A program made the position numbers and the translations under genes. Shown piece after piece: positions 1 through 64,000 of a stretch of 64,000 bases of DNA (position 1 is the first letter of the stretch; the number at the start of each line of letters is the position of its first letter). Source of the stretch: Chrysosporum bergii ANA360D. Its GTDB lineage: Bacteria > Cyanobacteriota > Cyanobacteriia > Cyanobacteriales > Nostocaceae. Location: the NCBI RefSeq assembly GCF_029891735.1, contig NZ_JANQDH010000082.1, forward strand, positions 1 through 64,000, given 5' to 3'. A model generated the notes under the pieces. That model was given only the letters and a program-made list of their open reading frames with translations, had not been told where the DNA came from and searched no databases.

Positions 1-1059
1 TGTGGCTACTGGTTTATATCCGGGAGAACCAAAGATATTACTAAATCCCACATAGTTGGTGCTATCCATTAACCATGCTGTATTCCATCCTTGACTGGGA
101 TTAGTTAAGAGGATATCTGTTTTACCATCATTGTTGAAGTCTTTAGAATTAGCACTAGGTAAAACTGTGACGGAAAACCGAGAGTCTACAAACTCACCCA
201 ATAAATTTGTGGCTCGAATGGAAATATCTGTGGTACCGCTTTGGTTAGGAAAATAATTGAGTAAAAGTTGATTACCGTTGATGGTGGGGGTGACTAAATC
301 AGGTTTGGAGTTGCCAAGGATGGTAAAATTAAGTTCGTCTCGTTGTGAAATTGTAATGTTACTGTAACGGATAAAATTATCATCTTGGTTCACAACAGGT
401 TGCGCTGGGTTCTCGACAATGAGAGGAAGATCCGTAAAAGCTGGATTAACTTGAGTACCGTCATAAGTTGGTATAGATGCGATCGCATCTATAGTACCTA
501 AGTCATTATTGGAAATGGCTTGACCAAATACGGTAAAACCGCCATTCTGATTATTGAGGTTACTGGAATTATCGTTCAGGTTGAAAAACCATTGATTAGT
601 GGCACTGTTGGGATTATTACCCAGTTTAGCCATGGCAATGGTTCCTCTTACATTAGAACGCCGTGTACTAAACTCATTTTCCACTGGTGCATTGCTGGGA
701 ACTATTCCAACCCTTAAATTATTTACAGTAAATCCACCACCCTGGATAACAAACTCAGGAGCGGAACGATGAATAATTGTATTGCTATAGCTGCCACTGT
801 TGACATAGTTCTGGAAATTTTGTACCGTTTTGGGTGCGCCTAGTCCGTTTTGGTCAAATAGCACCACATTGATTCCGCCATTACCTATTGATGTGTTAGA
901 TAACTGAAAATTAGCTACTAACCCAGTTGTATAGGGGTCGTCAAAGTAATTAATTAAATTAAGGGTTGTATGTGCTGCATTTGCTCTGACAACAATATTA
1001 TTAATGGGAGTAGTAACAATGGGAGCGGAGACGTTGCTTAAGGCTTGATTAACACTCAT
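1..1059 (-). CDS. Cyclophilin-type peptidyl-prolyl isomerase with FG-GAP-like C-terminal part (partial)
   Basis: The reading frame is open from an ATG at 1059 to the left edge (353 codons), so the C-terminus is missing. Residues of about 25-190 look like a cyclophilin prolyl cis-trans isomerase domain: IIHRSAPEFVIQGGGF matches the family HRxxxxFxxQGGD region, and RGTIAMAKLGNNPNSATNQWFF matches the catalytic core in shape. A beta-rich linker follows, then KDFNNDGKTDILLTNP, a calcium-binding-like FG-GAP/VCBS repeat that continues off the window. No signal peptide is visible, so if the protein is exported it would need a route such as type I secretion; this is inference. The combination of a folding enzyme with surface-protein repeats is unusual for a housekeeping cyclophilin. 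Domain identity is fairly sure; substrate and location are unknown. Confidence 0.8.
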   Translation of the reverse strand, partial: MSVNQALSNVSAPIVTTPINNIVVRANAAHTTLNLINYFDDPYTTGLVANFQLSNTSIGNGGINVVLFDQNGLGAPKTVQNFQNYVNSGSYSNTIIHRSAPEFVIQGGGFTVNNLRVGIVPSNAPVENEFSTRRSNVRGTIAMAKLGNNPNSATNQWFFNLNDNSSNLNNQNGGFTVFGQAISNNDLGTIDAIASIPTYDGTQVNPAFTDLPLIVENPAQPVVNQDDNFIRYSNITISQRDELNFTILGNSKPDLVTPTINGNQLLLNYFPNQSGTTDISIRATNLLGEFVDSRFSVTVLPSANSKDFNNDGKTDILLTNPSQGWNTAWLMDSTNYVGFSNIFGSPGYKPVAT

Positions 1060-1161
1060 GGCTCAGTTTGTATACTGGGTGTAATTGGTTTTGTTCAATC
1101 CGGGCAGTATCTATTTATGCCAAAAAATAATACTTCAAAACTGCTGTCATCTAAAAGCTAA

Positions 1162-2241
1162 TTATTTTTTCCCTAAATTAAAACCTGTTTTTAAATGCAA
1201 CCAAATTTCTCTCAGTTGCCAAAATTTACTTGACTGGATCATGGCAATTGTATTTTTGGATGTTTCCAATTCTAGCTCAAGATTTTTCATGTGCGCTCTT
1301 AGTTGTGATAATTCCTGACTTAATTGAGATAATAGCTCAGGGTCAGATTCTTGTGATTGGGAGTTAACTTGATTAATGCGTTCCGCATAAATTTTACTGG
1401 GTGGTGCTTCTAAATAGGGAATATGACCTTGAAACCCATAAACAAATTTACCATCTTCAGAAACTAAAGAATCTTCTTTTAAATACAAAGGTTGCTTAGT
1501 TAGAGGACAAGCCAGAAGCGGTAAAAACCAATGTTGATCAGTTGTATTAGCCAAAGCTTGAATATAGTAAGGTTTGATATTGATATCACCTGGTTTCCGG
1601 ACAATAACATAGTGAGTATTGTGAGTATTAGGACTATCCCCCTTAAGTAAATTACCTAATGAGAGGTGACGAATCAGATTGCGCCAAAAGAACCAAGTCA
1701 ACTTGTGGGGTGGGTGAAACTGTACATACTCCCACAGTAACCAGGCTAAAGTTTGACCGAAGTGATGTACATAAGTACTATCAATGATTTCAAAACCTGC
1801 ACATTTAAATATTTCTATCAATCCATTTTCTGTAAATCGAATGTAGTCTCCTGGAAAGTTATGCTGAGGTTGTAGAAAGGGAACAGCAATAACCCCGTAT
1901 CCCATGGGTCTAAGGACTCTATAAAATTCCTCAGCAATTTTCCACGGTTGTTGAGTATGTTCTAATACAGCAATAGATACGATGGTATCCACCGATTGAT
2001 CTAGTAAAGGAATATTATGTAAATCCGCCAGTATATCTGGTTTATTCCACTCTGTGATATCAATGTTTAAATCTTTTTCACCTAACTGAATGCTTCTTTG
2101 TCCAGAGCCGGCATTGAGAACAATACCATAACAGTATTTACGAAAAGAACTGATTTCTTCACTCAAAGGCATCCAGACCAAGGGATTAGGAAAAATGTTC
2201 ATAGGTGGTAATGGAATTTTATTGTTGAAAATATCATACAC
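1162..2241 (-). CDS. Class I SAM-dependent methyltransferase with Trm112-like segment and C-terminal coiled coil
   Basis: This 359-aa protein has a Methyltransf_11-type fold. Motif I is LNAGSGQ (about residues 42-48), an acidic strand end follows (LNIDIT), and the motif IV region is VDTIVSIAVLEHTQQPW. The segment around LLACPLTKQPL to GHIPYL resembles a Trm112/YbaR-type domain that often accompanies such enzymes, although it lacks the usual zinc cysteines. The last 80 residues are predicted coiled coil, ending with a SKFWQLREIW-like motif that I associate with proteins of glycan or glycosyltransferase clusters. The substrate cannot be told from sequence. It lies alone between the cyclophilin gene and chlB, all on the minus strand. 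Confidence 0.75.
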   Translation of the reverse strand: MYDIFNNKIPLPPMNIFPNPLVWMPLSEEISSFRKYCYGIVLNAGSGQRSIQLGEKDLNIDITEWNKPDILADLHNIPLLDQSVDTIVSIAVLEHTQQPWKIAEEFYRVLRPMGYGVIAVPFLQPQHNFPGDYIRFTENGLIEIFKCAGFEIIDSTYVHHFGQTLAWLLWEYVQFHPPHKLTWFFWRNLIRHLSLGNLLKGDSPNTHNTHYVIVRKPGDINIKPYYIQALANTTDQHWFLPLLACPLTKQPLYLKEDSLVSEDGKFVYGFQGHIPYLEAPPSKIYAERINQVNSQSQESDPELLSQLSQELSQLRAHMKNLELELETSKNTIAMIQSSKFWQLREIWLHLKTGFNLGKK

Positions 2242-2293
2242 TTTTAAATTTTTTTTGATAAATTTATTCTCAGGTAATGTCCAAAACTCAAAA

Positions 2294-2318
2294 TCCCTCT
2301 CCTAACTAAGAAGAGGGA
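2294..2318 (-). terminator. Possible terminator downstream of chlB
   Basis: An inverted repeat TCCCTCT / AGAGGGA with a loop of about 11 nt lies 23 bp beyond the chlB stop codon. Read on the minus strand it is followed by a moderately T-rich tract (ATTTTGAGTTTT). The T-run is interrupted, so this is only a moderate candidate for an intrinsic terminator. Confidence 0.4.
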
Positions 2319-2340
2319 CAAATGTTACCTCAAAACCAGA

Positions 2341-3867
2341 CTAAGCACCTACAGCTTCTTTAGCTGCATACAGCACTTCCGCGTTAATTTCTTTAAAACC
2401 TCGCTCACGAGCAAATTTTTCGGTGTTACGCTTGACTTTACCACGCACAAATCCAGGAATTTTGTTTAATTCTGCTTGACCGTCCTTAGTCCAGTTGAGG
2501 TCAGATTCCGCAGAAATTCCCTTGGTAATCACTTCTTTGGTGTCGTGACCACCGAATATTTCTAAGAGGTGGTCTTCCATACCCAAGGTAAAGGAATTGT
2601 AAATCAAGTCTGTGATCTGGTTTGTACCTTCGTAACCTAAAAATGGTTTGTAACCAATGGGGAAATTCTGCACGTGAATAGGTGAAGCAATGACACCACA
2701 GGGAATATCTAACCGTTTACCAACGTGGCGTTCCATTTGAGTACCAAAAATCGCTGCGGGTTCAACACGAGCGATCGCATCGCCAATTTCCCCGTGGTCA
2801 TCGCTAATCAGCACCTCATCGCAATAGTCCTTCACCTGTTCCCGAAACCAGTCAGCATCATATTTACAGTAGGTTCCAGCCCAAACAACATGAATCCCCA
2901 TTTCTCTAGCCAAAATTTTAGTGATTCCCGCAGCGTGGGTATTGTCACCAAACACCACCGCTTTTTTACCAGTCAAGTTTTGACAGTCAATGGAACGGGA
3001 GAACCAAGCGGACTGAGATACATACAAAGTCTGTTCATTGATAAACTCTTCGTAGTTGACATCAGCGCCTTGGTCATTAATCACCTGCTGAATCTTGCGG
3101 ATACATCGAGCAGTTTCTACTACACCTATAGGGGTAATATCCACATAAGGCGTGCCAAATTGGCCTAACAAATAATTAGCCGTGGCTAAACCCAGTTCTC
3201 GGTAAGGAACCAAGTTAAACCAAGCTTGGGGTAGTTTTTTCAATTCATGAACCGTCGCGCCTTCAGGAATTATGGTATTGACTTCAATTGCCAAATCAGC
3301 CATCAGCCGCTTCAGTTCGGTACAATCGTGGTTGTTGTGAAAACCAAGAGTAGAACTACCAATAATGTTAACAGAGGGTTGTGCAGTTTTACCTAGTGGC
3401 AATTCTCCCCGCTTTCTGGCTTTTTCGATGTAGTATTGAACGATTTGATTAAGGGTGCGATCAGCGGCTTGTAATTCGTTAAAGCGGTAATGGTTAACAT
3501 CTGCTAACATTACATCCCCTTTGGCTTCTAGCTGCGCCCGTTCGACAAAGTTGTGTAAATCTTCCTGCAAGATGCTAGAGGTACAGGTGGGAGTTAAGAC
3601 AATTAAATCTGGGTGTTCCTCAGCATCTTTGCGGGTGATGTTGTCTACCACCTTTTCTTGCGAACCCCTTGCTAAAACGTTGCGGTCAACCACACTGGTT
3701 GTCACTGGGGTGAAGTTTCTTTCCCGCGATAACATAGAACGCATGACGTTAAAGTAGTCATCCCCTAGTGGAGCGTGCATAATCGCATGAACGTTTTTAA
3801 ATGAGCTAGCCACCCGCAGAGTACCAATGTGGGCTGGTCCTGCATACATCCAGTAAGCTAATTTCAT
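2341..3867 (-). CDS. chlB: Light-independent protochlorophyllide reductase subunit B
   Basis: ChlB is the catalytic NB-protein partner of ChlN in the dark-operative protochlorophyllide oxidoreductase, a nitrogenase-like complex that reduces ring D of protochlorophyllide for chlorophyll synthesis; it is fed electrons by ChlL. The sequence is full length and highly typical: [18 protein letters not shown] at the start, [14 protein letters not shown] with the conserved cysteine region, and the C-terminal segment about [19 protein letters not shown], which is the ChlB tail domain. The open frame runs to an ATG at 3888, but I chose the ATG at 3867 because it gives the usual N-terminus and the family length of 508 aa. 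chlL and chlN are not adjacent. Confidence 0.97.
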
Positions 3868-4165
3868 GACTGTGTTCTCCCTTTGCAACTGAAAATAACT
3901 ATAAGTGGATAATTATCAAATCGCTTGACTATTGTCTCAAAACTGAGATGGGGGTTTAAAGTTAGTAATTAATAGCTCAAACCTATTCTATGATAGGGTT
4001 TTAGCCTTTATATTTAACAATGTTTCTGTTTTTTAATTAAATAACTCTTAATGATTTGAAAAATATTTTATTAATTATTGGTTTAACTTACTAGTATTAA
4101 TTAGTTCACTAAACGTGGGAAGATGCGGAGATAAAAATACAAGTATTACAAGTATTAGCTCTAAA
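3868..4165. other. AT-rich intergenic region upstream of chlB
   Basis: About 300 bp without a convincing gene. It should hold the chlB promoter and leader (chlB is read leftwards from here) and the end of the dev operon. I could not pick out a clear sigma-70 box, terminator or operator by eye. Confidence 0.5.
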
Positions 4166-4858
4166 CTAAATTAGTCGCCCGTCTTCCATGTGAATTATTC
4201 TGTCTGCTATGTCTAAAATGCGGTGGTCGTGAGTTACTATTAAGACGGCGCAGTTTTGTTCTTTGGCTAATTGTTGCATCAAGTTAACAACATCTCTTCC
4301 CGATTTACTATCTAAAGCTGCGGTAGGTTCATCAGCTAGAATTAATTGAGGACGACTGACCAAGGCGCGGGCGATGGCTACTCGTTGCTTTTGTCCTCCT
4401 GAAAGAGCAGATGGATAGTAATTTACTCGATGTCCCAATTTTACAGCATTGAGCATGGCTTCTGATTGGCGGCGCGCATCTGCTGCGGATATGTTTTTAT
4501 GTAATTCCAGAGTCATTTGTACGTTTTGTCTAGCTGTTAAAAAATCTAATAAGTTGTGAGCTTGAAAAATATAACCAATACGACGACGCACTTGTACTAA
4601 TTGCTCATTGCTGGCTTGATAAAGTTCCTCTCCTAAAAATTTAAGGCTTCCTTCTTGAACTGAACGTAAGCCACCAATTAAGGTTAGTAAAGTTGTTTTT
4701 CCTGAACCTGAAGGTCCGGTCATAATTACAATTTCTCCTGGTTGAATAGCTAAGTTAATATCAAACAAAATCCGAACTTGTAACCCTTTGTTACCTAGGT
4801 ATTGATTGAGGTTATGGATTTTAACTATGTATCGTTTTTCCGGTGATTTAACTATCAT
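4166..4858 (-). CDS. devA: DevA-type ABC transporter ATP-binding protein
   Basis: This 230-aa protein is the ATPase of a DevBCA/MacAB-like exporter. It shows Walker A GPSGSGKTT, the Q-loop region IFQAHNLLDFLTARQNV, signature LSGGQKQRVAIARAL, Walker B LILADEPTAALD and the H-loop VTHDHRI. In Anabaena, DevBCA works with an outer-membrane TolC-type protein to export heterocyst glycolipids for the laminated envelope. Here it is the third gene after devB and devC, 29 bp downstream of devC, so the three are probably one transcript. Heterocystous genomes carry several devBCA paralogues, so I cannot say whether this is the classical glycolipid exporter or one dedicated to the neighbouring lipid synthase. 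Confidence 0.88.
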   Translation of the reverse strand: MIVKSPEKRYIVKIHNLNQYLGNKGLQVRILFDINLAIQPGEIVIMTGPSGSGKTTLLTLIGGLRSVQEGSLKFLGEELYQASNEQLVQVRRRIGYIFQAHNLLDFLTARQNVQMTLELHKNISAADARRQSEAMLNAVKLGHRVNYYPSALSGGQKQRVAIARALVSRPQLILADEPTAALDSKSGRDVVNLMQQLAKEQNCAVLIVTHDHRILDIADRIIHMEDGRLI

Positions 4859-4887
4859 TTTGATGGCTATAATCGGTAATTAAGCTT

Positions 4888-6060
4888 TTAAAAAATATCT
4901 GCTGGGTCTAAATTTCTTAACTTGATTGTAGATAAAAATCCAGATAATAAGCACATAAACGTTGCCATAAATAACACAATAAATGCTCTATTTAAATTCA
5001 TAATCACAGGTAGATTAGTGGCATTTTTAGCCAGGTCATACAAACCCAGCGATATGGCAAAACCTGGAATATACCCTAAAGATGCTAAAATTAGGGCTTG
5101 TTGAAAAACTATATTTAAAAGGTATTTGTTTTTAAAACCCATAGCTTTGAGTGTGGCATATTCGGTTAAATGAGTAGAAATATTACTATAGAGAATTTGA
5201 TAAACAACAATGACACCAACAATAAATCCCATTATCACCATAAAGTTAAACACAAAGCCAATGGGTGTTCTTACAGTCCAATAATTTTTTTCTAAATTTA
5301 TAAAGTCCTGACGACTAATCACCCTCACATCTTTAGGCAATTTACTTATTAAATCGCCTACAAGCTTCTTAACATTAGCACCTGACTTGAGCTTAATTAA
5401 ACCTATATCTATATTTTGTACTGAACGGTCTTGAAATATCCGCATAAAAGTGGAAGTACTAACTATTAAATTTCCATCGACTCCAAAAGAAGGACCTAAA
5501 CTAAATAAGCCGCCAATCTTGACTTTATAACCAATTAGTCCAGTGTAACTAAATATTTCCGCTTCTACAGAGTTTCCCTGATGAAATTTTTCAGCAATAG
5601 GTCCAAATTCTGTCCGAGAAGCGCGGTCAAATAAAACCTGATCGGGAAGTCGTAGTAAATGGATATTTTGCTGAATGCTTGGTAAAGTAAAACTTGATAT
5701 AACTGGTTCAATACCTAAAACGTATATAGGGTATTTTAGTCCAGTTTTTGGGTTTTTTAGTTTAGCGAATTGCACATATAAAGGACGCACAGATTCCACA
5801 TCTTCAAAACCTAAACTCTGATATAAACGCTGGCGGGGAAAACTTTGATTAGATGTCAAAGATTGATATTGAACACTAATTAAAAATAAATCGCCATCTA
5901 GATGATTATGCAACTGTGTAGCACTGTCATAAAGAGCATCTTGGAAACCAATTTGTAGAAACATTAAGACAGATACAAAGGAAATTCCCGCTAAAGCAAC
6001 AATAAAGCGAACTCTTTGTTTGGCTAGTTGTAGCCAAGCTAGAGGTATGTTAAGAATCAT
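4888..6060 (-). CDS. devC: DevC-type ABC exporter permease
   Basis: This 390-aa inner-membrane permease belongs to the FtsX/MacB-like family. One transmembrane helix sits near the N-terminus (about 15-37, RFIVALAGISFVSVLMFLQIG), a periplasmic domain of about 200 residues follows, and three helices lie at the C-terminus (about 265-380). DevC proteins form the membrane pore of the tripartite DevBCA exporter. The gene starts 32 bp after devB ends and is followed by devA, the standard devB-devC-devA order. The start ATG at 6060 gives the expected short cytoplasmic N-terminus (MILNIPLAWLQLAKQ). Confidence 0.88.
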   Translation of the reverse strand: MILNIPLAWLQLAKQRVRFIVALAGISFVSVLMFLQIGFQDALYDSATQLHNHLDGDLFLISVQYQSLTSNQSFPRQRLYQSLGFEDVESVRPLYVQFAKLKNPKTGLKYPIYVLGIEPVISSFTLPSIQQNIHLLRLPDQVLFDRASRTEFGPIAEKFHQGNSVEAEIFSYTGLIGYKVKIGGLFSLGPSFGVDGNLIVSTSTFMRIFQDRSVQNIDIGLIKLKSGANVKKLVGDLISKLPKDVRVISRQDFINLEKNYWTVRTPIGFVFNFMVIMGFIVGVIVVYQILYSNISTHLTEYATLKAMGFKNKYLLNIVFQQALILASLGYIPGFAISLGLYDLAKNATNLPVIMNLNRAFIVLFMATFMCLLSGFLSTIKLRNLDPADIF

Positions 6061-6092
6061 TCAGAACACCTCAAATTATGGGTTTATATAGT

Positions 6093-7292
6093 TTATATAT
6101 AAATGAGTACTTGTACTTGTAAATCAGTCAGAGTACTAACTTGTTGGTGATTAGGTGGATGATCAAGGCGGATTTTGACATCAACTACTTTGTGATCTGT
6201 ATCTGCTTGTGGATTAAGGTCAAAAATATTTTGTCTATTTACTTGTAAACCAATATCAGTGACTTTTCCGCGTAGTTCTCCCGCAAAAGCATTACTAGTA
6301 ATTACAGCAGACTGACCTAAACGCACCTTTTGAATATCAGTTTCATAGACTTCTGCAACTACATACATTTGCTGTGTACGTCCTAATTCTATTATTCCGG
6401 TGTTGCTGATAATTTCCCCAGGACGAGTATTAACTTTCAGCACTTGGCCATGGATGGGCGATCGCACTGAAGTTAAATCCCAGTCTGCTTCAGCCTGTTT
6501 GACTGAGGCGATCGCACTTTCAACATCAGTTTGTGCAGCTTGCACATCAGTAGGACGGACTTCGGTAATACTCTGGAGTTTAGCTTTAGCTTCTTGTAAC
6601 TGCTTTTTTAGAGTTTCTACAGTTTGCTTAAAAGCAGCTTTAGCCTCATTAAGTTGTTGTCGGACAGTATCTACTCGCAACTGTTTAGTTTCTGAGTTAG
6701 ATGCTGAAATTGCACCTTCTTGATATAACTGTTGATATCGTTGATTTTCAGTGTCAGCATTACGTAACTCAACTTTTAAACGAGCAATTCTGGCTTCTTG
6801 TGCGGAAACTTCTCCCATTAACTCAGCTTCCAAACCAGCAATTCTGGCTTCTTGTGCGGAGATGTCTCCGGCTTTCGCTCCTGCTGTAACCCGATTAACA
6901 TTAGCTTGAGCGACTAAAACTTGTTTTTTGGCTTTTTCCAAAGCTGCTAGGCGAGTGTAGTAATTGTCAAGAATAGCCACTACTTGTCCTTCAGAGACCC
7001 AATCTCCTTGATTAACCAAAAGTTTGGCCACCCTCAGCGCACCTTGAGAATTAGCAGCAGATAAACGAATCACGTCACCTTGAGGTTCTAAACGTCCTAA
7101 AGCAGCAACAGTAGTTATACCGAGGGAGCTAGTTGGTATGATTGGGGGTTCTAATGTAGAAGTTAAACCACTTCTTGACCATCTGTACCAAGTAACTATA
7201 CCCATAGTTAGAGGTATAGAAATTACCAAAATTATAGATAACTGACTTATGGGTTTTCTGAATAATTGCTTTTGTTTAGTTACCATAATCAT
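6093..7292 (-). CDS. devB: DevB-type HlyD-family membrane fusion protein
   Basis: DevB bridges the inner-membrane DevCA pump to an outer-membrane channel. The protein has one N-terminal transmembrane helix (after MVTKQKQLFRKPISQLS), a biotinyl-lipoyl-like half motif (VAALGRLEPQGDVIRLSA), a long alpha-helical coiled-coil hairpin (roughly 110-270 from the chosen start) and a beta-barrel C-terminus containing SVRSPIHGQVLKVNTRPGEII. The open frame extends to 7412, but the first 40 codons are not DevB-like. I favour the ATG at 7292 (or 7286), just before the basic segment and membrane helix. The hairpin repeats AQEARIA twice, a short internal duplication. Confidence 0.87.
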   Translation of the reverse strand: MIMVTKQKQLFRKPISQLSIILVISIPLTMGIVTWYRWSRSGLTSTLEPPIIPTSSLGITTVAALGRLEPQGDVIRLSAANSQGALRVAKLLVNQGDWVSEGQVVAILDNYYTRLAALEKAKKQVLVAQANVNRVTAGAKAGDISAQEARIAGLEAELMGEVSAQEARIARLKVELRNADTENQRYQQLYQEGAISASNSETKQLRVDTVRQQLNEAKAAFKQTVETLKKQLQEAKAKLQSITEVRPTDVQAAQTDVESAIASVKQAEADWDLTSVRSPIHGQVLKVNTRPGEIISNTGIIELGRTQQMYVVAEVYETDIQKVRLGQSAVITSNAFAGELRGKVTDIGLQVNRQNIFDLNPQADTDHKVVDVKIRLDHPPNHQQVSTLTDLQVQVLIYI

Positions 7293-7417
7293 TTTTTTAG
7301 TTAGAGATATTGAAATATCTACAAACACATTGATATTTAAAACCTTCTGTACTAGGAACAGGTGTAGAGTGTAGTGTTTTATTGCAAACACCCCACACCC
7401 TTGTAATATCAAAGATT

Positions 7418-7753
7418 TCAGCTGGTTTTATTACTATTTAGTGTTGTTTCTTTTTGATTCTGCATAATTGCTAAGTATTCACTACGTGTACCATCTATCC
7501 GATAATGGTCGCAAATTTGGCAGAGTTTCAAAATATCCAATCGGCTGAACAATTTTTGATGCTCAATTTTATTATCAGTTCTCCATCGCCAAAATGTTGT
7601 TCTATCAATGCGTCGGTTACTCTCAGGCCATCTTCGTCGCGATAAGAAATCTATTATTTCTTGCTCATAAAACGAGTAGCCTTTTGGTAACTTTAGAAGT
7701 TCTTCTCTTAACTCAACTAGCGGTATGAGTGGATCTAACTCAGATAGTCTCAT
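7418..7753 (-). CDS. Small helix-turn-helix-like protein upstream of devB
   Basis: A 111-aa protein that I do not recognise as a named family. The central stretch RRWPESNRRIDRTTFWRWR is strongly basic and aromatic and looks like a recognition-helix segment of a small DNA-binding protein; the N-terminus is acidic and leucine-rich. No membrane segment is present. It is co-directional with devBCA and lies about 125 bp from the chosen devB start, so it may be the first gene of the same transcript or a local regulator. Function is unproven. Confidence 0.55.
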   Translation of the reverse strand: MRLSELDPLIPLVELREELLKLPKGYSFYEQEIIDFLSRRRWPESNRRIDRTTFWRWRTDNKIEHQKLFSRLDILKLCQICDHYRIDGTRSEYLAIMQNQKETTLNSNKTS

Positions 7754-8326
7754 GCCAGCAATTCCTTATAGTTTTCTGTCAGTTTAATGATGTAGAATGC
7801 TTGATGCAGCACGGTTTATATGGAATTTGACCCTCATTCTGCCTCAATTTCCATGAAAGAGACATGAGATATTTAAATAAGTTTATATCTCTGTATTTCT
7901 CTACTGGAAAATTTAACAGTTTTTAATTACCTTTTATATTAAATATAATAAACACCTTGATGCTCAATTGCAACCCATACGCAACATCTTTAATAAGATA
8001 TCAGCAATATATATATTAGTAAATAAATTTACTGGGATTAAATAAGGACTCCTTTAATGTTTCTTCTAGCTATAGAATCAATCTTTAGGTAGATGAAATC
8101 AGTTATTAATTAAATAATTTTCTCAAATTGATTTATATCCTGTAGTATGAAACAATTAAATTAAAGCATAAAATATAAAATTCGTAAATAAAAAACATGA
8201 AAACTAAATATATGCAATTTTTATGCAATTTTTACAAATATGAACTTAGTGTATGGCAGAATAAAAAATCAAGGATTGAATAAGTATTCAATTAATAGTT
8301 AATGCCCTCTAAAGAGCATATACACA
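7754..8326. other. AT-rich divergent promoter region between the dev operon and the lipid cluster
   Basis: About 570 bp separating leftward devBCA transcription from rightward lipid-cluster transcription. It is extremely AT-rich, with runs such as repeated ATGCAATTTTT near 8212-8235. A 28-codon ORF at 8197-8283 lies in this low-complexity DNA and is probably not a gene. I checked for palindromic GTA-N8-TAC boxes of NtcA type near the starts and saw none. Both promoters presumably lie here. Confidence 0.45.
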
Positions 8327-8608
8327 ATGAGATTACAGCGATTCATGCTCTCGTTACCAAGTTTTGATAATCAGAGGCTAATTTTTCATGCGGCTCGTCA
8401 AACTCTTCGTAAAGCAGAAATGGCGCGTTTATTGGTGCATGAATGGCTCAATCAACACGATTTTGAGCTAGAAGAATGGAAAAACAAAACCGCTTCTGAG
8501 CTTGGTATTAGTATTAGTCAGCTAGAGCAGAAACTATTATCTAATAATCAAACACAAGCAATGAAGACAAAAAACCATGATCATACTGATTCCGAAACTA
8601 ATTATTGA
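8327..8608 (+). CDS. Small conserved-looking hypothetical protein preceding the lipid synthase
   Basis: A 93-aa ORF starting at an ATG, with a balanced amphipathic composition (residues 14-60 are helical, with MARLLVHEWLNQHDF and LEEWKNKTASELGISISQLEQKLL). No membrane segment, signal peptide or known motif is seen; the hydrophilic tail is rich in N, T, D and H. It is on the same strand as the lipid synthase and about 240 bp upstream of it. It could be a small regulatory or adaptor protein. I do not recognise the family. Confidence 0.45.
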   Translation: MRLQRFMLSLPSFDNQRLIFHAARQTLRKAEMARLLVHEWLNQHDFELEEWKNKTASELGISISQLEQKLLSNNQTQAMKTKNHDHTDSETNY

Positions 8609-8844
8609 ACTATTTACCTATGATAGTGCAAAATCAATCATTCATTCTAGGTCATAAATATGGAGTTGCATATAAGTTGCGATCCAGAATCAATTATTCT
8701 AATATAACTACAACTAGCAAATTCATAGAATGATCTAGATTAAGCTGAGTTAAAATAATTTGTCTTGCTAGTTTCCATACATCTACAAATTATTTGCCAA
8801 CCGAAATATTTTACCTTGACAAGCATAATAGTGAATCTCAAGTC

Positions 8845-11800
8845 ATGGCTGCTTCTAAAATCGAAGCTGAATTAAAACAGTTGCAAGATCAAATCAGCAA
8901 TTGTGAAACTTATCTACTCAAGCAAATAAAAGAGAAAAAAAAACCTATGGCGAATCATAGCGAAATCAGCACACAAACGCAAGATACACCAATTGCTATT
9001 GTTGGCATGGCTTGTATATTTCCCCAAGCTGGGAACTTAGAGGAATATTGGCAAAATATTATTCAGGAGGTTGATTGTATTACTGATGTTCCGCCTTCTC
9101 GTTGGGATATAGATGATTATTATGATCCAAACCCCAAAACTGCCGACAAAACCCACTCAAAAAGGGGTGGATTTATTCCAGGAATTAATTTCAACCCCGT
9201 AGAATTTGGGCTGCCACCTAATATATTAGAAGTGACAGATATATCTCAACTTTTGAGCTTAGTAGTCGCTGGGTCAGCATTAGCAGACGCTGGGTACAAA
9301 AAAAGGGAGGAAAGTAACCACCACAGGACTGGGGTAATTTTAGGAGTGGCAGCCGGGAGACAATTGGCTGTGTCTCTGGGGGCAAGACTGCAATATCCAG
9401 TGTGGGAAAAAGTTCTTAAAAACAGTGGTTTGTCAGATGAACAGACTCAAAACATAGTGGAAAGAATTAAAAATGCTTATGTGGGGTGGAATGAAAATGC
9501 TTTTCCGGGAATGCTGGCTAATGTAATTGCTGGGAGGATTGCTAATCGCTTTAATTTAGAGGGGATGAATTGTGTAGTTGATGCTGCTTGTGCCAGTTCT
9601 CTGGCAGCTGTACAAATGGCTGTTACTGAGTTGGCGACTAGGCGGGCAGATGTGATGTTGACGGGTGGGGTGGATACAGATAACTCCATTATGGCTTATA
9701 TGTGTTTTAGTAAAACACCCGCTGTTTCTTCAAGTTTATCTTCTAAACCTTTTGATGCTAGTGCTGATGGGATGATTTTGGGGGAAGGGATAGGGATGTT
9801 GGTGCTTAAACGTTTAGAAGATGCGGAAAGGGATAAAAACAAAATTTATGGGGTTATTAAAGGGGTGGGGGCTTCTAGTGATGGTCGGCACAGGAGCATA
9901 TACGCTCCTCGCTCAGAGGGTCAAGTTACTGCTCTACGTCGGGCTTATGAAGCGGCGCAATGTTTACCTGGTTCTGTTGGCTTAGTGGAAGCCCACGGTA
10001 CTGGAACGATCGCAGGAGACTCAACTGAAATCACATCAATGATGGCGGTTTTCGGTGAAAACAATCACCAGGGGCAATATATAGCTCTGGGGAGTGTTAA
10101 ATCTCAGATTGGACATACCAAAGCAGCAGCGGGGGCTGCGGGTTTAATTAAAGCGGCTCTGGCTCTACATCATAAAATATTGCCTCCTACTATTAATATT
10201 TCTGAACCAAACTCTAAATTGACAATTAAAGATTCCCCCTTTTACTTAAACACCCATACCCGACCTTGGATAAGTACTGCTAATCAACCAAGACGGGCTG
10301 GGGTAAGTGCTTTTGGGTTTGGTGGTACTAACTACCATGTGGTATTAGAAGAGTATAAGCAAGAGCATAGTAAACCTTACCGGGTGCATTCCACCCCTGG
10401 ATCAATACTGATTTGCTCCCAAACACGAGAGGGGCTATTGTCACGCTGTGGGGAAATTCAATTTCAGTTACAGTCTGTTAATAGAGAGAAGTATTACCAA
10501 AGTTTAGTGGCTGAAAGCAAGGTTTTAAAAGTACCTACCACATACCCTAGAGTCGGGTTAGTGGTCAATAGCTGTAGTGAAGCTGGGGACTTACTAGAAA
10601 AGTTTGTTGATTTTTTAGCAACCCAACCCAGCGTGGAAACTTGGCAACATCAGGAGAGAATTTACTACCGCTTCCATGGCATGGAGAAACACAAAAAAGT
10701 AGTGGCTTTGTTCACGGGGCAGGGTTCTCAATATTTGGATATGGGTAAAGAATTAACCATCAACTTTCCTGGTTTTCGTCAAATCTACACAGAAATAGAT
10801 CAATTGTTGACAGGTAGCAAGTTACAGCCCATTTCTTCTGTTGTTTTTCCTCCTCCCGCCCTTGACTCTGGGGTTAAAACCACACAAAAAGAAATTCTAC
10901 AAAAAACACAATATGCACAACTTGCCATAGCAGCTTTTAGCTCCGGACTTTACCAACTTCTACAACAAGCAGGATTTAAACCAGATTTTCTAGCTGGTCA
11001 TAGTTTCGGGGAACTAACTGCTTTATGGGCTGCTGGAGTTATGAGTCAGTCTGATTACTATCGTTTAGCTAAAGCTAGGGGTCTAGCCATGGCAGTTCCA
11101 GAAAATTCAGAGTTAGACAGAGGAACCATGCTGGCAGTAAAAGGAGACTTTCAAGCTATTAAACAAGCGATCGCTCCTTTTCCAGCCATAACTATTGCCA
11201 ACTTTAACTCGTGCCAACAATTAGTTATAGCAGGAACCACAGCAGACATCAATGCAATTACCCCCCTACTGAACGCCCACGGTTTTCATACAGTACCTTT
11301 ACCAGTAGCTGCTGCCTTCCACACCTCTCTGGTGGGATATGCTCGCCAAGCCTTCACCCAAGCCCTAGAAAATATAAACATTAATTCACCCAAAACACCA
11401 GTTTATACTAACTTCACAGCCACACCCTACCCCCCACAACCAAAAGTAATTAAAAACATCCTCTCCGAACACTTAGTTAATCCAGTTTTATTTCAGCAAC
11501 AAATAGAAAACATATACGCAGAAGGCGGTTACTGTTTTGTAGAAATCGGACCCCGGAACATTCTCACCAAATTAGTTACAGAAATTCTAGGCGAGCGATC
11601 GCACCTAGCCATACCCTTAAACTCACATCCTCACAAGGATAGCGATCGCAGTCTACGAGAAGCAATAATTCAACTGCGAGTAGCGGGAGTACCTCTAACA
11701 GACCCAGACAGTTACTCAATTCCAGCCACCATTCCACCCCTAAAAACACCTTCAACTGTAGTGCTAACCGGCATTAATTACACATCTCCCCAACTTCAAG

Positions 11801-14775
11801 AAAGACAGCAGCAAATAAACAACCAGCAGGTAACCATGAATAACCTACAACAGACCTTAACCGAACTCAACCATCATCAAAATCAAGTACTGCAACTTCA
11901 CCAACAATACTTAACATCCCAACAACAATACACCCAGCAAGTCCTCCAGTTACTTCAACAACATCAAGTTCCCACAGAAAAAGACCTGCTAATTACCATC
12001 GATAACACCCCCCAACCCCCTGCCATACCTGAGCCACCATCAAAAGCTACAGAACCTAACACTAATTCCACCACCTCCAGTGATTCCCTAGACCAAACTC
12101 TACTAAACATAGTCAGCGACAAAACCGGTTATCCCGTAGAAATGCTAGAAATGTCCATGGACATAGAAGCAGACCTAGGGATTGACTCAATCAAGCGAGT
12201 AGAAATTCTCAGTGCATTACTAGAAACACAACCAGAATCACACCCCGACTCATCCCCTCCCAACCCAGAAGAACTAGCCCAACTACGGACTTTACAAGAA
12301 ATAGTCCATTATATACAAGAAAAAATCAACATACCCCCCCAAACCACAGCAACCACAGACACCATTCACCCCAGACTTATTGAACTCCAACCCCTCCCCT
12401 TACCAGACACCTTAGAAACCACCATTCCACCAAACCACATTGCTCTAATCACCGATGATCACAGCCCAGTAACAACTAAACTAGCAGAAGCCTTAGATAA
12501 AAAAGGATGGAAAACAGTAATATTAAGCTTTCCCCCTAAAAATACTCAAAACAACCCAGAATTAGATAACCTCAACCGAGTAGTACTAGAGTATTGGGGC
12601 GAAGAAAATCTACAGCAACAACTCCAGAGCATAGCTTCTGAACATGGTTCCATAGGAGCTTTTATTCACCTCCACCCTTCAGAACCCCCAGATTCCCTTA
12701 CAGAGAAAAACCTCCTAAGTCACGTATTCTTAATTGCTAAATACCTAAAACAACCATTAAACCAAGCAGCCCAACAAGGACAAGCTTACTTCCTCACAGT
12801 GACCCACTTAGACGGTCAACTAGGACTAGGACAAGAAATCAACCCTAGTTTAATAGCCGCCGGACTACTTGGATTAACCAAAACCCTAAAACAGGAATGG
12901 ACCAATGTATTCTGTCGGTCCCTGGATATCAGCCCCCATCTAGATTCCCAAACAACAGTACAACATATCCTAGCCGAACTCCACGACCCCAACAACTTAA
13001 TTACAGAAATAGGTTACACCCCTGACCAGCGCACAACCTTAACCACCACCCCCCAACTTAACCACATCCCCGTCAAAAATAGCTCCAGTCTTAAAGATCA
13101 AATTTTTCTAGTCAGTGGAGGAGCAAAAGGCATAACCGCTCAATGTGTAATAGCCATAGCACAGAAATATCAATGTAAATTCATTCTTTTAGGTCGTTCT
13201 ACTTTTGCGCCAGAGCCTGACTGGTCAATTAAACTAACAGAACCGTCTCAACTAAAACAAGAAATAATCACCAGGAATCTAGCCAAAAACATTCAACCCA
13301 CACCAGCCCAAATAGAAAAAGAACTACAACCAATCATCTCCAGTCGAGAAATAGCAGCCACCTTACAAGCCATTAAACAAGCAGGAGGAGAAGCAAGATA
13401 TATATGCGCAGACATCACCAACCAAATACACTTGACTCAAGAACTCAAAAACATAACTGATCAATCAGGTCTAATTACAGGAATTATCCACGGAGCAGGT
13501 AACCTAGCCGATAAGCTAATCCACAAAAAAACCTTACAAGACTTTGAACTAGTTTATAACCCAAAAGTTGATGGCTTAGAAAACTTATTACAGTGCATTC
13601 CCCCCGAACAACTACAATACCTAATCTTATTTTCCTCCGTAGTCGGAGTTTATGGTAACCCAGGACAAACCGATTATGCGATCGCTAATGAAATCCTGAA
13701 CAAAACCGCCCATACTATTAAACGCAAACATCCCCATTGTCACACCCTAGCCATAAACTGGGGACCCTGGGAAACCGGCATGGTCACACCAGTCCTAAAA
13801 AAAGCCTTCTCAGAACGCCACATCAAAACTATTCCCATCCAAACAGGAACCCAGATATTCATCCAACAACTCCAAAAGAACCATGGACAGCCCCAAATAA
13901 TTATTGGCAATCCCATCATCCCCCCGCCCCCACCACTTAACCCAGAATTAAAAACAATTCGCATTCACAGACAATTAAGCCTAGCCGCCAATCCATTCTT
14001 AATAGATCACGTGATTGCTGGTAAACCCGTCCTCCCCGCCACTTGTGCCTTAAATTGGATAGTTAACGCCTGTGAACAGCTTCATCCCGGTTACTTATTC
14101 TTTAGCTGTAAGGACTTTAAAGTTTTAAAAGGTATTGTATTTGATGACCATACACCACAAAAATACACACTAGAACTAGTAGAAACAGCTAAAACCAATG
14201 AAATTGAACTAAAAGCCCAAATCATCAGCAATAATTCCGGAGTACTTCGTTATCACTTTAGTGCTGAAATTCAACTAACGCGAGAAATACCCCCACCACC
14301 TTTCCACTCACCTACCAAATACCAATCTTCATCAACTTTAGGTCAACCCTATGATCAAAATGGGACATCAAAGCTATTTCATGGCTCCAGCTTTCAGGGA
14401 ATTAAAACAATTCTGGAACTTAGTCCCCAAAGAATTGTAACCAAATGTAAATTACCTAACCTGGATTCCTCTAAACAAGGACAATTCCCAGTCCAAAGCT
14501 TTAACCCCTACATAGTCGATGTACAAATTCAATCCTTATGGATTTGGTCACAATATTTTTATCAAACAGGAAGCTTACCAGCCGGAATCACCAAATTTGA
14601 GCAATTCGCGCCACTACCATTTGACCAAGAATTTTATATCTGTAGTGAAATTAAATCAAAGTCAGAATCAATAGTTACAGCAAATATCATCACCCATGAT
14701 GTCCTAGGGAAAATATATTGTCAGATGACACAAGCTAGAGGAACCCTTCTTTCTCGTCCATTAGCCAAAGCTTAA
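8845..14775 (+). CDS. Iterative lipid/polyketide synthase, KS-AT-ACP-KR-DH (HglE/PfaA-like)
   Basis: A 1976-aa multidomain synthase, counted from the ATG at 8845; an upstream TTG at 8794 adds 17 residues. Domains in order: a short N-terminal coiled coil (1-35); ketosynthase (about 50-475) with the PfaA-style DAACASS around Cys249 and the histidine motifs EAHGTGT and GSVKSQIGHTKAA; acyltransferase with GHSFGE around Ser720; a glutamine-rich helical linker (about 980-1045); one acyl carrier protein, LGIDSIKRV, with phosphopantetheine Ser1115; ketoreductase (about 1420-1700) with VSGGAKGI and a catalytic-type Tyr near 1609; and a hot-dog dehydratase with DHVIAGKPVLP, His1722. This set is typical of heterocyst glycolipid and PUFA-type synthases that build long chains iteratively; the enoyl reductase is supplied by the PfaD-like gene downstream. 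Only one ACP is present, whereas PUFA synthases have several. Strand composition changes sharply inside the gene. Confidence 0.9.
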   Translation: MAASKIEAELKQLQDQISNCETYLLKQIKEKKKPMANHSEISTQTQDTPIAIVGMACIFPQAGNLEEYWQNIIQEVDCITDVPPSRWDIDDYYDPNPKTADKTHSKRGGFIPGINFNPVEFGLPPNILEVTDISQLLSLVVAGSALADAGYKKREESNHHRTGVILGVAAGRQLAVSLGARLQYPVWEKVLKNSGLSDEQTQNIVERIKNAYVGWNENAFPGMLANVIAGRIANRFNLEGMNCVVDAACASSLAAVQMAVTELATRRADVMLTGGVDTDNSIMAYMCFSKTPAVSSSLSSKPFDASADGMILGEGIGMLVLKRLEDAERDKNKIYGVIKGVGASSDGRHRSIYAPRSEGQVTALRRAYEAAQCLPGSVGLVEAHGTGTIAGDSTEITSMMAVFGENNHQGQYIALGSVKSQIGHTKAAAGAAGLIKAALALHHKILPPTINISEPNSKLTIKDSPFYLNTHTRPWISTANQPRRAGVSAFGFGGTNYHVVLEEYKQEHSKPYRVHSTPGSILICSQTREGLLSRCGEIQFQLQSVNREKYYQSLVAESKVLKVPTTYPRVGLVVNSCSEAGDLLEKFVDFLATQPSVETWQHQERIYYRFHGMEKHKKVVALFTGQGSQYLDMGKELTINFPGFRQIYTEIDQLLTGSKLQPISSVVFPPPALDSGVKTTQKEILQKTQYAQLAIAAFSSGLYQLLQQAGFKPDFLAGHSFGELTALWAAGVMSQSDYYRLAKARGLAMAVPENSELDRGTMLAVKGDFQAIKQAIAPFPAITIANFNSCQQLVIAGTTADINAITPLLNAHGFHTVPLPVAAAFHTSLVGYARQAFTQALENININSPKTPVYTNFTATPYPPQPKVIKNILSEHLVNPVLFQQQIENIYAEGGYCFVEIGPRNILTKLVTEILGERSHLAIPLNSHPHKDSDRSLREAIIQLRVAGVPLTDPDSYSIPATIPPLKTPSTVVLTGINYTSPQLQERQQQINNQQVTMNNLQQTLTELNHHQNQVLQLHQQYLTSQQQYTQQVLQLLQQHQVPTEKDLLITIDNTPQPPAIPEPPSKATEPNTNSTTSSDSLDQTLLNIVSDKTGYPVEMLEMSMDIEADLGIDSIKRVEILSALLETQPESHPDSSPPNPEELAQLRTLQEIVHYIQEKINIPPQTTATTDTIHPRLIELQPLPLPDTLETTIPPNHIALITDDHSPVTTKLAEALDKKGWKTVILSFPPKNTQNNPELDNLNRVVLEYWGEENLQQQLQSIASEHGSIGAFIHLHPSEPPDSLTEKNLLSHVFLIAKYLKQPLNQAAQQGQAYFLTVTHLDGQLGLGQEINPSLIAAGLLGLTKTLKQEWTNVFCRSLDISPHLDSQTTVQHILAELHDPNNLITEIGYTPDQRTTLTTTPQLNHIPVKNSSSLKDQIFLVSGGAKGITAQCVIAIAQKYQCKFILLGRSTFAPEPDWSIKLTEPSQLKQEIITRNLAKNIQPTPAQIEKELQPIISSREIAATLQAIKQAGGEARYICADITNQIHLTQELKNITDQSGLITGIIHGAGNLADKLIHKKTLQDFELVYNPKVDGLENLLQCIPPEQLQYLILFSSVVGVYGNPGQTDYAIANEILNKTAHTIKRKHPHCHTLAINWGPWETGMVTPVLKKAFSERHIKTIPIQTGTQIFIQQLQKNHGQPQIIIGNPIIPPPPPLNPELKTIRIHRQLSLAANPFLIDHVIAGKPVLPATCALNWIVNACEQLHPGYLFFSCKDFKVLKGIVFDDHTPQKYTLELVETAKTNEIELKAQIISNNSGVLRYHFSAEIQLTREIPPPPFHSPTKYQSSSTLGQPYDQNGTSKLFHGSSFQGIKTILELSPQRIVTKCKLPNLDSSKQGQFPVQSFNPYIVDVQIQSLWIWSQYFYQTGSLPAGITKFEQFAPLPFDQEFYICSEIKSKSESIVTANIITHDVLGKIYCQMTQARGTLLSRPLAKA

Positions 14776-14782
14776 TCACCAC

Positions 14783-14812
14783 TTAAGGGGTGGAAAGTAA
14801 TACACCCCTTAA
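14783..14812 (+). other. Perfect intercistronic stem-loop between the first two synthase genes
   Basis: TTAAGGGGTG and CACCCCTTAA form a perfect 10-bp stem around a 10-nt loop, 7 bp after the stop codon of the large synthase and 35 bp before the next start codon. No T-run follows (ATAAAACC), so an mRNA-stability or attenuation element is more likely than a full terminator. Confidence 0.55.
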
Positions 14813-14847
14813 ATAAAACCTACTTAATATTTCTTCACACTTGAATT

Positions 14848-17175
14848 ATGAAACCAATCAAACCAGCAAACATAACTCAAATAACCAACCTAGCAATTAT
14901 TGGCATGGATTGTTATCTAGGGGTTAACTGTCCCGACTTACAACACTTAGAGGAGTACATTTACCGCGGAGAACAAGGGGCTTCTTTCATATCTGCGGAT
15001 ACAGTTGATTCCCATATAAATTCAGTTTTAACGAATAAAATCCTGGAAAAAGCCCAAATTCAACCCCAATCAAAAATAGCCATAGTTGTCATAGCCAATT
15101 TAAGTGTAACCATACCTCAAGACTTGCACCACTCAACAAACACCTTAGTATTTAAAGTAGAAACAATTTTTCAGGCATTAACCTTAACTCAACAAATATT
15201 AACCACTGAACAAGCCAGCGTAGTTCTGTTGCAAGCCTTCCAAGATGCTATTAATCAAGAAGCCGTCGGTGTTTTACTGTCCTTAGAACAAACCGCCATC
15301 AAGCAATCTTATTGCATATATGCAATAATTAACGGTTTAGTTAATACAGAAGATATTTCCCAGCTTAAAGCAGAATTACTGAAAATAGATGACATAAAAC
15401 TCCAAGACATTGGTTACCTAGAACTAATCAACAAAAACAACCAACAAGTTAACAGCATAATATCCGCTCATAGTCATTGTCCTGCCCTTAATTGCGCCCT
15501 GGGTGGTAATCCTTGGGGAGAGTCGGTTTTAACCAGCTTAGTTAAAACAGCCCTATCCTTACATCACAGCTACATTCCCACCTTAAGTAAAAGCTGCATC
15601 CCCAAAAACCTAGAAATCTGGGAGAATAGCTGCTTTTATCTCCCTAGAATGTCTAAACCCTGGTTTTTAGAACCTGGACAGCATAAAAGAATAGCCGCCA
15701 TCCTAGAATTGAACCAAACTTATACATATATTGTTGTTTCAGAAGCCAACAAAACAGTTACTAACAGTGCAACAGTGCAGGACAACTCCTTGCGCAAATC
15801 TAAATATTTATTCCCTATCGCAGCCAGCGATCGCTCTACCCTATTAGAACAAATTAACCAACTGTCAGAAATTCTCCGTAATCAAACCGACCTAGCTACA
15901 ATAGCCAAAGATTCTTATCAAAAGTTTCAACAACATAGCCAGCCAAAACACATCCTCTCTATACTTGGGAGTAACCACAAAGAACTAAACCAACAAATTC
16001 ATCATGCCATCCCTGGAGTAAACCAAGCCCTAGCAACTCAAACTCCCTGGCAAACCCCCAATGGTAGTTATTTTACCCCCGAACCCCTAGGGAAAAACTC
16101 TCAACTAGCCTTTGTATATCCTGGTTCCTTCAACTCCTACATTGGCATAGCCAGAGACTTATTCCGGTCATTTCCCCAAATTTACCATAACCCAGCCATT
16201 AGCAGCCTTTACCACCGGGTCGCTAAAATTGATAGAGTCCTATACCCCAGAACTATTCATGAACTTTCACCAAGAGAGTTAGGGAAATTAGAACAAGAAT
16301 TAATTAACCACCCATTAATTATGTTGGAAGCAGAAGTAGGTATTGCTGGATTATTAACAGCAATACTTAGAGATTACTTTCACATCAAACCCAGCCGTGT
16401 ATTTGGATATAGCTTGGGAGAAATTAGCATGATGTTTGCCCAGGGCGTATGGCAAGACTTCAAGCATAGCAGTGATGCCTTAAATAACTCCCTTCTCTTT
16501 AAAAACAGAATTAATGGAACCAAAGAAGCAGTGCGAGAGTATTGGGGGCTAAACTCCAACTTACCAAATGATTTTTGTGGTAATTATCTGCTTCTATGCC
16601 CACTTGAGCAAGTCAAAGCAGCTGTTGATTTAGAAGAACGAGTTTACATCACATTAATAAATACTCCAGACGAAGTAATTATTTTTGGAGAAACTCTCGC
16701 TTGTCAACGAGTGATTAAAAAACTTAACTGTCATGCTTGCACCGCTCACATTAATCATGTAATTCATTGCCAGCCCATGGTCTCTGAGTACCAAGAACTA
16801 GTTAAAATCAACACCCTCCCCGTTAATTGTATTTCAGAAACCTTATTTTACTCAGCCGCTCACCACAACCCCATAAATCTTGAGAGTCACTGTATTGCTG
16901 AGAGCATAGCTCAAGGATTGTGTAAACAACTTAACTTCCCTGAGTTAGTTAACCACATCTATAATCAAAACTGCAAAATTTTTATAGAAGTGGGTGTAGG
17001 GAGTAACTGTTCTCGATGGATTAACAAAATTTTATCCGGTAAACCACACCTAGCCATACCCCTAAACAAAAGAAAAACAGACGACTACACAAACATTATT
17101 AAAGCCATCGCCCAGCTACTTAGTCATCAAGTAGATGTAGACTTATCAACATTATTTAACCAACCAGACAGCTAA
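14848..17175 (+). CDS. Degenerate ketosynthase (chain-length-factor-like) plus acyltransferase, PfaB/HglC-like
   Basis: A 775-aa protein with two parts. Residues 1-300 keep the ketosynthase outline (start NLAIIGMDCYLG; the late segment GGNPWGESVLTSLVKTALSLHHSYIPTL aligns with the end of a KS), but it is shortened and I find no DxACAS active-site cysteine, so it should be a non-condensing chain-length-factor-like domain. Residues of about 370-760 form an acyltransferase: LAFVYPGSFNSYIGIARDLF at the start and GYSLGE around Ser522, with Tyr in place of the usual His before the nucleophile. This layout is like PfaB and HglC-type proteins that partner the main synthase. It probably shapes chain length or loads and transfers the acyl chain. 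Distance to the previous gene is 72 bp. Confidence 0.8.
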   Translation: MKPIKPANITQITNLAIIGMDCYLGVNCPDLQHLEEYIYRGEQGASFISADTVDSHINSVLTNKILEKAQIQPQSKIAIVVIANLSVTIPQDLHHSTNTLVFKVETIFQALTLTQQILTTEQASVVLLQAFQDAINQEAVGVLLSLEQTAIKQSYCIYAIINGLVNTEDISQLKAELLKIDDIKLQDIGYLELINKNNQQVNSIISAHSHCPALNCALGGNPWGESVLTSLVKTALSLHHSYIPTLSKSCIPKNLEIWENSCFYLPRMSKPWFLEPGQHKRIAAILELNQTYTYIVVSEANKTVTNSATVQDNSLRKSKYLFPIAASDRSTLLEQINQLSEILRNQTDLATIAKDSYQKFQQHSQPKHILSILGSNHKELNQQIHHAIPGVNQALATQTPWQTPNGSYFTPEPLGKNSQLAFVYPGSFNSYIGIARDLFRSFPQIYHNPAISSLYHRVAKIDRVLYPRTIHELSPRELGKLEQELINHPLIMLEAEVGIAGLLTAILRDYFHIKPSRVFGYSLGEISMMFAQGVWQDFKHSSDALNNSLLFKNRINGTKEAVREYWGLNSNLPNDFCGNYLLLCPLEQVKAAVDLEERVYITLINTPDEVIIFGETLACQRVIKKLNCHACTAHINHVIHCQPMVSEYQELVKINTLPVNCISETLFYSAAHHNPINLESHCIAESIAQGLCKQLNFPELVNHIYNQNCKIFIEVGVGSNCSRWINKILSGKPHLAIPLNKRKTDDYTNIIKAIAQLLSHQVDVDLSTLFNQPDS

Positions 17176-17262
17176 ACAAAGCAACCGTTTTTATTACTTA
17201 AAATCTTTCAGCTTACCCCTACCCTTCCCACCTTACCCCTCAAAACATCATTCTCAAAAATC

Positions 17263-18879
17263 ATGCTTACTAATTCTAAACCCAGCAACTCTCTACTACA
17301 GATTTCCTCCCAACCCTCCAACAGTTATAAAATATATTCTCAGTCCTTAAATGACATTTCCTTTGATGGCAATGGTATTAAATCTAAATTACTTAATTTT
17401 AGTCAACCCTGTTATATTGTCAAAATTGATGACAAAATAGGCATCACTAATCACGAAATAGAGGACAGACAGCAACTAATATCTATCCCCCCTATAGGTC
17501 TGGCACAGTTAGGGGACAGAGATTTTTTAACTTTTCACCAACTCAAATATGCTTACATGGCCGGCGCAATGGCTCAAGGTATTGCCTCAGAAGAACTAGT
17601 CATTGCATTAGGTAAAAATCAACTTCTTGGTTGTTTTGGTGCTGGCGGATTGTCTTTAAACCGCATTGAAACAGCCATCAACCGCATTCAAACAGCCCTA
17701 CCTCACGGACCCTTTGCCTTTAACCTTCTCCACAGTCCCGGAAATTTAGCAAAGGAGTACAGCACCGTTGAGCTATATCTAAAAAAACAAATCACCACCA
17801 TAGAAGCCTCTGCTTTCCTAGAACTAACAGAAAGCTTGGTTTATTACCGAACAGCAGGTTTAACCTTAAACTCCCTTAATCAAATCCAGATTAAAAATAA
17901 AATCATTGCTAAAATTTCTCGCCCAGAAGTCGCTATCAAATTTTTACAACCGCCACCCTTTAAAATTCTCAAAAGATTATTACAAAATAATCTGATCACC
18001 GAACAACAAGCCAACTTAGCCGCTAAAATTCCCATGGCCGACGATATCACAGTGGAAGGAGACTCCGGAGGTCATACCGATAATCGCCCCCTGGTGTGTT
18101 TATTACCCTCCATTTTACAACTCAGAGATGAAGTCCAAGCACAATATGGCTACCAAAGCCCAGTCAGAATAGGAGTCGCCGGGGGAATTGCCACCCCCCG
18201 GTCAGCCTTAGCAGCCTTTATGATGGGCGCAGCTTATATTGTCACTGGTTCCATCAATCAATGTTGTGTCGAAGCCGGCACCTCCGATTACACCAAGCAG
18301 TTGCTAGCTCAGGCGGAAATGACTGATGTGATCATGGCTCCAGCAGCTGATATGTTTGAAATGGGTGTTAAATTACAAGTCCTGAAAAAAGGTACTCTCT
18401 TTCCCTTGCGATCGCAAAAGCTATTTGAATTGTATAAAACCCATAACTCCATTGATGATATTCCCCCCCAGGAGAGAGAAAAACTAGAAAATCAGGTATT
18501 TAGGAGTAGTTTAGATAGCATTTGGCGAGAAACAGTTGATTATTTATCCCAACACAACCCAGAGAAGCTCCAGCAAGCCATAACCTACCCAAAAATCAAA
18601 ATGGCCGCAATTTTTGGCTGGTATTTAGGACTATCTTCCCGGTGGGCTAAATCTGGGGAAAAAAATCGAGAAATAGACTATCAAATTTGGTGCAGCCCCG
18701 CCATGGGTAGTTTTAATAGTTGGGTCAAAAACTCTTATTTAGCTGAACTAAGTAATCGTCGAGTAGTAGATATTGCCTACCATATCATCAGAGGAGCAGT
18801 ATTTTTACATCGTCTACAAAACTTAAAAATCCAAGGACTGCAAATTCCCCACAGCCATAGTCAATATTACCCAGAATAA
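17263..18879 (+). CDS. pfaD: PfaD-family FMN-dependent enoyl reductase
   Basis: A 538-aa nitronate-monooxygenase-like TIM-barrel protein, of the length and type seen in PfaD of PUFA synthases and related heterocyst lipid loci. Diagnostic segments are ADDITVEGDSGGHTDNRPLV, RIGVAGGIATPRSALAAF and GAAYIVTGSINQC, which make up the FMN-binding face. PfaD acts in trans as the enoyl reductase of the iterative synthase, setting how saturated the chain becomes. The next gene starts 3 bp after its stop, so the two are translationally close. The start codon is preceded by a pyrimidine-rich stretch with no Shine-Dalgarno-like sequence. Confidence 0.9.
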   Translation: MLTNSKPSNSLLQISSQPSNSYKIYSQSLNDISFDGNGIKSKLLNFSQPCYIVKIDDKIGITNHEIEDRQQLISIPPIGLAQLGDRDFLTFHQLKYAYMAGAMAQGIASEELVIALGKNQLLGCFGAGGLSLNRIETAINRIQTALPHGPFAFNLLHSPGNLAKEYSTVELYLKKQITTIEASAFLELTESLVYYRTAGLTLNSLNQIQIKNKIIAKISRPEVAIKFLQPPPFKILKRLLQNNLITEQQANLAAKIPMADDITVEGDSGGHTDNRPLVCLLPSILQLRDEVQAQYGYQSPVRIGVAGGIATPRSALAAFMMGAAYIVTGSINQCCVEAGTSDYTKQLLAQAEMTDVIMAPAADMFEMGVKLQVLKKGTLFPLRSQKLFELYKTHNSIDDIPPQEREKLENQVFRSSLDSIWRETVDYLSQHNPEKLQQAITYPKIKMAAIFGWYLGLSSRWAKSGEKNREIDYQIWCSPAMGSFNSWVKNSYLAELSNRRVVDIAYHIIRGAVFLHRLQNLKIQGLQIPHSHSQYYPE

Positions 18880-18882
18880 AGC

Positions 18883-20205
18883 ATGGTCACCAGAAAACTC
18901 AGCAACCTTGAACAGGCCATGGAGAAACTAAATACCAGTGCTAAAACCTGGAATATAGTCACCATCAGCCGCATTCAAGGCAAATTAAACCCCGAAACAA
19001 TCAGACAAGCCTTAAATCTAGCCCAAAACCGCCACCCCCCTCTAAAGTCTCGCATTATCACCATTAGGGGATATCTACAGTTTCAAACAGAAGGTACAAC
19101 CAAAATACCCCTGCGTATCCTTGACCCTTCTCCGTCCTCCTGGGAACAAATCGTTAAAGAAGAAATGAATCAACCAATTGACAGCAGTAAATGCTTAATG
19201 CGAAGTGTATTTATTTACAATCACTCCCAAAAGCATTATTTTATTACCACATTGCATCATGCCATCGCCGACGGTTTATCATCCATAAAACTACATGGAG
19301 AAATTTTTTCCTATTGTCAACAAATTATTACCAGAAAATCAATTAACTTAGTTCCTTTACCAGAATTACCACCAGTAGAAGAATTATTACCTAAGTGGAC
19401 TCAGCAACTAAAAGGTAAAATCAGCAGCCTGAACTTTTTTCTAAAAATAGCTTATCAAAGACTTTCCCATGGTCTCTCAACCTTAGCCATAGAGAAACCT
19501 TTGACCATTGACCAGCGCCAGAGTAATTTTATTCACAGACAACTTAGTCAAGAAACCACCGAAAAATTAGTTAACAAATGTCGTCAAGCAAATACAACCG
19601 TCACCAGTGCATTAAGTGCCGCAATCATATTAGTAATTGCCAAACAAATCAACCAAAGTAAAAAGAAAAACATCAACATTAGTTGTTTAACTCATATTGA
19701 TCTGCGACGACGATTAACCTCAATAATTAGTCACGAACATATGGGAGTCTTAGCCTCATCCATCATCAACTTTTTTACCGTCAGTAACAAAACTAATTTT
19801 TGGCAATTAGCACAACAAATTAAACAGCACATAACAGCTACCAGTAAAAACAATGATATTTTTAACATGGTTTTACTAGCTAAACACTTGATTAACCTTA
19901 CCTTTAGTCAAATACCAGCCACAACATCCATATCTAATGTCGGAGTAATTGATATACCCAAAGTTTACGGAAACTTAGAACTAGAAGAAATTACTTTTAT
20001 AAGTTCTCATGCCTTATATGTCGGTATGTTTGTTGTTCAAACTTCAACTTTTAGAGGAAGAATGTCTTTAAACTTTGTCTTTTCTGAACCCGCCATTAAT
20101 CGAGAGAGAATAGAAAACATCGTTAATCAATTAATGCATTACATTTCATTTATTGTCCTTGAAAAATCCAGCTTACATTCTTTAACTTCAGATTTAACAA
20201 CCTAG
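18883..20205 (+). CDS. Condensation-superfamily acyltransferase (PapA/alcohol acyltransferase-like)
   Basis: A 440-aa protein of the chloramphenicol acetyltransferase/condensation fold. The catalytic HHxxxDG motif is seen as HHAIADG (His125, His126, Asp130), followed by the standard layout with a later SNVGVIDIP segment. Such stand-alone enzymes (PapA5, alcohol acetyltransferase and related types) esterify an acyl-ACP or acyl-CoA chain with an alcohol. In this cluster it could transfer the finished chain to a hydroxyl group, or ester-link two chains. It lies 3 bp after the pfaD-like gene and 42 bp before the reductase gene, clearly inside the operon. I am not aware of it as a standard part of the classical heterocyst glycolipid set, which makes it the distinguishing gene here. 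Confidence 0.82.
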   Translation: MVTRKLSNLEQAMEKLNTSAKTWNIVTISRIQGKLNPETIRQALNLAQNRHPPLKSRIITIRGYLQFQTEGTTKIPLRILDPSPSSWEQIVKEEMNQPIDSSKCLMRSVFIYNHSQKHYFITTLHHAIADGLSSIKLHGEIFSYCQQIITRKSINLVPLPELPPVEELLPKWTQQLKGKISSLNFFLKIAYQRLSHGLSTLAIEKPLTIDQRQSNFIHRQLSQETTEKLVNKCRQANTTVTSALSAAIILVIAKQINQSKKKNINISCLTHIDLRRRLTSIISHEHMGVLASSIINFFTVSNKTNFWQLAQQIKQHITATSKNNDIFNMVLLAKHLINLTFSQIPATTSISNVGVIDIPKVYGNLELEEITFISSHALYVGMFVVQTSTFRGRMSLNFVFSEPAINRERIENIVNQLMHYISFIVLEKSSLHSLTSDLTT

Positions 20206-20247
20206 ATTCTTCAGCCCCTTACCCGTCCTCTACCCCTTTTTTTGAAA

Positions 20248-21714
20248 ATGATTAACACCACCGAAACAATTCAACATTGGCTAGTAGACAACATAGCCAA
20301 TGTACTAGACCTAGAAACCACCGAAATAGACGTAAATCAGGACTTAGAAACATATAACATAGATTCCACCAAAGCCATTATTTTAGTCAGCACTTTAGAA
20401 AAAAAATTAGGGCTTAACCTCTCACCCGTCTTATTATGGCATTACCCAAACATTAAATCTCTTGCCCAGTATTTAGCCCACGACTTAGAATCCAGTTTAG
20501 AAAATCCCAAAAATCTAAATAACCATTCCCTTATCAACTTAGATCATGAAATAGAGCTTGACCCTACCATCCTTCCCAGTCAGCCTCCAGAATTTTGTAA
20601 TACTGAACCCAAACAAATATTTTTAACTGGTGGTACTGGCTTCCTAGGTGCTTTTTTAATTTGGGAACTACTACAAACAACCAAAGCCGACATATATTGT
20701 TTAGTCCGCGCTGACAACACCCCAGAAGGCAAGAAAAAGTTACAAAATAACTTAATAAAGTATAAAACTTGGAGCAGTGAATTTAATTCTCGTCTAATTC
20801 CCGTAATCGGAGACCTATCCCAACCCCTATTAGGCATCAGCCCTCAACAATTTTATCTTTTAGCCAACCATATTGACATCATCTATCACAGTGGAGCCAT
20901 GTTGAATTATGTTTACCCCTACTCAGCATTGAAACCCACTAATGTTTTTGGCACTCAAGAAATACTGAGATTAGCTTGTGCAGTTAGAGTCAAGCCAGTA
21001 CATTACATTTCTAGCATAGCAGTGTGGGAATCAAAAGCTTACGCTAACCAGGTAGTAGAAGAAGACAACCAACTTAATCATTGGCAAACAATTTATCTTG
21101 GTTACTCTCAAAGTAAATGGGTAGCCGAGAAAATAGTTCAACTCGCCAGACATAGAGGTTTACCCGTCACCATTCACCGTCCCCCCTTAATTGGAGGACA
21201 TAGCCAAACAGGCATTAGTAACCCCAACGACTTCATTAACTTAATGCTTAAAGGTTGTTTACAGATGGGCATCTTTCCAGACCTAGACTATATGTTAGAT
21301 ATCTCACCCGTCGATTACGTCAGTAAAGCCATTGTTTATCTGTCAAAACAACCACAATCCATAGGCAAAGCATTTCATTTACAACATCCCCATCCCATAT
21401 CCTTCAAAGATTTATTTAACTGGCTACAGCAGTTTAGTCATTCCCTGAAAATAGTTCCCTATAAAAAATGGCAGTCAGAGTTAGCCCATAACGTCACCGA
21501 CACCAGTCATCCCTTATACACCTTACGCCCTTTTTTATTAGAACAGTGGTCTGAGCAGCAGTTAACCATTCCCGAATTGTATTTACAAGGCACAAGAGCA
21601 AACATCACCTGTAACCAAACCCTTAAAGCCTTAGCTGGCAGTCACATTACTTGTCCCCCCATCGACACCAAACTCCTAACACTTTACACCCTTTACCTAA
21701 ATTCCCTCCATTAG
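20248..21714 (+). CDS. ACP-thioester reductase (HglB/HetM-like)
   Basis: A 488-aa protein with an N-terminal carrier domain (residues 1-80; NIDSTKAI with phosphopantetheine Ser40) followed by an extended short-chain dehydrogenase thioester reductase. The NAD(P)-binding motif is LTGGTGFLG (about residue 125) and the catalytic pair is YSQSKW. Enzymes of this layout, such as HglB/HetM, release the ACP-bound chain reductively as an aldehyde or alcohol. This predicts a fatty alcohol end product for the cluster. The frame also begins with a TTG at 20242, but ATG at 20248 is the better start. A pyrimidine-rich leader precedes it. Confidence 0.88.
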   Translation: MINTTETIQHWLVDNIANVLDLETTEIDVNQDLETYNIDSTKAIILVSTLEKKLGLNLSPVLLWHYPNIKSLAQYLAHDLESSLENPKNLNNHSLINLDHEIELDPTILPSQPPEFCNTEPKQIFLTGGTGFLGAFLIWELLQTTKADIYCLVRADNTPEGKKKLQNNLIKYKTWSSEFNSRLIPVIGDLSQPLLGISPQQFYLLANHIDIIYHSGAMLNYVYPYSALKPTNVFGTQEILRLACAVRVKPVHYISSIAVWESKAYANQVVEEDNQLNHWQTIYLGYSQSKWVAEKIVQLARHRGLPVTIHRPPLIGGHSQTGISNPNDFINLMLKGCLQMGIFPDLDYMLDISPVDYVSKAIVYLSKQPQSIGKAFHLQHPHPISFKDLFNWLQQFSHSLKIVPYKKWQSELAHNVTDTSHPLYTLRPFLLEQWSEQQLTIPELYLQGTRANITCNQTLKALAGSHITCPPIDTKLLTLYTLYLNSLH

Positions 21715-21779
21715 TTCCCCCTTAGAATCTTCTTTTTAGCTGACACCCACCAAGTTACAAACCCGCCCAAATAACCCGC

Positions 21780-22649
21780 CTAAAGGTAGAGGCTACTACA
21801 ATCATTCGGGCGCGCGTGTAAATACCGTGAAGTAGTAGCCACAGAAGCATGACCCAAACTTTGACTAACCAAATGAATAGGCGCACCCCTATCTAGTGAA
21901 TGTGAAGCGTGTCCGTGCCTTAACCAGTGCGGACTAAGGTCATTCAAACCTACTCTCCTAGCAGCCCTTTTAACAATTTCCCAAACCATAGCACGGGTTA
22001 AAAAACCCATTCTCCCTTGGCGACCGCAAAAAACTGGATATCCCTTATCACCATCACCCCTTAACTGCAACAATTCCTCATATAACTTACAGGGAATAAT
22101 CACCACCCTAGTTTTACTACCCTTGCCACATATAGTAGCTTGACCATTTCCATCATAACCATGTGACAAATCCCCCCAAGTCAAATTAGTCAACTCTGTA
22201 GCACGCAGTCCACAGTAATACAACATTTTTAAAATCAACCCATTCCGTTGGTTAGTTTCTGACTGTATCAGTATATTTATTTCCTGCTCAGACAGTATGC
22301 GTTCCGTCAGTGCATCCCTTGGTTTAGGAGTTTTTATCATTTTACCCACGTTATACTGCGTAATCCCCAACTCGTGAGCAAAAGTCAGCAGTGACTTAAC
22401 TATATTAGTATAAGTTTTTTTAGTGTTATCATTAGTACATAGTAAATTATCAACCCATTGTTGGACATCATCCAACGCAATATTAACAAGTGGTTTGTTT
22501 ACAAAAATTAAGAACTTAACAGCAATACGCTTGTAACTGTCTTGAGTAGACCTACTCTTACCATGTAGCCACATATTAAGTAGTACATCAATAGGTTTAT
22601 CAGCATATTGTGTTACTGGTGTAAATTGACTTAGCGTAGTGAGCGTCAT
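21780..22649 (-). CDS. Tyrosine recombinase (phage integrase/XerC-D family)
   Basis: A 289-aa site-specific recombinase. The N-terminal SAM-like core-binding domain (about 20-105) precedes a catalytic domain with box I Arg in CGLRATEL, the conserved HxxR as HWLRHGHA, the second His in LGHASVATTSRY and the nucleophile Tyr in the same segment (SRYLH). All catalytic residues appear intact. It is read away from a large tandem-repeat array that begins 46 bp upstream of its start codon, so the repeats are natural candidates for its operator or recombination sites. It sits between the lipid cluster and the CRISPR array, marking a likely accessory-DNA boundary. Confidence 0.9.
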   Translation of the reverse strand: MTLTTLSQFTPVTQYADKPIDVLLNMWLHGKSRSTQDSYKRIAVKFLIFVNKPLVNIALDDVQQWVDNLLCTNDNTKKTYTNIVKSLLTFAHELGITQYNVGKMIKTPKPRDALTERILSEQEINILIQSETNQRNGLILKMLYYCGLRATELTNLTWGDLSHGYDGNGQATICGKGSKTRVVIIPCKLYEELLQLRGDGDKGYPVFCGRQGRMGFLTRAMVWEIVKRAARRVGLNDLSPHWLRHGHASHSLDRGAPIHLVSQSLGHASVATTSRYLHARPNDCSSLYL

Positions 22650-22694
22650 TTTATTATTAACTCTGTCCTATTGGTTTCCTTGAGCAGATTTTTC

Positions 22695-23388
22695 ACCGTG
22701 ATAAAGTTATCAAGATTTTTATCACGTTTATCAAGACTTTTATCACGTTTATAAAAATTCAGAGCCTGGAAGCCTTACAGCATCTAGGTTTTCCTACCGT
22801 GATAAAGTTATCACGATTTTTATCACGTTTATCAAGACTTTTATCACGCTCATAAAAATTCAGAGCCTGGAAGCCTTACATCGCCTATGTTTTCCTACCG
22901 TGATAAAGTCATCAAGATTTTTATCACGCTTATCAAGATTTTTATCACGTTTATCACGTTTATCACGCTCAGAGCCTACAACCCTTACAGCGCCTAGATT
23001 TTTCTACCGTGATAAAATGATCAAGATTTTTATTACGCTTATCACGTTTATCACGCTCGTGAAAATCCAAGCCTGCAACCCTTGCCAATCCTAGATTTTT
23101 CTACCGTGATAAAGTCATCAAGATTTTTATCACGTTTATCACGTTTATCACGCTCGTGAAAATTCAAAGCCTGGAACCCTTGCCAATCCTAGATTTTTCT
23201 ACCGTGATAAAATGATCAAGATTTTTATCACGTTTATCACGTTTATCACGCTCGTGAAAATCCAAAGCCTGGAACCCCTACAACATCTAGGTTTTCCTAC
23301 CGTGATAAAATGATCAAGATTTTTATCACGTTTATCACGTTTATCACGCTTGTGAAAATCCAAAGCCTGGAACCCCTACAACTCCATT
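22695..23388. repeat. Tandem array of seven ~100-bp units with inverted CGTGATAAA / TTTATCACG motifs
   Basis: Units begin at 22695, 22796, 22897, 23006, 23103, 23201 and 23299, spaced 101, 101, 109, 97, 98 and 98 bp apart. Each opens with (C)CGTGATAAA, continues through a short spacer (for example ATGATCAAGATT), then two or three copies of the exact reverse complement TTTATCACG, often tandem at 9-bp period, and closes with a conserved AGCCTGGAACCC-like segment and CTAGxTTTTYCTA. The opposed motifs can form a hairpin of about 10 bp or bind a dimeric protein. The last units (5-7) are nearly identical while the first ones diverge. Short ORFs across it are products of the repetition. Confidence 0.9.
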
Positions 23389-23408
23389 GACATGATTGTA
23401 GTTAGCTT

Positions 23409-23515
23409 TTACCGAGGTTCAGTCAAAATAGCTGAAAAGGTTATTTTTCCGTTTTAACCTGCGGTTCCTTACTGCATAAAGGTTTCAGCCATTTTGATCA
23501 TCGGTTTATCGGTAA
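23409..23515. repeat. Nested inverted-repeat (fold-back) element before the CRISPR array
   Basis: Three nested stems are visible. The outer stem is TTACCGA (23409-23415) with TCGGTAA (23509-23515). The middle stem is TCAAAATAGCTGAAA (23423-23437) with TTTCAGCCATTTTGA (23483-23497), one mismatch in 15. The inner stem is AGGTTA (23438-23443) with TAACCT (23455-23460). The whole would fold into a long hairpin of about 107 nt. It falls in the leader zone 75 bp upstream of the first CRISPR repeat and directly after the tandem array. Confidence 0.65.
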
Positions 23516-23589
23516 TTCAGCCATGATTTTTCCTGACCTTCGGAAACCGTGTCTAGACTTCTTACCAGCTAAGGGTTTAAAATAGGGGG
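23516..23589 (+). promoter_or_regulatory. CRISPR leader-proximal segment
   Basis: The degenerate last repeat lies at the right end of the array, so the leader must be on the left and the array is read rightwards. This A/T-rich segment ending in GTTTAAAATAGGGGG borders the first repeat. No unambiguous promoter boxes can be assigned; the fold-back element just upstream may be part of the leader. Confidence 0.4.
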
Positions 23590-24511
23590 GTCCCCACTCG
23601 CTGGGGATATCATTTGAATGGAAACCCCCAGTTTTCATCCTCTACATACCATTTATAATTAGGATGTCCCCACTCGCTGGGGATATCATTTGAATGGAAA
23701 CTGTATGCTTGATACAGAAGGGATTTAGAGAATATGGTCCCCACTCGCTGGGGATATCATTTGAATGGAAACGTATTCATCTTGATATTTTTCAATAAAT
23801 CTTCCGAGGCAATATGTCCCCACTCGCTGGGGATATCATTTGAATGGAAACATCTATTGATTTGATAGCTTCTACTGGGTACTCATCCCCCTTATAGAAA
23901 GTCCCCACTCGCTGGGGATATCATTTGAATGGAAACAAGGCGTTTATGTAAACGCCTCCTACCTTTTTTCTAGTCCCCACTCGCTGGGGATATCATTTGA
24001 ATGGAAACCCCTCCATCACATAGGATGGATAATAGTCTAAGTCGTCCCCACTCGCTGGGGATATCATTTGAATGGAAACGAGGGAACAAACCCTTTTTCT
24101 CCTTCTCCTTCTCCTTTGTCCCCACTCGCTGGGGATGTCATTTGAATGGAAACCTTTTGAAAATCATGCAATCATCACCCCCACTAACGTCCCCACTCGC
24201 TGGGGATATCATTTGAATGGAAACGTTTTACTTCTAGTGAGTTCCCTCAATTCTCGTTGAGTCCCCACTCGCTGGGGATATCATTTGAATGGAAACTTCA
24301 CAAGGAACATAGCTACCTCCTATTCCAGCTTTTAGTCCCCACTCGCTGGGGATGTCATTTGAATGGAAACTCACACAGCGCAAGTTTACTTAAAATTAGG
24401 AGCTAGTCCCCACTCGCTGGGGACATCATTTGAATGGAAACCCGGCTACTCATGACTGCCGGTTAATTTTTCCTAATCCCCACTCCCTGGGGACATCAAT
24501 TGAATAGAAAC
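23590..24511 (+). CRISPR. CRISPR array, 13 repeats of 36 bp and 12 spacers
   Basis: The repeat begins GTCCCCACTCGCTGGGGA (CCCC/GGGG stem) and ends GAATGGAAAC, a GAAAC-type 3' end that gives the usual crRNA 5' handle. Repeat starts: 23590, 23666, 23737, 23816, 23901, 23973, 24044, 24118, 24189, 24261, 24335, 24406 and 24476. Spacer lengths are 40, 35, 43, 49, 36, 35, 38, 35, 36, 38, 35 and 34 bp, variable as in many type III or I-D arrays. Repeats 8, 11 and 12 carry single changes in the ATATCAT segment; the last repeat is clearly degenerate (first G to A, CTCCCT, CAATTG, AATAG), fixing the leader-distal end. No cas gene adjoins it; the type III-D-like operon is 29 kb to the right. Confidence 0.98.
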
Positions 24512-24514
24512 AAC

Positions 24515-24563
24515 GAACCCGACAACCAACTGTAATCATTACAGTCAGTTGGGTTCTATTTTT
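24515..24563 (+). terminator. Terminator closing the CRISPR array
   Basis: Immediately after the last repeat, GAACCC...CCAACTGTAAT pairs imperfectly with ATTACAGTCAGTTGGGTTC, a long stem, followed by TATTTTTATC. This has the shape of an intrinsic terminator for the rightward pre-crRNA transcript. Confidence 0.65.
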
Positions 24564-24576
24564 ATCCCACCTTGTC

Positions 24577-24598
24577 TGACATAAGTACTGTTATGTCA
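24577..24598. promoter_or_regulatory. Palindrome TGACATAA / TTATGTCA
   Basis: A perfect 8-bp inverted repeat with 6-nt centre lies between the CRISPR terminator and the ribbon-helix-helix gene promoter. It may be an operator; the bound protein is unknown. Confidence 0.35.
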
Positions 24599-24626
24599 AA
24601 CTGGATTTTTTAAATGCCAGCACAAC

Positions 24627-24694
24627 TTGTATTGACAGTCTATACAAGAAACTTATACAATTTGTATTGACAGTCTATACAAAAAACCTATACA
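24627..24694 (+). promoter_or_regulatory. Duplicated palindromic promoter/operator of the RHH gene
   Basis: The 21-bp near-palindrome that starts TTGTATTGAC and ends GTCTATACAA occurs at 24627-24647 and 24662-24682, a 35-bp period. Each copy contains TTGACA, and TATACA follows 16 nt later (24632 with 24654; 24667 with 24689), so each is also a plausible sigma-70 promoter. The second would start transcription almost at the ATG. A partial copy (GATTGTATTGACAATTCC) lies inside the end of the gene near 24830. This is typical of autorepression by a ribbon-helix-helix protein. Confidence 0.65.
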
Positions 24695-24697
24695 GCT

Positions 24698-24865
24698 ATG
24701 AAGGAAAAATTAGCATCATTTCGGGTTGACAAAGAGTTGTGGGAAGCTTTTAAAGCCGTAGCTAGTGATCGTGGGACTTCTGCCAGCTGTTTGCTTGTGG
24801 ATTTCATCGAATCGGTTGTTAGTAATAAAGATTGTATTGACAATTCCGCGGTAGACAGGCGATAA
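24698..24865 (+). CDS. Small ribbon-helix-helix (CopG/Arc-like) DNA-binding protein
   Basis: A 55-aa protein too short for routine ORF calling. MKEKLASFRVDKELWEAFK gives the N-terminal beta strand and first helix, followed by AVASDRGTSASCLLVDFIESVV, the second helix of the RHH fold (length and spacing fit). RHH dimers insert the strand into the major groove; many are autorepressors of plasmid-copy, toxin-antitoxin or mobile-element genes. Two palindromic operator-like sites lie directly upstream. No obvious toxin gene follows on the same strand; the next gene is convergent. The role in this patch is unknown, but its position next to the CRISPR array and recombinase suggests mobile-element ancestry. 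Confidence 0.7.
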   Translation: MKEKLASFRVDKELWEAFKAVASDRGTSASCLLVDFIESVVSNKDCIDNSAVDRR

Positions 24866-24885
24866 GTTTGTAAGCTGTAGTTTTA

Positions 24886-25473
24886 TTAAAACCCACAATC
24901 ATAGGAATCCCTGTATCGTTTATTTATCATTTCTAATGCTTCCTGTGTATTCCATTTTTCGTCTTTAGGCAAATCTTTTATTGATTCTAAAGATGCAGGA
25001 ACTGGAGTATTTGTTAATTGATAAACTACTTTTGCAATTTCTTTCGCACAGCTATTCGCGTAACAACATACCTGTTTTTCTGAAAAGCGAATAACTATCC
25101 ACCTTTTATTAATAAAAAAATTATTTCTTCCGGTGTCGTTAGTATGACAAGTTATGTATTCATCATCTACTTTTGTATACGGTTCATCTATCTCAATATC
25201 AAAAAAAAGTCCATCTTGGATATAACAGATATCTGGACTATATGGATAAGGGAAACCATCAATATTTAGATAAGCTCCTGTTATCAATTCTCCTGGTAAA
25301 TATTTTCTTATACTATTCCTTAAAAAATGTTCACATCTACCTTCTCTAGCATTATTTCCAACCCCATCATATTTATATATTTCCTTGATAAAGATATCGA
25401 TTAATCCTTTATGGTATTTTTCTATGCTTTCCGGTAATTTTAGCTTTTCTACTTCCTCCCCATATTTTCTCAT
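24886..25473 (-). CDS. Hypothetical protein with PD-(D/E)XK nuclease-like core
   Basis: A 195-aa protein. The segment PDICYIQDGLFFDIEIDEPY followed by RNNFFINKRWIVIRFSEKQV resembles the layout of small PD-(D/E)XK (DUF559/Vsr-like) domains: an aspartate before a strand, an ExD pair at the strand end, then a W-x-V-I-R-F strand. The canonical catalytic Lys is not obvious, which is common in this superfamily (an ExD or ExE pair can substitute). No membrane segment is seen. A stop codon precedes the chosen ATG in frame without other starts. It converges on the RHH gene with a 20-bp gap. Nuclease function is a tentative inference; a host-defence or mobile-element role would fit the setting. Confidence 0.5.
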   Translation of the reverse strand: MRKYGEEVEKLKLPESIEKYHKGLIDIFIKEIYKYDGVGNNAREGRCEHFLRNSIRKYLPGELITGAYLNIDGFPYPYSPDICYIQDGLFFDIEIDEPYTKVDDEYITCHTNDTGRNNFFINKRWIVIRFSEKQVCCYANSCAKEIAKVVYQLTNTPVPASLESIKDLPKDEKWNTQEALEMINKRYRDSYDCGF

Positions 25474-25697
25474 TTCATCTTCAAATATTGATAATAATCC
25501 CGGATATCTTGTTTTTTCTGTTCACCGAGTTGGGAGATAGTTTAATCAACTCTTAATGTAGTTTTGGTTTGTGGTTGAGTGGGTGGTTATTTTTTTGATA
25601 AAACCCACAGTGCAGTTGATCTGTAATGTTGTTTACAGTAATTTTCAGCTTGATTAAAGTATTAGTAAATTAACTGGCAAGAACTAATATTTAGGAG

Positions 25698-25880
25698 ATG
25701 ACCTTGAAAAATTTATTAGCTTTTATAGCTAGTATAGTTTTTAGCGTAATTACAATAATTTTCATTCACAACCTGAATTTGCCTGTATTTATCACCTTCA
25801 CCATTACAATTATTGCCAGTTATAGTTTGATATTTTTGGTAACGTGGCATAATTGGTATAAGAATCATAGAAATAAATAA
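25698..25880 (+). CDS. Small membrane protein with two transmembrane helices
   Basis: A 60-aa ORF starting with an ATG behind a good Shine-Dalgarno-like TAGGAG. Two hydrophobic segments (about 6-24 and 29-52) and a basic C-terminus (WYKNHRNK) predict a two-helix inner-membrane protein with positive tail inside. It ends 4 bp before the start of the alpha/beta-hydrolase gene, so the two are likely co-translated. I do not recognise the family. Confidence 0.5.
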   Translation: MTLKNLLAFIASIVFSVITIIFIHNLNLPVFITFTITIIASYSLIFLVTWHNWYKNHRNK

Positions 25881-25884
25881 ACTT

Positions 25885-26739
25885 GTGAACTTTAATCGCC
25901 ATATGCCCTTACGTCAAAGTTTATCAAAACATGGCATTGAACTTTCCTATTTAGAGTGGAAAGAAGGTAAAAAACCTCTGCTGCTATTACACGGTTTAGC
26001 AGATAATGCCTTGGTTTGGTTACAGTTAGCAGAACACTTAGCCCCAGACTATCACATAATTGCCCCAGATATGCGTGGTCATGGTGACAGCAGCAAGCCA
26101 AAATCAGATTATACCTTTGCCAGTGCGATCGCTGACTTAGAGGCGTTGATGGATCATTTGGGTTGGTCTTCTGCACAGGTTGTCAGTCACTCTTGGACAG
26201 GGAAACTAGCAGTCATTTGGGCTAGAAACAATCCCCAACGTTTACGCAGCATGGTTTTAGTTGACCCAATTTTTATTTGGAAAATGCCTAGTTTATTGCG
26301 GTTAACTTTTCCCCTGTTATACCGTTATTTACCCTTTCTCAAAACTATGGGTCCTTTTACCAGTTACTCAGAAGCAGAAGCACAAGCCCGCCAGTTATAT
26401 CAATATCAAGGCTGGAACAGCTTACAGCAGCAAGTATTTCAAGCCGGAATTGAACAAAAACCAGATGGGAGTTGGGGTAGTAAATTTACTGTTGCTGCCC
26501 GTGATGGTATTTTTGCTGATGTCCTCAGTGTACCTGGTTTCATTCACCCCATTGACACACCAACATTATTTGTCCAGCCTGAAAAAGGTCTTAACCGTCA
26601 AGAGTGGCAAATCCAACCCTACAAAAAGCATCTAAAAAACTTCCGCCTTTGCCAAGTTCCCGGTAATCATTGGCCATTTCTCACTCAACCTGAAGCATTT
26701 AACCGGACTATAGCCGCATTTCTCAGAGAACATAAATGA
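25885..26739 (+). CDS. Alpha/beta hydrolase
   Basis: A 284-aa alpha/beta-hydrolase-fold protein starting with GTG. Oxyanion-type LLLHGLADNALVW lies near residues 34-46, followed by PDMRGHGDSSKP. The nucleophile elbow is SHSWTG (Ser after His; an S rather than G precedes it), an acid residue lies in the region after FVQPEKG, and the catalytic His is in PGNHWPF near the end. It could be an esterase, lipase or haloalkane-like hydrolase; the substrate is not visible. The preceding small membrane-protein gene is 4 bp away and they probably share a transcript. Confidence 0.8.
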   Translation: MNFNRHMPLRQSLSKHGIELSYLEWKEGKKPLLLLHGLADNALVWLQLAEHLAPDYHIIAPDMRGHGDSSKPKSDYTFASAIADLEALMDHLGWSSAQVVSHSWTGKLAVIWARNNPQRLRSMVLVDPIFIWKMPSLLRLTFPLLYRYLPFLKTMGPFTSYSEAEAQARQLYQYQGWNSLQQQVFQAGIEQKPDGSWGSKFTVAARDGIFADVLSVPGFIHPIDTPTLFVQPEKGLNRQEWQIQPYKKHLKNFRLCQVPGNHWPFLTQPEAFNRTIAAFLREHK

Positions 26740-26835
26740 ATGATCATAATCTGGTGGTGGGAGGAAGATGCTCGCTGCTCTTAAAAAATCCACCAAACCC
26801 AAAATCTAAACCAAAATCTAAAATTGAAATTGCCT

Positions 26836-27555
26836 ATGTTCACAAAAAAAACCGAAAAATTAGATTTAACAGCTTTATTTGCAGCCCTATTAACATCCTT
26901 AACCTTACTCAGCTTCACGGCTTTATTAACACTTTCACCCAGATTTGCTACTTTAGCAACAACAGCACAAGCCCCACATAAAAAAGGTACTATTGACTAC
27001 TTTCCTTATAAAATCGGCAGAGATAAACAAGGTAGAACCGCTTTGTTTAACATAGCCATCTTATCTAATCAATATAAATGGCTACCGGGTAGTAATTTTC
27101 AAATTCAATTCAACCAAGAAATTATTAGTCTTGAACTGTTAAAATTGAAACTCAACCAAGAAAGCCTACAGGAAATAATGGCAGAAGCCACAGCAATAAT
27201 TGCCGTGGGTGTGGCTGGTTGTGGCGGTAGTCAAGCAGTTCAAGAAGGTCTGGCTTTAGAACGGTCCCAGGAAATTCAAAAACTAGCAAAAAGTTTATTT
27301 AAAAACACTCCCAGCGTCCAGAGTTACTATTTATTAAATCTTGGTCAATTTCAAACTAGTAACTGTCAGGAAAATCAAGATTTAACCGCCTACCAAAAAA
27401 GCATAATTATTATAGGTGTTAAACCAGAGTCAGAAGACGTAATTTTAGACCAAGCTTTACAAGATAGATTGCAGAATAAACCTTTTGCAGATTTTAAATT
27501 AAAAGATTACTCCCTGGCAACAATGGAAACTTTGAAAATTATATCTAGTAATTAA
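26836..27555 (+). CDS. Membrane-anchored or secreted hypothetical protein
   Basis: A 239-aa protein counted from ATG 26836 (a TTG lies 12 bp upstream). The N-terminus has a basic stretch (KKTEKLD) followed by a hydrophobic helix (about 12-40, rich in L, A and T) that is either a signal peptide or an anchor. The rest is a mixed alpha/beta domain with TAIIAVGVAGCGGSQAVQEGLALERSQEIQKLAKSL, which looks like a soluble OmpA- or nuclease-like fold, but I cannot assign it. Its 3' end overlaps the convergent histidine kinase gene by 11 bp. Function unknown. Confidence 0.55.
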   Translation: MFTKKTEKLDLTALFAALLTSLTLLSFTALLTLSPRFATLATTAQAPHKKGTIDYFPYKIGRDKQGRTALFNIAILSNQYKWLPGSNFQIQFNQEIISLELLKLKLNQESLQEIMAEATAIIAVGVAGCGGSQAVQEGLALERSQEIQKLAKSLFKNTPSVQSYYLLNLGQFQTSNCQENQDLTAYQKSIIIIGVKPESEDVILDQALQDRLQNKPFADFKLKDYSLATMETLKIISSN

Positions 27556-29473
27556 CCACACCATCCCCACCGGGTAACTTAACAGTAAAAGTAGCCCCTA
27601 ACCCCTCCCCCTGACTAAATACCTCAATAGTACCTTGGTGCAGTTCTACCAAATGACGAGCGATGGCCAATCCCAGCCCTAAACCATGTTGTTGTCCATT
27701 AAAATTTCCCTGACAATACCTTTCAAACACATAGGGTAGCAATTCTGGCTGGATACCAATACCTGTATCACTAACTTGAATTACTATTAAAGATTGATCA
27801 TTTTTGGTTAGTTGCACTTGCACTCGTCCACCCGCGGGAGTGAACTTAACAGCATTGGAAAGTAAATTATTTAAAACCTGTAGCAAGCGGTTACTATCAG
27901 CCAGAATAGGAGGAATAGACTCATCAATTACAGATTCTAAATAAATGCCCTTAGCATTAGCTAGGGGGTAAGCAGTTTCTACAGAAGTCTTAACAATGTT
28001 GTCTACCTTCACCGGGCTGATTTCCAGTTGCAACTGACCCCGGAGAATGCGGGACATATTCAACAAATCTTCCAGCAGCTTGGCCTGAGATTGAGCATTG
28101 CGTTCAATGGTTTCTAAGGCCTTGTTGGCGGTATCTGTATCTAACTTACGAGTCCGCAGTAACTTTGCCCAACCCAGGATAGCATTAAGGGGCGATCGCA
28201 AATCATGAGACACCATAGCCACAAACTCATCCTTTGTTTGGTTAGCTTTTTCCGCAGCATTGCGAGCGGCTTGTTCCATCTGTAACAAGCGATTTCGTTC
28301 CGCTTCCAATTGCTTGCGAGCATCTATATTAGTACCAGTACCAAACCACTGGAAAATCTCTCCCTGTTCATTTTTAATGGGTACACTTCTCACCAAATGC
28401 CAACAATAGCTACCATCATGTTTTTGATAGCGCATTTCTTGTTCATAGGACTTCCCTATCTGTAATGCTTTGATCCATTTCTCCATCACAGAGCCAATAT
28501 CATCTGAATGTATAACCTTTGTCCAGCCAAACCCCATAGCCTCCTCAACCTTTTGCCCTGTAAATTCATACCATTGTTGATTCACATACTCACATTCCCC
28601 TTGAGTATTGCAAATCCAGACAAGTTGAGGTATCAGGTTAGATAAATAACGATACCGTTCCTCACTAGCCCGCAAAGCTGTTTCCACCTGTTTTTTGTCG
28701 GTGACATCTCGCCAAGCAGCCACAAAGCCGTCTCCCATTTTGGTAAGGCGAATATCAATAACCCTGGTTAATTCCCGTTCACCATTTAAACCAGTATCAA
28801 CAACAGATTCTTTAACCAAAGGTTTACCAGTTTCCACAACTTGGCAACATTGCTCAAACAGTCCATTTTCTCCCATATTTAAAAGCAGTTGAGCCAGATA
28901 TTCTTCTGCTGCTCCTAAATTCATCCCTGTAAATTCCCACGCTGCGGCGTTCATATAGTCAACACGAAACCGGAGGATTTTGCCAGCGTCATCGCGTACA
29001 GTTGAAAAAATGCCGAAACAATCCAGCATATTCTCAACAGAGGTGCGGAAACGTTCCTCACTGCGTTGTAACTCTTGGCTGAGTTGAGTATTCCTAATAG
29101 CTGAGTGAATTGTAGAGCGCAAACGCTCACCAGTGGTTTGTCCCTTAACTAAATAATCTTGGACACCACTTTTCATTGCTTGTACAGCCACAGCTTCATT
29201 ACCATAACCAGTTAACATAATCACTGCTGGCATAATTTGCTGTGATTGCTGTTTTAATTCCGTCAAAAATTCCAAACCATCCAAATCTGGTAATAAAAAA
29301 TCTAATAAAATAACATCCGGCTGAGACTGCTGACACAATGTCAAAGCAGCCTCTCCCGATTCTTCTTCCACAATTTTATAACTATATTCTTCATCTTGGA
29401 GGAGATAGCGACAATAAACAAGCCGATCTTCAGGACAATCATCAACAATTAGAACATTTAGCGGTTGCAGCAT
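27545..29473 (-). CDS. Hybrid receiver-PAS-PAS histidine kinase
   Basis: A 642-aa sensor kinase with an N-terminal receiver domain (phospho-acceptor Asp58 in LLDFLLPD), two PAS/PAC domains (about 135-260 and 265-395; second with GWTKVIHSDD), a HisKA dimerisation domain with FVAMVSHDLRSPLNAILGW (His near residue 421), and a C-terminal HATPase with NAVKFTP, DTGIGIQ and GLGLGLAIA. It lacks membrane segments, so it senses inside the cell and is controlled by phosphorylation of its own receiver. It is the third gene of a phytochrome-response-regulator-kinase operon, 5 bp after the response regulator gene, which suggests it acts downstream in the same light-signalling relay. Confidence 0.9.
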   Translation of the reverse strand: MLQPLNVLIVDDCPEDRLVYCRYLLQDEEYSYKIVEEESGEAALTLCQQSQPDVILLDFLLPDLDGLEFLTELKQQSQQIMPAVIMLTGYGNEAVAVQAMKSGVQDYLVKGQTTGERLRSTIHSAIRNTQLSQELQRSEERFRTSVENMLDCFGIFSTVRDDAGKILRFRVDYMNAAAWEFTGMNLGAAEEYLAQLLLNMGENGLFEQCCQVVETGKPLVKESVVDTGLNGERELTRVIDIRLTKMGDGFVAAWRDVTDKKQVETALRASEERYRYLSNLIPQLVWICNTQGECEYVNQQWYEFTGQKVEEAMGFGWTKVIHSDDIGSVMEKWIKALQIGKSYEQEMRYQKHDGSYCWHLVRSVPIKNEQGEIFQWFGTGTNIDARKQLEAERNRLLQMEQAARNAAEKANQTKDEFVAMVSHDLRSPLNAILGWAKLLRTRKLDTDTANKALETIERNAQSQAKLLEDLLNMSRILRGQLQLEISPVKVDNIVKTSVETAYPLANAKGIYLESVIDESIPPILADSNRLLQVLNNLLSNAVKFTPAGGRVQVQLTKNDQSLIVIQVSDTGIGIQPELLPYVFERYCQGNFNGQQHGLGLGLAIARHLVELHQGTIEVFSQGEGLGATFTVKLPGGDGVVNY

Positions 29474-29478
29474 AACTA

Positions 29479-29928
29479 TTAGCCCACACCATCAGGGAGA
29501 ATTACGATATCTAACCAATAAGTGATGAAAGTTTGCAGAGTCTCAACTAGCCTATTAATATCAATTGGTTTCAACATATAACTAGCAACGGAATATCGGT
29601 AACATATTTCTATATCTTTTGGATTAGATGAAGTACTAAATATAACCACAGGAATATATTTCAGATTTTGATCCCCTTTGATTTGCTCTAAAACTTCTCG
29701 CCCATCAGTACCCGGTAAATTAAGGTCAAGCAAAATCAGCGCCGGACGGGGAGGGTTTTGCCCACTGTAAACCCCCGTGCGGTAAAGAAAATCCAAAGCC
29801 TCATCCCCATCGCTACAGCGAAAAACAGGATTAATAACACCTTGTTTACTCATGACTCGACAAAAAGCTTCAAAGTCTTCATCGCTATCTTCAATTACTA
29901 GTAAAGGCTTGACAAAATTACCAATCAT
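29479..29928 (-). CDS. CheY-like response regulator (Rcp-type)
   Basis: A 149-aa single-domain receiver protein without an output domain. The acidic pocket is seen in VIEDSDED, the phospho-acceptor is Asp68 in [10 protein letters not shown], then FSTSS (Thr/Ser switch) and the conserved Lys in MLKPID. Such Rcp1/RcpB-type regulators are typical partners of cyanobacterial phytochrome kinases; the C-terminal extension ITYWLD matches the dimer-forming tail of this subtype. It lies 127 bp downstream of the phytochrome gene and 5 bp upstream of the hybrid kinase gene. Confidence 0.9.
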
Positions 29929-30055
29929 GAGTCATAGCATTTCCTAAAAAATTACAAAATCAATGATACAAATCTTCTGGTGTGGGCATCTTCCATAATG
30001 TGGCAAGTTTTGGTAAAATTCCCCCTTAACTAAATGATGAGAAACCCGTTTACTT

Positions 30056-32326
30056 TTAGTCAGTGGTTGCGTCCGCTCCCTGTAATGTGAAATAAAAGGT
30101 ACTCCCTTCACCGTAGGTAGACTCCACCCAGATTTTACCGCCATGTCGTTCTACTATTTTTTTAGCAATAGTCAAACCCGCTCCAGTACCCCCGCCATAT
30201 TTACTCGGCCCATGTAATCGTTTAAAAATGCGGAAAATTGACTCAAAGTGTTGTTTTCTAATGCCTATACCATTATCCCGCACGTAAAATGTAATTGGGG
30301 ATGGCGGCTCATCTATATAACCAATTGCAATCCATTTTTCCGGTTTATCGTTGTATTTGATAGAATTAGCAATTAAATTATTAAACACTTCAACTAACTG
30401 GACGCGATCGCAATACACCTTTGGTAGAGGTCGGGGAATATCAATATTTACTTTCATTTCCTCAATGCGAGCGCTCAACAAATCTAAACTATGATGTACC
30501 ACCTGATTTACATCAGTTAGCTGCATAGAAAGGTCTACCCTTCCGAAACGGGAAAATTGCAGCAGTGAGTCAATTAAATCCTCCATGCGTTGAGTGAGAC
30601 GAATCAATGTTTTTAACTTTTCCCGACCTTCTTCCTTGAGGGTGTCGCCGTAATCTTCCATGAGGAAATTAGAGTAATTGTGAATACCCCGCAGTGGTTC
30701 TTTTAAATCATGGGAAGCAATATAAGCAAAAGCATCTAGTTCATTATTACTGCGTTCCAGTTCAATATTTAGCTGTGCTAGTTGATCTGCTTTCCGCAGC
30801 ACCATCCCAATAATTGCACTTCTCAACTCTAGCGCTGCATTCACCTCATAAGATTTCCAAGGTAGGGACTTTAATAAAACCATTTCTTTCCATAACTCAA
30901 AAGACTTACGGGGTGATAAGTGGATACTGCCATTTTCTGTTACTTCTACAGGTTTATTTGGATTACCCCCCCAATTTACAGTTTGAATCACTTCTGAGCG
31001 AAACCATAAAACATAGTTTTTCTGACCTTTGGAAATAGACAGGGCCATCAAACCACTACCCACATCCCGGAATTTTTCTGCTTGTGGGTAAACTTGAGAT
31101 AAAGAATCAGTGTAGAAAATTTCCTCCTGCTGGTTTTGACTCAGCCATTGGATTAAATCTTGAATATCTTGTTGTTCGGGTGTTTTTCCTAATGTAAAAT
31201 AACTGTCATGAAAATAAACTGCGGCTCCTTGAGCATTAACAAGATTGAGGAGATTTGGTTGTAGATTAATTAAACCGTCGATGAAGCTATTTTCTGATGA
31301 CATATACTCCACCAACTTGGAGTAACAAGACTTTACCCGTATTTTAGATTCTACATCTTCGCTATCTTCTTTAGCAGCCATTTCTAATGATGTAATTTGC
31401 CCCAAAAATTCACAAGCATTACGAATTTCGTAGGGAATATATTTAGGTGATTGATGATGACAGGCGATTAGTCCCCAAAGTTTTCCATCTTTCATAATAG
31501 AAATTGACATAGATGCTGTTACGCCCATATTGTGCATATACTCAATATGTAAAGGCGAAACACTCCGTAATACTGACCTGCTTAAATCTAAAGGTTGGTC
31601 AGTTAAAGGATTATTTATGGGTACAATTGCCGCAGGCTGATAGTAGGTATTTGGTATTAATCTTAACCAGTTTTGGCTATATAGTTTTCTGGCTTGTGTG
31701 GGAATATCAGACGCAGGGTAATGTAAGCCTAAATAAGCTGTCAGATATTCTGGCTTGTCTTCAGCGATAACTTTACCATTCCAATTTTCATCAAAGCGAT
31801 AGAGCATGACTCTATCAAAACCAGTAATTTTCTTAACCTCTTTGACAATAATTTGACCCACTTCTGTTAAGCTGGATGCCAGTTGTAGCTTTGACATTGC
31901 TACTTTGACTAAGTGGTAAAACTTAAAAAAACCATTGTTTCTTACAGAAATTGTCGGTTCTAGCTCTAAAATTAGCACTGGATGCCATCGGTGAATAATC
32001 CCATCAAAATGCACAGGCTGATTATCTACATTAATGGTCAATTCTAAGGGGTTAACAATTGGTAAATCCTCTTGATGTAAACAATCCTTGATGATGGTGA
32101 TTTGGTCTGACTCCAGCAAGTAGCTTAAGTTTTTATTGAGTAATTCTTGAGGTTGTACACCCAATAAGTTAAATGTATTATCACTCACTTGCAGAATAGT
32201 TAAATCTGGTTCTTTCAGGGTAAAAATTACTCCATGGGGTTGAATTAGTCCGGGGATATGAATTGGCTCTTTATTACAGTTGCTGATGTCAAATTGCACA
32301 GGGATAGTAATACTATTAATACTCAT
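30056..32326 (-). CDS. cphB: Biliverdin-type cyanobacterial phytochrome histidine kinase (CphB-like)
   Basis: A 756-aa red/far-red photoreceptor kinase with PAS-GAF-PHY-HisKA-HATPase order. The chromophore site is of bacteriophytochrome type: Cys17 in DISNCNKEPIHIPGLIQPHG matches the N-terminal biliverdin-attachment cysteine, and the GAF cysteine of Cph1-type proteins is replaced by Leu in SVSPLHIEYMHNMGV. The bilin-lyase pocket residues YPASDIPTQARKLY are intact. HisKA is DAFAYIASHDLKEPLRGI, and the HATPase has NSIKYND and DNGIGI. It is first in an operon with a response regulator and a hybrid kinase. CphB is the closest name I recognise, but BphP/AphB naming also exists. Confidence 0.88.
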   Translation of the reverse strand: MSINSITIPVQFDISNCNKEPIHIPGLIQPHGVIFTLKEPDLTILQVSDNTFNLLGVQPQELLNKNLSYLLESDQITIIKDCLHQEDLPIVNPLELTINVDNQPVHFDGIIHRWHPVLILELEPTISVRNNGFFKFYHLVKVAMSKLQLASSLTEVGQIIVKEVKKITGFDRVMLYRFDENWNGKVIAEDKPEYLTAYLGLHYPASDIPTQARKLYSQNWLRLIPNTYYQPAAIVPINNPLTDQPLDLSRSVLRSVSPLHIEYMHNMGVTASMSISIMKDGKLWGLIACHHQSPKYIPYEIRNACEFLGQITSLEMAAKEDSEDVESKIRVKSCYSKLVEYMSSENSFIDGLINLQPNLLNLVNAQGAAVYFHDSYFTLGKTPEQQDIQDLIQWLSQNQQEEIFYTDSLSQVYPQAEKFRDVGSGLMALSISKGQKNYVLWFRSEVIQTVNWGGNPNKPVEVTENGSIHLSPRKSFELWKEMVLLKSLPWKSYEVNAALELRSAIIGMVLRKADQLAQLNIELERSNNELDAFAYIASHDLKEPLRGIHNYSNFLMEDYGDTLKEEGREKLKTLIRLTQRMEDLIDSLLQFSRFGRVDLSMQLTDVNQVVHHSLDLLSARIEEMKVNIDIPRPLPKVYCDRVQLVEVFNNLIANSIKYNDKPEKWIAIGYIDEPPSPITFYVRDNGIGIRKQHFESIFRIFKRLHGPSKYGGGTGAGLTIAKKIVERHGGKIWVESTYGEGSTFYFTLQGADATTD

Positions 32327-32857
32327 TTTTTTGGTCTTGGTAGTTACAAGTAGTTTTGAGAGTAGCTGTAAGCTCTTAACCAGTAAATCGAATAATCCGT
32401 ATGCTTATACAAAATCCTACAGTTACACAAATCAAATGATGTAATAGTTTGGTTGGGGTGATCAAATACTCGTAATGCTTATATTTGCATAGTCCCTACA
32501 TCTAGGGTAACTATAATCAAGACGGAATTAATGGAAATACTCCTCATGAGTTGTGACTACTTTCTGTCCCATCTCACAATTGATGTAAAACTGTTGTATT
32601 TTGGCGTAAACTGTTGTTTAGGGGAGTATAAATAAAGTTGAAATTATGTTAATTTTTATAACAATTTTTATAACAATTTTTTCAATTGATCATTGGTCAG
32701 ATCATGTTCGCTTGATGACTATTAAACAGGGGGTAGCTGTAGCGGGCAAGATGCCCGCACTACACGACGATCATTTACACTTGTATCTCACGCATTTAAG
32801 AAATGCCATAACCAAAAGATCCAAAATCCAAAATTCCAAGAGGGTGGGAGTATCTGA
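32327..32857. other. Intergenic region holding dispersed repeat copy A
   Basis: About 530 bp between the phytochrome gene and a convergent gene pair. It contains a T-rich segment (32640-32690) and one copy of the dispersed repeat at about 32736-32810. A 101-codon ORF spans the repeat but lacks any family signature and shares translated repeat sequence with other copies, so I do not call it. Confidence 0.5.
32736..32810 (+). repeat. Dispersed repeat, copy A
   Basis: Begins GTAGCGGGCAAGATGCCCGC (a GCGGGCA/TGCCCGC palindrome) and continues through ATCATTTACACTTGTATCTC to AAGAAATGCC. The same segments recur in copy B (about 38290-38358, inverted) and copy C (about 55869-55946); the palindromic head alone recurs at 53538-53566. 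Confidence 0.7.
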
Positions 32858-33517
32858 CTACATTTCCTCATATTCGGAGGTTTCCACTCTTCTTGCTTCT
32901 GTGCGAGATGATGGCAAAAACTCAGCCCGACGCATAGGGCTAAAGGGCTGAGAGGAACCGTTGTAAGGCATGACTTGCACTGTACGGATAGGACGCTGCC
33001 GTGGTGAAAATAAAGCTAATACACCCGCTACTACAACACCTCCGCCAATGGTGAGGGTTGCGCCTCCTGCGGCCCAAACGATGGGTGAAGACCACCAAGG
33101 CTCCTGAGTTTGGGGCTTAAATATTTCTGATGCAACTTTTTGGCTGTTTTGTTGGGCTAGTTGCATCTGCTGGTTGTTCCAATTTTGGAATTGGAATTGC
33201 AGTTGTTGGTTTTGCGCTCTGAGTTGCTCGTTATCACTTTTTAAACGTTCTAACTGCATACTCAGTCGTTCCATTTCTACGCGCTGCTCTGGGTTAGCAG
33301 AGGCAGGGGGTTGATTGGGACTGGGATAATATGGATTCACCCCATAAGATGGATACATTGGGGGTTGGGGTATGACGGGCAATGTGACATTGGCGGGCAT
33401 TTGGGGAGAAGAAGCAGCAAAATTACTCTGCATGGGACCATCTGCACCCCTGAGCAATACCAGCGCCGCCAGCCCGGCCACAGCGACCCCACCGATAAAT
33501 GCCATACTCTCACTCAT
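32858..33517 (-). CDS. Two-helix membrane protein with central coiled coil
   Basis: A 219-aa protein: hydrophobic segment 6-24 (AFIGGVAVAGLAALVLL), a proline- and tyrosine-rich linker (45-75), a coiled coil (about 78-130, with MERLSMQLERLKSDNEQL followed by a glutamine/asparagine-rich stretch), a second membrane segment (about 145-170, VWAAGGATLTIGGGVVVAGVL) and a basic/serine-rich tail. I do not recognise a named family. The layout suggests a membrane scaffold or stress-response protein. It lies divergently from no close gene and is followed by the repeat-bearing intergenic region. Confidence 0.55.
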   Translation of the reverse strand: MSESMAFIGGVAVAGLAALVLLRGADGPMQSNFAASSPQMPANVTLPVIPQPPMYPSYGVNPYYPSPNQPPASANPEQRVEMERLSMQLERLKSDNEQLRAQNQQLQFQFQNWNNQQMQLAQQNSQKVASEIFKPQTQEPWWSSPIVWAAGGATLTIGGGVVVAGVLALFSPRQRPIRTVQVMPYNGSSQPFSPMRRAEFLPSSRTEARRVETSEYEEM

Positions 33518-33729
33518 GGCTTTTGCTCCTCTCTGTCTTGTGACTGATTCACTCTCACACTGATCATTGTTTGCCTACTCAACTCCAGATAATACTCAAC
33601 TATAGGTGACCGGACTAGCTAGTTTTTTTTTACAGCATACTGCTGTTAATATTCAAAACTATATTTGCCAAATTGTCCACTAAGTTACACTAAATTGTGG
33701 TAAAAAAACAACCCTGTTATTTTTTTATT

Positions 33730-34566
33730 TTAGTTTTTGGTTTTTGGCAAGTTGGGTGTTGATGGGTCAGGTGTCTTGATGGCTGTTTTGAGAGTTTGGC
33801 AAAATTCAGCGATGGCCTGTAGTCCCTGTTCTGGTGTTCCTTCTGCTAAACGTTTGACAAAGGCACTACCGACAATTGCTGCATCTGCCCCCCATTCTTT
33901 CACTTGACGAGCTTGTGCAGGAGCGGATATTCCAAACCCTACCCCAATGGGCTTATCTGTAAGACTACGAACTTGAGCTAGTAAATCTGAAACTCTCGAT
34001 TCTATCTGATTCCGCATCCCGGTGACACCGGTGACACTAACTAAATAAATAAATCCTTGGGAAGAGCGAGCGATCGCCTCTATACGTTGGGGGGAACTGG
34101 TGGGAGCCACTAATAAAGTTAAGTCAATACCAATTTCACTGGCGGGTTTGAGTAGTCCTTCTGCTTCTTCTAAAGGTAAATCTGGCACCACTAATCCTGA
34201 TACCCCGGCGGCGGCAATTCGTTGTAAAAATTTGTCTATGCCACGGTACAAAATAGGGTTGTAGTAAGTGAACAGAATGATGGGCGATCGCAAACTCTGG
34301 GTGGTAGTTTGCAACATTTCTAAGACTTGTTCTAGTTTTGTCCCCTGTTGTAAAGCACGGGTTGCGGCTGCTTGAATAACTGGCCCATCTGCTAGCGGGT
34401 CAGAGTAGGGGACACCTAGTTCAATTAAATCTGCCCCATGATGGTCTAAAACTTGCAGGGCTGCGGCTGTAGTGCTTAAATCAGGGTCTCCGGCGGTGAT
34501 AAAGGGAATTAAAGCACACTCTCGATTTTGTCTCAAGGTGTTAAAGCAATCAGAAATGGCAGTCAT
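33730..34566 (-). CDS. trpA: Tryptophan synthase alpha subunit
   Basis: A 278-aa TIM-barrel enzyme that cleaves indole-3-glycerol phosphate to indole and glyceraldehyde 3-phosphate, with indole channelled to TrpB. Diagnostic segments are [15 protein letters not shown], the catalytic Glu in [16 protein letters not shown], the catalytic Asp in [10 protein letters not shown] and VSVTGVTG at the phosphate site. Length is normal for the family; the proline- and threonine-rich tail is a few residues longer than usual. trpB is not in the window. It is downstream of the DUF3007-ndhL pair, a conserved cyanobacterial neighbourhood. Confidence 0.96.
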
Positions 34567-34635
34567 GACTCAAAAATTATCAATCAGTGGTCAGTGGTCA
34601 GTTAGCCAAGGAAAAATAACTGACCAATGATCACT

Positions 34636-34947
34636 TTACACTCGACCTTGCGATTCTTGTTCGATTTCTGCCTGAATTTTCGCTAGTTCCTCTGGGGTGA
34701 GTTCATCCAAACGTTTCTGGAGAAAGGCTTTTTCATACTCTTCTCGTTGCTGATGGTAGGTCATTTTATTTCCCACTGCGCGGAATATGTAGGAAGCTAA
34801 CCAACCTAGCAAGCCACTCACCAGCAAGACTTGGCTCCAGATTCCTGCTTGTAGATCATCTAAACCTACCAGATCTAGTCCTATATATGCCAAACCACCG
34901 GCAATAAAAACACCCAAGCCAATTCCAATAGCGTCAATGCGTCGCAT
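34636..34947 (-). CDS. DUF3007 family membrane protein
   Basis: A 103-aa cyanobacterial/plastid-type protein with two transmembrane helices (about 7-28 and 36-58) and an acidic C-terminal helix ending LDELTPEELAKIQAEIEQE. The fold and neighbours match the DUF3007 family found next to ndhL and trpA in cyanobacteria; its molecular role is not established. The start ATG at 34947 is 24 bp after ndhL's stop, consistent with one transcript. Confidence 0.85.
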   Translation of the reverse strand: MRRIDAIGIGLGVFIAGGLAYIGLDLVGLDDLQAGIWSQVLLVSGLLGWLASYIFRAVGNKMTYHQQREEYEKAFLQKRLDELTPEELAKIQAEIEQESQGRV

Positions 34948-34970
34948 GAGAGTTATGACCTACCAAATTA

Positions 34971-35183
34971 TTAAACTTCTATTTGTCGGGGACGGGGTCG
35001 CAGGTTGACAAATGGCGATAACAGCAACAACCCAGGTAAAAAGAAAAACACCATAAAATACATGATAGTGCGCTCTATGGAGGTGGCAACATACCAGCGC
35101 TGTTTGAGATACACCATCACCACAACAGGGATGACTAATAGGTAAGCTCCAGCTAAAGCTAGATACAACAGGGCTACAATCAT
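34971..35183 (-). CDS. ndhL: NAD(P)H-quinone oxidoreductase subunit L
   Basis: A 70-aa inner/thylakoid-membrane subunit of NDH-1, which carries respiratory and cyclic photosynthetic electron flow in cyanobacteria. The sequence is typical: two transmembrane helices (about 3-25 and 38-60) and an RPRPRQIEV tail. It is first in a likely ndhL-DUF3007-trpA transcript. Confidence 0.93.
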
Positions 35184-35449
35184 AGATTTTCTCTGGAAGT
35201 GGACAAAAAATATAGAGTGCTTCTGTTCTCCATCATAGGCCGAACCCCCTTGTTAAGGAAAGTCTAGCTAGATGAGAGATTAATTTTTGCAAATCTCAAA
35301 AAAATTGTTGTCATATTCTGGAATTAGATGCTATAGTGGTCAAGGCAGTAAACAAGACGAAAACTATTACGCATTTCTAAGTTATTAGATTTTAGTAGGT
35401 TTTCTCAGTTGCTGTTTAGTACCTGTAAAAAAAAACAAACTACCCGTTC

Positions 35450-35768
35450 GGGGGTGTGGCGGAATGGTAGACGCTACGGACTTAGAAAACTGAGCCTTGA
35501 TAGAGAAATCTGTCAAGTGGAAGCTCTCAAATTCAGGGAAACCTAAATCTGTGAACAGACAAGGCAATCCTGAGCCAAGCCGAAACTAATTACTGTTCGG
35601 AAGGTGCAGAGACTCGACGGGAGCTACCCTAACGTTAAGCCGAGGGTAAAGAGAGAGTCCAATTCTCAAAGCTAAAGGCTACTACAGCCTAGCAGTAGTG
35701 AAAGCTACGAGAGAATGAAAATCCGTTGACCGTAAAAGGTCGTGTGGGTTCAAGTCCCTCCACCCCCA
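35450..35768 (+). tRNA. trnL(UAA): tRNA-Leu(UAA) split by a group I intron
   Basis: The acceptor stem GGGGGTG (35450-35456) pairs with CACCCCC (35761-35767), with discriminator A at 35768. Exon 1 is 35450-35483 and exon 2 is 35718-35768, giving an 85-nt tRNA. The anticodon stem ACGGA/TCCGT surrounds loop CTTAAAA, so the anticodon is UAA, and the intron splits it after its first base (U). The T arm GTGGGTTCAAGTCCCTC is intact. CCA is not encoded. Confidence 0.97.
35484..35717 (+). ncRNA. Group I intron in trnL(UAA)
   Basis: A 234-nt intervening sequence between T34 and A35 of the anticodon. It ends in the expected terminal G (GAGAATG) and has the group I core: P/Q-like AATTCAGGGAAACCTAA, then CAATCCTGAGCCAAGCC, R/S-like GTGCAGAGACTCGACGGGAGCTACCCTAA. 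This intron is widespread in cyanobacteria and plastids and is used for strain typing; many examples self-splice in vitro. No endonuclease ORF is inside. Confidence 0.95.
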
Positions 35769-35891
35769 TTAACTAATGTTTTGGTTTTCTCAACTGTAAT
35801 TTTGGCGGTTTTACATGGTGTGTGAGCGATCGCAGTTCGTGGTAAGCACTTTATTAACGTCGGTCTAGAAACGAGCTAGAAAATTTGGAAA

Positions 35892-35914
35892 TCCCCTGTG
35901 TCTCAACCAGGGGA
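35892..35914 (-). terminator. Terminator of the UPF0104 gene
   Basis: TCCCCTG and CAGGGGA pair around a 9-nt loop, 12 bp downstream of the gene's stop codon; on the minus strand it is followed by TTTCCAAATTTTC. A reasonable, not perfect, intrinsic terminator. Confidence 0.5.
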
Positions 35915-35925
35915 AATGTAAGTTT

Positions 35926-36882
35926 TTATTCGCTCTTTTCTGTTCCCTCATTCTTACTAACACGTTGCTGGAAAGCAGCTAAACTAGCACCAGCAGCTTC
36001 AGCAATAATACTGATAAGACGATAACAGGCCATGGCGCTAATCAGCACAGCAGCAGGAAAATGATGTTGTAACAAACTGATGGCGGTCACTTCAAACACA
36101 CCCAACCCCCCAGGCGCACCCGGAACTACAAAACCCAATAACCAGGCAAAACTAAAAGCCCCTAATAATAGAGGTAACTGGCTCAGATGCAAGGGAGTGA
36201 GAGCAAACACAGTTAAAATAAACCCGCCACCACGCAAAAATAAAAAACCCAACTCTCCTAACAAGGGTCTGAGGGGATAGCGTTTTAAGTTGAAGGGAAT
36301 AGTAGGGCTAGTGGTGGTAGGGTTTTTGCTTTTTAATTTTTTGCTCTTTAATTGATATACCAAGCGGATTACTGGGTTTAAAAATCGGGGATGAACGGCA
36401 CAAAGCACCACTGCCAAACTAAAGAATTGTAATATTTGGATAAATATAGTGGTATGGGTGGCTGTAAATTGTCCTCCCAAGACAATAATAATGATTAAAG
36501 CTGCTGCGGCCATGAGTAAGGGTTCCAGCAATACGCTTAAAGTAGCAGCACCGGCAGGAACATCAGCATTTTTCGCGGCTACAATGCGCCCATAATGATG
36601 CCAAACATTGCCAGGTAAATATTTAGCAATATTTGTTTTGAGGTAGACTTGAATAAATTCCGAACTTGGCACAACTTGATTTAATTCTCTTAAAATCCCA
36701 GTCCATATCCAACCACCCCAAACATGAGCCAATAGAGTCACACCCGTAGCTATAGAAAGGACTGACCATCCTACTGCATCAATTTGGATCGCCATCACCT
36801 CAGACCAGTGACCATTGATGGCTCTACCTAAAAAAAAGAGCGTTACACCCAGAATGAGCCAGCGTAAAATTTGCTTGATCAT
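35926..36882 (-). CDS. UPF0104 / lysylphosphatidylglycerol-synthase-like flippase-domain membrane protein
   Basis: A 318-aa integral membrane protein with seven or eight predicted helices. It matches the LPG_synthase_TM (UPF0104, AglD2-like) family in pattern: YLKTNIAKYLPGNVWHHYGR and FVVPGAPGGLGVFEVTAISLL are the conserved cytoplasmic segments. These proteins are the membrane half of MprF-type lysyl-lipid synthases/flippases or stand-alone putative glycolipid flippases. No aminoacyl-transfer domain is attached here. The lipid substrate is unknown. Confidence 0.8.
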   Translation of the reverse strand: MIKQILRWLILGVTLFFLGRAINGHWSEVMAIQIDAVGWSVLSIATGVTLLAHVWGGWIWTGILRELNQVVPSSEFIQVYLKTNIAKYLPGNVWHHYGRIVAAKNADVPAGAATLSVLLEPLLMAAAALIIIIVLGGQFTATHTTIFIQILQFFSLAVVLCAVHPRFLNPVIRLVYQLKSKKLKSKNPTTTSPTIPFNLKRYPLRPLLGELGFLFLRGGGFILTVFALTPLHLSQLPLLLGAFSFAWLLGFVVPGAPGGLGVFEVTAISLLQHHFPAAVLISAMACYRLISIIAEAAGASLAAFQQRVSKNEGTEKSE

Positions 36883-36982
36883 GTGCCGACAAATATTTGA
36901 CCTGCTAGATAAAACCTAGAAAAAGCTAGAATTTGCTTCTTACTTCAACGGGAGCAGGGGAGCAGTGCTTGTGTATTTGAAC

Positions 36983-38233
36983 TTATTCCCTATACCTCAA
37001 TTGATTTTGTAAATACCAGGTTTGTAATGCTAATCGTTGAACCTCGCGCCAGGGAATATTGTACTGTCGAGCTAGTTCTGCACAATCTTCATATTCTGGC
37101 TGCACATTGGCAATACAATTATCTTGCTTTTCTCCTAACCATGCTACTTTAACCCGGACCTTGCCATATTCAATTTCCACAGATTGAATTTCCCGTGGTA
37201 AAATGGCGCGCTGTTGGGTACTTTGGCGAATTCCTAAAGTGGTGGTTTCCCGGAATAACACCGCTTGACAAGCCAGTATATTCTCAGGATGGCAAATTAC
37301 AGTTAATAAAATGCCGGGACGGGATTTTTTCATCCCCACTGGCTGGGTAAACACATCCACCGCCCCAACGGCAAATAAAGCTTCAAAAACATAACCGAGG
37401 GCTTGGGGATTTAAATCATCAATTTGAGTTTCAAGTACAGTAATGGTTTCTGAACTAGGATGGAAATCTTCATAATTATTAGTGCGATCGCCCAGCCATA
37501 GACGTAATATATTAGGAATAGCTAAATTGATCGTTCCTGCTCCCAGTCCCACTTGTTTGATAGTCATGGGTGGTGGTGAACCAAATTCTGTACTGAGGGT
37601 AGTAGCGATGGCCGCGCCTGTTGGTGTCACAAGTTCTTTTTCCATACCGTTACTAAAAACTGGACAACCCCGCATTTCCCACAACTTCAATACAGCTGGT
37701 ACTGGTACGGCCATTTCACCGTGGGCTGCGCGCACTGTTCCCCCACCGGTGGGCAGGGCTGAACAGTATAGTAATGGTAATCCTTGATCATTACTGGCAA
37801 TTCCCAACCAATCCAAACCCAAACAAGTACCCACAATATCCACAATTGCATCTACTGCGCCCACTTCATGGAAATGTACCTTCTCTGGCACAATACCATG
37901 TACTGCCCCCTCTGCCACTGCTAACTGTCGGAACACAGCCAAACTCCAAGCTTTTGCCCGTGATGGTAACGCGGCTTTAAGGATCATATTTTCTATTTCT
38001 GGGAGGTGTCGGCCGTGGTGGTGATGGTTGTCTAGTAAATCAACATGAACTTTAGTGGCCTGCTGACCATTGCGTTGCACAAGTTCTGCTCTTAGCTTAT
38101 GCTGATCAGCAATTCCCAATTTATTGAGTGTTTCAGTTAAATATTCCACCGGAACACCCAAACTCACCAAAGCGCCTAAGCACATATCACCAGAAATCCC
38201 CGTCGGACATTGAAGATAAGCAACTTTAGTCAT
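36983..38233 (-). CDS. larC: Nickel pincer cofactor biosynthesis protein LarC
   Basis: A 416-aa protein (start ATG 38233) that, in the known pathway, inserts nickel into the pyridinium-dithiocarboxylate mononucleotide to complete the NPN cofactor of lactate racemase and related enzymes. Signature segments are [21 protein letters not shown], the histidine-rich [12 protein letters not shown] metal-handling stretch, [17 protein letters not shown] and VGMKKSRPG. The open frame extends to 38362, but the extra N-terminus translates dispersed repeat copy B and is not LarC-like. larA, larB and larE are not adjacent. Confidence 0.9.
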
Positions 38234-38289
38234 ATGGATAAGATAGTCTAGTTTATTTTCATATTTTGCACAATTATAGCATTTATTAA

Positions 38290-38358
38290 ACAGGTGAGAT
38301 ACAAATGTAAATGATAAAATTATTGTATTGCAGGCATCTTGCCCGCTAACCATGTACC
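38290..38358 (-). repeat. Dispersed repeat, copy B
   Basis: Inverted relative to copy A. The reverse complement contains TTAGCGGGCAAGATGCCTGC then ATCATTTACATTTGTATCTC. It sits upstream of larC and is read through in the overlong open frame. Confidence 0.65.
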
Positions 38359-38500
38359 TCACTTGGGCAAAAATCGCTATATTCTGATGTTAATCATGGC
38401 GTATTTGTGTCACCTATTCATCTACTGAAAATATGTGTAACGCAAAATTCTACATTTACCCCAGAATCCACTATTACTCACCTTTCATTCCCAACTCAAT

Positions 38501-39151
38501 ATGGCAAAAATTTTCTCAGTCCATCCTGATAATCCACAAACCCGCAGTATAGAACAAATAAAATCAGCGCTTTCTAATGGTGCAGTTATGCTCTACCCTA
38601 CAGACACAGTTTATGCGATCGGTTGTGATTTAAATGCCAAGTCGGCAGTGGAAAGAGTGCGGCAAATTAAACAGATGGCTAATGATAAACCATTGACATT
38701 TCTGTGTCCCTCACTATCAAATGTCGCTACCTATGCCTTTGTTAGTGATACGGCTTATCGCACCATGAAGCGCTTGATACCGGGAACTTATACGTTTTTA
38801 CTACCAGCTACCAAGTTAGTACCGCGATTAGTGCAAAGCCCGAAGCGAAAAACCACGGGGATTCGTGTACCAGACCATAGTGTGTGTTGGGCATTGTTAG
38901 CAGCTTTGGCAAATCCGATTATTTCAACTTCAGCACATCTTCCACCAGATGATGAACCAGTAGGGCTAGACTTAGAACCCAGACTATCGCGGGTAGAGCT
39001 ATTTGATCGGTGGGATAAGTTAGTTGATGTAATTATAGACACTGGAGAGGAACCAGGTTATGAGGTGTCTACAATTATCGACCTAACAGGAGATGAACCA
39101 ATGATCACCAGACGGGGTTTAGGTTGGGAAGCAGCAGCAGCTTGGGTGTGA
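38501..39151 (+). CDS. tsaC: L-threonylcarbamoyladenylate synthase (YrdC/Sua5/TsaC family)
   Basis: A 216-aa YrdC-domain protein that makes L-threonylcarbamoyl-AMP from threonine, bicarbonate and ATP for t6A37 tRNA modification. Typical segments: NGAVMLYPTDTVYAIGCD, IKQMANDKPLTFLC, IPGTYTFLLPAT and TTGIRVPDH. The length fits a YrdC-only enzyme without the Sua5 C-terminal domain. Some cyanobacteria carry more than one YrdC-like gene, so TsaC is the family name rather than a proven assignment. Confidence 0.85.
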   Translation: MAKIFSVHPDNPQTRSIEQIKSALSNGAVMLYPTDTVYAIGCDLNAKSAVERVRQIKQMANDKPLTFLCPSLSNVATYAFVSDTAYRTMKRLIPGTYTFLLPATKLVPRLVQSPKRKTTGIRVPDHSVCWALLAALANPIISTSAHLPPDDEPVGLDLEPRLSRVELFDRWDKLVDVIIDTGEEPGYEVSTIIDLTGDEPMITRRGLGWEAAAAWV

Positions 39152-39474
39152 GAAACAAGTTAGTGATCCAGTTTTGAAACCGTCATACACATAATATCAG
39201 GCAGTAGAATCCAACAGGATGGCGACTAATGTCGATCTAGCAAGTCTTTTCCCCATTTTTACAGCGTGTCAGATATCTTTGTGCCATACTCAGTTTGGTT
39301 GCTTATCCAAAAACCGACACATTGGTTGACCTGTAACTTTTTTAATTGCCTACAGTCTTATATATCAGCAGTGCTTGCAGAGAGTCGTGAGAATACTAAA
39401 TGGTTCTCAAGCTTACTCTGGCTTTGCTGTGTTCATATTGTCGTTACGGTGCATACCACACTCTGGAAAAAATC
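39152..39474. other. Intergenic region upstream of the HetZ-family gene
   Basis: About 320 bp with no gene call. ORFs beginning at 39266 and 39400 overlap it in translated leader sequence that is not HetZ-like. It should contain the promoter of the regulator gene; no clear sigma or NtcA box is seen. Confidence 0.4.
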
Positions 39475-40695
39475 ATGAAAGCCAATTTTGCTAATCTACC
39501 AGTTATTCAGTCCGCCTTTTTCTGCAACGGTTCAGCGTCAGAGTCAGCAGAACAGCATCCCAATAGCTTGAGACAACTGCTGTATGAAGAAATGCGCGCT
39601 CACGTCAAGGCCACGTCTCAGTGTATACAAGCAGTATCAAACCGTATTGCTACAGAGGTTGAACGAATATGTGATAAAAGCTCTCGCATTCAAAAATCTG
39701 GGGAAATCGAAGCATGGCAAGTTAATTTAGCGAGACATCGCCTGCAAAAGTGCCTGCACTACTACCAATTGGGTTCCCACCGGGGTAGAGTGGAATTACA
39801 TAGTAATTTAGGTGCGGTGATTTACCGCCATGTCAGCAATTCTGGTTCTGAGTTTGGATTTAATGCTCGTTACAATCTGATTGAGGACTTTCTGCAAATA
39901 TTTTACATAGAAGCTATTAAAACCTTCCGCAGGGAAGGTGAACTGCCAGAAAATTACCAACCCCGTACTAAGTTAGAATTAGCAGAGTACATCGCATTTA
40001 CAGAGCAATATGCTAAACGGCGTATTACTTTACCCGGTGGGAATAATCAGCAATTGATTATCCTCCGCGCCCAAGGTTTTGCCCGTCGTCAGCCCCAAGA
40101 AACCACTGTGGATATTGAAATGGCGGTGGAATCTGCTAAAAGTGAAGAAGCAGAAATGTACCAGCGCAACTCGGCAGTTCAACAAATCAGATCACAAATG
40201 ATTGCCCAGAGTAATTATGATCTATCTGAAGAGTCAGAGCGCGATCGCGTGATTACAGAATTATCCAAATACTTAGAGTCTCAAGGTCAATCTGACTGTG
40301 TAGACTACCTGGCGCTAAAATTACAAGACCTATCAGCCCCAGAAATTGACGAAGTTCTCGGTTTAACCAGCCGGGAGCGGGACTATCTGCAACAGCGTTT
40401 TAAGTATCATGTGGAAAAATTTGCTAAAAATCACCAATGGCAATTAGTTCATCAATGGTTGGGTGCTGGTTTAGAGCAAAAATTGGGTTTAAATTCTCAG
40501 CAATGGGAAAGTTTCCTCAATGTTTTATCTACTCAGCAGGAACAAATTTTGCAGTTAAAAATTAGCGGACATAGTGATCAGGTGATTGCTAAAGCTGTTA
40601 AATGTACACCCAAACAGGTACAAAAAAGATGGACTCGTATGCTAGAATTGGCATGGGATATCCGTAATGGTGATGGTCAGGTTCAAGCCAGTTAA
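39475..40695 (+). CDS. HetZ-family (HetZ or HetZ-related) regulator
   Basis: A 406-aa protein counted from ATG 39475. It resembles cyanobacterial HetZ and HetZ-related proteins that control heterocyst differentiation: helical N-terminus with RLQKCLHYYQLGSHRGRVELHSNLGAVIYR and EFGFNARYNLIEDFLQIFYIEAIKTFRRE, the TKLELAEYIAFTEQYAKRRI segment, and a C-terminal sigma-like helix-turn-helix (LTSRERDYLQQRFKYH to ISGHSDQVIAKAVKCTPKQVQKRW). The HetZ family is DNA-binding or HetR-interacting in Anabaena. I cannot separate the true HetZ from the HetZ-related paralogue because patU-like partners are not adjacent, and I leave the symbol blank. The frame extends further upstream, but that part is not family-like. 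Confidence 0.75.
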   Translation: MKANFANLPVIQSAFFCNGSASESAEQHPNSLRQLLYEEMRAHVKATSQCIQAVSNRIATEVERICDKSSRIQKSGEIEAWQVNLARHRLQKCLHYYQLGSHRGRVELHSNLGAVIYRHVSNSGSEFGFNARYNLIEDFLQIFYIEAIKTFRREGELPENYQPRTKLELAEYIAFTEQYAKRRITLPGGNNQQLIILRAQGFARRQPQETTVDIEMAVESAKSEEAEMYQRNSAVQQIRSQMIAQSNYDLSEESERDRVITELSKYLESQGQSDCVDYLALKLQDLSAPEIDEVLGLTSRERDYLQQRFKYHVEKFAKNHQWQLVHQWLGAGLEQKLGLNSQQWESFLNVLSTQQEQILQLKISGHSDQVIAKAVKCTPKQVQKRWTRMLELAWDIRNGDGQVQAS

Positions 40696-40856
40696 AATTT
40701 GAAATAGCCCTGGGTTCAACTTTTTAGATAACAGATGTTTTTAACCAGAAATTTCCCCATCAACTACTACATAAAAAATCTTTAACTAAAAAACCCAGTT
40801 GAAGGTATCTAGAGATGAAGATGGGGAAATCACCTTACTTATTTTCTTATGATTGT

Positions 40857-41711
40857 TTATTTGTGCCTGTTCCCGCCCTCATTCCCATAGGAAGTAACTA
40901 ACACCTCACTGATATTGCCGCGCTTTTTAGCATTAGAATTAATAGACCTTTTGGCTGATATTGTGTGAATGTTGAAGTTTTTATAAAGTTGGCGAATAAA
41001 CTGACAATCTGAATTAGATAACATCAATTTTACACCACGCTGGGCTAACTCAACAAATATATCCCTGAGTTGAAATTGTTTATTTTCTCCAAAGCAATAG
41101 CTACTATAAGCTGTGAAATAGCTGGTTTCACTGACAGGATGATATGGTGGATCAAAATAAACAAAATCATCACTGCTTGTGGCATAGTTAAGAATATCTG
41201 TAAAATCTGCCGCTTCAATTACTGATGTTGAGAGTGCTGCTGATGCGGACCGGAGAATATTCTCAGGAGAAATATTAGGATTTTTATATCTGCCTAACGG
41301 GACATTGAATTTACCCTGGGAATTAACTCGATACAGTCCATTAAAACAAGTCTTATTTAAATATATAAAACGAGCGGCTCTTTCTAAATCTGTGCATCCT
41401 AAACAAGCTCTCATTTCATAATAATATTCTTTATTATGCCGCTTTTGATGTTCTTGCAATAAACAGATTAAGTCTTCAACCTGGTCCCTGACGCAGCGAT
41501 AAGTAGTAATTAGTTCAGTATTAATATCAGTTAATCTGGCAACTGGCGGAAGGAGATAAAAAAAAATAGCTCCACCACCTAAAAACGGCTCGTAATAAGT
41601 TTGATATTCCTGGGGGAAATAATCAATGTATTGTGAAATTAACCGACTTTTACCCCCTGCCCACTTTAAAAATGGACGGGGGCAAGTTTCTGGGGAGATT
41701 TGACTGACCAT
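40857..41711 (-). CDS. Dam-like N6-adenine DNA methyltransferase (D12 class)
   Basis: A 284-aa solitary methylase. Motif I-type SAM pocket FLKWAGGKSRL is at residues 14-24 and the catalytic motif IV is DPPY (VYFDPPYHPVSETSYF). The order and GG-rich N-terminal PFLGGGAIF are typical of Dam/DpnM/DmtA enzymes acting at GATC. No cognate restriction enzyme is adjacent, so a host-maintenance role is likely. GATC is the core of the HIP1 octamer abundant in this DNA. Specificity is inferred from family, not shown. Confidence 0.88.
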   Translation of the reverse strand: MVSQISPETCPRPFLKWAGGKSRLISQYIDYFPQEYQTYYEPFLGGGAIFFYLLPPVARLTDINTELITTYRCVRDQVEDLICLLQEHQKRHNKEYYYEMRACLGCTDLERAARFIYLNKTCFNGLYRVNSQGKFNVPLGRYKNPNISPENILRSASAALSTSVIEAADFTDILNYATSSDDFVYFDPPYHPVSETSYFTAYSSYCFGENKQFQLRDIFVELAQRGVKLMLSNSDCQFIRQLYKNFNIHTISAKRSINSNAKKRGNISEVLVTSYGNEGGNRHK

Positions 41712-41821
41712 TGATTTACAGCTAAAGTTTGAGGTGAAATTAATAATTTTCCCCCGTATAGATTACAATTAGATAAATACAAAAGCAAATCTAATTCTAT
41801 AACAAGGCAGCCTATATTCAA

Positions 41822-42028
41822 ATGTTTGACGGATTTTGGGATAACGTCTTTCGCTACCCCCGCTACTTTATTACTATCCTCTTAGGGGTGATGCTGAACA
41901 CCATTGAGCCTTTGAGTCCACTGTTAAAACGCCCTGTGACTTTGATGGCTCTGCTGGGGTTTATTGTGGGTGGGCTAGTTTTTGTTAGTCTCACCCTCCG
42001 GGCTATGCTGGGCTTGAGTACCATCTAA
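41822..42028 (+). CDS. DUF751 (Ycf33-like) membrane protein
   Basis: A 68-aa two-helix protein (about 13-30 and 40-62) beginning MFDGFWDNVFRYPRYFITILLGV, which matches the cyanobacterial/plastid DUF751 (Ycf33) family. It sits 67 bp upstream of rbfA, a common neighbourhood. Function is not established. Confidence 0.85.
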   Translation: MFDGFWDNVFRYPRYFITILLGVMLNTIEPLSPLLKRPVTLMALLGFIVGGLVFVSLTLRAMLGLSTI

Positions 42029-42095
42029 ACTGGGAAAATCCTCTGGCTAACCTATATAATTATGTCGTATAACCTCTGTGAGGAGGCAGAATCTT

Positions 42096-42524
42096 ATGGC
42101 TACTAATCGCCGCGTTTCCCGCGTTGCTGAATTGATTAAACGAGAAGTTAGCCAATTACTACTCCACGGTATCAAAGATGATCGGGTGGGGACAGGAATG
42201 GTGAGTGTGACTGATGTAGATGTTTCTGGGGACTTACAACACGCCAAAGTCTATGTCAGTATTTATGGTACAGAGTCAGCCAAATCAGAAACAATGGCAG
42301 GCTTAAGGTCAGCAACGGGTTTTATCCGCAGCGAACTGGGTTCACGAGTTAGGCTGCGTCGCACACCAGAAGTGATTTTTATCGAAGACAAGTCCATAGA
42401 AAGGGGTACTAAGGTGTTGTCGCTTTTAAACAAACTGGAGTATGAGCGATCGCCCGAAAGTTTCCCAGGGTGGGAAAATCCTACCGATGAAGATGATCAA
42501 TCTTCTTCAGAAGTAACTGATTAA
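42096..42524 (+). CDS. rbfA: Ribosome-binding factor A
   Basis: A 142-aa KH-type 30S maturation factor that acts on the 16S rRNA 5' end and in cold adaptation. [22 protein letters not shown] is the classic N-terminus, and [20 protein letters not shown] and [18 protein letters not shown] complete the domain. The open frame begins at 42078, but ATG 42096 gives the family start. The C-terminal tail is acidic, as often in cyanobacteria. Confidence 0.95.
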
Positions 42525-43139
42525 CAATGTCTCTTGGAGAAGTTGGCTAAACAACTGACCGAAAGATCAACGGCGAGCAGAGCTAATGGCTTCAGAGATG
42601 GGGGTTAGCCGTTGGCGATTTTAATCGCCTTCCCCATTTTTCAACTAATTCGCTGGCGCTGGCACTAGTACATCTAACATACTATGCCCTAAATGTTAAA
42701 ACTACGGTGGTTTTTGTTTTAACTGCATCATGAAGTCAGGAACGTCAGTGACGCTGGAATCCCATCCGATAGCGTGGGGAGTGTCAAAGACCTGATTCCT
42801 TCAGGTCTGATTCAATGTAAGCATCACAAATTGTCAAGCGTTGGTGGCGCTAAACAGGTAGCAGGACATTTTCCTGGGGGCTAGAGCCAGGAAACTAACC
42901 GTTTTAACAGCCAATCACCAATCCCCGGTAATCACAAATTCAAGTACATTTTTCGGTTTCGTCAGGTTTTGTTGACATTCTTAACATTTCTTTAGATAAT
43001 TTGAAGGTGTATAGGGTCAAAATAAATTAAGTTCCGTATAGCAAACTACAAAACCCTAGCCACAAGTCTAAATCATTGTCATGTGTTTCCCAGTACTGAA
43101 TGGGAACATTATCTAATTGTAAACTTTGTGAGTAAAAAC
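42525..43139. other. Intergenic region with IS605-like end sequences and hairpins
   Basis: About 615 bp. It contains: an omega-RNA-like copy at about 42568-42610 (GAGCTAATGGCTTCAGA, ATGGGGGTT); a hairpin GGCGATT/AATCGCC at 42614-42629 followed by TTCCCCATTTTT, a terminator for rbfA; a right-end-like stretch GGAATCCCATCCGATAGCGT, GGGGAGTGTCAA (about 42756-42787); and a hairpin AGACCTGA/TCAGGTCT at 42788-42808. No gene is called. Confidence 0.55.
42614..42640 (+). terminator. Terminator downstream of rbfA
   Basis: Stem GGCGATT / AATCGCC with a tight loop, then TTCCCCATTTTTC. It follows rbfA by 90 bp and lies inside the IS-like tract. Confidence 0.55.
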
Positions 43140-43379
43140 ATGAGTGTAAATACGGTGCTTTCTATCAATTCTTACTACTCCTTGGATCTAATCCAAGATG
43201 AAGCCCGCAGACTGGTACAAAAAGGCATAGTTAGTAGGCAGCAGCCAATCTATACACTCTGCCAATATATTCCAGCTAGAGAGTGGGTTTGTGTTGAATG
43301 TGAACTAGAAAAATGTGACTTTTTGTTACGCGATCGCATTGGCGATTTGATTGGTCGTGAAGAATGGGAGAACGACTAG
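43140..43379 (+). CDS. DUF4327 family protein
   Basis: A 79-aa protein starting MSVNTVLSINSYYSLDLIQDEARRLV, ending EEWEND, matching the cyanobacterial DUF4327 family in my recognition. It is acidic with a cysteine pair (CVECELEKC) and no membrane segment. The frame extends to a GTG at 43083, but the extra 19 codons are not family-like. Function is not established. Confidence 0.75.
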   Translation: MSVNTVLSINSYYSLDLIQDEARRLVQKGIVSRQQPIYTLCQYIPAREWVCVECELEKCDFLLRDRIGDLIGREEWEND

Positions 43380-43880
43380 TTAATTCTGTGATTGAGGTTT
43401 TGGATTGGGGGTTTTTGGGATGTCTATAATGTGAAAGCCAAGAAATCAACGCTTAAATCCAGGTACAATGTCTAATTTTGATATGTATGTCCCCATCCAG
43501 AATTTTAGTTTTTTCATTTAGGCAAAAGCATTAGAATTTGAACGTATCAAAACATAGTGGGGGGGGTTCAACAGGATTTATCCTGTGGTATCCTTAACAA
43601 AAGGCTGTGAGTATTCTCAGGGCATTTTTGTTGAGTTAAAATCAAAAAAAGCATCCACAAATTGGTGAAAAACCCCATAAGATGTCAACTCAAGTAGTCA
43701 CACAGCTAAGTATGATCTTGGTCTAGGTGACTAGGGGAGATTTGACAGTCCCAGGACGATATTTTTTAATAAATCATGTCGTAAAGGTTGTGTGGCGTGT
43801 CTGATGACGGGGGAGCAACCCCCATGTCTGAAGCCATTAGCTCCACTCGCTGTTGATATTTCAGTCAACGGTTGACATAC
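43380..43880. other. Intergenic region with IS605-type right-end remnant
   Basis: About 500 bp without a gene. It holds a perfect hairpin ACAGGAT/ATCCTGT at 43571-43586 without a T-run, and, next to the TnpB remnant, the inverted copy of the omega-RNA-like tract (about 43814-43862) with GGGGGAGCAACCCCC. Confidence 0.5.
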
Positions 43881-43902
43881 TCACCGACCTTGAAGGTCGG
43901 TG
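43814..43902 (-). mobile_element. IS605-type right-end / omega-RNA-like remnant
   Basis: On the minus strand, after the TnpB remnant's stop codon, ATCAACAGCGAGTGGAGC, TAATGGCTTCAGACATGG and the hairpin GGGGGTTGCTCCCCC follow, and a hairpin ACCGACCTT/AAGGTCGGT overlaps the stop. This is where IS605-family elements carry the TnpB guide RNA scaffold and right end. No intact left end or TnpA is present. Confidence 0.5.
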
Positions 43903-44385
43903 ATTCTTGACAGTTCACAGTAACTCGCAGCCGAAACAGTCTTACAGTCACTCCCTGTCCATTTTAGGTCGTGCCGATGCCCCATGCCGACCATTTTTAT
44001 ATTCTGAGCAGCATTCTCATATCTGTCTGCAAGAGTGTGGCAATTTAAACACAACACTGAGCGAATAGACAAATCAATCTTGCCCCAACGATACCCACAG
44101 CAACAGCAAATCTGGCTAGTAGGTTCCCATCTGTCAATTACTCGGAAATCCCTTTTAAGTTTCTCAGATTTAGCCTCACAAAAAGTTCTGAATTGCCGCC
44201 ACCCTTGCCGGCTAATCGCCCTAGATAGTCTACGATTTTTGAGCATTCCTGATACATTCAAATCTTGCAAAACAATTACTTGGTTATCCTTAACTATTTT
44301 GGTTGATAGCTTGTGTAAAAAATCTTTTCTGGTATCAGAGATACGGTTGTGTAATTTAGCTATTACCCTAGCTTTTTTTAGCTCA
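43881..44385 (-). pseudogene. Truncated TnpB (IS605 OrfB), C-terminal half
   Basis: About 168 codons of a normal 370-400-codon TnpB remain. The reading continues upstream of the first Met through RVIAKLHNRISDTRKDFLHKLSTKIV before the frame is lost inside the end of the next gene. The RuvC II segment reads VIVLQDLNVSGMLKN, where the family has Glu in place of Gln, so the catalytic acid is lost. The zinc ribbon (ICCCCGYRWG and CLNC) and the RuvC III Asp (ADRYENAAQNI) remain. It is therefore a decayed nuclease fragment. Confidence 0.8.
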
Positions 44386-44731
44386 CTTGTTCTAAATATT
44401 GGTTAATATCTTCAATAATTCGCGTTAGTTCAGCTTCTGTAGTTAAGCGAATATTCAGATCGCGGATAGTTAGCAGGACTTTGGCAGCAAAGGGAGTAGG
44501 CCAAATATTGGGATTACAAAAAACTTCTAAAAATACCTCGCCAGTGTAGCGATACTCCAGAGGAGGTTGAGGAGTGACCTTACCACCTGCGGCGGTGGGT
44601 TTAGCGGCCAGAGCTTGGAGGCGTTCGATTAATTGATTGATTGCTGCTTTTAATTCCCGTGCTGCCTGGGCTGAAAAGCTGAAGGACACGGAACCTTCAA
44701 CCAAATTCAGTGTCAGAGTAGTTGAAGACAT
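44378..44731 (-). CDS. Conserved hypothetical protein (117 aa)
   Basis: A soluble 117-aa protein with an N-terminal beta segment (TTLTLNLVEGSVSFSFSAQ), a helix (ARELKAAINQLIERLQALAA) and a C-terminal helix (EAELTRIIEDINQYLEQ). I do not recognise a named family. Its last codons overlap the TnpB remnant in another frame by a few bases, which suggests the element's insertion replaced or abutted its native 3' flank. No membrane segment is visible. Confidence 0.55.
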   Translation of the reverse strand: MSSTTLTLNLVEGSVSFSFSAQAARELKAAINQLIERLQALAAKPTAAGGKVTPQPPLEYRYTGEVFLEVFCNPNIWPTPFAAKVLLTIRDLNIRLTTEAELTRIIEDINQYLEQVS

Positions 44732-44973
44732 GATGAATAAAGACTAATTGATAATTACCTATATTACCGGAATTTTGCGGATGTTTGTTAAAAACAATTG
44801 TTACAGGTTATTTAGTTTTGCCTGCCCTTTGTTAAGATCCTCTACCAGTATGTAATACTTTGAAACATTTAATATCGGTTTTAAGATTTACATTTAAGCT
44901 CATAGAAACCAATGTTAAATATCTGCCATGACTTAAGGCCACCGCTTGGTGGATTTTGCCGCTCTAATTTCCC

Positions 44974-46734
44974 TCAGTTGTCTATTCCCTGTTCCCTATT
45001 TTTTTCATCTGCTTCTTGAAATAAAGATTTGATTTTGTCCCGCCAGTATTTAGTATCTGGTAGTTTTTCGGGATTATTTCGATAATCTAAAACCTTGTCC
45101 CATTCATCATCATCTATGGCTTGATTGATGTCATTAAACAGCGCCTCGGCCTTGGCCCAATCTTTTTGCCACTGATTGATGATAGCAACTGTTTCTTTAA
45201 TTCCAGAGGAAGTATGACCGGGAATAGAGCGCAGTAAAGCAATGGCTGCTGGGAGATTTCCAGATTCATACTTTTGTCTGGCTTGTTCTAGAATTTTTTG
45301 GTTGTGGTTCTCAGGCTGTGATGGATTTGATGTATCTTTTGGCTTAGGCTGAGGAATTGGTCTGGCTGTAATCAAATTAGTATCATCTACTGTGTTAATG
45401 CCAATACCTTGATCCCGCAGACAAGAAACCCACTGTTCCTTATTGGTAATTACATCCACGTGGGCCCAAGCCAAACCACCAGATTTAAGTTTAACTTCCA
45501 CCCATCCGCGTTTTGTGCGGTTGCCAGTTACCTCTAAACCAGTATTTTTACTGGTGGTTTGCACCACAGTATCAGAATTAATGGCGCTGGGTTCAGAACG
45601 AATATTAGAATTGCCTGCCACCATAGCCAAGCAGGTGTTAGTATTGGTGTCATTAGCTGTAAAGTTATTAGCTAAATTTCTCACATTGGGATATACGTTA
45701 GTGACTATAGCGGCAGCCCCACCCGCTAAAAATAAACCAATTAAGAAGGGCCAAGGGTCGCCTTGGCGAGATTGTACAGCAACTGGTTGAGGGGCAGGAT
45801 TTGCTGGGGCAACTGCAACGGTTTTTTCCGGCGATATTTGTGAAACAGATTGAACAGCTTGGTGATGCTGACGAGGAAGAAATTTTGGCGGTGTGGTTGG
45901 TGTTAATACTGGCTTAACAATGCTTTTACAGGCTTGCAGTGCTTCTGTTGCGGTTTGATAGCGGTCTTTAAAGTGATAATGCACCATTTTAGTTAACAGT
46001 GCTGTTAACTCAGGGTTTACCTCTACTAAATGTTGCCACATAAGTTCCCCGGTGTTGGGGTCTTCTTGTAACTCAATGGCGGGTAATCCTGTTAGGGCTT
46101 GGATAGCAATAATGCCCAGGGAATAAATATCACTGTTGGGGCGGGGTTTACCCTGCCCTTGTTCTGTGGGCATATAACCGGGGGTGCCAATGGCAACTGT
46201 AGCTGTAGGTTGCCCACCAACGCTGACTAGTGGTAATCTTAGCTGCTTGACTGAGCCAAAATCTACTAAAACCAATTTTTGATCACTGGCGCGACGGATA
46301 ATGTTAACTGGTTTAATATCCCGGTGAATCACCCCTTGACTGTGAACAAACTCCAAAATTTCTAAAATCCCTGCCAATAGTTCTAAAACTTGGCTTTCAC
46401 TCCAGGGCTGACCGGGTATTAGTTCCTCTGCTAGGGTCTGTCCAGCAATAAATTCTTGTACTAAATAAAATTCTTGGTTTTCATCAAAGTAAGCCAGTAG
46501 CCTGGGTATCTGGTCATGATTACCTAATTTTTCTAAGGTTTCAGCTTCGCTGCTAAATAAACGCTTGGCGGTGTCAAAAACTCTGGGGTCGGAAGTTGTG
46601 GGTTTAAGGTGCTTCACAACGCAGACAGGATTACCCGGCCGCCTGGTATCTTGGGCAATATAGGTTTGACCAAATCCCCCTTGACCTAGGATATCAGTTA
46701 TTTGGTAACGGTGGTCTAGTAGCTTGCCGATCAT
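44974..46734 (-). CDS. Ser/Thr protein kinase with SH3-like and TPR-like C-terminus
   Basis: A 586-aa eukaryotic-type kinase. The catalytic domain spans about 10-270 with GQGGFGQTY, Lys in CVVKHL, HRDIKPVN, DFG and the APE-like GTPGYMPTEQ. A transmembrane helix follows near 325-345 (WPFLIGLFLAGGAAAIVTNVY), then a bacterial SH3-like domain (about 365-440, NSNIRSEPSAINSDTVV) and a TPR-like helical tail (about 480-580). The extracytoplasmic part may sense peptidoglycan or other ligands; this is inferred. All kinase residues appear intact. Confidence 0.88.
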   Translation of the reverse strand: MIGKLLDHRYQITDILGQGGFGQTYIAQDTRRPGNPVCVVKHLKPTTSDPRVFDTAKRLFSSEAETLEKLGNHDQIPRLLAYFDENQEFYLVQEFIAGQTLAEELIPGQPWSESQVLELLAGILEILEFVHSQGVIHRDIKPVNIIRRASDQKLVLVDFGSVKQLRLPLVSVGGQPTATVAIGTPGYMPTEQGQGKPRPNSDIYSLGIIAIQALTGLPAIELQEDPNTGELMWQHLVEVNPELTALLTKMVHYHFKDRYQTATEALQACKSIVKPVLTPTTPPKFLPRQHHQAVQSVSQISPEKTVAVAPANPAPQPVAVQSRQGDPWPFLIGLFLAGGAAAIVTNVYPNVRNLANNFTANDTNTNTCLAMVAGNSNIRSEPSAINSDTVVQTTSKNTGLEVTGNRTKRGWVEVKLKSGGLAWAHVDVITNKEQWVSCLRDQGIGINTVDDTNLITARPIPQPKPKDTSNPSQPENHNQKILEQARQKYESGNLPAAIALLRSIPGHTSSGIKETVAIINQWQKDWAKAEALFNDINQAIDDDEWDKVLDYRNNPEKLPDTKYWRDKIKSLFQEADEKNREQGIDN

Positions 46735-46798
46735 ATTTTCCCCTCAGAGTCATTAGCTGATTTTTTCTGCTGGTAATTGAATATCTAATCAATAGCTG

Positions 46799-46883
46799 CA
46801 ACTTTTTAACCATGAAATCCGCCAAGTTAGCATAAATATTTGTTATTACAACTTTTAACCATGAAATCCGCCAAGTTAGCATA
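46799..46883. repeat. Tandem duplication of a 35-bp segment
   Basis: The segment with TTTTAACCATGAAATCC and GCCAAGTTAGCATA occurs at 46799-46834 and again at 46849-46883, with about 50-bp period, in the upstream region of the kinase gene. It may be a regulatory duplication or a slippage product. Confidence 0.6.
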
Positions 46884-47014
46884 TCATAATAGGAGAAAAT
46901 CAGCCCCTAGGGGCGTGGGAGAAATTGAATATAGTATGATATGTTATACATAGTACCAATCAAAAATCATTTAGGTTTAACCGACTGTTTATCGAATTTG
47001 CCTGTTTACCACCA

Positions 47015-47500
47015 ATGCCACCTAGAATAACTAACCCAACTACATGGCAGCAGGCTGAACTCCTCATGCAGCCTGCTTTTATTCGTGTTGTCGATAATAT
47101 TCGTAAGCATCTTGATACCTCGAATTGGAAGGGAACTTACCATGATGTTTTGATTTGGCCTGCTAACACCAGTGATGACATCAAGGCTTGGGTAACTCAG
47201 TTGTTGCAAGAAATGGAATCTGCAAGTTTAGAACGGGCGGATGAAATTAAGGCCACTCTGGCTGATTTACCTATGCCCTATCCAGGCTATCATTTACGTT
47301 TGCAACGTCAAGACCATGAGGTGAGTTTAGACTTGTGGGAAATTTGTTATCAAGTGTGCTTTCTCAATTACTCTCCTGTGAGTGAATCTGTAAGTATTGA
47401 TACTAGGTTGCTTGATGATGCGGGTGGGGTGAATTGGCAATCTTTGGAAGATAAAACTAAGGATTTAGTGGGGCGGGCATTTGCTAATTTACCAAATTAA
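47015..47500 (+). CDS. Conserved hypothetical protein (161 aa)
   Basis: A 161-aa soluble protein, start ATG 47015. It has no membrane segment. The middle contains GYHLRLQRQDHEVSLDLWEICYQVCFLNY and the end SLEDKTKDLVGRAFANLPN. I do not recognise a named family; it appears typical of cyanobacterial orphan proteins. The 3' end overlaps the convergent glycosyltransferase gene by 4 bp. Confidence 0.55.
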   Translation: MPPRITNPTTWQQAELLMQPAFIRVVDNIRKHLDTSNWKGTYHDVLIWPANTSDDIKAWVTQLLQEMESASLERADEIKATLADLPMPYPGYHLRLQRQDHEVSLDLWEICYQVCFLNYSPVSESVSIDTRLLDDAGGVNWQSLEDKTKDLVGRAFANLPN

Positions 47501-48999
47501 ATCCAAGTATTCAACCACATTCGCATTTTATAATCTTCAGGGGATAGGGGTAAACCTAAATATAAAGGCATCCAAAAAATAAAACCAGCCACAATTAAGA
47601 ATATTATGGTGAGACCCATGGCCTGAATTTGGCGGTAATAACTGCAAAGACATTGATCTACACACCAGGCGATCGCTAAAAATGCAAATACCACAGCACT
47701 CATATAGTGGTACATAAAAACGCATCTGGTAACTTTTGTCCAAGGTAATAAGTTGGCGGCATAATTTACTATTAAATATAGGGCAATCCAACTATGAATA
47801 GTGACCTTGGCAGGTAGTATGTGCTGTTTTTGCCACCAAGGAATGACTACTTCTAACAGTAGCATTACTGCTAAAAACAAAATTGCCCCCACACCCAACC
47901 ACCATAAAAAAGGATTCCCCATGGCGTGGACATCATAAATAGTTTTGCCTAAGAGAGGTTCACTGCTATTCTGGGTTGTGTGATAGTAATAAGCAATTGG
48001 TCGATTCATTAAAGGCCATTGATACCACGGGGCGCAGTAAGGATGGACACTTGGACTGTTACCGCCCATGTGGAGGTGAAATTGCAAAATTTTTTGATGT
48101 ACTGCTATAAATCCATATCTTTTATCCAGCTGGAGATGAGGAATCCAGATCATGCTGTAAACTACAGCTGGGATAATTCCTAGATAAAATAGCATTGCCA
48201 ATATATTTATCTGAGTAAGATTTGGTATTGGTGTGTAAGTTGCAGTTGCTGGAGATGTTTGACTGGTTTCTATCCATTGCTGATACCATTGGCGCAAAAA
48301 AAGCTGAGTTTGTCTGATTAGTGTTGTGGGGGATATTACCCGGAAGGGTCGATGGGGAAAAGACTGTATTAGTGGAATTATATAAGCTGCTACCCAAATT
48401 AAATAAGCACCCAACAAAAACCATAAGCCATTCCATTTAGTGGCGGCTGATGCACCAAAACTGATACCTGCTAGAACTAAACACCAAACACGCTGTTGAT
48501 TTTGGTTATTTAATGCCAATAAAAAAAACCATTGACCTAATAAGCCAAAAATAATAATATAAATATTATTTAAAGCATATCGAGATTCAACTAAAAAGAA
48601 ACCATCACAGGCTGTAAATAAACCTGCGAGTAAAGCAAAGCGATAACGATGACTTAATTGATAGGCAATACCAGCCACAACTACAGGAATAAAAGAGCCA
48701 GTTACAGCATTTAGCCAACGATAACTCCAGGGCGATCGCACTGACCCTGTGAGTTCATTTACTGTATCTTGCCCAAAAGGAAGATGACTACCCAGCCAGA
48801 TGCCAATACTAATAATATATTGACTTAGTGGGGGGTGAGCATTAAAAAATGGTGTATTGGTAAGGTAGTTATTGCCGAATTTGGCAAAGTAAACTTCATC
48901 AAATACTAAAGTATTAAACCGTTCCAATCCCCAAAACCGTAAGGTGATTGATAACAGAAAAACACCCATCATACCAATTCGGAACCATTTCTTAGACAT
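47497..48999 (-). CDS. PMT-family (GT39-like) membrane glycosyltransferase
   Basis: A 500-aa integral membrane protein with about eleven transmembrane helices. It matches protein O-mannosyltransferase-like enzymes: the first extracytoplasmic loop has the acidic motif FDEVYFAKFGNNYL and HPPLSQYI, and KRYGFIAVHQKILQFHLHMGG is the central loop. These enzymes use lipid-linked sugars to glycosylate envelope proteins or lipids. The precise substrate cannot be told. The gene is single and convergent with its right-hand neighbour. Confidence 0.8.
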   Translation of the reverse strand: MSKKWFRIGMMGVFLLSITLRFWGLERFNTLVFDEVYFAKFGNNYLTNTPFFNAHPPLSQYIISIGIWLGSHLPFGQDTVNELTGSVRSPWSYRWLNAVTGSFIPVVVAGIAYQLSHRYRFALLAGLFTACDGFFLVESRYALNNIYIIIFGLLGQWFFLLALNNQNQQRVWCLVLAGISFGASAATKWNGLWFLLGAYLIWVAAYIIPLIQSFPHRPFRVISPTTLIRQTQLFLRQWYQQWIETSQTSPATATYTPIPNLTQINILAMLFYLGIIPAVVYSMIWIPHLQLDKRYGFIAVHQKILQFHLHMGGNSPSVHPYCAPWYQWPLMNRPIAYYYHTTQNSSEPLLGKTIYDVHAMGNPFLWWLGVGAILFLAVMLLLEVVIPWWQKQHILPAKVTIHSWIALYLIVNYAANLLPWTKVTRCVFMYHYMSAVVFAFLAIAWCVDQCLCSYYRQIQAMGLTIIFLIVAGFIFWMPLYLGLPLSPEDYKMRMWLNTWI

Positions 49000-49101
49000 T
49001 TGTCAATACTGATCGGTTTATAAATGATGTAAGTTTGGTAGTGGGGGTATCTGGTTCCCCTATGAATGTACCTGACTAAACCGAGAAGGGCTAGACCGTA
49101 G

Positions 49102-50844
49102 TTAGCTAAAAGCATTTAAATTAACAGTGTACTCTTCCATTGGTAGCAACCGCCAATTAGAACTAGCATCTATTTCTAACACGTACTCATGGTATTGCAA
49201 CAAACTAGGGCGGTGTCCCACACTAATTAATGTAGTTCCAGAGCTTCTGAGTTTTTCATACAAATTCTTTTCATTAGCTAAATCCAGCGCACTGGTAGCT
49301 TCATCTAGAATGACGTAGTTAGGCATACTCAGCAAAAGTCGGGCAAAAGCCAAACGCTGTTGTTCCCCTAAAGAAAGTACATTTGCCCAGTCTAACTCTA
49401 GGTCAAAGCCCCCAAATCTTTCTGGTAATTCTGCTAAATTCACCTCTGCTAACACATGGCGCATTTTCTCTTCCCTGATATCATGATCAGTATGGGGGTA
49501 AAGTAACTGACTGCGCAGCGAACCCAACACCATATAAGGACGTTGGGGTAAAAACATCATTGCTGAGAGGGGAGGACGGATAATTTGACCAGTACCTGCA
49601 TTCCACAACCCGGCGATGGCTCTTAATAGGGAACTCTTACCACTACCACTGTTACCAACAATTACCAAGCCTTCCCCTGGCTGTAATCTCAATGGTAAAT
49701 CCCTCACTAGGGTGCGTTCATAGTTGGGGGTTAATAGGGTGAGATGACGTAATTCAATGTGAGTATCTTCTCTGATATCAATGGTGGTCATTCCTAGCTG
49801 CTTTTGGTTGGTGGTTTCCAACGCCTCGGCTAACTCTCCCATCCGTTCAACACCCGCAGCAAAAGCGGTTAAGTTTTCAAATTGACCTACCACCACAGAT
49901 AAGGCACTAAAAATCTGACTAAAAGCGATGGCTGCTTGGGTAAACGTACCAAAATCTGTTTTACCTGCAAAGTAAATAGGTGCAATTACCAAGTAAGGCA
50001 GTGCTGAGACAAAATAGTTATAGCTAGTGGTAAAAAAACCTAAATTACGTTGCCAGTTGATCAATACATCAAAGTTGCGAATTGCCCGCCAGAAACGCTG
50101 TTTAAGTTGTAATATTTCTTCTCTTTCACCTTGATAAAAAGCAATGGACTCGGCATTATCTCGCACATGAATTAGTCCATAACGAAAGTCAGCTTCTCGT
50201 TTAAGTTGATTAAAATTGATGCCTATTAATCGTTGACCAATCCAAGCAGTAACTACTGTCCCCAAAATGGCATAAACCACCAGCGCTACTGACAGAGCTA
50301 CTGAGATAGATAATAAAACTCCTGTGAAAGACACTAAAGTAATAACTGAGGTGAGAATCAGCAGGGTAAAAGATAAGCTGGTACGGGTAAAAGAGCGGAT
50401 ATCTTCGGCAATGCGCTGGTCGGGGTTGTCGATTTTTTCGTTAGAATTAATTTGGTAATAAGCGCGATTTTGGAAATATTTATCTATAAAATGGTTAGTT
50501 AGCCACTCCCGCCATTGTAATCCCAACTTATCTTGTAGATAGCCATACATGACAACAATCGGAGTACCAATGATCAGCAGCCCGGCATAAAAAATGATGA
50601 AGCGCCAAAAGGTTGAGGCATCTTGAGTTTGGGGAAAGGTTGCCAAAGAAGTATCAATATTGCGGAAAATATAGCTAATACCGACATTGATCACATTCAC
50701 CACTAATGCCAAGAGTAGCAAAAGTGCTAATAGTCCCCTCCCTTGCCATTTTTGTTCAGAAAACCAGTAGGGTTTGGCAACTTTTAGGAATTTATGCCAC
50801 AACTGCGGGTCTAATCGTTTGGTCTGAGTTGTTGTTGTACTCAT
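49102..50844 (-). CDS. ABC transporter with fused permease and ATPase (SbmA/BacA-ABCD-like)
   Basis: A 580-aa half-transporter. Residues of about 25-330 form an ABC_membrane_2-type permease with WREWLTNHFIDKYFQNRAYYQ and NPDQRIAEDIRSFT, the family signature seen in SbmA/BacA and peroxisomal ABCD transporters. The ATPase domain has Walker A GNSGSGKSS, signature LSLGEQQRLAFARLL and Walker B YVILDEATSALD. Homologues move fatty acyl-type molecules, vitamins or peptides; the substrate is unclear. It precedes ppsA in the opposite sense of neither: both genes are leftward, with an 88-bp gap. Confidence 0.85.
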   Translation of the reverse strand: MSTTTTQTKRLDPQLWHKFLKVAKPYWFSEQKWQGRGLLALLLLLALVVNVINVGISYIFRNIDTSLATFPQTQDASTFWRFIIFYAGLLIIGTPIVVMYGYLQDKLGLQWREWLTNHFIDKYFQNRAYYQINSNEKIDNPDQRIAEDIRSFTRTSLSFTLLILTSVITLVSFTGVLLSISVALSVALVVYAILGTVVTAWIGQRLIGINFNQLKREADFRYGLIHVRDNAESIAFYQGEREEILQLKQRFWRAIRNFDVLINWQRNLGFFTTSYNYFVSALPYLVIAPIYFAGKTDFGTFTQAAIAFSQIFSALSVVVGQFENLTAFAAGVERMGELAEALETTNQKQLGMTTIDIREDTHIELRHLTLLTPNYERTLVRDLPLRLQPGEGLVIVGNSGSGKSSLLRAIAGLWNAGTGQIIRPPLSAMMFLPQRPYMVLGSLRSQLLYPHTDHDIREEKMRHVLAEVNLAELPERFGGFDLELDWANVLSLGEQQRLAFARLLLSMPNYVILDEATSALDLANEKNLYEKLRSSGTTLISVGHRPSLLQYHEYVLEIDASSNWRLLPMEEYTVNLNAFS

Positions 50845-50932
50845 TAGTAATTTTGGTCAAAGGTGTGGACAATGGGGGATGGGATAAAGAAAAATTTTCT
50901 CTACTCCCACTTCATCCCGGATCCCTAATTAT

Positions 50933-53374
50933 CTACATATTTTGCTCTACTTTTGCCACTTCGAGCATAGTTTTTAAAACTGAATCTGGATTGAGGCTGA
51001 TGGAATCAATTCCCTGTTCTACTAAAAACTGGGCAAATTCTGGGTAATCGCTGGGTGCTTGTCCACAAATACCAATTTTGCGATTATGTTTCTTGGCGGC
51101 TTCTATAGCCATCTTCACCATTCGCTTTACACCTTGACTACGTTCATCAAATAACCGGGCTACTAATGCAGAATCTCTATCTATCCCCAATGTTAGCTGA
51201 GTTAAGTCATTGGAACCAATGGAGAAGCCATCAAAAATTTCTGCAAACTCTTCAGCCATAATTACATTGTTGGGTAACTCGCACATCACGTAAACTTGTA
51301 GGTGGTTGACACCTTGTTTTAAGTGATTTTTCGCCATTTCTGCCAACACTAAACGCCCTTCATCGGGGGTGCGACAAAAAGGAATCATGGGGATAACGTT
51401 AGTCAAGCCCATTTGGTCCCGCACACGCTTGATAGATTGACACTCTAAGGCAAAGGCTTCTTGATAGCCAGGATCATAGTAACGTGCTGCGCCGCGCCAA
51501 CCTAGCATGGGGTTTTCTTCCTCTGGTTCAAATTGCTTACCACCTAACAGGTTGGCATATTCATTACTTTTGAAGTCTGACAACCGCACAATCACTGGTT
51601 TAGGATAAAAACCAGCAGCAATTCTCCCTATACCTTGGGCTAATTTATCGACAAAGTATTGGGGTTTATGGTCATAAAGAGCAGTAATTTGATTAATTTT
51701 GGTTTTGACAAATTCATCTTTTAAGTTATGGTAGTGAATTAATGCCATGGGGTGAATTTGGATTTGGTTGGCAATAATAAATTCTGTGCGTGCTAAACCT
51801 ACACCATCGTTGGGAATTGCAGATAAACTGAATGCTTCTTGAGGATTACCCACATTCATTAAAATTTTTGTGCGGGTGCGGGGTAAGTTTTCTAAAGGTG
51901 TTTCTTTAATTTGAAAAGGTAATAAGCCGTGATAAACTTTACCTTCGTCTCCTTCAGCACAAGAAACAGTGACCTCTTGACCGGTTTTTAAAATTTCTGT
52001 AGCATTGCCGCAGCCGACAATAGCGGGTACTGCTAGTTCTCTGGCAATAATAGCCGCGTGACAGGTGCGCCCGCCGGAGTTGGTGACAATGGCGCTGGCG
52101 CGTTTCATAATCGGTTCCCAGTCTGGGTCGGTTCGGTCTGTTACCAATACATCCCCGGTTTGGAATTGGTGGATTTTACTCACATCTAAAATCAGCTTGA
52201 TTTTACCTTGACTTATGGCAGTACCCACAGCCCGACCGGTGACTAGGGAATGGGGGGGTTTTTCTGGTTTGATAATGTGATAACTACGTAACAGGTTTTC
52301 CTGTTTCTGGGACTGGACTGTTTCGGGACGGGCTTGGACAATAAACAGTTGATTGGTGATTCCGTCCTTGGCCCACTCGATATCCATGGGGGAGTAAGTA
52401 CCATGGGTTTGGGTGTAATGGTCTTCTATTAAACTAGCCCATTGTGCTAGTTGTAAAATTTCTGTGTCGCTCAGGGCAAATTTATTTTGTTCTGTGGTGG
52501 GTACGGCGACGTTTTTAGTAAATTTTGAGCCGTCATCATAGATCATTTTTAGTTTTTTGCTGCCCAGTTTTTTATGAATAATGGGGGAGAAACCTGCTTT
52601 TAAGGTGGGTTTAAACACATAATATTCATCTGGGTTAATGGTTCCTTGAACTACGTTTTCCCCCAAACCGTAGGCTGCTGTAATTAGTGCTGCATCTTTA
52701 AAACCGCTTTCGGTGTCAATGGAGAACATGACCCCGGAGGTGGCTAGGTCAGAACGCACCATTTTTTGTATGCCTACGGCCAGGGCTATGGTAAAATGAT
52801 CAAATCCTTTGGTGTGGCGATAGGAAATAGCCCGGTCTGTAAATATGGATGCAAAGCATCTATGACAGGCTGCTAAGACTCCCTCGACACCAACAACATT
52901 TAAGTAAGTTTCTTGCTGTCCGGCAAAACTCGCGTCTGGGAGGTCTTCGGCTGTGGCGCTAGAACGCACTGCTACATCTGTATCTGTGTTGTAGTGTTGA
53001 CATAGTTTTAGATATGCTGTGGCTATGGCCTGACGCAATTCCACCGGAAACGGTGTGTGCATGAGTAGCGATCGCGCTTTTTTGCCTCGTAGTTGTAAAT
53101 TTTTGACATCCTCAATGTCCAAATCACTGAGAAGTTCCCGCAACTTTGGTTCTAACCCTGCTGATTGGATAAAATATCGGTAAGCATAAGCGGTGGTAGC
53201 AAATCCTCCGGGAACTCTGACCCCTTGGGGTGTCAACTGTTGAATCATTTCCCCTAGGGAGGCATTTTTACCCCCTACTAGAGGTACATCAGTAATATTA
53301 ACTTCATCAAACCAGAGAATAAGCGATCGCTGTTTTTCAGATTGAGTCAATGTGTGTTGAGATACCTTAACCAT
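50933..53374 (-). CDS. ppsA: Phosphoenolpyruvate synthase
   Basis: An 813-aa PEP synthase that makes PEP, AMP and phosphate from pyruvate and ATP. The N-terminal ATP-grasp domain contains VGGKNASLGEM and SSATAEDLPDASFAGQQET; the mobile swivel domain has GGRTCHAAIIARELAVPAIVG with the catalytic His; the C-terminal PEP/pyruvate-binding barrel contains IGSNDLTQLTLGIDRDS and GICGQAPSDYPEFAQFL. Length is normal. It lies alone with 210 bp to the CRISPR operon. Confidence 0.96.
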   Translation of the reverse strand: MVKVSQHTLTQSEKQRSLILWFDEVNITDVPLVGGKNASLGEMIQQLTPQGVRVPGGFATTAYAYRYFIQSAGLEPKLRELLSDLDIEDVKNLQLRGKKARSLLMHTPFPVELRQAIATAYLKLCQHYNTDTDVAVRSSATAEDLPDASFAGQQETYLNVVGVEGVLAACHRCFASIFTDRAISYRHTKGFDHFTIALAVGIQKMVRSDLATSGVMFSIDTESGFKDAALITAAYGLGENVVQGTINPDEYYVFKPTLKAGFSPIIHKKLGSKKLKMIYDDGSKFTKNVAVPTTEQNKFALSDTEILQLAQWASLIEDHYTQTHGTYSPMDIEWAKDGITNQLFIVQARPETVQSQKQENLLRSYHIIKPEKPPHSLVTGRAVGTAISQGKIKLILDVSKIHQFQTGDVLVTDRTDPDWEPIMKRASAIVTNSGGRTCHAAIIARELAVPAIVGCGNATEILKTGQEVTVSCAEGDEGKVYHGLLPFQIKETPLENLPRTRTKILMNVGNPQEAFSLSAIPNDGVGLARTEFIIANQIQIHPMALIHYHNLKDEFVKTKINQITALYDHKPQYFVDKLAQGIGRIAAGFYPKPVIVRLSDFKSNEYANLLGGKQFEPEEENPMLGWRGAARYYDPGYQEAFALECQSIKRVRDQMGLTNVIPMIPFCRTPDEGRLVLAEMAKNHLKQGVNHLQVYVMCELPNNVIMAEEFAEIFDGFSIGSNDLTQLTLGIDRDSALVARLFDERSQGVKRMVKMAIEAAKKHNRKIGICGQAPSDYPEFAQFLVEQGIDSISLNPDSVLKTMLEVAKVEQNM

Positions 53375-53537
53375 CTGTGTTACCTCTCAAGTAGATGCTC
53401 TGGTTGTCAGTTTGTTATGGCTGGGATCTTGTCCCTATGTTTAATTTTAGATTCAATATTTGGTCTTGTCCTGTGATATGCAACAGATCATACTGTTTTG
53501 GTTTAAGGTTGATCAGGTGTTAGGCAGATAAGCTCAG

Positions 53538-53566
53538 TAAGCGGGCATCTTGCCCGCGCTACATAT
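53538..53566. repeat. Dispersed repeat head, copy D
   Basis: AGCGGGCATCTTGCCCGCGC is the palindromic head seen in copies A and B, here in the ppsA to cas operon gap and followed by CTACATATGATAC. The distal part is not present. Confidence 0.5.
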
Positions 53567-53584
53567 GATACTTAAGTTTTTGCT

Positions 53585-54229
53585 CTAATTTGCACATTTA
53601 ACGCTTTTAATACTGCCATCTTCTTTAAGAGAAATAATTTTTACATCCACGGTTTGCCCTTCTTGAAGCAAACTGGCTTTTCTTGGTTCTCTCTCGGTTA
53701 ATTTAATGGTTCCTAAAATCTCGTAGGTTACTCTGTTACCATTGATTTTGGTGACTGTGGCTTGTAGTATCTTCCCTTCGTGGAAATCTTGGGATTCTAC
53801 TAGTTGGGCGATTTCTTTTTGACGTGCTGACTCTGGGGTAAATGCTGAGGGGGGAATAATGTCACCAATGGGTACACCAGCATCTTTGTAGTAACGCATG
53901 AGCCGAGTTACCCAGCCTAATATGTGCAGTATGGTGTTGGGATTAGGAATGGTTTTGAGATAATCACTACAAGTTGTTTGGATGTTGGTATAGTATCCTA
54001 GGGTTTTGCCACTGTGTCCTATTTGTTTACCGTCTCTGACTAGGGTGGTGAGGTAGGTAAAAAATCTATCAGTGGCATCGCTTTGATTAACTATACTACG
54101 TAAGTAGGCGATCGCTTTGCCTAGTTCGTTAATGTCTGTATCTTCTTGTACTAGGGTTTGGGCGATGGCGTGGGCAATTTTCCACTGTTGATCTGTGAAA
54201 GATGGGGAACCTAAGTCTGTTATAGTCAT
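53585..54229 (-). CDS. Uncharacterised type III-D-associated protein with OB-like C-terminus
   Basis: A 214-aa protein closing the CRISPR operon, 2 bp after the preceding cas7 gene. The N-terminal 140 residues are helical (QQWKIAHAIAQTLVQEDTDINELGKAIAYLRSIV and PNTILHILGWVTRLMRYYK). The last 65 residues look like a small beta-barrel (KILQATVTKINGNRVTYEILGTIKLTEREPR to QTVDVKIISL), possibly S1/OB- or TRAM-like. I do not recognise it. It could be a helical small-subunit-type protein fused to a nucleic-acid-binding domain, or a regulator. Confidence 0.6.
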   Translation of the reverse strand: MTITDLGSPSFTDQQWKIAHAIAQTLVQEDTDINELGKAIAYLRSIVNQSDATDRFFTYLTTLVRDGKQIGHSGKTLGYYTNIQTTCSDYLKTIPNPNTILHILGWVTRLMRYYKDAGVPIGDIIPPSAFTPESARQKEIAQLVESQDFHEGKILQATVTKINGNRVTYEILGTIKLTEREPRKASLLQEGQTVDVKIISLKEDGSIKSVKCAN

Positions 54230-54231
54230 AG

Positions 54232-55263
54232 TTAGTACATTCCTGCTGGGGGTTGGCGATCGCTGGGATAAAGGAGAATGGCGGCGATTTCTTCTAGTTG
54301 GGGTTTTTCAATGAGGCGCGAGTGGGCGGCTTGAATGTTTTTCTGTTTATATTTGGCTAATTCTTCGCCGGTTAATTCGTCGGATGTATTGGTTTGGTAG
54401 GATGAGTAACGCTGTTTTAAATCTTGGGGTCGGATGATCTTATCTATGGTGACAGTCATGGTTCCCATACCAATGGGTTTACCCCCTCCTACTTTTAAAG
54501 CCATGGGATATTTGGGGTCTTGTCCTAAAACAATTAATAAAGTTCCTAATTCCTCTGGTAATAAGTTTTTATAGTGTAATTGGGTGGTGAAGGTGTATTC
54601 TCTCCCTGCTTGCTGTACAGCAATTCCCGAATTTTCACCTTTACTAATGGCTTTATTGGTGTTGTAGTAGAATTTCCGTCCGGCGGCTTTCCCTGCGATT
54701 AAATATGAGTCATTTTCATCGGGGCGGGGACGATATAATGAGGGCATAAAACCTATGGAAAAATCTACATTAGTACAGGTTGCGTCGTTAAAGTCAAGTA
54801 ATCCTTGCCAATCTAGCGCCCCAAACACGCGACTAGCTGGGCAAAGTTTTTCTTTGTTCTTACAAGGTGAACGGTCTCTGGGCATTTTATTTATATGCTT
54901 AGAAGTTGTGACGGCTAAGGTACTATTAGTAATAGCTTCGTATAGGGAACGAATACAACCTTTTAGGGAACTTCCTTGAATGGAGAGTTTTTGGTCGATG
55001 TTTTGCACCATGGTTTTAATCAAGGAAGTTTTGCGGTTCAGGTCGCTACCCAAGACAACTAAACCGGTGGAGACGTGTAAGGAAGTTTGTACTTTCAGGG
55101 TTAAATATAAAGTACCATGCAGGCGATCGCTCAGATATTTTTCGTGACCAACTGGGCGTTGTAACTTGGGGGGTTGTGGGGGAAATGAAACGAGTTTGTA
55201 AGGTTTGGGTCCAATTTCTGGTTTGGAGGAATCTCTGGGGGTTGGTCTAGGGGTTCTGGTCAT
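54232..55263 (-). CDS. cas7: Cas7-type RAMP protein of a type III-D-like complex
   Basis: A 343-aa RAMP-superfamily backbone subunit. It carries SIQGSSLKGCIRSLYEA (the conserved G-S-S-x-K-G motif of Csm3/Cas7), CPASRVFGALDWQGLLDFND, and the glycine-rich loop LKVGGGKPIGMGTM near the end. The insertion around the Cys pair (SPCKNKEKLCPASR) may bind zinc or shape the thumb. The tail after residue 295 is lysine/glutamine-rich. By position it corresponds to the cas7 with insertion in III-Dv operons; that mapping is from memory. Catalytic Asp is not certain. Confidence 0.82.
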   Translation of the reverse strand: MTRTPRPTPRDSSKPEIGPKPYKLVSFPPQPPKLQRPVGHEKYLSDRLHGTLYLTLKVQTSLHVSTGLVVLGSDLNRKTSLIKTMVQNIDQKLSIQGSSLKGCIRSLYEAITNSTLAVTTSKHINKMPRDRSPCKNKEKLCPASRVFGALDWQGLLDFNDATCTNVDFSIGFMPSLYRPRPDENDSYLIAGKAAGRKFYYNTNKAISKGENSGIAVQQAGREYTFTTQLHYKNLLPEELGTLLIVLGQDPKYPMALKVGGGKPIGMGTMTVTIDKIIRPQDLKQRYSSYQTNTSDELTGEELAKYKQKNIQAAHSRLIEKPQLEEIAAILLYPSDRQPPAGMY

Positions 55264-55310
55264 GTTGGTTAAATGTGGATGTATATAGATGTATATAGTC
55301 TATGGGTGGG

Positions 55311-55754
55311 TTATTTGATGGTTAAAGCGATAAAGTGGACTTTGGCGGTTTCTGGGTCTATGAAATATCTTTGGGCAATATTGGTTATTTCTGGTGGTAG
55401 TTTTTTAGGAAAACGCTGATCTTTGGCATCATGTATATAAGCATCTCGGATTTTAGTTTGCCAATTGTCTCCTATTTTAATCAAGTTTTTAATCAAGTCT
55501 GGTTTTTCTGAGGCGACGGTTAAAAGGAGAATTTCATAATTATCGTTAGGTTTTCGTTTCCATCTCAGTTCGCATTGTTGATTAAACATTTGTCCTTCTA
55601 GCATGGGGAAGTCTGTGTCTATGGGTTTGGTTTCCCAATCCTGACTAACTTGATGACTCCAACGTAAAAAATAGTAGCTTGGTTCAATGGCTAATTCTGA
55701 AATTAGATTTAGTAAATCGCTAACTGATAAATTTTTCTTAACACCAACAAAGGT
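55311..55754 (-). CDS. csx19: Csx19-like type III-D protein
   Basis: A 147-aa protein from ATG 55754 (the frame extends to 55817, but the extra N-terminus is not conserved-looking). YYFLRWSHQVSQDWETKPI and MFNQQCELRWKRKPND resemble the Csx19/TIGR03984 family, a small component of III-D loci. Its role in the complex is still poorly known. Position between two cas7 genes matches III-D loci in Synechocystis by memory. Identification is by motif only. Confidence 0.6.
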   Translation of the reverse strand, partial: TFVGVKKNLSVSDLLNLISELAIEPSYYFLRWSHQVSQDWETKPIDTDFPMLEGQMFNQQCELRWKRKPNDNYEILLLTVASEKPDLIKNLIKIGDNWQTKIRDAYIHDAKDQRFPKKLPPEITNIAQRYFIDPETAKVHFIALTIK

Positions 55755-55868
55755 CATAAGCTGAATTATAGATGGAGGGTATTGGATGTAATGTGAGTTG
55801 GGGAGAATGAAGTACAAGTTTGGGGAAGATGTATTAAGCAGTGAGCGGGACTTGTACTGGGCATAGTG

Positions 55869-55946
55869 GAAGTATAGTCGAGGTATGCTCGCACTACAAG
55901 AGGATCATTTACATTTGTATCTCCCGTGTTTGAGGAATGCTATAGG
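55869..55946 (+). repeat. Dispersed repeat, copy C, inside the cas operon
   Basis: AGTATAGTCGAGGTATGCTC, then GGATCATTTACATTTGTATC and GAGGAATGC recur from copy A. The head palindrome is degenerate. It lies between the csx19-like and cas7 genes, the only gap of more than 100 bp in the operon. Confidence 0.6.
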
Positions 55947-55951
55947 AATTA

Positions 55952-57010
55952 CTATTTATTACTTACTTCTAGTAATTTACTCCAAGACTTGACACTGCGT
56001 TGAAATAAATCATGAACAGTACCTTCTCGCCAAGTGAGTTGCACACCAAAACCTAAAGCCATTTCCTGGGCTGCAACTGGTGTATCTTGATGGTCTGGTG
56101 TGGGGAAACTATATAACTTTGCTTCTTCTGGTTGTAGAAACTCTCCCACACCTAAAAGGTGGGTGTATGTCCATTGTTTTTGACTACCTAAAGCTACAAT
56201 TTGTTTGTCCTGCAATTTACAACCAGGATACTGCACTACGGCTTGATTTAGTTGCACTTTTACAGTACCTAAACCACGGGATTTAGCAAAACCTAAGCCA
56301 AACCAACCATCATCTAGGTCACGCAATACTAAGCCAATTAAACCTATTTGTGCAAGAGTGAAGTTTTTTAAATGTATTTTGGTGTTAAATTTCCCGGAGA
56401 CGCATACTTGATAATTAAAAGGTCCAACAGCTACTGAACCAAAAACTCGATCAATGGCTACCCCGTTTCTTTCTTCTAGTTTTAATGATATGCTTGGGTC
56501 TGGATGAGCATCTTCTATTCTCAATCTGCTGGCGATGGCAGTATTACCAAAAATTTGGTCAGTAAAGGAAGAGAGTTTATAAATGTCGCTGGTTGATTTG
56601 TTTTTGAGATATTCATATTTATCATTTAGTGGGTCGTTAGCCCAGGGTAAGCTGGAGTTGGTTCCGGTTTCTCTCCCTACGGTTCTGACTATGCGTTCTG
56701 CATGGGCGCGAATGGCACCTTTTAAGCTGCTTCCTGGTAAGTAAATGGAACGTCCCCCGGCGTGGTAGGTTTCCACAAATTCCATGTCTGGCTTGGTGGG
56801 GTCTGCGCCTTCTTTACCGGATTTAATGAGAACTGGTCCGTCGGGTATGATGCTTAAATCAATAGTGCAATGGTTGACAAATTTTTTGTGCATGGCTTTA
56901 TATGGGGAAGTGTTGAGTTTTAGAAGGCTGGTAAAAGCTGTGTTTAGTTCTCTACTTGAGTGCGATTGGGTATTTTGTTGGTGAGGTGGTCTATTAATCT
57001 CTCTACCCAA
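55952..57010 (-). CDS. cas7: Cas7-type RAMP protein (second of an adjacent pair)
   Basis: A 352-aa RAMP protein. The conserved G-S-S-x-K-G motif is YLPGSSLKGAIRAHAERIV; other segments are FGNTAIASRLRIEDAH, ERNGVAIDRVFG and the glycine loop LGFAKSRGLGTVKV. The frame starts with a TTG at 57010 and overlaps the upstream cas7 by 67 bp; an ATG at 56893 is an alternative. The upstream part (LKLNTSPYKAMHKKF) looks homologous to other Cas7 N-termini, so I keep the long form. Together with the preceding cas7 gene it corresponds to the fused double Cas7 of III-Dv. Confidence 0.8.
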   Translation of the reverse strand: MGREINRPPHQQNTQSHSSRELNTAFTSLLKLNTSPYKAMHKKFVNHCTIDLSIIPDGPVLIKSGKEGADPTKPDMEFVETYHAGGRSIYLPGSSLKGAIRAHAERIVRTVGRETGTNSSLPWANDPLNDKYEYLKNKSTSDIYKLSSFTDQIFGNTAIASRLRIEDAHPDPSISLKLEERNGVAIDRVFGSVAVGPFNYQVCVSGKFNTKIHLKNFTLAQIGLIGLVLRDLDDGWFGLGFAKSRGLGTVKVQLNQAVVQYPGCKLQDKQIVALGSQKQWTYTHLLGVGEFLQPEEAKLYSFPTPDHQDTPVAAQEMALGFGVQLTWREGTVHDLFQRSVKSWSKLLEVSNK

Positions 57011-57789
57011 CGGTCTTTGAATTCCTGCGCGTTTTCGTAGGCTTTTTCGTCTCTCATGACCAATTTTTTCAGATAGTTGAGTAGTTTTTCTGGTTGATCT
57101 GGGGGATAGTCAAACCAAAGCATTTTGTCTATGTCTAGCTTAACAACACCTAGACCACGCGATCGCCCGCCTCCTAGTGGTATCTGTTCTGTCTCAAACT
57201 GATGTAACCCTATCATCAATAGTCCTAATTCCCATTCCTCGGCGTTTTCTACCACGGCTTTAAATTCAAACTGTGTTTGTGCTGGGACTACTTGGAAATC
57301 GTAGAGTTTACCCTCTGCTGCGGTTTCTGTATCTCTTTCTATGGCTACACCGTCTCTTTCTTGGTATTGTCCAAACCAGGTTTCAGGTAATACAGTTAAG
57401 TCTCGCACTTGAAATTTACTGGCTATCCAGGGTGAACCAAACAGAAGAGATACTAAATCTGTTTGCTTGATAATTTGCTGGGTTAAAGATTGGTCATTGT
57501 CAGCAGTGTTTTTTAACTTGTTCATGTTGTCGGTGTTAATTGACCATTCGCTCTCAATAGCTGGATTTGCAGCTAAACTAGGGTCAATACCCCGGACAAA
57601 ACTTTCAAGACGCGATCGCAATGCTCCTTTAAAGCTAGATCCTGGGATTAATGGTTGACCCAAGGCGTCTTTAATCACTGGTAAATCTGAGCCGGTGGGT
57701 TCTGTGGACCGTCCAGCGCTGATGCGTAGGGCGGTAATTGTGGTTAGTACGCCTGTGATTTCTAAGCGGTTTTTGAATGTGTCAAACAT
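56944..57789 (-). CDS. cas7: Cas7-type RAMP protein (first of an adjacent pair)
   Basis: A 281-aa RAMP protein. Early GRSTEPTGSDLPVIKDALGQP holds aspartates positioned like the catalytic Asp of Csm3, then LIPGSSFKGALRSRLESFV, SPWIASKFQVRDLTVL, ERDGVAIERDTETAAEG and GGGRSRGLGVVKL. It is likely a target-RNA-cleaving backbone subunit; catalytic assignment is inferred. It overlaps the next cas7 and follows the CARF-RelE-like gene by 68 bp. Confidence 0.83.
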   Translation of the reverse strand: MFDTFKNRLEITGVLTTITALRISAGRSTEPTGSDLPVIKDALGQPLIPGSSFKGALRSRLESFVRGIDPSLAANPAIESEWSINTDNMNKLKNTADNDQSLTQQIIKQTDLVSLLFGSPWIASKFQVRDLTVLPETWFGQYQERDGVAIERDTETAAEGKLYDFQVVPAQTQFEFKAVVENAEEWELGLLMIGLHQFETEQIPLGGGRSRGLGVVKLDIDKMLWFDYPPDQPEKLLNYLKKLVMRDEKAYENAQEFKDRWVERLIDHLTNKIPNRTQVEN

Positions 57790-57857
57790 AAATTAAGTTA
57801 GAAATGATGAATGAGATATGATTTACTCACGCAGAAGGGTAAAGAGAAAACTTATTG

Positions 57858-58988
57858 CTAGACTCTTTCACTTCGTTGAACATGGTCATGACTTCCGTAG
57901 CGTCGTAAAGACAAAATACCTCCTTCTATAACTTTGCAACTAACTCTGAGACTATCGTTAACACGAAAGTGGTCTATTTGATTAGAACCTTGATATCGTG
58001 TATAGCCTAATGGTTGAAAAAGTACGCTAGTGTCTCCACTTGATTTAATTAATAAAGCAGAAACTTTAGCCAGGTTTTCTTGTAGAGTTACTTTCTCTCT
58101 TGTGTCTCTAATTCTGTTGTAATCTTCTCTAAATGTATCTTCATATTGTAACCTTGCAAAATTTAGTAGTCTTTTGGACAATATATTACGTTTAGATTCA
58201 CCCCAGATTAATTGACCCCAAGTAGATAAAACTTTTTCCTGGTTATATTCGCCAATCATTGATTCAGGTATATCTCCTACTTCTGATAAAGATATTCCTC
58301 CACCAGCATCCATTAAAGCAAATTGCACTGCATAGGGTTCTATCTGTGATTCATCTATTTTGATAGGTAATCTGGGAATTGTGATTAAATTGGATTCCTT
58401 ACCTTCAAAAATATAAATTATTTCATTGGAATAGAACATACCAATGGTGTTCATGTAGCCTTGTAAGCTCTTAAAGCCACCAACTAAATTAAAACAAATT
58501 TTGTAGGTATTTTTCAGAGGTAAAACTGTGTCGCGTAACCACATGATTAAATCATCTATTCCCTCGGAAAATGCTTCAGTTGTAGCAGTTGATAATCCAC
58601 GTGGTGTATAGATTTCTGTGATTGACAATCCTTGTTTGCTCAAAAATTCTTTGACTATTTCCGCAGTGGCTTTACCTTGTGCGGTATCAGTAGAAATTAA
58701 CCAATGAATATCTTGTCTCCCATCCTGTAGTTTTTCTGTATACAATCCATAAATGCCATTCAGTTCGGCACTAGCTTCTCTGATATGAGGAATTGAACTT
58801 TTTTTTAATTTTTCAATGGCTCTGTTTTTTAGGATCGAAATTATTGCAAGGACTTCTTTAGAAGTATTTTTCTCCGTGAGATTAGCAGCATCTCTTAGTT
58901 GAGTATACCAATTTTTTTCTGATTCTTCATAACGGTTGATTTGATTTGTTAGTAAGCTAGTTCCAATAGTAGAAATAACGACTCGCAT
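57858..58988 (-). CDS. CARF-RelE-like type III CRISPR effector (Cami1-like)
   Basis: A 376-aa protein. Residues 1-230 form a CARF domain of the Cas_APE2256 type: VISTIGTSLLTNQINRYE at the N-terminus, HWLISTDTAQGKATAEIVKEFL and CFNLVGGFKSLQGYMNTIGM. The C-terminal domain ends VNDSLRVSCKVIEGGILSLRRYGSHDHVQRSER, which looks like the last strands and H-D tail of a RelE-type mRNA interferase. By family knowledge such fusions, for example Cami1, are ribosome-dependent RNases switched on by cyclic oligoadenylate made by Cas10. The gene is inside the operon, between the cas11-like and cas7 genes, and the cas10 GGDD motif is intact, so the signal and sensor agree. Confidence 0.75.
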   Translation of the reverse strand: MRVVISTIGTSLLTNQINRYEESEKNWYTQLRDAANLTEKNTSKEVLAIISILKNRAIEKLKKSSIPHIREASAELNGIYGLYTEKLQDGRQDIHWLISTDTAQGKATAEIVKEFLSKQGLSITEIYTPRGLSTATTEAFSEGIDDLIMWLRDTVLPLKNTYKICFNLVGGFKSLQGYMNTIGMFYSNEIIYIFEGKESNLITIPRLPIKIDESQIEPYAVQFALMDAGGGISLSEVGDIPESMIGEYNQEKVLSTWGQLIWGESKRNILSKRLLNFARLQYEDTFREDYNRIRDTREKVTLQENLAKVSALLIKSSGDTSVLFQPLGYTRYQGSNQIDHFRVNDSLRVSCKVIEGGILSLRRYGSHDHVQRSERV

Positions 58989-59024
58989 ATCTTTTGACTC
59001 CTCTTTTCCAGTAAATATTTCAGG

Positions 59025-59435
59025 TTACTTTACTTCGCGTTTATACTTTAAATGTCGTGCGCCATAACCTAAGTAGCGGCGGATTAATTCTAACCAAATG
59101 GGGTTCAAGTCGGCTTGATTACCATTAGCGATTGTTTCGGCTGCTTGTTTGATTTGTTTGTCAATGTGTGAAATGATTTTTTCTGCGAGAGAGCCTTGAC
59201 CTCTCCCCCATTTTTTATCTCTACCTTCTTGATAACGAATAAAGTTTTTAATCACTTCTGCGCTCTCGGTGGTGTCAGCTACACGTAATAAGTTACGAAA
59301 TTGAGCTTCTTCTAAATCTCCATAGCTGGTTTTATTATCCAAAGCTTCTTTAATCCAAATAACTAGATGGTCTTCTGTTTGACGGATATGTTTTTGGATT
59401 TTGAATTGTTTGTGTGAATCGGTTTCTGCAATCAT
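59025..59435 (-). CDS. cas11: Cas11-like small subunit
   Basis: A 136-aa all-helical protein (EDHLVIWIKEALDNKTSYGDLEEAQFRNLLRVAD, then a basic RDKKWGRGQGSLAEKI and LNPIWLELIRRYLGYGARHLKYK). Size, helicity and position fit the small subunit of type III complexes (Csm2/Cmr5/Cas11), which bind the crRNA-target duplex along the backbone. The start ATG overlaps the csx10 stop by 4 bp, so translation is coupled. The family was assigned by context and secondary structure, not by a clear motif. Confidence 0.65.
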   Translation of the reverse strand: MIAETDSHKQFKIQKHIRQTEDHLVIWIKEALDNKTSYGDLEEAQFRNLLRVADTTESAEVIKNFIRYQEGRDKKWGRGQGSLAEKIISHIDKQIKQAAETIANGNQADLNPIWLELIRRYLGYGARHLKYKREVK

Positions 59436-60742
59436 TTTGCACTCTCCCTAAATACATTATGAAACTCATTACAAATCTGGACTTGTCCGAAGCCTTCCCA
59501 GGTGCGATCGCCTACTCCTTGCAGTTGTAGTTGATTTAATTTATCTATCCATACCTTTGGTTGATTTGTACTAAATAAGTATACACCACCTCTGTTAGTG
59601 ATTAGTTCTATATCTTTCATCAACCCCCAGGCTGAGTTCCAACCAGAACGGTAGTCATAACTACTATAAGCTACTTCTAGTTTGATAAATTCGTCTCTGG
59701 CTGTATCGTTGGGGAGTTGGGAAAATTCTGCATCTAAACCCACATATTCACATAACATGGCTGGGGAAATAACTGTGGTTCTTTGCCAATTTTCGGTAAG
59801 TATGGCGTGAGATTGCAGGTCTAGGGTAAAGTAGGTGCGGTTTGCTGATAGGTTTTTCTCTGGTTCTCCAAAGATTGACCAGAGTTTCCAACGTCTTTCT
59901 AGTTGGTGATTAAAAGCCGCTATTCTACTACTAACATCTGTGACTGCATCTTCCATGGTGGCTTTGACTTCAACTTTACCTAAACCTCTAGAAATTGCAC
60001 TACCTAAACGGAAAATCTGGGGGTTGTTATTGAAGAATGCTGTTAAAGATGCTGCTAATTCTTGATCTTGAATTAAAATGTCACTTTGATAGGTTACATT
60101 TTGCCAATTTTTCTCTGGGGAATCTGGAGTAAATGACTCGTTCAAAACTTGAATGCTGTATAGTATCTCATCCTCAGACGTAGCCCGTTTTCGGTTGATA
60201 CCTACTCTGGTTAAAAAACGTTTGCTGACGGAATGTTTACTATATTCCTCGTTTGTACAACTGTAGAAACCGCCGAAGGGTTCAACTCGTGTATCAGTTT
60301 TTTCCTCTAATGATTTTGGATCACTGGGGTCAAAGGGATAGTTGTATGCGTCGGCACAAAAACGGTCAATTAAAGTGTCGAAAACTCCGTTTTTTGGGGG
60401 TTTAAAACCAGAATCTGTTTTTTTGGGTTTAAAACCAGAATCTGTTTTAGAGCTAACTGCTGTGGCTGGTAGTACCATCACATGATCCGTGGGGTGAGGT
60501 ACAGCAGGATAGGCGTTATGAAAAATCGCTGGTTGAGAATTTAAAAATAATGCTGCAAAGTCACCTCCGTTGGTGGTTAAATTTTGTGGCTCTACTCCTG
60601 ATAATTGTAGCATTTGAGATGCCACTGCCCCTCTAATGACGGAACCGGGAATATAGTCTTCTGCTTCACTCACAGAACCGGGTTTTTGATTGGCTATGGA
60701 CAGGGGGGATAGGGCTGTAATAGTTAATTTAATTCGCTTCAT
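59432..60742 (-). CDS. csx10: Csx10-family Cas5-like RAMP protein
   Basis: A 436-aa RAMP protein from ATG 60742 (an in-frame ATG at 60781 would overlap the previous gene more). IANQKPGSVSEAEDYIPGSVIRGAVAS is the Csx10 hallmark; RLGSAISRGLGKVEVK is the glycine-rich loop. Csx10 is the Cas5-type subunit that caps the crRNA 5' handle in type III-D. It is coupled to the cas7 gene upstream (14-bp overlap) and the cas11-like gene downstream (4-bp overlap). A 27-bp tandem duplication within it repeats KTDSGFKP. Confidence 0.87.
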   Translation of the reverse strand: MKRIKLTITALSPLSIANQKPGSVSEAEDYIPGSVIRGAVASQMLQLSGVEPQNLTTNGGDFAALFLNSQPAIFHNAYPAVPHPTDHVMVLPATAVSSKTDSGFKPKKTDSGFKPPKNGVFDTLIDRFCADAYNYPFDPSDPKSLEEKTDTRVEPFGGFYSCTNEEYSKHSVSKRFLTRVGINRKRATSEDEILYSIQVLNESFTPDSPEKNWQNVTYQSDILIQDQELAASLTAFFNNNPQIFRLGSAISRGLGKVEVKATMEDAVTDVSSRIAAFNHQLERRWKLWSIFGEPEKNLSANRTYFTLDLQSHAILTENWQRTTVISPAMLCEYVGLDAEFSQLPNDTARDEFIKLEVAYSSYDYRSGWNSAWGLMKDIELITNRGGVYLFSTNQPKVWIDKLNQLQLQGVGDRTWEGFGQVQICNEFHNVFRESAK

Positions 60743-61448
60743 ATCTAACCTTGGGTAACAACATTTCCCACTTTTGCTCATCTACTGTTAATTTCAGTTC
60801 CTCCCAAATCAGCCAACCCAGCCCGGCTGATTTACTTCCTCCTAAAGCATGAATATGATGTAAGGCTGCTAAAATTAGCGCTTCGGCGTATGGTGGACAG
60901 GCTGGTAATAAGTGAAGTTCTCCTGTAAATCTCAATTGATTATGGGGGGGAGAGGTTTCTAGAAAATACAGTTTTTTGTCTTCCGCAATGCGACGACGGC
61001 GATTTATGGTGACACCAGGACGCAGAAACGTTGGTAGGTCTTCCCGTGGTAGGTCATTAACCAAATCTTCTACTATAATTCGGGATGGAAGTATGGGATT
61101 ACCGAAAATTTGAGAGATAAAACAGTGATAGCCTTTGTAGCCTTCCACTTGATACTGCGCTCTAAATTGGCTGCTGACTTCTTCTTCACTGGGACAGAGA
61201 ATTTCTGCTTTTGGTGAGTCAAAAATCTGCCATCCTAACCCCTTGGCTAGTTTTTCGCACTCATGGCGCAGTCTACCCTTAATTTGAGAACCGGGAATAA
61301 TCAATTTTCCGGCGGCGTTGCGGACTATGGGTTTATCTGCAAGGGAACCGTCGGAACCACCAGCACCGATACACAAAGCAGTATCAATTCTGGCTGTTAA
61401 GGTAATAGTTTTTACCTCATTTCTGTTTATGCTGTTGAAATATATCAT
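60729..61448 (-). CDS. cas7: Cas7-type RAMP protein following cas10
   Basis: A 239-aa RAMP protein: CIGAGGSDGSLADKPIVRNAAGKLIIPGSQIKGRLRHECEK at the N-terminus (the serine of the G-S-x-x-K-G motif is present; aspartates precede it), RPGVTINRRRRIAEDKKLYFLE in the middle and GGSKSAGLGWLIWEELK as the glycine loop. It overlaps the cas10 3' end by 32 bp and the csx10 start by 14 bp. With csx10 and the cas11-like gene it makes the collinear triplet that is a single fused protein in III-Dv. Confidence 0.82.
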   Translation of the reverse strand: MIYFNSINRNEVKTITLTARIDTALCIGAGGSDGSLADKPIVRNAAGKLIIPGSQIKGRLRHECEKLAKGLGWQIFDSPKAEILCPSEEEVSSQFRAQYQVEGYKGYHCFISQIFGNPILPSRIIVEDLVNDLPREDLPTFLRPGVTINRRRRIAEDKKLYFLETSPPHNQLRFTGELHLLPACPPYAEALILAALHHIHALGGSKSAGLGWLIWEELKLTVDEQKWEMLLPKVRYEAN

Positions 61449-63666
61449 TTGGTTTTTTGGAGGTGTCGTTATCCTCTGGTTCAGGAATAAAGGGATATAA
61501 ATCTACTAATTCTCGCCAGATGGTTTCATAAGTTACTGGTTCTTTTTCGTGTTTTGAAGAAATCCAAGGAGCCAGATTACCAGTATTAGATGGATCTTTG
61601 GGTTGACACCATGGGTTTTCAAATTCTTTTTTTAGCGTTTCTTGGTCTTCTTTACTTAATCGCACTCGGAAGTAACGATAATTGAGTATTGCTGTTTGTT
61701 TACCTTGTTCTAGTAAACTGCGGATTTGGTAAATTTGCGATCGCGGAAATTTTACAGCTTTTAAGGCTGTGGCTGTGGCTAATAGTCCGCCTATTTCGTG
61801 TAATGTATAAGGTGCTGCATACAGTTTGAGGTTTTGTTTTTTCTTGGTTAGTCCCTGGGAACGAAATTCACTAATTTCAGAAGAAATCATGGTTACTGAT
61901 TTCATCACTAAAAAGTCTATTGTCCCGCCGTATTGTTTTTGTTTTTTCAGGTCTTTAGCCAATTTTTTGGCAGATTTTAACAGTTGTTCTGTTAGCTTTT
62001 CCGCGTAGTATATGGGGGTGTCATCGGCGGTAATTAATACTCCGGCGGACATACTTAATTCACATTGATGTGGTGTTGCTGGGGCTAGGCGGTAACGATG
62101 TATTGTTGCTGGTTTTGTTTTGTATCCTTTCTTGAACAATATGTTTTCAAATTCTTCGCCAATGGTTTTAGCAATGGCTAAGGCTTGATCTGCGGGAACA
62201 ATTAGCATCACATCATCCCCGCCAATGGTTAAGATTTCAAAGGGATGAATCCATTGTCCATTCCGCTTTAGTTTATCTTCTTTAATGTTCTCAAGTTTGT
62301 GGGGGTGTAAGTGTTCAGCTAGTGCTTGATAAACTGATTCTGTAGTTGCTTCTAAGATATCTTTACTAAATTGCCGATATTCTTCTGGGGTTTTAATTTT
62401 CTGGATGTACCCACCCATATTGTTACCATCAGCATAAATATAGGCAACAAAACCATCTGGTTTACTAGCATTGCCAATTTCTATTAGAGAGCGTGCCTCC
62501 TCTATACTATTAATGCTCTCATGACGGCGATAATATTGATCAGATAATTGATTATTTTTTTGCTTTTGCAAAAATTTTTCAAACTTCTGCACCCAACTGG
62601 GTATATAAATTTGACCGTCTTGCCAATCAAAACCAGCTTTTTCATACCAATGTTTAGAAGTGTCATCTCGTTTAGCTATTTGTCCCACTAGGCGCTTGCG
62701 AGCTAAACTTTCAGAAAACCAAGGGTTATTAGGAAGCTCGTCGGCTCTGATAACGGCGGATCCGCGATCGTTGTCATCTCTGATTATACAAGGATGGGTT
62801 TCAAACATTGGCGGATAGCGACGACTAGGACGATGGGGAAAGTCATTACCGCTACGTCGCTGATTGAATAATGAGGCTAGTTTACCCGCTAGTTCATTAA
62901 AACTTTTGCGGTATTCAAATGCTTGTTGTGGGTTTGATTCTGGTTGATCAAAATAAGCCTTTACTAACTCATGGTTGAGGTTTTGCTGATATTTTTCTAA
63001 CCAAAATGTTTTCTCAATTTGATTTGGTAGTAAACCAAAGCGAATTTCTAAAGGCTTAAATTTACCGCCAACAGCGCAGGAGTTAGCTGTTAGGGTTTCT
63101 TCTGTGTAACGTTTTTCTATGGCGTTGGCTAGGTCATCTACAAAAGCCCCAGGACAAAAAGCCAGGATGTTTCCGCCGGTGGAGTAAATAATTAGTTCTC
63201 GAATTAGTGCTGCTTCTAAACCGGCAAAGTTGTTAGCTAACCATTGGGAAATGGTAATTGATTTTTTGCCTTGACCGAAAAATGCAGGTAAGTCAACTAA
63301 ATTAATTCTGTCTAATAAGGCGGAAGCGCCCCGGATATCGGGTAGTTTAGAGCCTTCAAATACATACTGTTTGATTTTGGTTGCACCACCATAAACTAAG
63401 CCGATCTCAGAGTTCCACAGTTGGGGGTATTTTTCGGTTAACCCCTTTAGTTGTTGGACTGTGTGGGGAAATTCTAAGCCCTGTAGTTGTTGTACCTGAC
63501 TGATTAACTGCTTTAGTTCTTGTGGTAGTTGTTCTGGAAGATTTGAACTTTCTTGTAGGGCTTGGTGCATTTGCTGTAATACTGGCAAATCAAACTGGGG
63601 TGTTTTATCTTTACCCCATGCTAAACACCATGCGATCGCTGTTGTCATGGAATTGGGATTGGTCAT
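61417..63666 (-). CDS. cas10: Cas10, type III CRISPR large subunit with intact GGDD
   Basis: A 749-aa Cas10. The first palm domain contains FVAYIYADGNNMGGYI (about residue 405-420); the second contains FEILTIGGDDVMLIVPADQAL, the intact cyclase motif that makes cyclic oligoadenylate on target-RNA binding. The N-terminus (1-130) shows no HD-nuclease motif, so DNA cleavage by Cas10 is not expected; this is common in III-D-type and some III-B systems. It is the first gene of the operon, with 137 bp upstream. Confidence 0.92.
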   Translation of the reverse strand: MTNPNSMTTAIAWCLAWGKDKTPQFDLPVLQQMHQALQESSNLPEQLPQELKQLISQVQQLQGLEFPHTVQQLKGLTEKYPQLWNSEIGLVYGGATKIKQYVFEGSKLPDIRGASALLDRINLVDLPAFFGQGKKSITISQWLANNFAGLEAALIRELIIYSTGGNILAFCPGAFVDDLANAIEKRYTEETLTANSCAVGGKFKPLEIRFGLLPNQIEKTFWLEKYQQNLNHELVKAYFDQPESNPQQAFEYRKSFNELAGKLASLFNQRRSGNDFPHRPSRRYPPMFETHPCIIRDDNDRGSAVIRADELPNNPWFSESLARKRLVGQIAKRDDTSKHWYEKAGFDWQDGQIYIPSWVQKFEKFLQKQKNNQLSDQYYRRHESINSIEEARSLIEIGNASKPDGFVAYIYADGNNMGGYIQKIKTPEEYRQFSKDILEATTESVYQALAEHLHPHKLENIKEDKLKRNGQWIHPFEILTIGGDDVMLIVPADQALAIAKTIGEEFENILFKKGYKTKPATIHRYRLAPATPHQCELSMSAGVLITADDTPIYYAEKLTEQLLKSAKKLAKDLKKQKQYGGTIDFLVMKSVTMISSEISEFRSQGLTKKKQNLKLYAAPYTLHEIGGLLATATALKAVKFPRSQIYQIRSLLEQGKQTAILNYRYFRVRLSKEDQETLKKEFENPWCQPKDPSNTGNLAPWISSKHEKEPVTYETIWRELVDLYPFIPEPEDNDTSKKPNDIFQQHKQK

Positions 63667-63803
63667 ATCAATTCACTTTTGTGTTTGGTTTCTGCACTCC
63701 TGGATTTTTTTTCTCCATCAGTTATCGCATCAATTGTCACTTTACTGATCATACTATATGAAATATTAAACTGTGGAATTAGCAAGAAAATGTTACAAAA
63801 TAT
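63667..63803 (-). promoter_or_regulatory. Promoter region of the cas operon
   Basis: 137 bp between the partial right-edge gene and cas10. It is AT-rich (ATACTATATGAAATATTAAAC around 63750-63772) and should contain the operon promoter; the exact boxes are uncertain. Confidence 0.35.
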
Positions 63804-64000
63804 TTACTGATTGAATGTAATTATTTCCCTGACTCGTTTTAACAGGGTTTGAGGAATATTAGCAGCTTGTCCCCGTATCCAGGGTCCAGCAGTGATCTGT
63901 AAATAAGGTTGCTGTTGATGAATTGTTTCCACTGTATGCAGCACACTATTAATTACCCCGATGGGTTTTAAGTTACCCCGATCGCGGCAAAATTGATGCC
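63804..64000 (-). CDS. C-terminal part of an unrecognised protein (cut by the right edge)
   Basis: An open frame enters from the right edge and ends with TAA at 63804, giving 64 in-window codons that finish ITAGPWIRGQAANIPQTLL then KRVREIITFNQ. The start lies outside. I do not recognise the family. Being upstream of cas10 on the same strand with a 137-bp gap, it may or may not belong to the CRISPR operon. Confidence 0.45.
   Translation of the reverse strand, partial: HQFCRDRGNLKPIGVINSVLHTVETIHQQQPYLQITAGPWIRGQAANIPQTLLKRVREIITFNQ

Follow-up and report, generated by a model that had tools for sequence, protein, structure and literature searches.

A seven-unit tandem hairpin array in a plasmid-like island of Chrysosporum bergii, tentatively read as an iteron-like cluster of protein-binding sites

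The island and its hairpin array

The window analyzed here is a stretch of 64,000 nucleotides from Chrysosporum bergii ANA360D (contig NZ_JANQDH010000082.1, positions 1 to 64,000). Within this window, the region 21715-25600 looks like an island, a mosaic of plasmid-type DNA in a chromosomal-looking setting. To the left of the island are genes that we take to be of the heterocyst-glycolipid type (named with the help of Pfam domains), and to its right the similarity to genomes G016 and G042 begins at approximately 25604-25620. Upon comparison with possible empty sites, the genes flanking the island were found on different contigs in G016 and were not neighbors in the other genomes tried.

The island contains the gene of a Xer-like tyrosine recombinase of 289 aa (21780..22649, minus strand; Phage_integrase), a hairpin array of seven tandem units (22686..23388, 703 bp, no strand assigned), a CRISPR leader (23399..23589, plus strand) and the CRISPR array itself (23590..24511, plus strand), in which a pattern search identified 12 repeats and one additional degenerate repeat was recognized by eye. 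Beyond the CRISPR lie a dif-like palindrome of 11-6-11 layout, GTCTGACATAA-GTACTG-TTATGTCAAAC (24574..24601, no strand assigned), and a 35-bp tandem repeat of 2.1 copies (24622..24694, no strand assigned) that comprises two copies of the palindrome TTGTATTGACAGTCTATACAA. This repeat precedes the gene of an Arc-like (RHH) protein of 55 aa (24698..24865, plus strand), which is followed by the gene of a 195-aa protein of no family (24886..25473, minus strand). These two genes were searched against plasmids only, and both have relatives on cyanobacterial plasmids (best 44.5% for the 195-aa protein). No recognizable initiator was present among the nine proteins scanned around the array. The TTGTATTGACAGTCTATACAA palindromes differ from the array motif and are possibly the operator of the RHH gene. 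An earlier note on this DNA had put the RHH protein forward as one that might bind the array; since its gene is preceded by these palindromes of its own, the RHH protein is probably a poor candidate, and the proposed tie was not upheld.

Tandem Repeats Finder (TRF) revealed one array at 22686-23380 with a period of 98 bp, 6.9 copies and 85% matches, and the seven-unit array described in the earlier note is thus real. The units occupy 22686-22786, 22787-22887, 22888-22996, 22997-23093, 23094-23191, 23192-23289 and 23290-23387 (units 1 to 7), so that their starts are 101, 101, 109, 97, 98 and 98 bp apart. Each unit has a core of the form CGTGATAAA-N12-TTTATCACG, which is followed by more TTTATCACG copies and then by a spacer of approximately 40 bp; in unit 4, one arm of the core is mutated. 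The first hairpin (22697..22726, no strand assigned) has 9-bp arms and a 12-nt loop, and its counterparts start at 22798, 22899, 23008 (one arm mutated), 23105, 23203 and 23301, while in some units the core is a 10-bp stem with a 10-nt loop. The distances reported earlier were correct: 46 bp separate position 22695 from the recombinase start codon at 22649 (48 bp when counted from the first motif base at 22697), and the array ends approximately 200 bp before the first CRISPR repeat at 23590.

The 9-mer CGTGATAAA/TTTATCACG occurs in 26 exact copies in the 64-kb window, 25 of which are located inside the 703-bp array; the expectation for the whole 64 kb, from 100 shuffles, was a mean of 0.43 and a maximum of 3. 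Among 174 further 703-bp tiles of the window, which overlap one another, no 9-mer exceeded four copies per tile. Seven of the 25 exact copies in the array are CGTGATAAA and 18 are TTTATCACG. CGTGATAAA is present exactly once per unit; the inverted TTTATCACG, for which two to three copies per unit had been given, in fact varies between one and four exact copies (2, 2, 4, 1, 3, 3 and 3 in units 1 to 7). With one mismatch permitted, the 9-mer has 30 copies at steps of 9, 12, 21 and 49-59 bp. An inverted copy lies 21 bp past CGTGATAAA in all seven units (exact in six, with one mismatch in unit 4), an offset of approximately two helical turns, although the units are copies of each other and the constant offset therefore represents one event rather than seven. 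TRF additionally found nested periods of 9, 21 and 98 bp. The identity between units was 97% in the motif columns and 79% in the other columns. This difference was reached by 2 of 95 circular shifts, and the comparison involves some circularity, since recurrence was the criterion by which the motif had been chosen. Similarity tends to be highest between neighboring units, and units 4-7 make up a local subfamily, with 88-94% identity among themselves and 75-86% identity to units 1-3.

The array units fold moderately better than shuffled sequences, but not dramatically so. As DNA, six sequences (from five of the seven units, one of them on both strands) gave z-scores of -2.2 to -3.9, and as RNA, five sequences from three units gave z-scores of -1.4 to -3.0. 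Covariation was almost nil, with 1 of 19 base pairs changed on both sides, and given these RNA z-scores and this covariation a structured RNA was rejected. A coding repeat was also rejected, since the only ORF of at least 60 aa within the array has 64 aa and is itself repetitive. The array looks non-coding and, in agreement with the earlier impression, resembles an iteron or multi-operator array. No Rfam family matched at the array, as expected from the earlier statement that no named family was known, and a literature search with the motif returned no title on such an array among the matches listed. The sole Rfam match in the window was a group I intron at 35474-35678; by eye, this intron region (35440-35770) splits a tRNA-Leu-like gene that was not called by ARAGORN. 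A group I intron splitting such a tRNA gene is ordinary in cyanobacteria.

The array was found just once in its own genome (G000; 120 contigs, 98.5% complete), in which neither dispersed REP/MITE-like copies nor a second 9-mer cluster pointing to a cognate protein was found. When 192 genomes of the family (sampled from a larger group, the own genome included) were searched at the DNA level, the array was found in the own genome only and scraps of 28-48 bp in 4 of the 191 others; the weak matches L003-L006, of this length, were rejected because they are without such an array. The doubled 9-mer (at most one mismatch) was present in 2 of 120 genomes and the hairpin pattern in 2 of 198 genomes, the second genome having one copy in either case. 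Across 198 genomes, an RNA model of the units had no matches other than the seven units of the array itself, with stricter filters by which weak matches may be lost. The sets of 192, 120 and 198 genomes overlap. The wide dispersal that, according to the earlier note, would make the array a generic repeat was thus not observed. No phage record gave a blastn match. Fourteen plasmid records matched at 89 places; the matches listed, the best one per record, cover the recombinase or CRISPR side, and none of them touches the array. As side observations, L005 carries a 21-bp repeat of another sequence, and a stretch of approximately 32 bp resembling the unit spacer occurs at about 1500-1540 in L003 and L006, once per genome in two genomes of one genus (149 searched). 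This stretch lies upstream of a gene that by eye is psbA-like and is too short to interpret.

The recombinase, the dif-like palindrome and the CRISPR leader

The recombinase was nearest to the XerA/XerC/XerD models, below their curated cut-offs. The residues R, K, HxxR, H and Y, which are expected in the tyrosine recombinase family, were invariant in an alignment of seven sequences. We found eight distinct close homologues with 70-80% identity; three of these come from complete plasmids and the remaining five from other contigs (duplicate records L007/L027, L008/L029, L009/L028, L026/L055, L030/L056, L031/L058 and L032/L059; L057 was single). The array is absent from all eight, and the 9-mer has zero copies in 40 recombinase loci (L007-L011 and L026-L060, several records being included twice). 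The close homologues instead have a different upstream palindrome, and the functional link between the array and the recombinase suggested by the earlier note is not supported. In six of the eight (L007, L009, L030, L031, L032 and L057), GTTYGACATAA-N6-TTATGTCAAWC lies upstream of the gene, exactly 65 bp from the start codon. In L008 and L026, only the gene-proximal arm of the palindrome is present and the far side is different DNA, a one-arm state that could follow from recombination with another site. A related palindrome is present in two homologues with approximately 53% identity, at positions -120 and -123. Most other homologues with approximately 50% identity gave no match to the palindrome pattern used, and many at this level of identity share a ATTCAACATAAGAAT stretch near the start (by eye). 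Two of the homologue loci contain repeats of their own: L007:5567-5811 is an unrelated 89-bp tandem repeat (2.8 copies) located 3' of the recombinase gene, and L057 has a 69-bp palindromic repeat in the recombinase locus, but inside an ORF.

In the window, the corresponding palindrome is located at 24574-24601 and is presumed to be the recombination site of the recombinase. The pattern TGACATAAN{4,8}TTATGTCA occurs once in the 3.9 Mb assembly, inside 24574-24601, and a matrix built from the six homologue sites scored 28.9 bits at 24574 and at most 3.8 bits elsewhere in the window, the array included. With the palindrome at this position, approximately 1.9 kb consisting of the array and the CRISPR lie between the recombinase gene and the presumed site; once this stretch is removed, the flanking DNA can be aligned with the homologues. 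A weak site-like match of 3.8 bits at the array/leader junction (23385-23412) was considered as the second half of an integration event and was rejected, because its 6-bp spacer differs from that at 24574 and its score is near background (next 3.2 bits).

Neither cas1 nor cas2 was found beside the CRISPR of the window, which is an orphan, III-B-like one. Its leader is homologous to leaders adjoining cas2, and the leader and repeats are homologous to Nostoc and Anabaena plasmid loci with csx18, cas1 and cas2; cas10 is annotated as type III-B in two of three of those homologous plasmid stretches. Leader or repeat matches were present in 35 of the 192 family genomes, the own genome included. Depending on the relative, the leader homology starts at 23399-23425, just past the hairpin array. 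Besides the window's own leader, we compared 32 leader loci (at least two records were seen twice, L134/L085 and L145/L086, and L141, L143 and L146 have <400 bp upstream); the array is absent from all of them, with zero or one upstream 9-mer copies. In one further locus, L153, no leader was found. The cas2 gene was found in 22 of the 32 loci, and in 21 of these 22 its end lies at most 20 bp from the leader start. A second leader in the own genome (contig C46:37787-38004) is 91% identical and has a single repeat and no array. Because the array is missing both at the leader loci elsewhere and at this second leader, it is unlikely to be part of the CRISPR module, and the connection with the CRISPR drawn in the earlier note was not confirmed. 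Upstream of the second (C46) leader there is another, unrelated tandem repeat (L122:8274-8633), with a 120-bp period and 2.9 copies, which overlaps an ORF of 349 aa.

Readings of the array

Our best reading, to which we assign a probability of roughly 0.4, sees in the array a cluster of multiple binding sites for a protein, of the iteron or operator kind, active or relic, in a plasmid-derived mosaic. The 9-bp site TTTATCACG, in both orientations and at 9-, 12- and 21-bp steps, would have been amplified into seven units of approximately 98 bp, and a sequence-specific dimeric DNA-binding protein would load cooperatively on the array. This protein would belong to a plasmid or satellite element and would be its replication initiator, a partition protein or a repressor. 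The array would have come with, or have been assembled within, a plasmid-derived mosaic consisting of the recombinase, the dif-like site, the RHH gene and the 195-aa gene, and the same mosaic would also have received the orphan III-B-like CRISPR. This tentative reading is consistent with the 25 exact 9-mers in both orientations, which have no comparable cluster in the 174 window tiles, with the inverted copy at 21 bp in all units and the 97% versus 79% identity of the motif and other columns, with the plasmid affinity of the neighboring genes, and with a TTTATCACG cluster 3' of a primase gene in a satellite phage (L110/Javan70, described below). Several results nevertheless argue against it. 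There is no recognizable initiator in the nine scanned proteins, although the 195-aa protein has no family, and the array may for this reason be a relic. None of three DnaA-box patterns was present in 21701-25600; the DnaA box is dispensable in some iteron origins. Additionally, the genome holds no second cluster that would point to a cognate protein, no phage record and none of the 14 best plasmid matches listed touches the array, the satellite-phage contig is an analogue and not a relative, covariation is almost nil (1 of 19 base pairs), and one arm of unit 4 has decayed. If the array did function as an iteron or centromere, the protein recognizing it would have a new DNA-binding specificity in cyanobacteria, in which, to our knowledge, plasmid replication and partition sites are little mapped.

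Close behind, and nearly as likely, is a neutral minisatellite, in which an AT-rich hairpin palindrome was expanded by replication slippage and unequal crossing-over and is used by no protein. The similarity of adjacent units, which also counts against the binding cluster, the subfamily of units 4-7, the nested 9-, 21- and 98-bp periods and the restriction of the array to one genome would all be expected of such a repeat, and the island is a mosaic of plasmid-type pieces with an orphan CRISPR. Moreover, the 120-bp repeat near the second CRISPR leader and the 89-bp repeat on the plasmid locus L007 indicate that unrelated tandem repeats occur in such surroundings. In contrast, the 9-mers are kept while the unit spacer diverges, and copies persist in both orientations, something that simple slippage would not call for. 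A rather unlikely reading is that the array would act as a parS-like partition centromere bound by an RHH-type ParB, in the manner of the WATCACW heptads of pSM19035. TATCAC is common to the array site and WATCACW, the gene of an Arc-like protein lies 1.3 kb away from the array, and PMC9499535 describes high-affinity binding of two dimers to direct or inverted repeats in pSM19035. However, the array has steps of 9, 12 and 21 bp rather than consecutive 7-bp WATCACW sites, the last base is G and not W, no parA was identified among the nine window proteins scanned, and it is another palindrome, in two copies, that precedes the RHH gene.

The readings that involve the immediate neighbors fare worse. 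That the adjacent tyrosine recombinase uses the units as arm sites, core sites or operators is very unlikely: the array does lie 46-48 bp upstream of the gene, near the position of the homologues' palindrome (-65 to -38), but it is present in 0 of 8 distinct close homologues, the site matrix singles out 24574 (28.9 bits, against at most 3.8 elsewhere, array included), the hairpin loop of 10-12 nt does not fit the 6-bp spacer of the presumed site, and the enzyme is a short Xer-like protein. An accessory part of the CRISPR leader, acting in promoter or adaptation control, is more improbable still. Approximately 10 bp separate the end of the array from the point at which leader homology begins earliest, but the array is missing from all 32 homologous leader loci, the second copy of the own genome included (three of them with <400 bp upstream), and in 21 of the 22 loci with cas2 this gene ends at most 20 bp from the leader start. 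A broader scenario, which we consider unlikely, concerns the island as a whole: a plasmid-type Xer-like recombinase of Nostocales would have a dif-like attachment site in its own 5' region, where, in this genome, foreign DNA consisting of the iteron-like array and a cas-less cassette of CRISPR leader and array would have been captured, and since an intact site is still present on the far side, the recombinase might serve to move CRISPR arrays.

Comparison with known systems

We scanned 2.9 million IMG/VR contigs for the 18-mer consisting of the doubled 9-mer and found three contigs, one with a cluster (L110) and two with the doublet only. L110 contains six 9-mers at 3699-3966 (270 bp) in abutting 9-bp steps and both orientations, where 0.08 were expected in the contig, and this cluster is located directly 3' of a D5/DUF5906 primase gene. 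A 361-bp stretch of the L110 origin is 100% identical to the Streptococcus satellite phage Javan70. Javan463 and Javan343, two of 31 matching records, have by eye a similar layout in which the motif now takes TTTTATACG or TTTATACAC forms. A change of motif with a kept layout is what might be seen if these repeats evolved with an initiator as iterons do. In the origin regions of the Streptococcus satellite phages L161, L162 and L163, the repeat layout seems to be kept and the repeat sequence changed (by eye). Because L110 was picked by its motif from 2.9 million contigs, it is an analogue showing what such a cluster can do and not a relative by descent. Ten viral contigs with one inverted pair had at most one further 9-mer copy.

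PMC6092414 reports for Gram-positive PICIs an origin lying immediately 3' of the replication gene, and for E. coli PICIs an origin with two iteron sets on either side of an AT-rich region; from this description, Javan70 may be a PICI-type satellite of that kind. The present array differs from the Javan70 origin in being without a recognizable primase/rep gene and in its seven regular units of approximately 98 bp; the host phylum is different, there is no homology beyond the motif, and the array does not consist of two sets flanking an AT-rich region. What the two have in common is the 9-mer TTTATCACG itself, abutting 9-bp direct repeats and inverted copies.

The Xer/dif systems bear on the recombinase and the palindrome rather than on the array. 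The 11-6-11 palindrome and the XerA/C/D-like enzyme are common to both, whereas here the palindrome lies beside its own recombinase gene in the homologues, often on plasmids. In PMC3025954, dif prediction failed for every cyanobacterium tried; the dif-like site is for that reason a more testable by-product than the array, and the palindrome 65 bp upstream of plasmid-type Xer-like recombinases would, set against that account, be a concrete candidate core site in Cyanobacteria. The parS heptad arrays of pSM19035, bound by omega, an RHH ParB (PMC9499535), share with our array clusters of a TATCAC-containing site, but the spacing and the last base differ, and no ParA was identified here among the nine proteins scanned.

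The best functional analogue of the array may be an iteron origin. Such origins have multiple copies of a short site, here 25 exact copies, and an adjoining initiator gene; the recombinase, the 55-aa RHH protein and the 195-aa protein match no initiator family. Since a recognizable adjacent initiator gene is one of the defining features, we do not file the array as an iteron origin. Compared with the iterons of the theta plasmids RK2, F, P1 and R6K, as presented in PMC4980987, the array has both orientations within each unit, and no Rep gene or DnaA box was found in the regions and proteins searched here; it resembles them in its many copies of a short site, and its 21-bp sub-repeat falls within the 17-22 bp range of known iterons given there.
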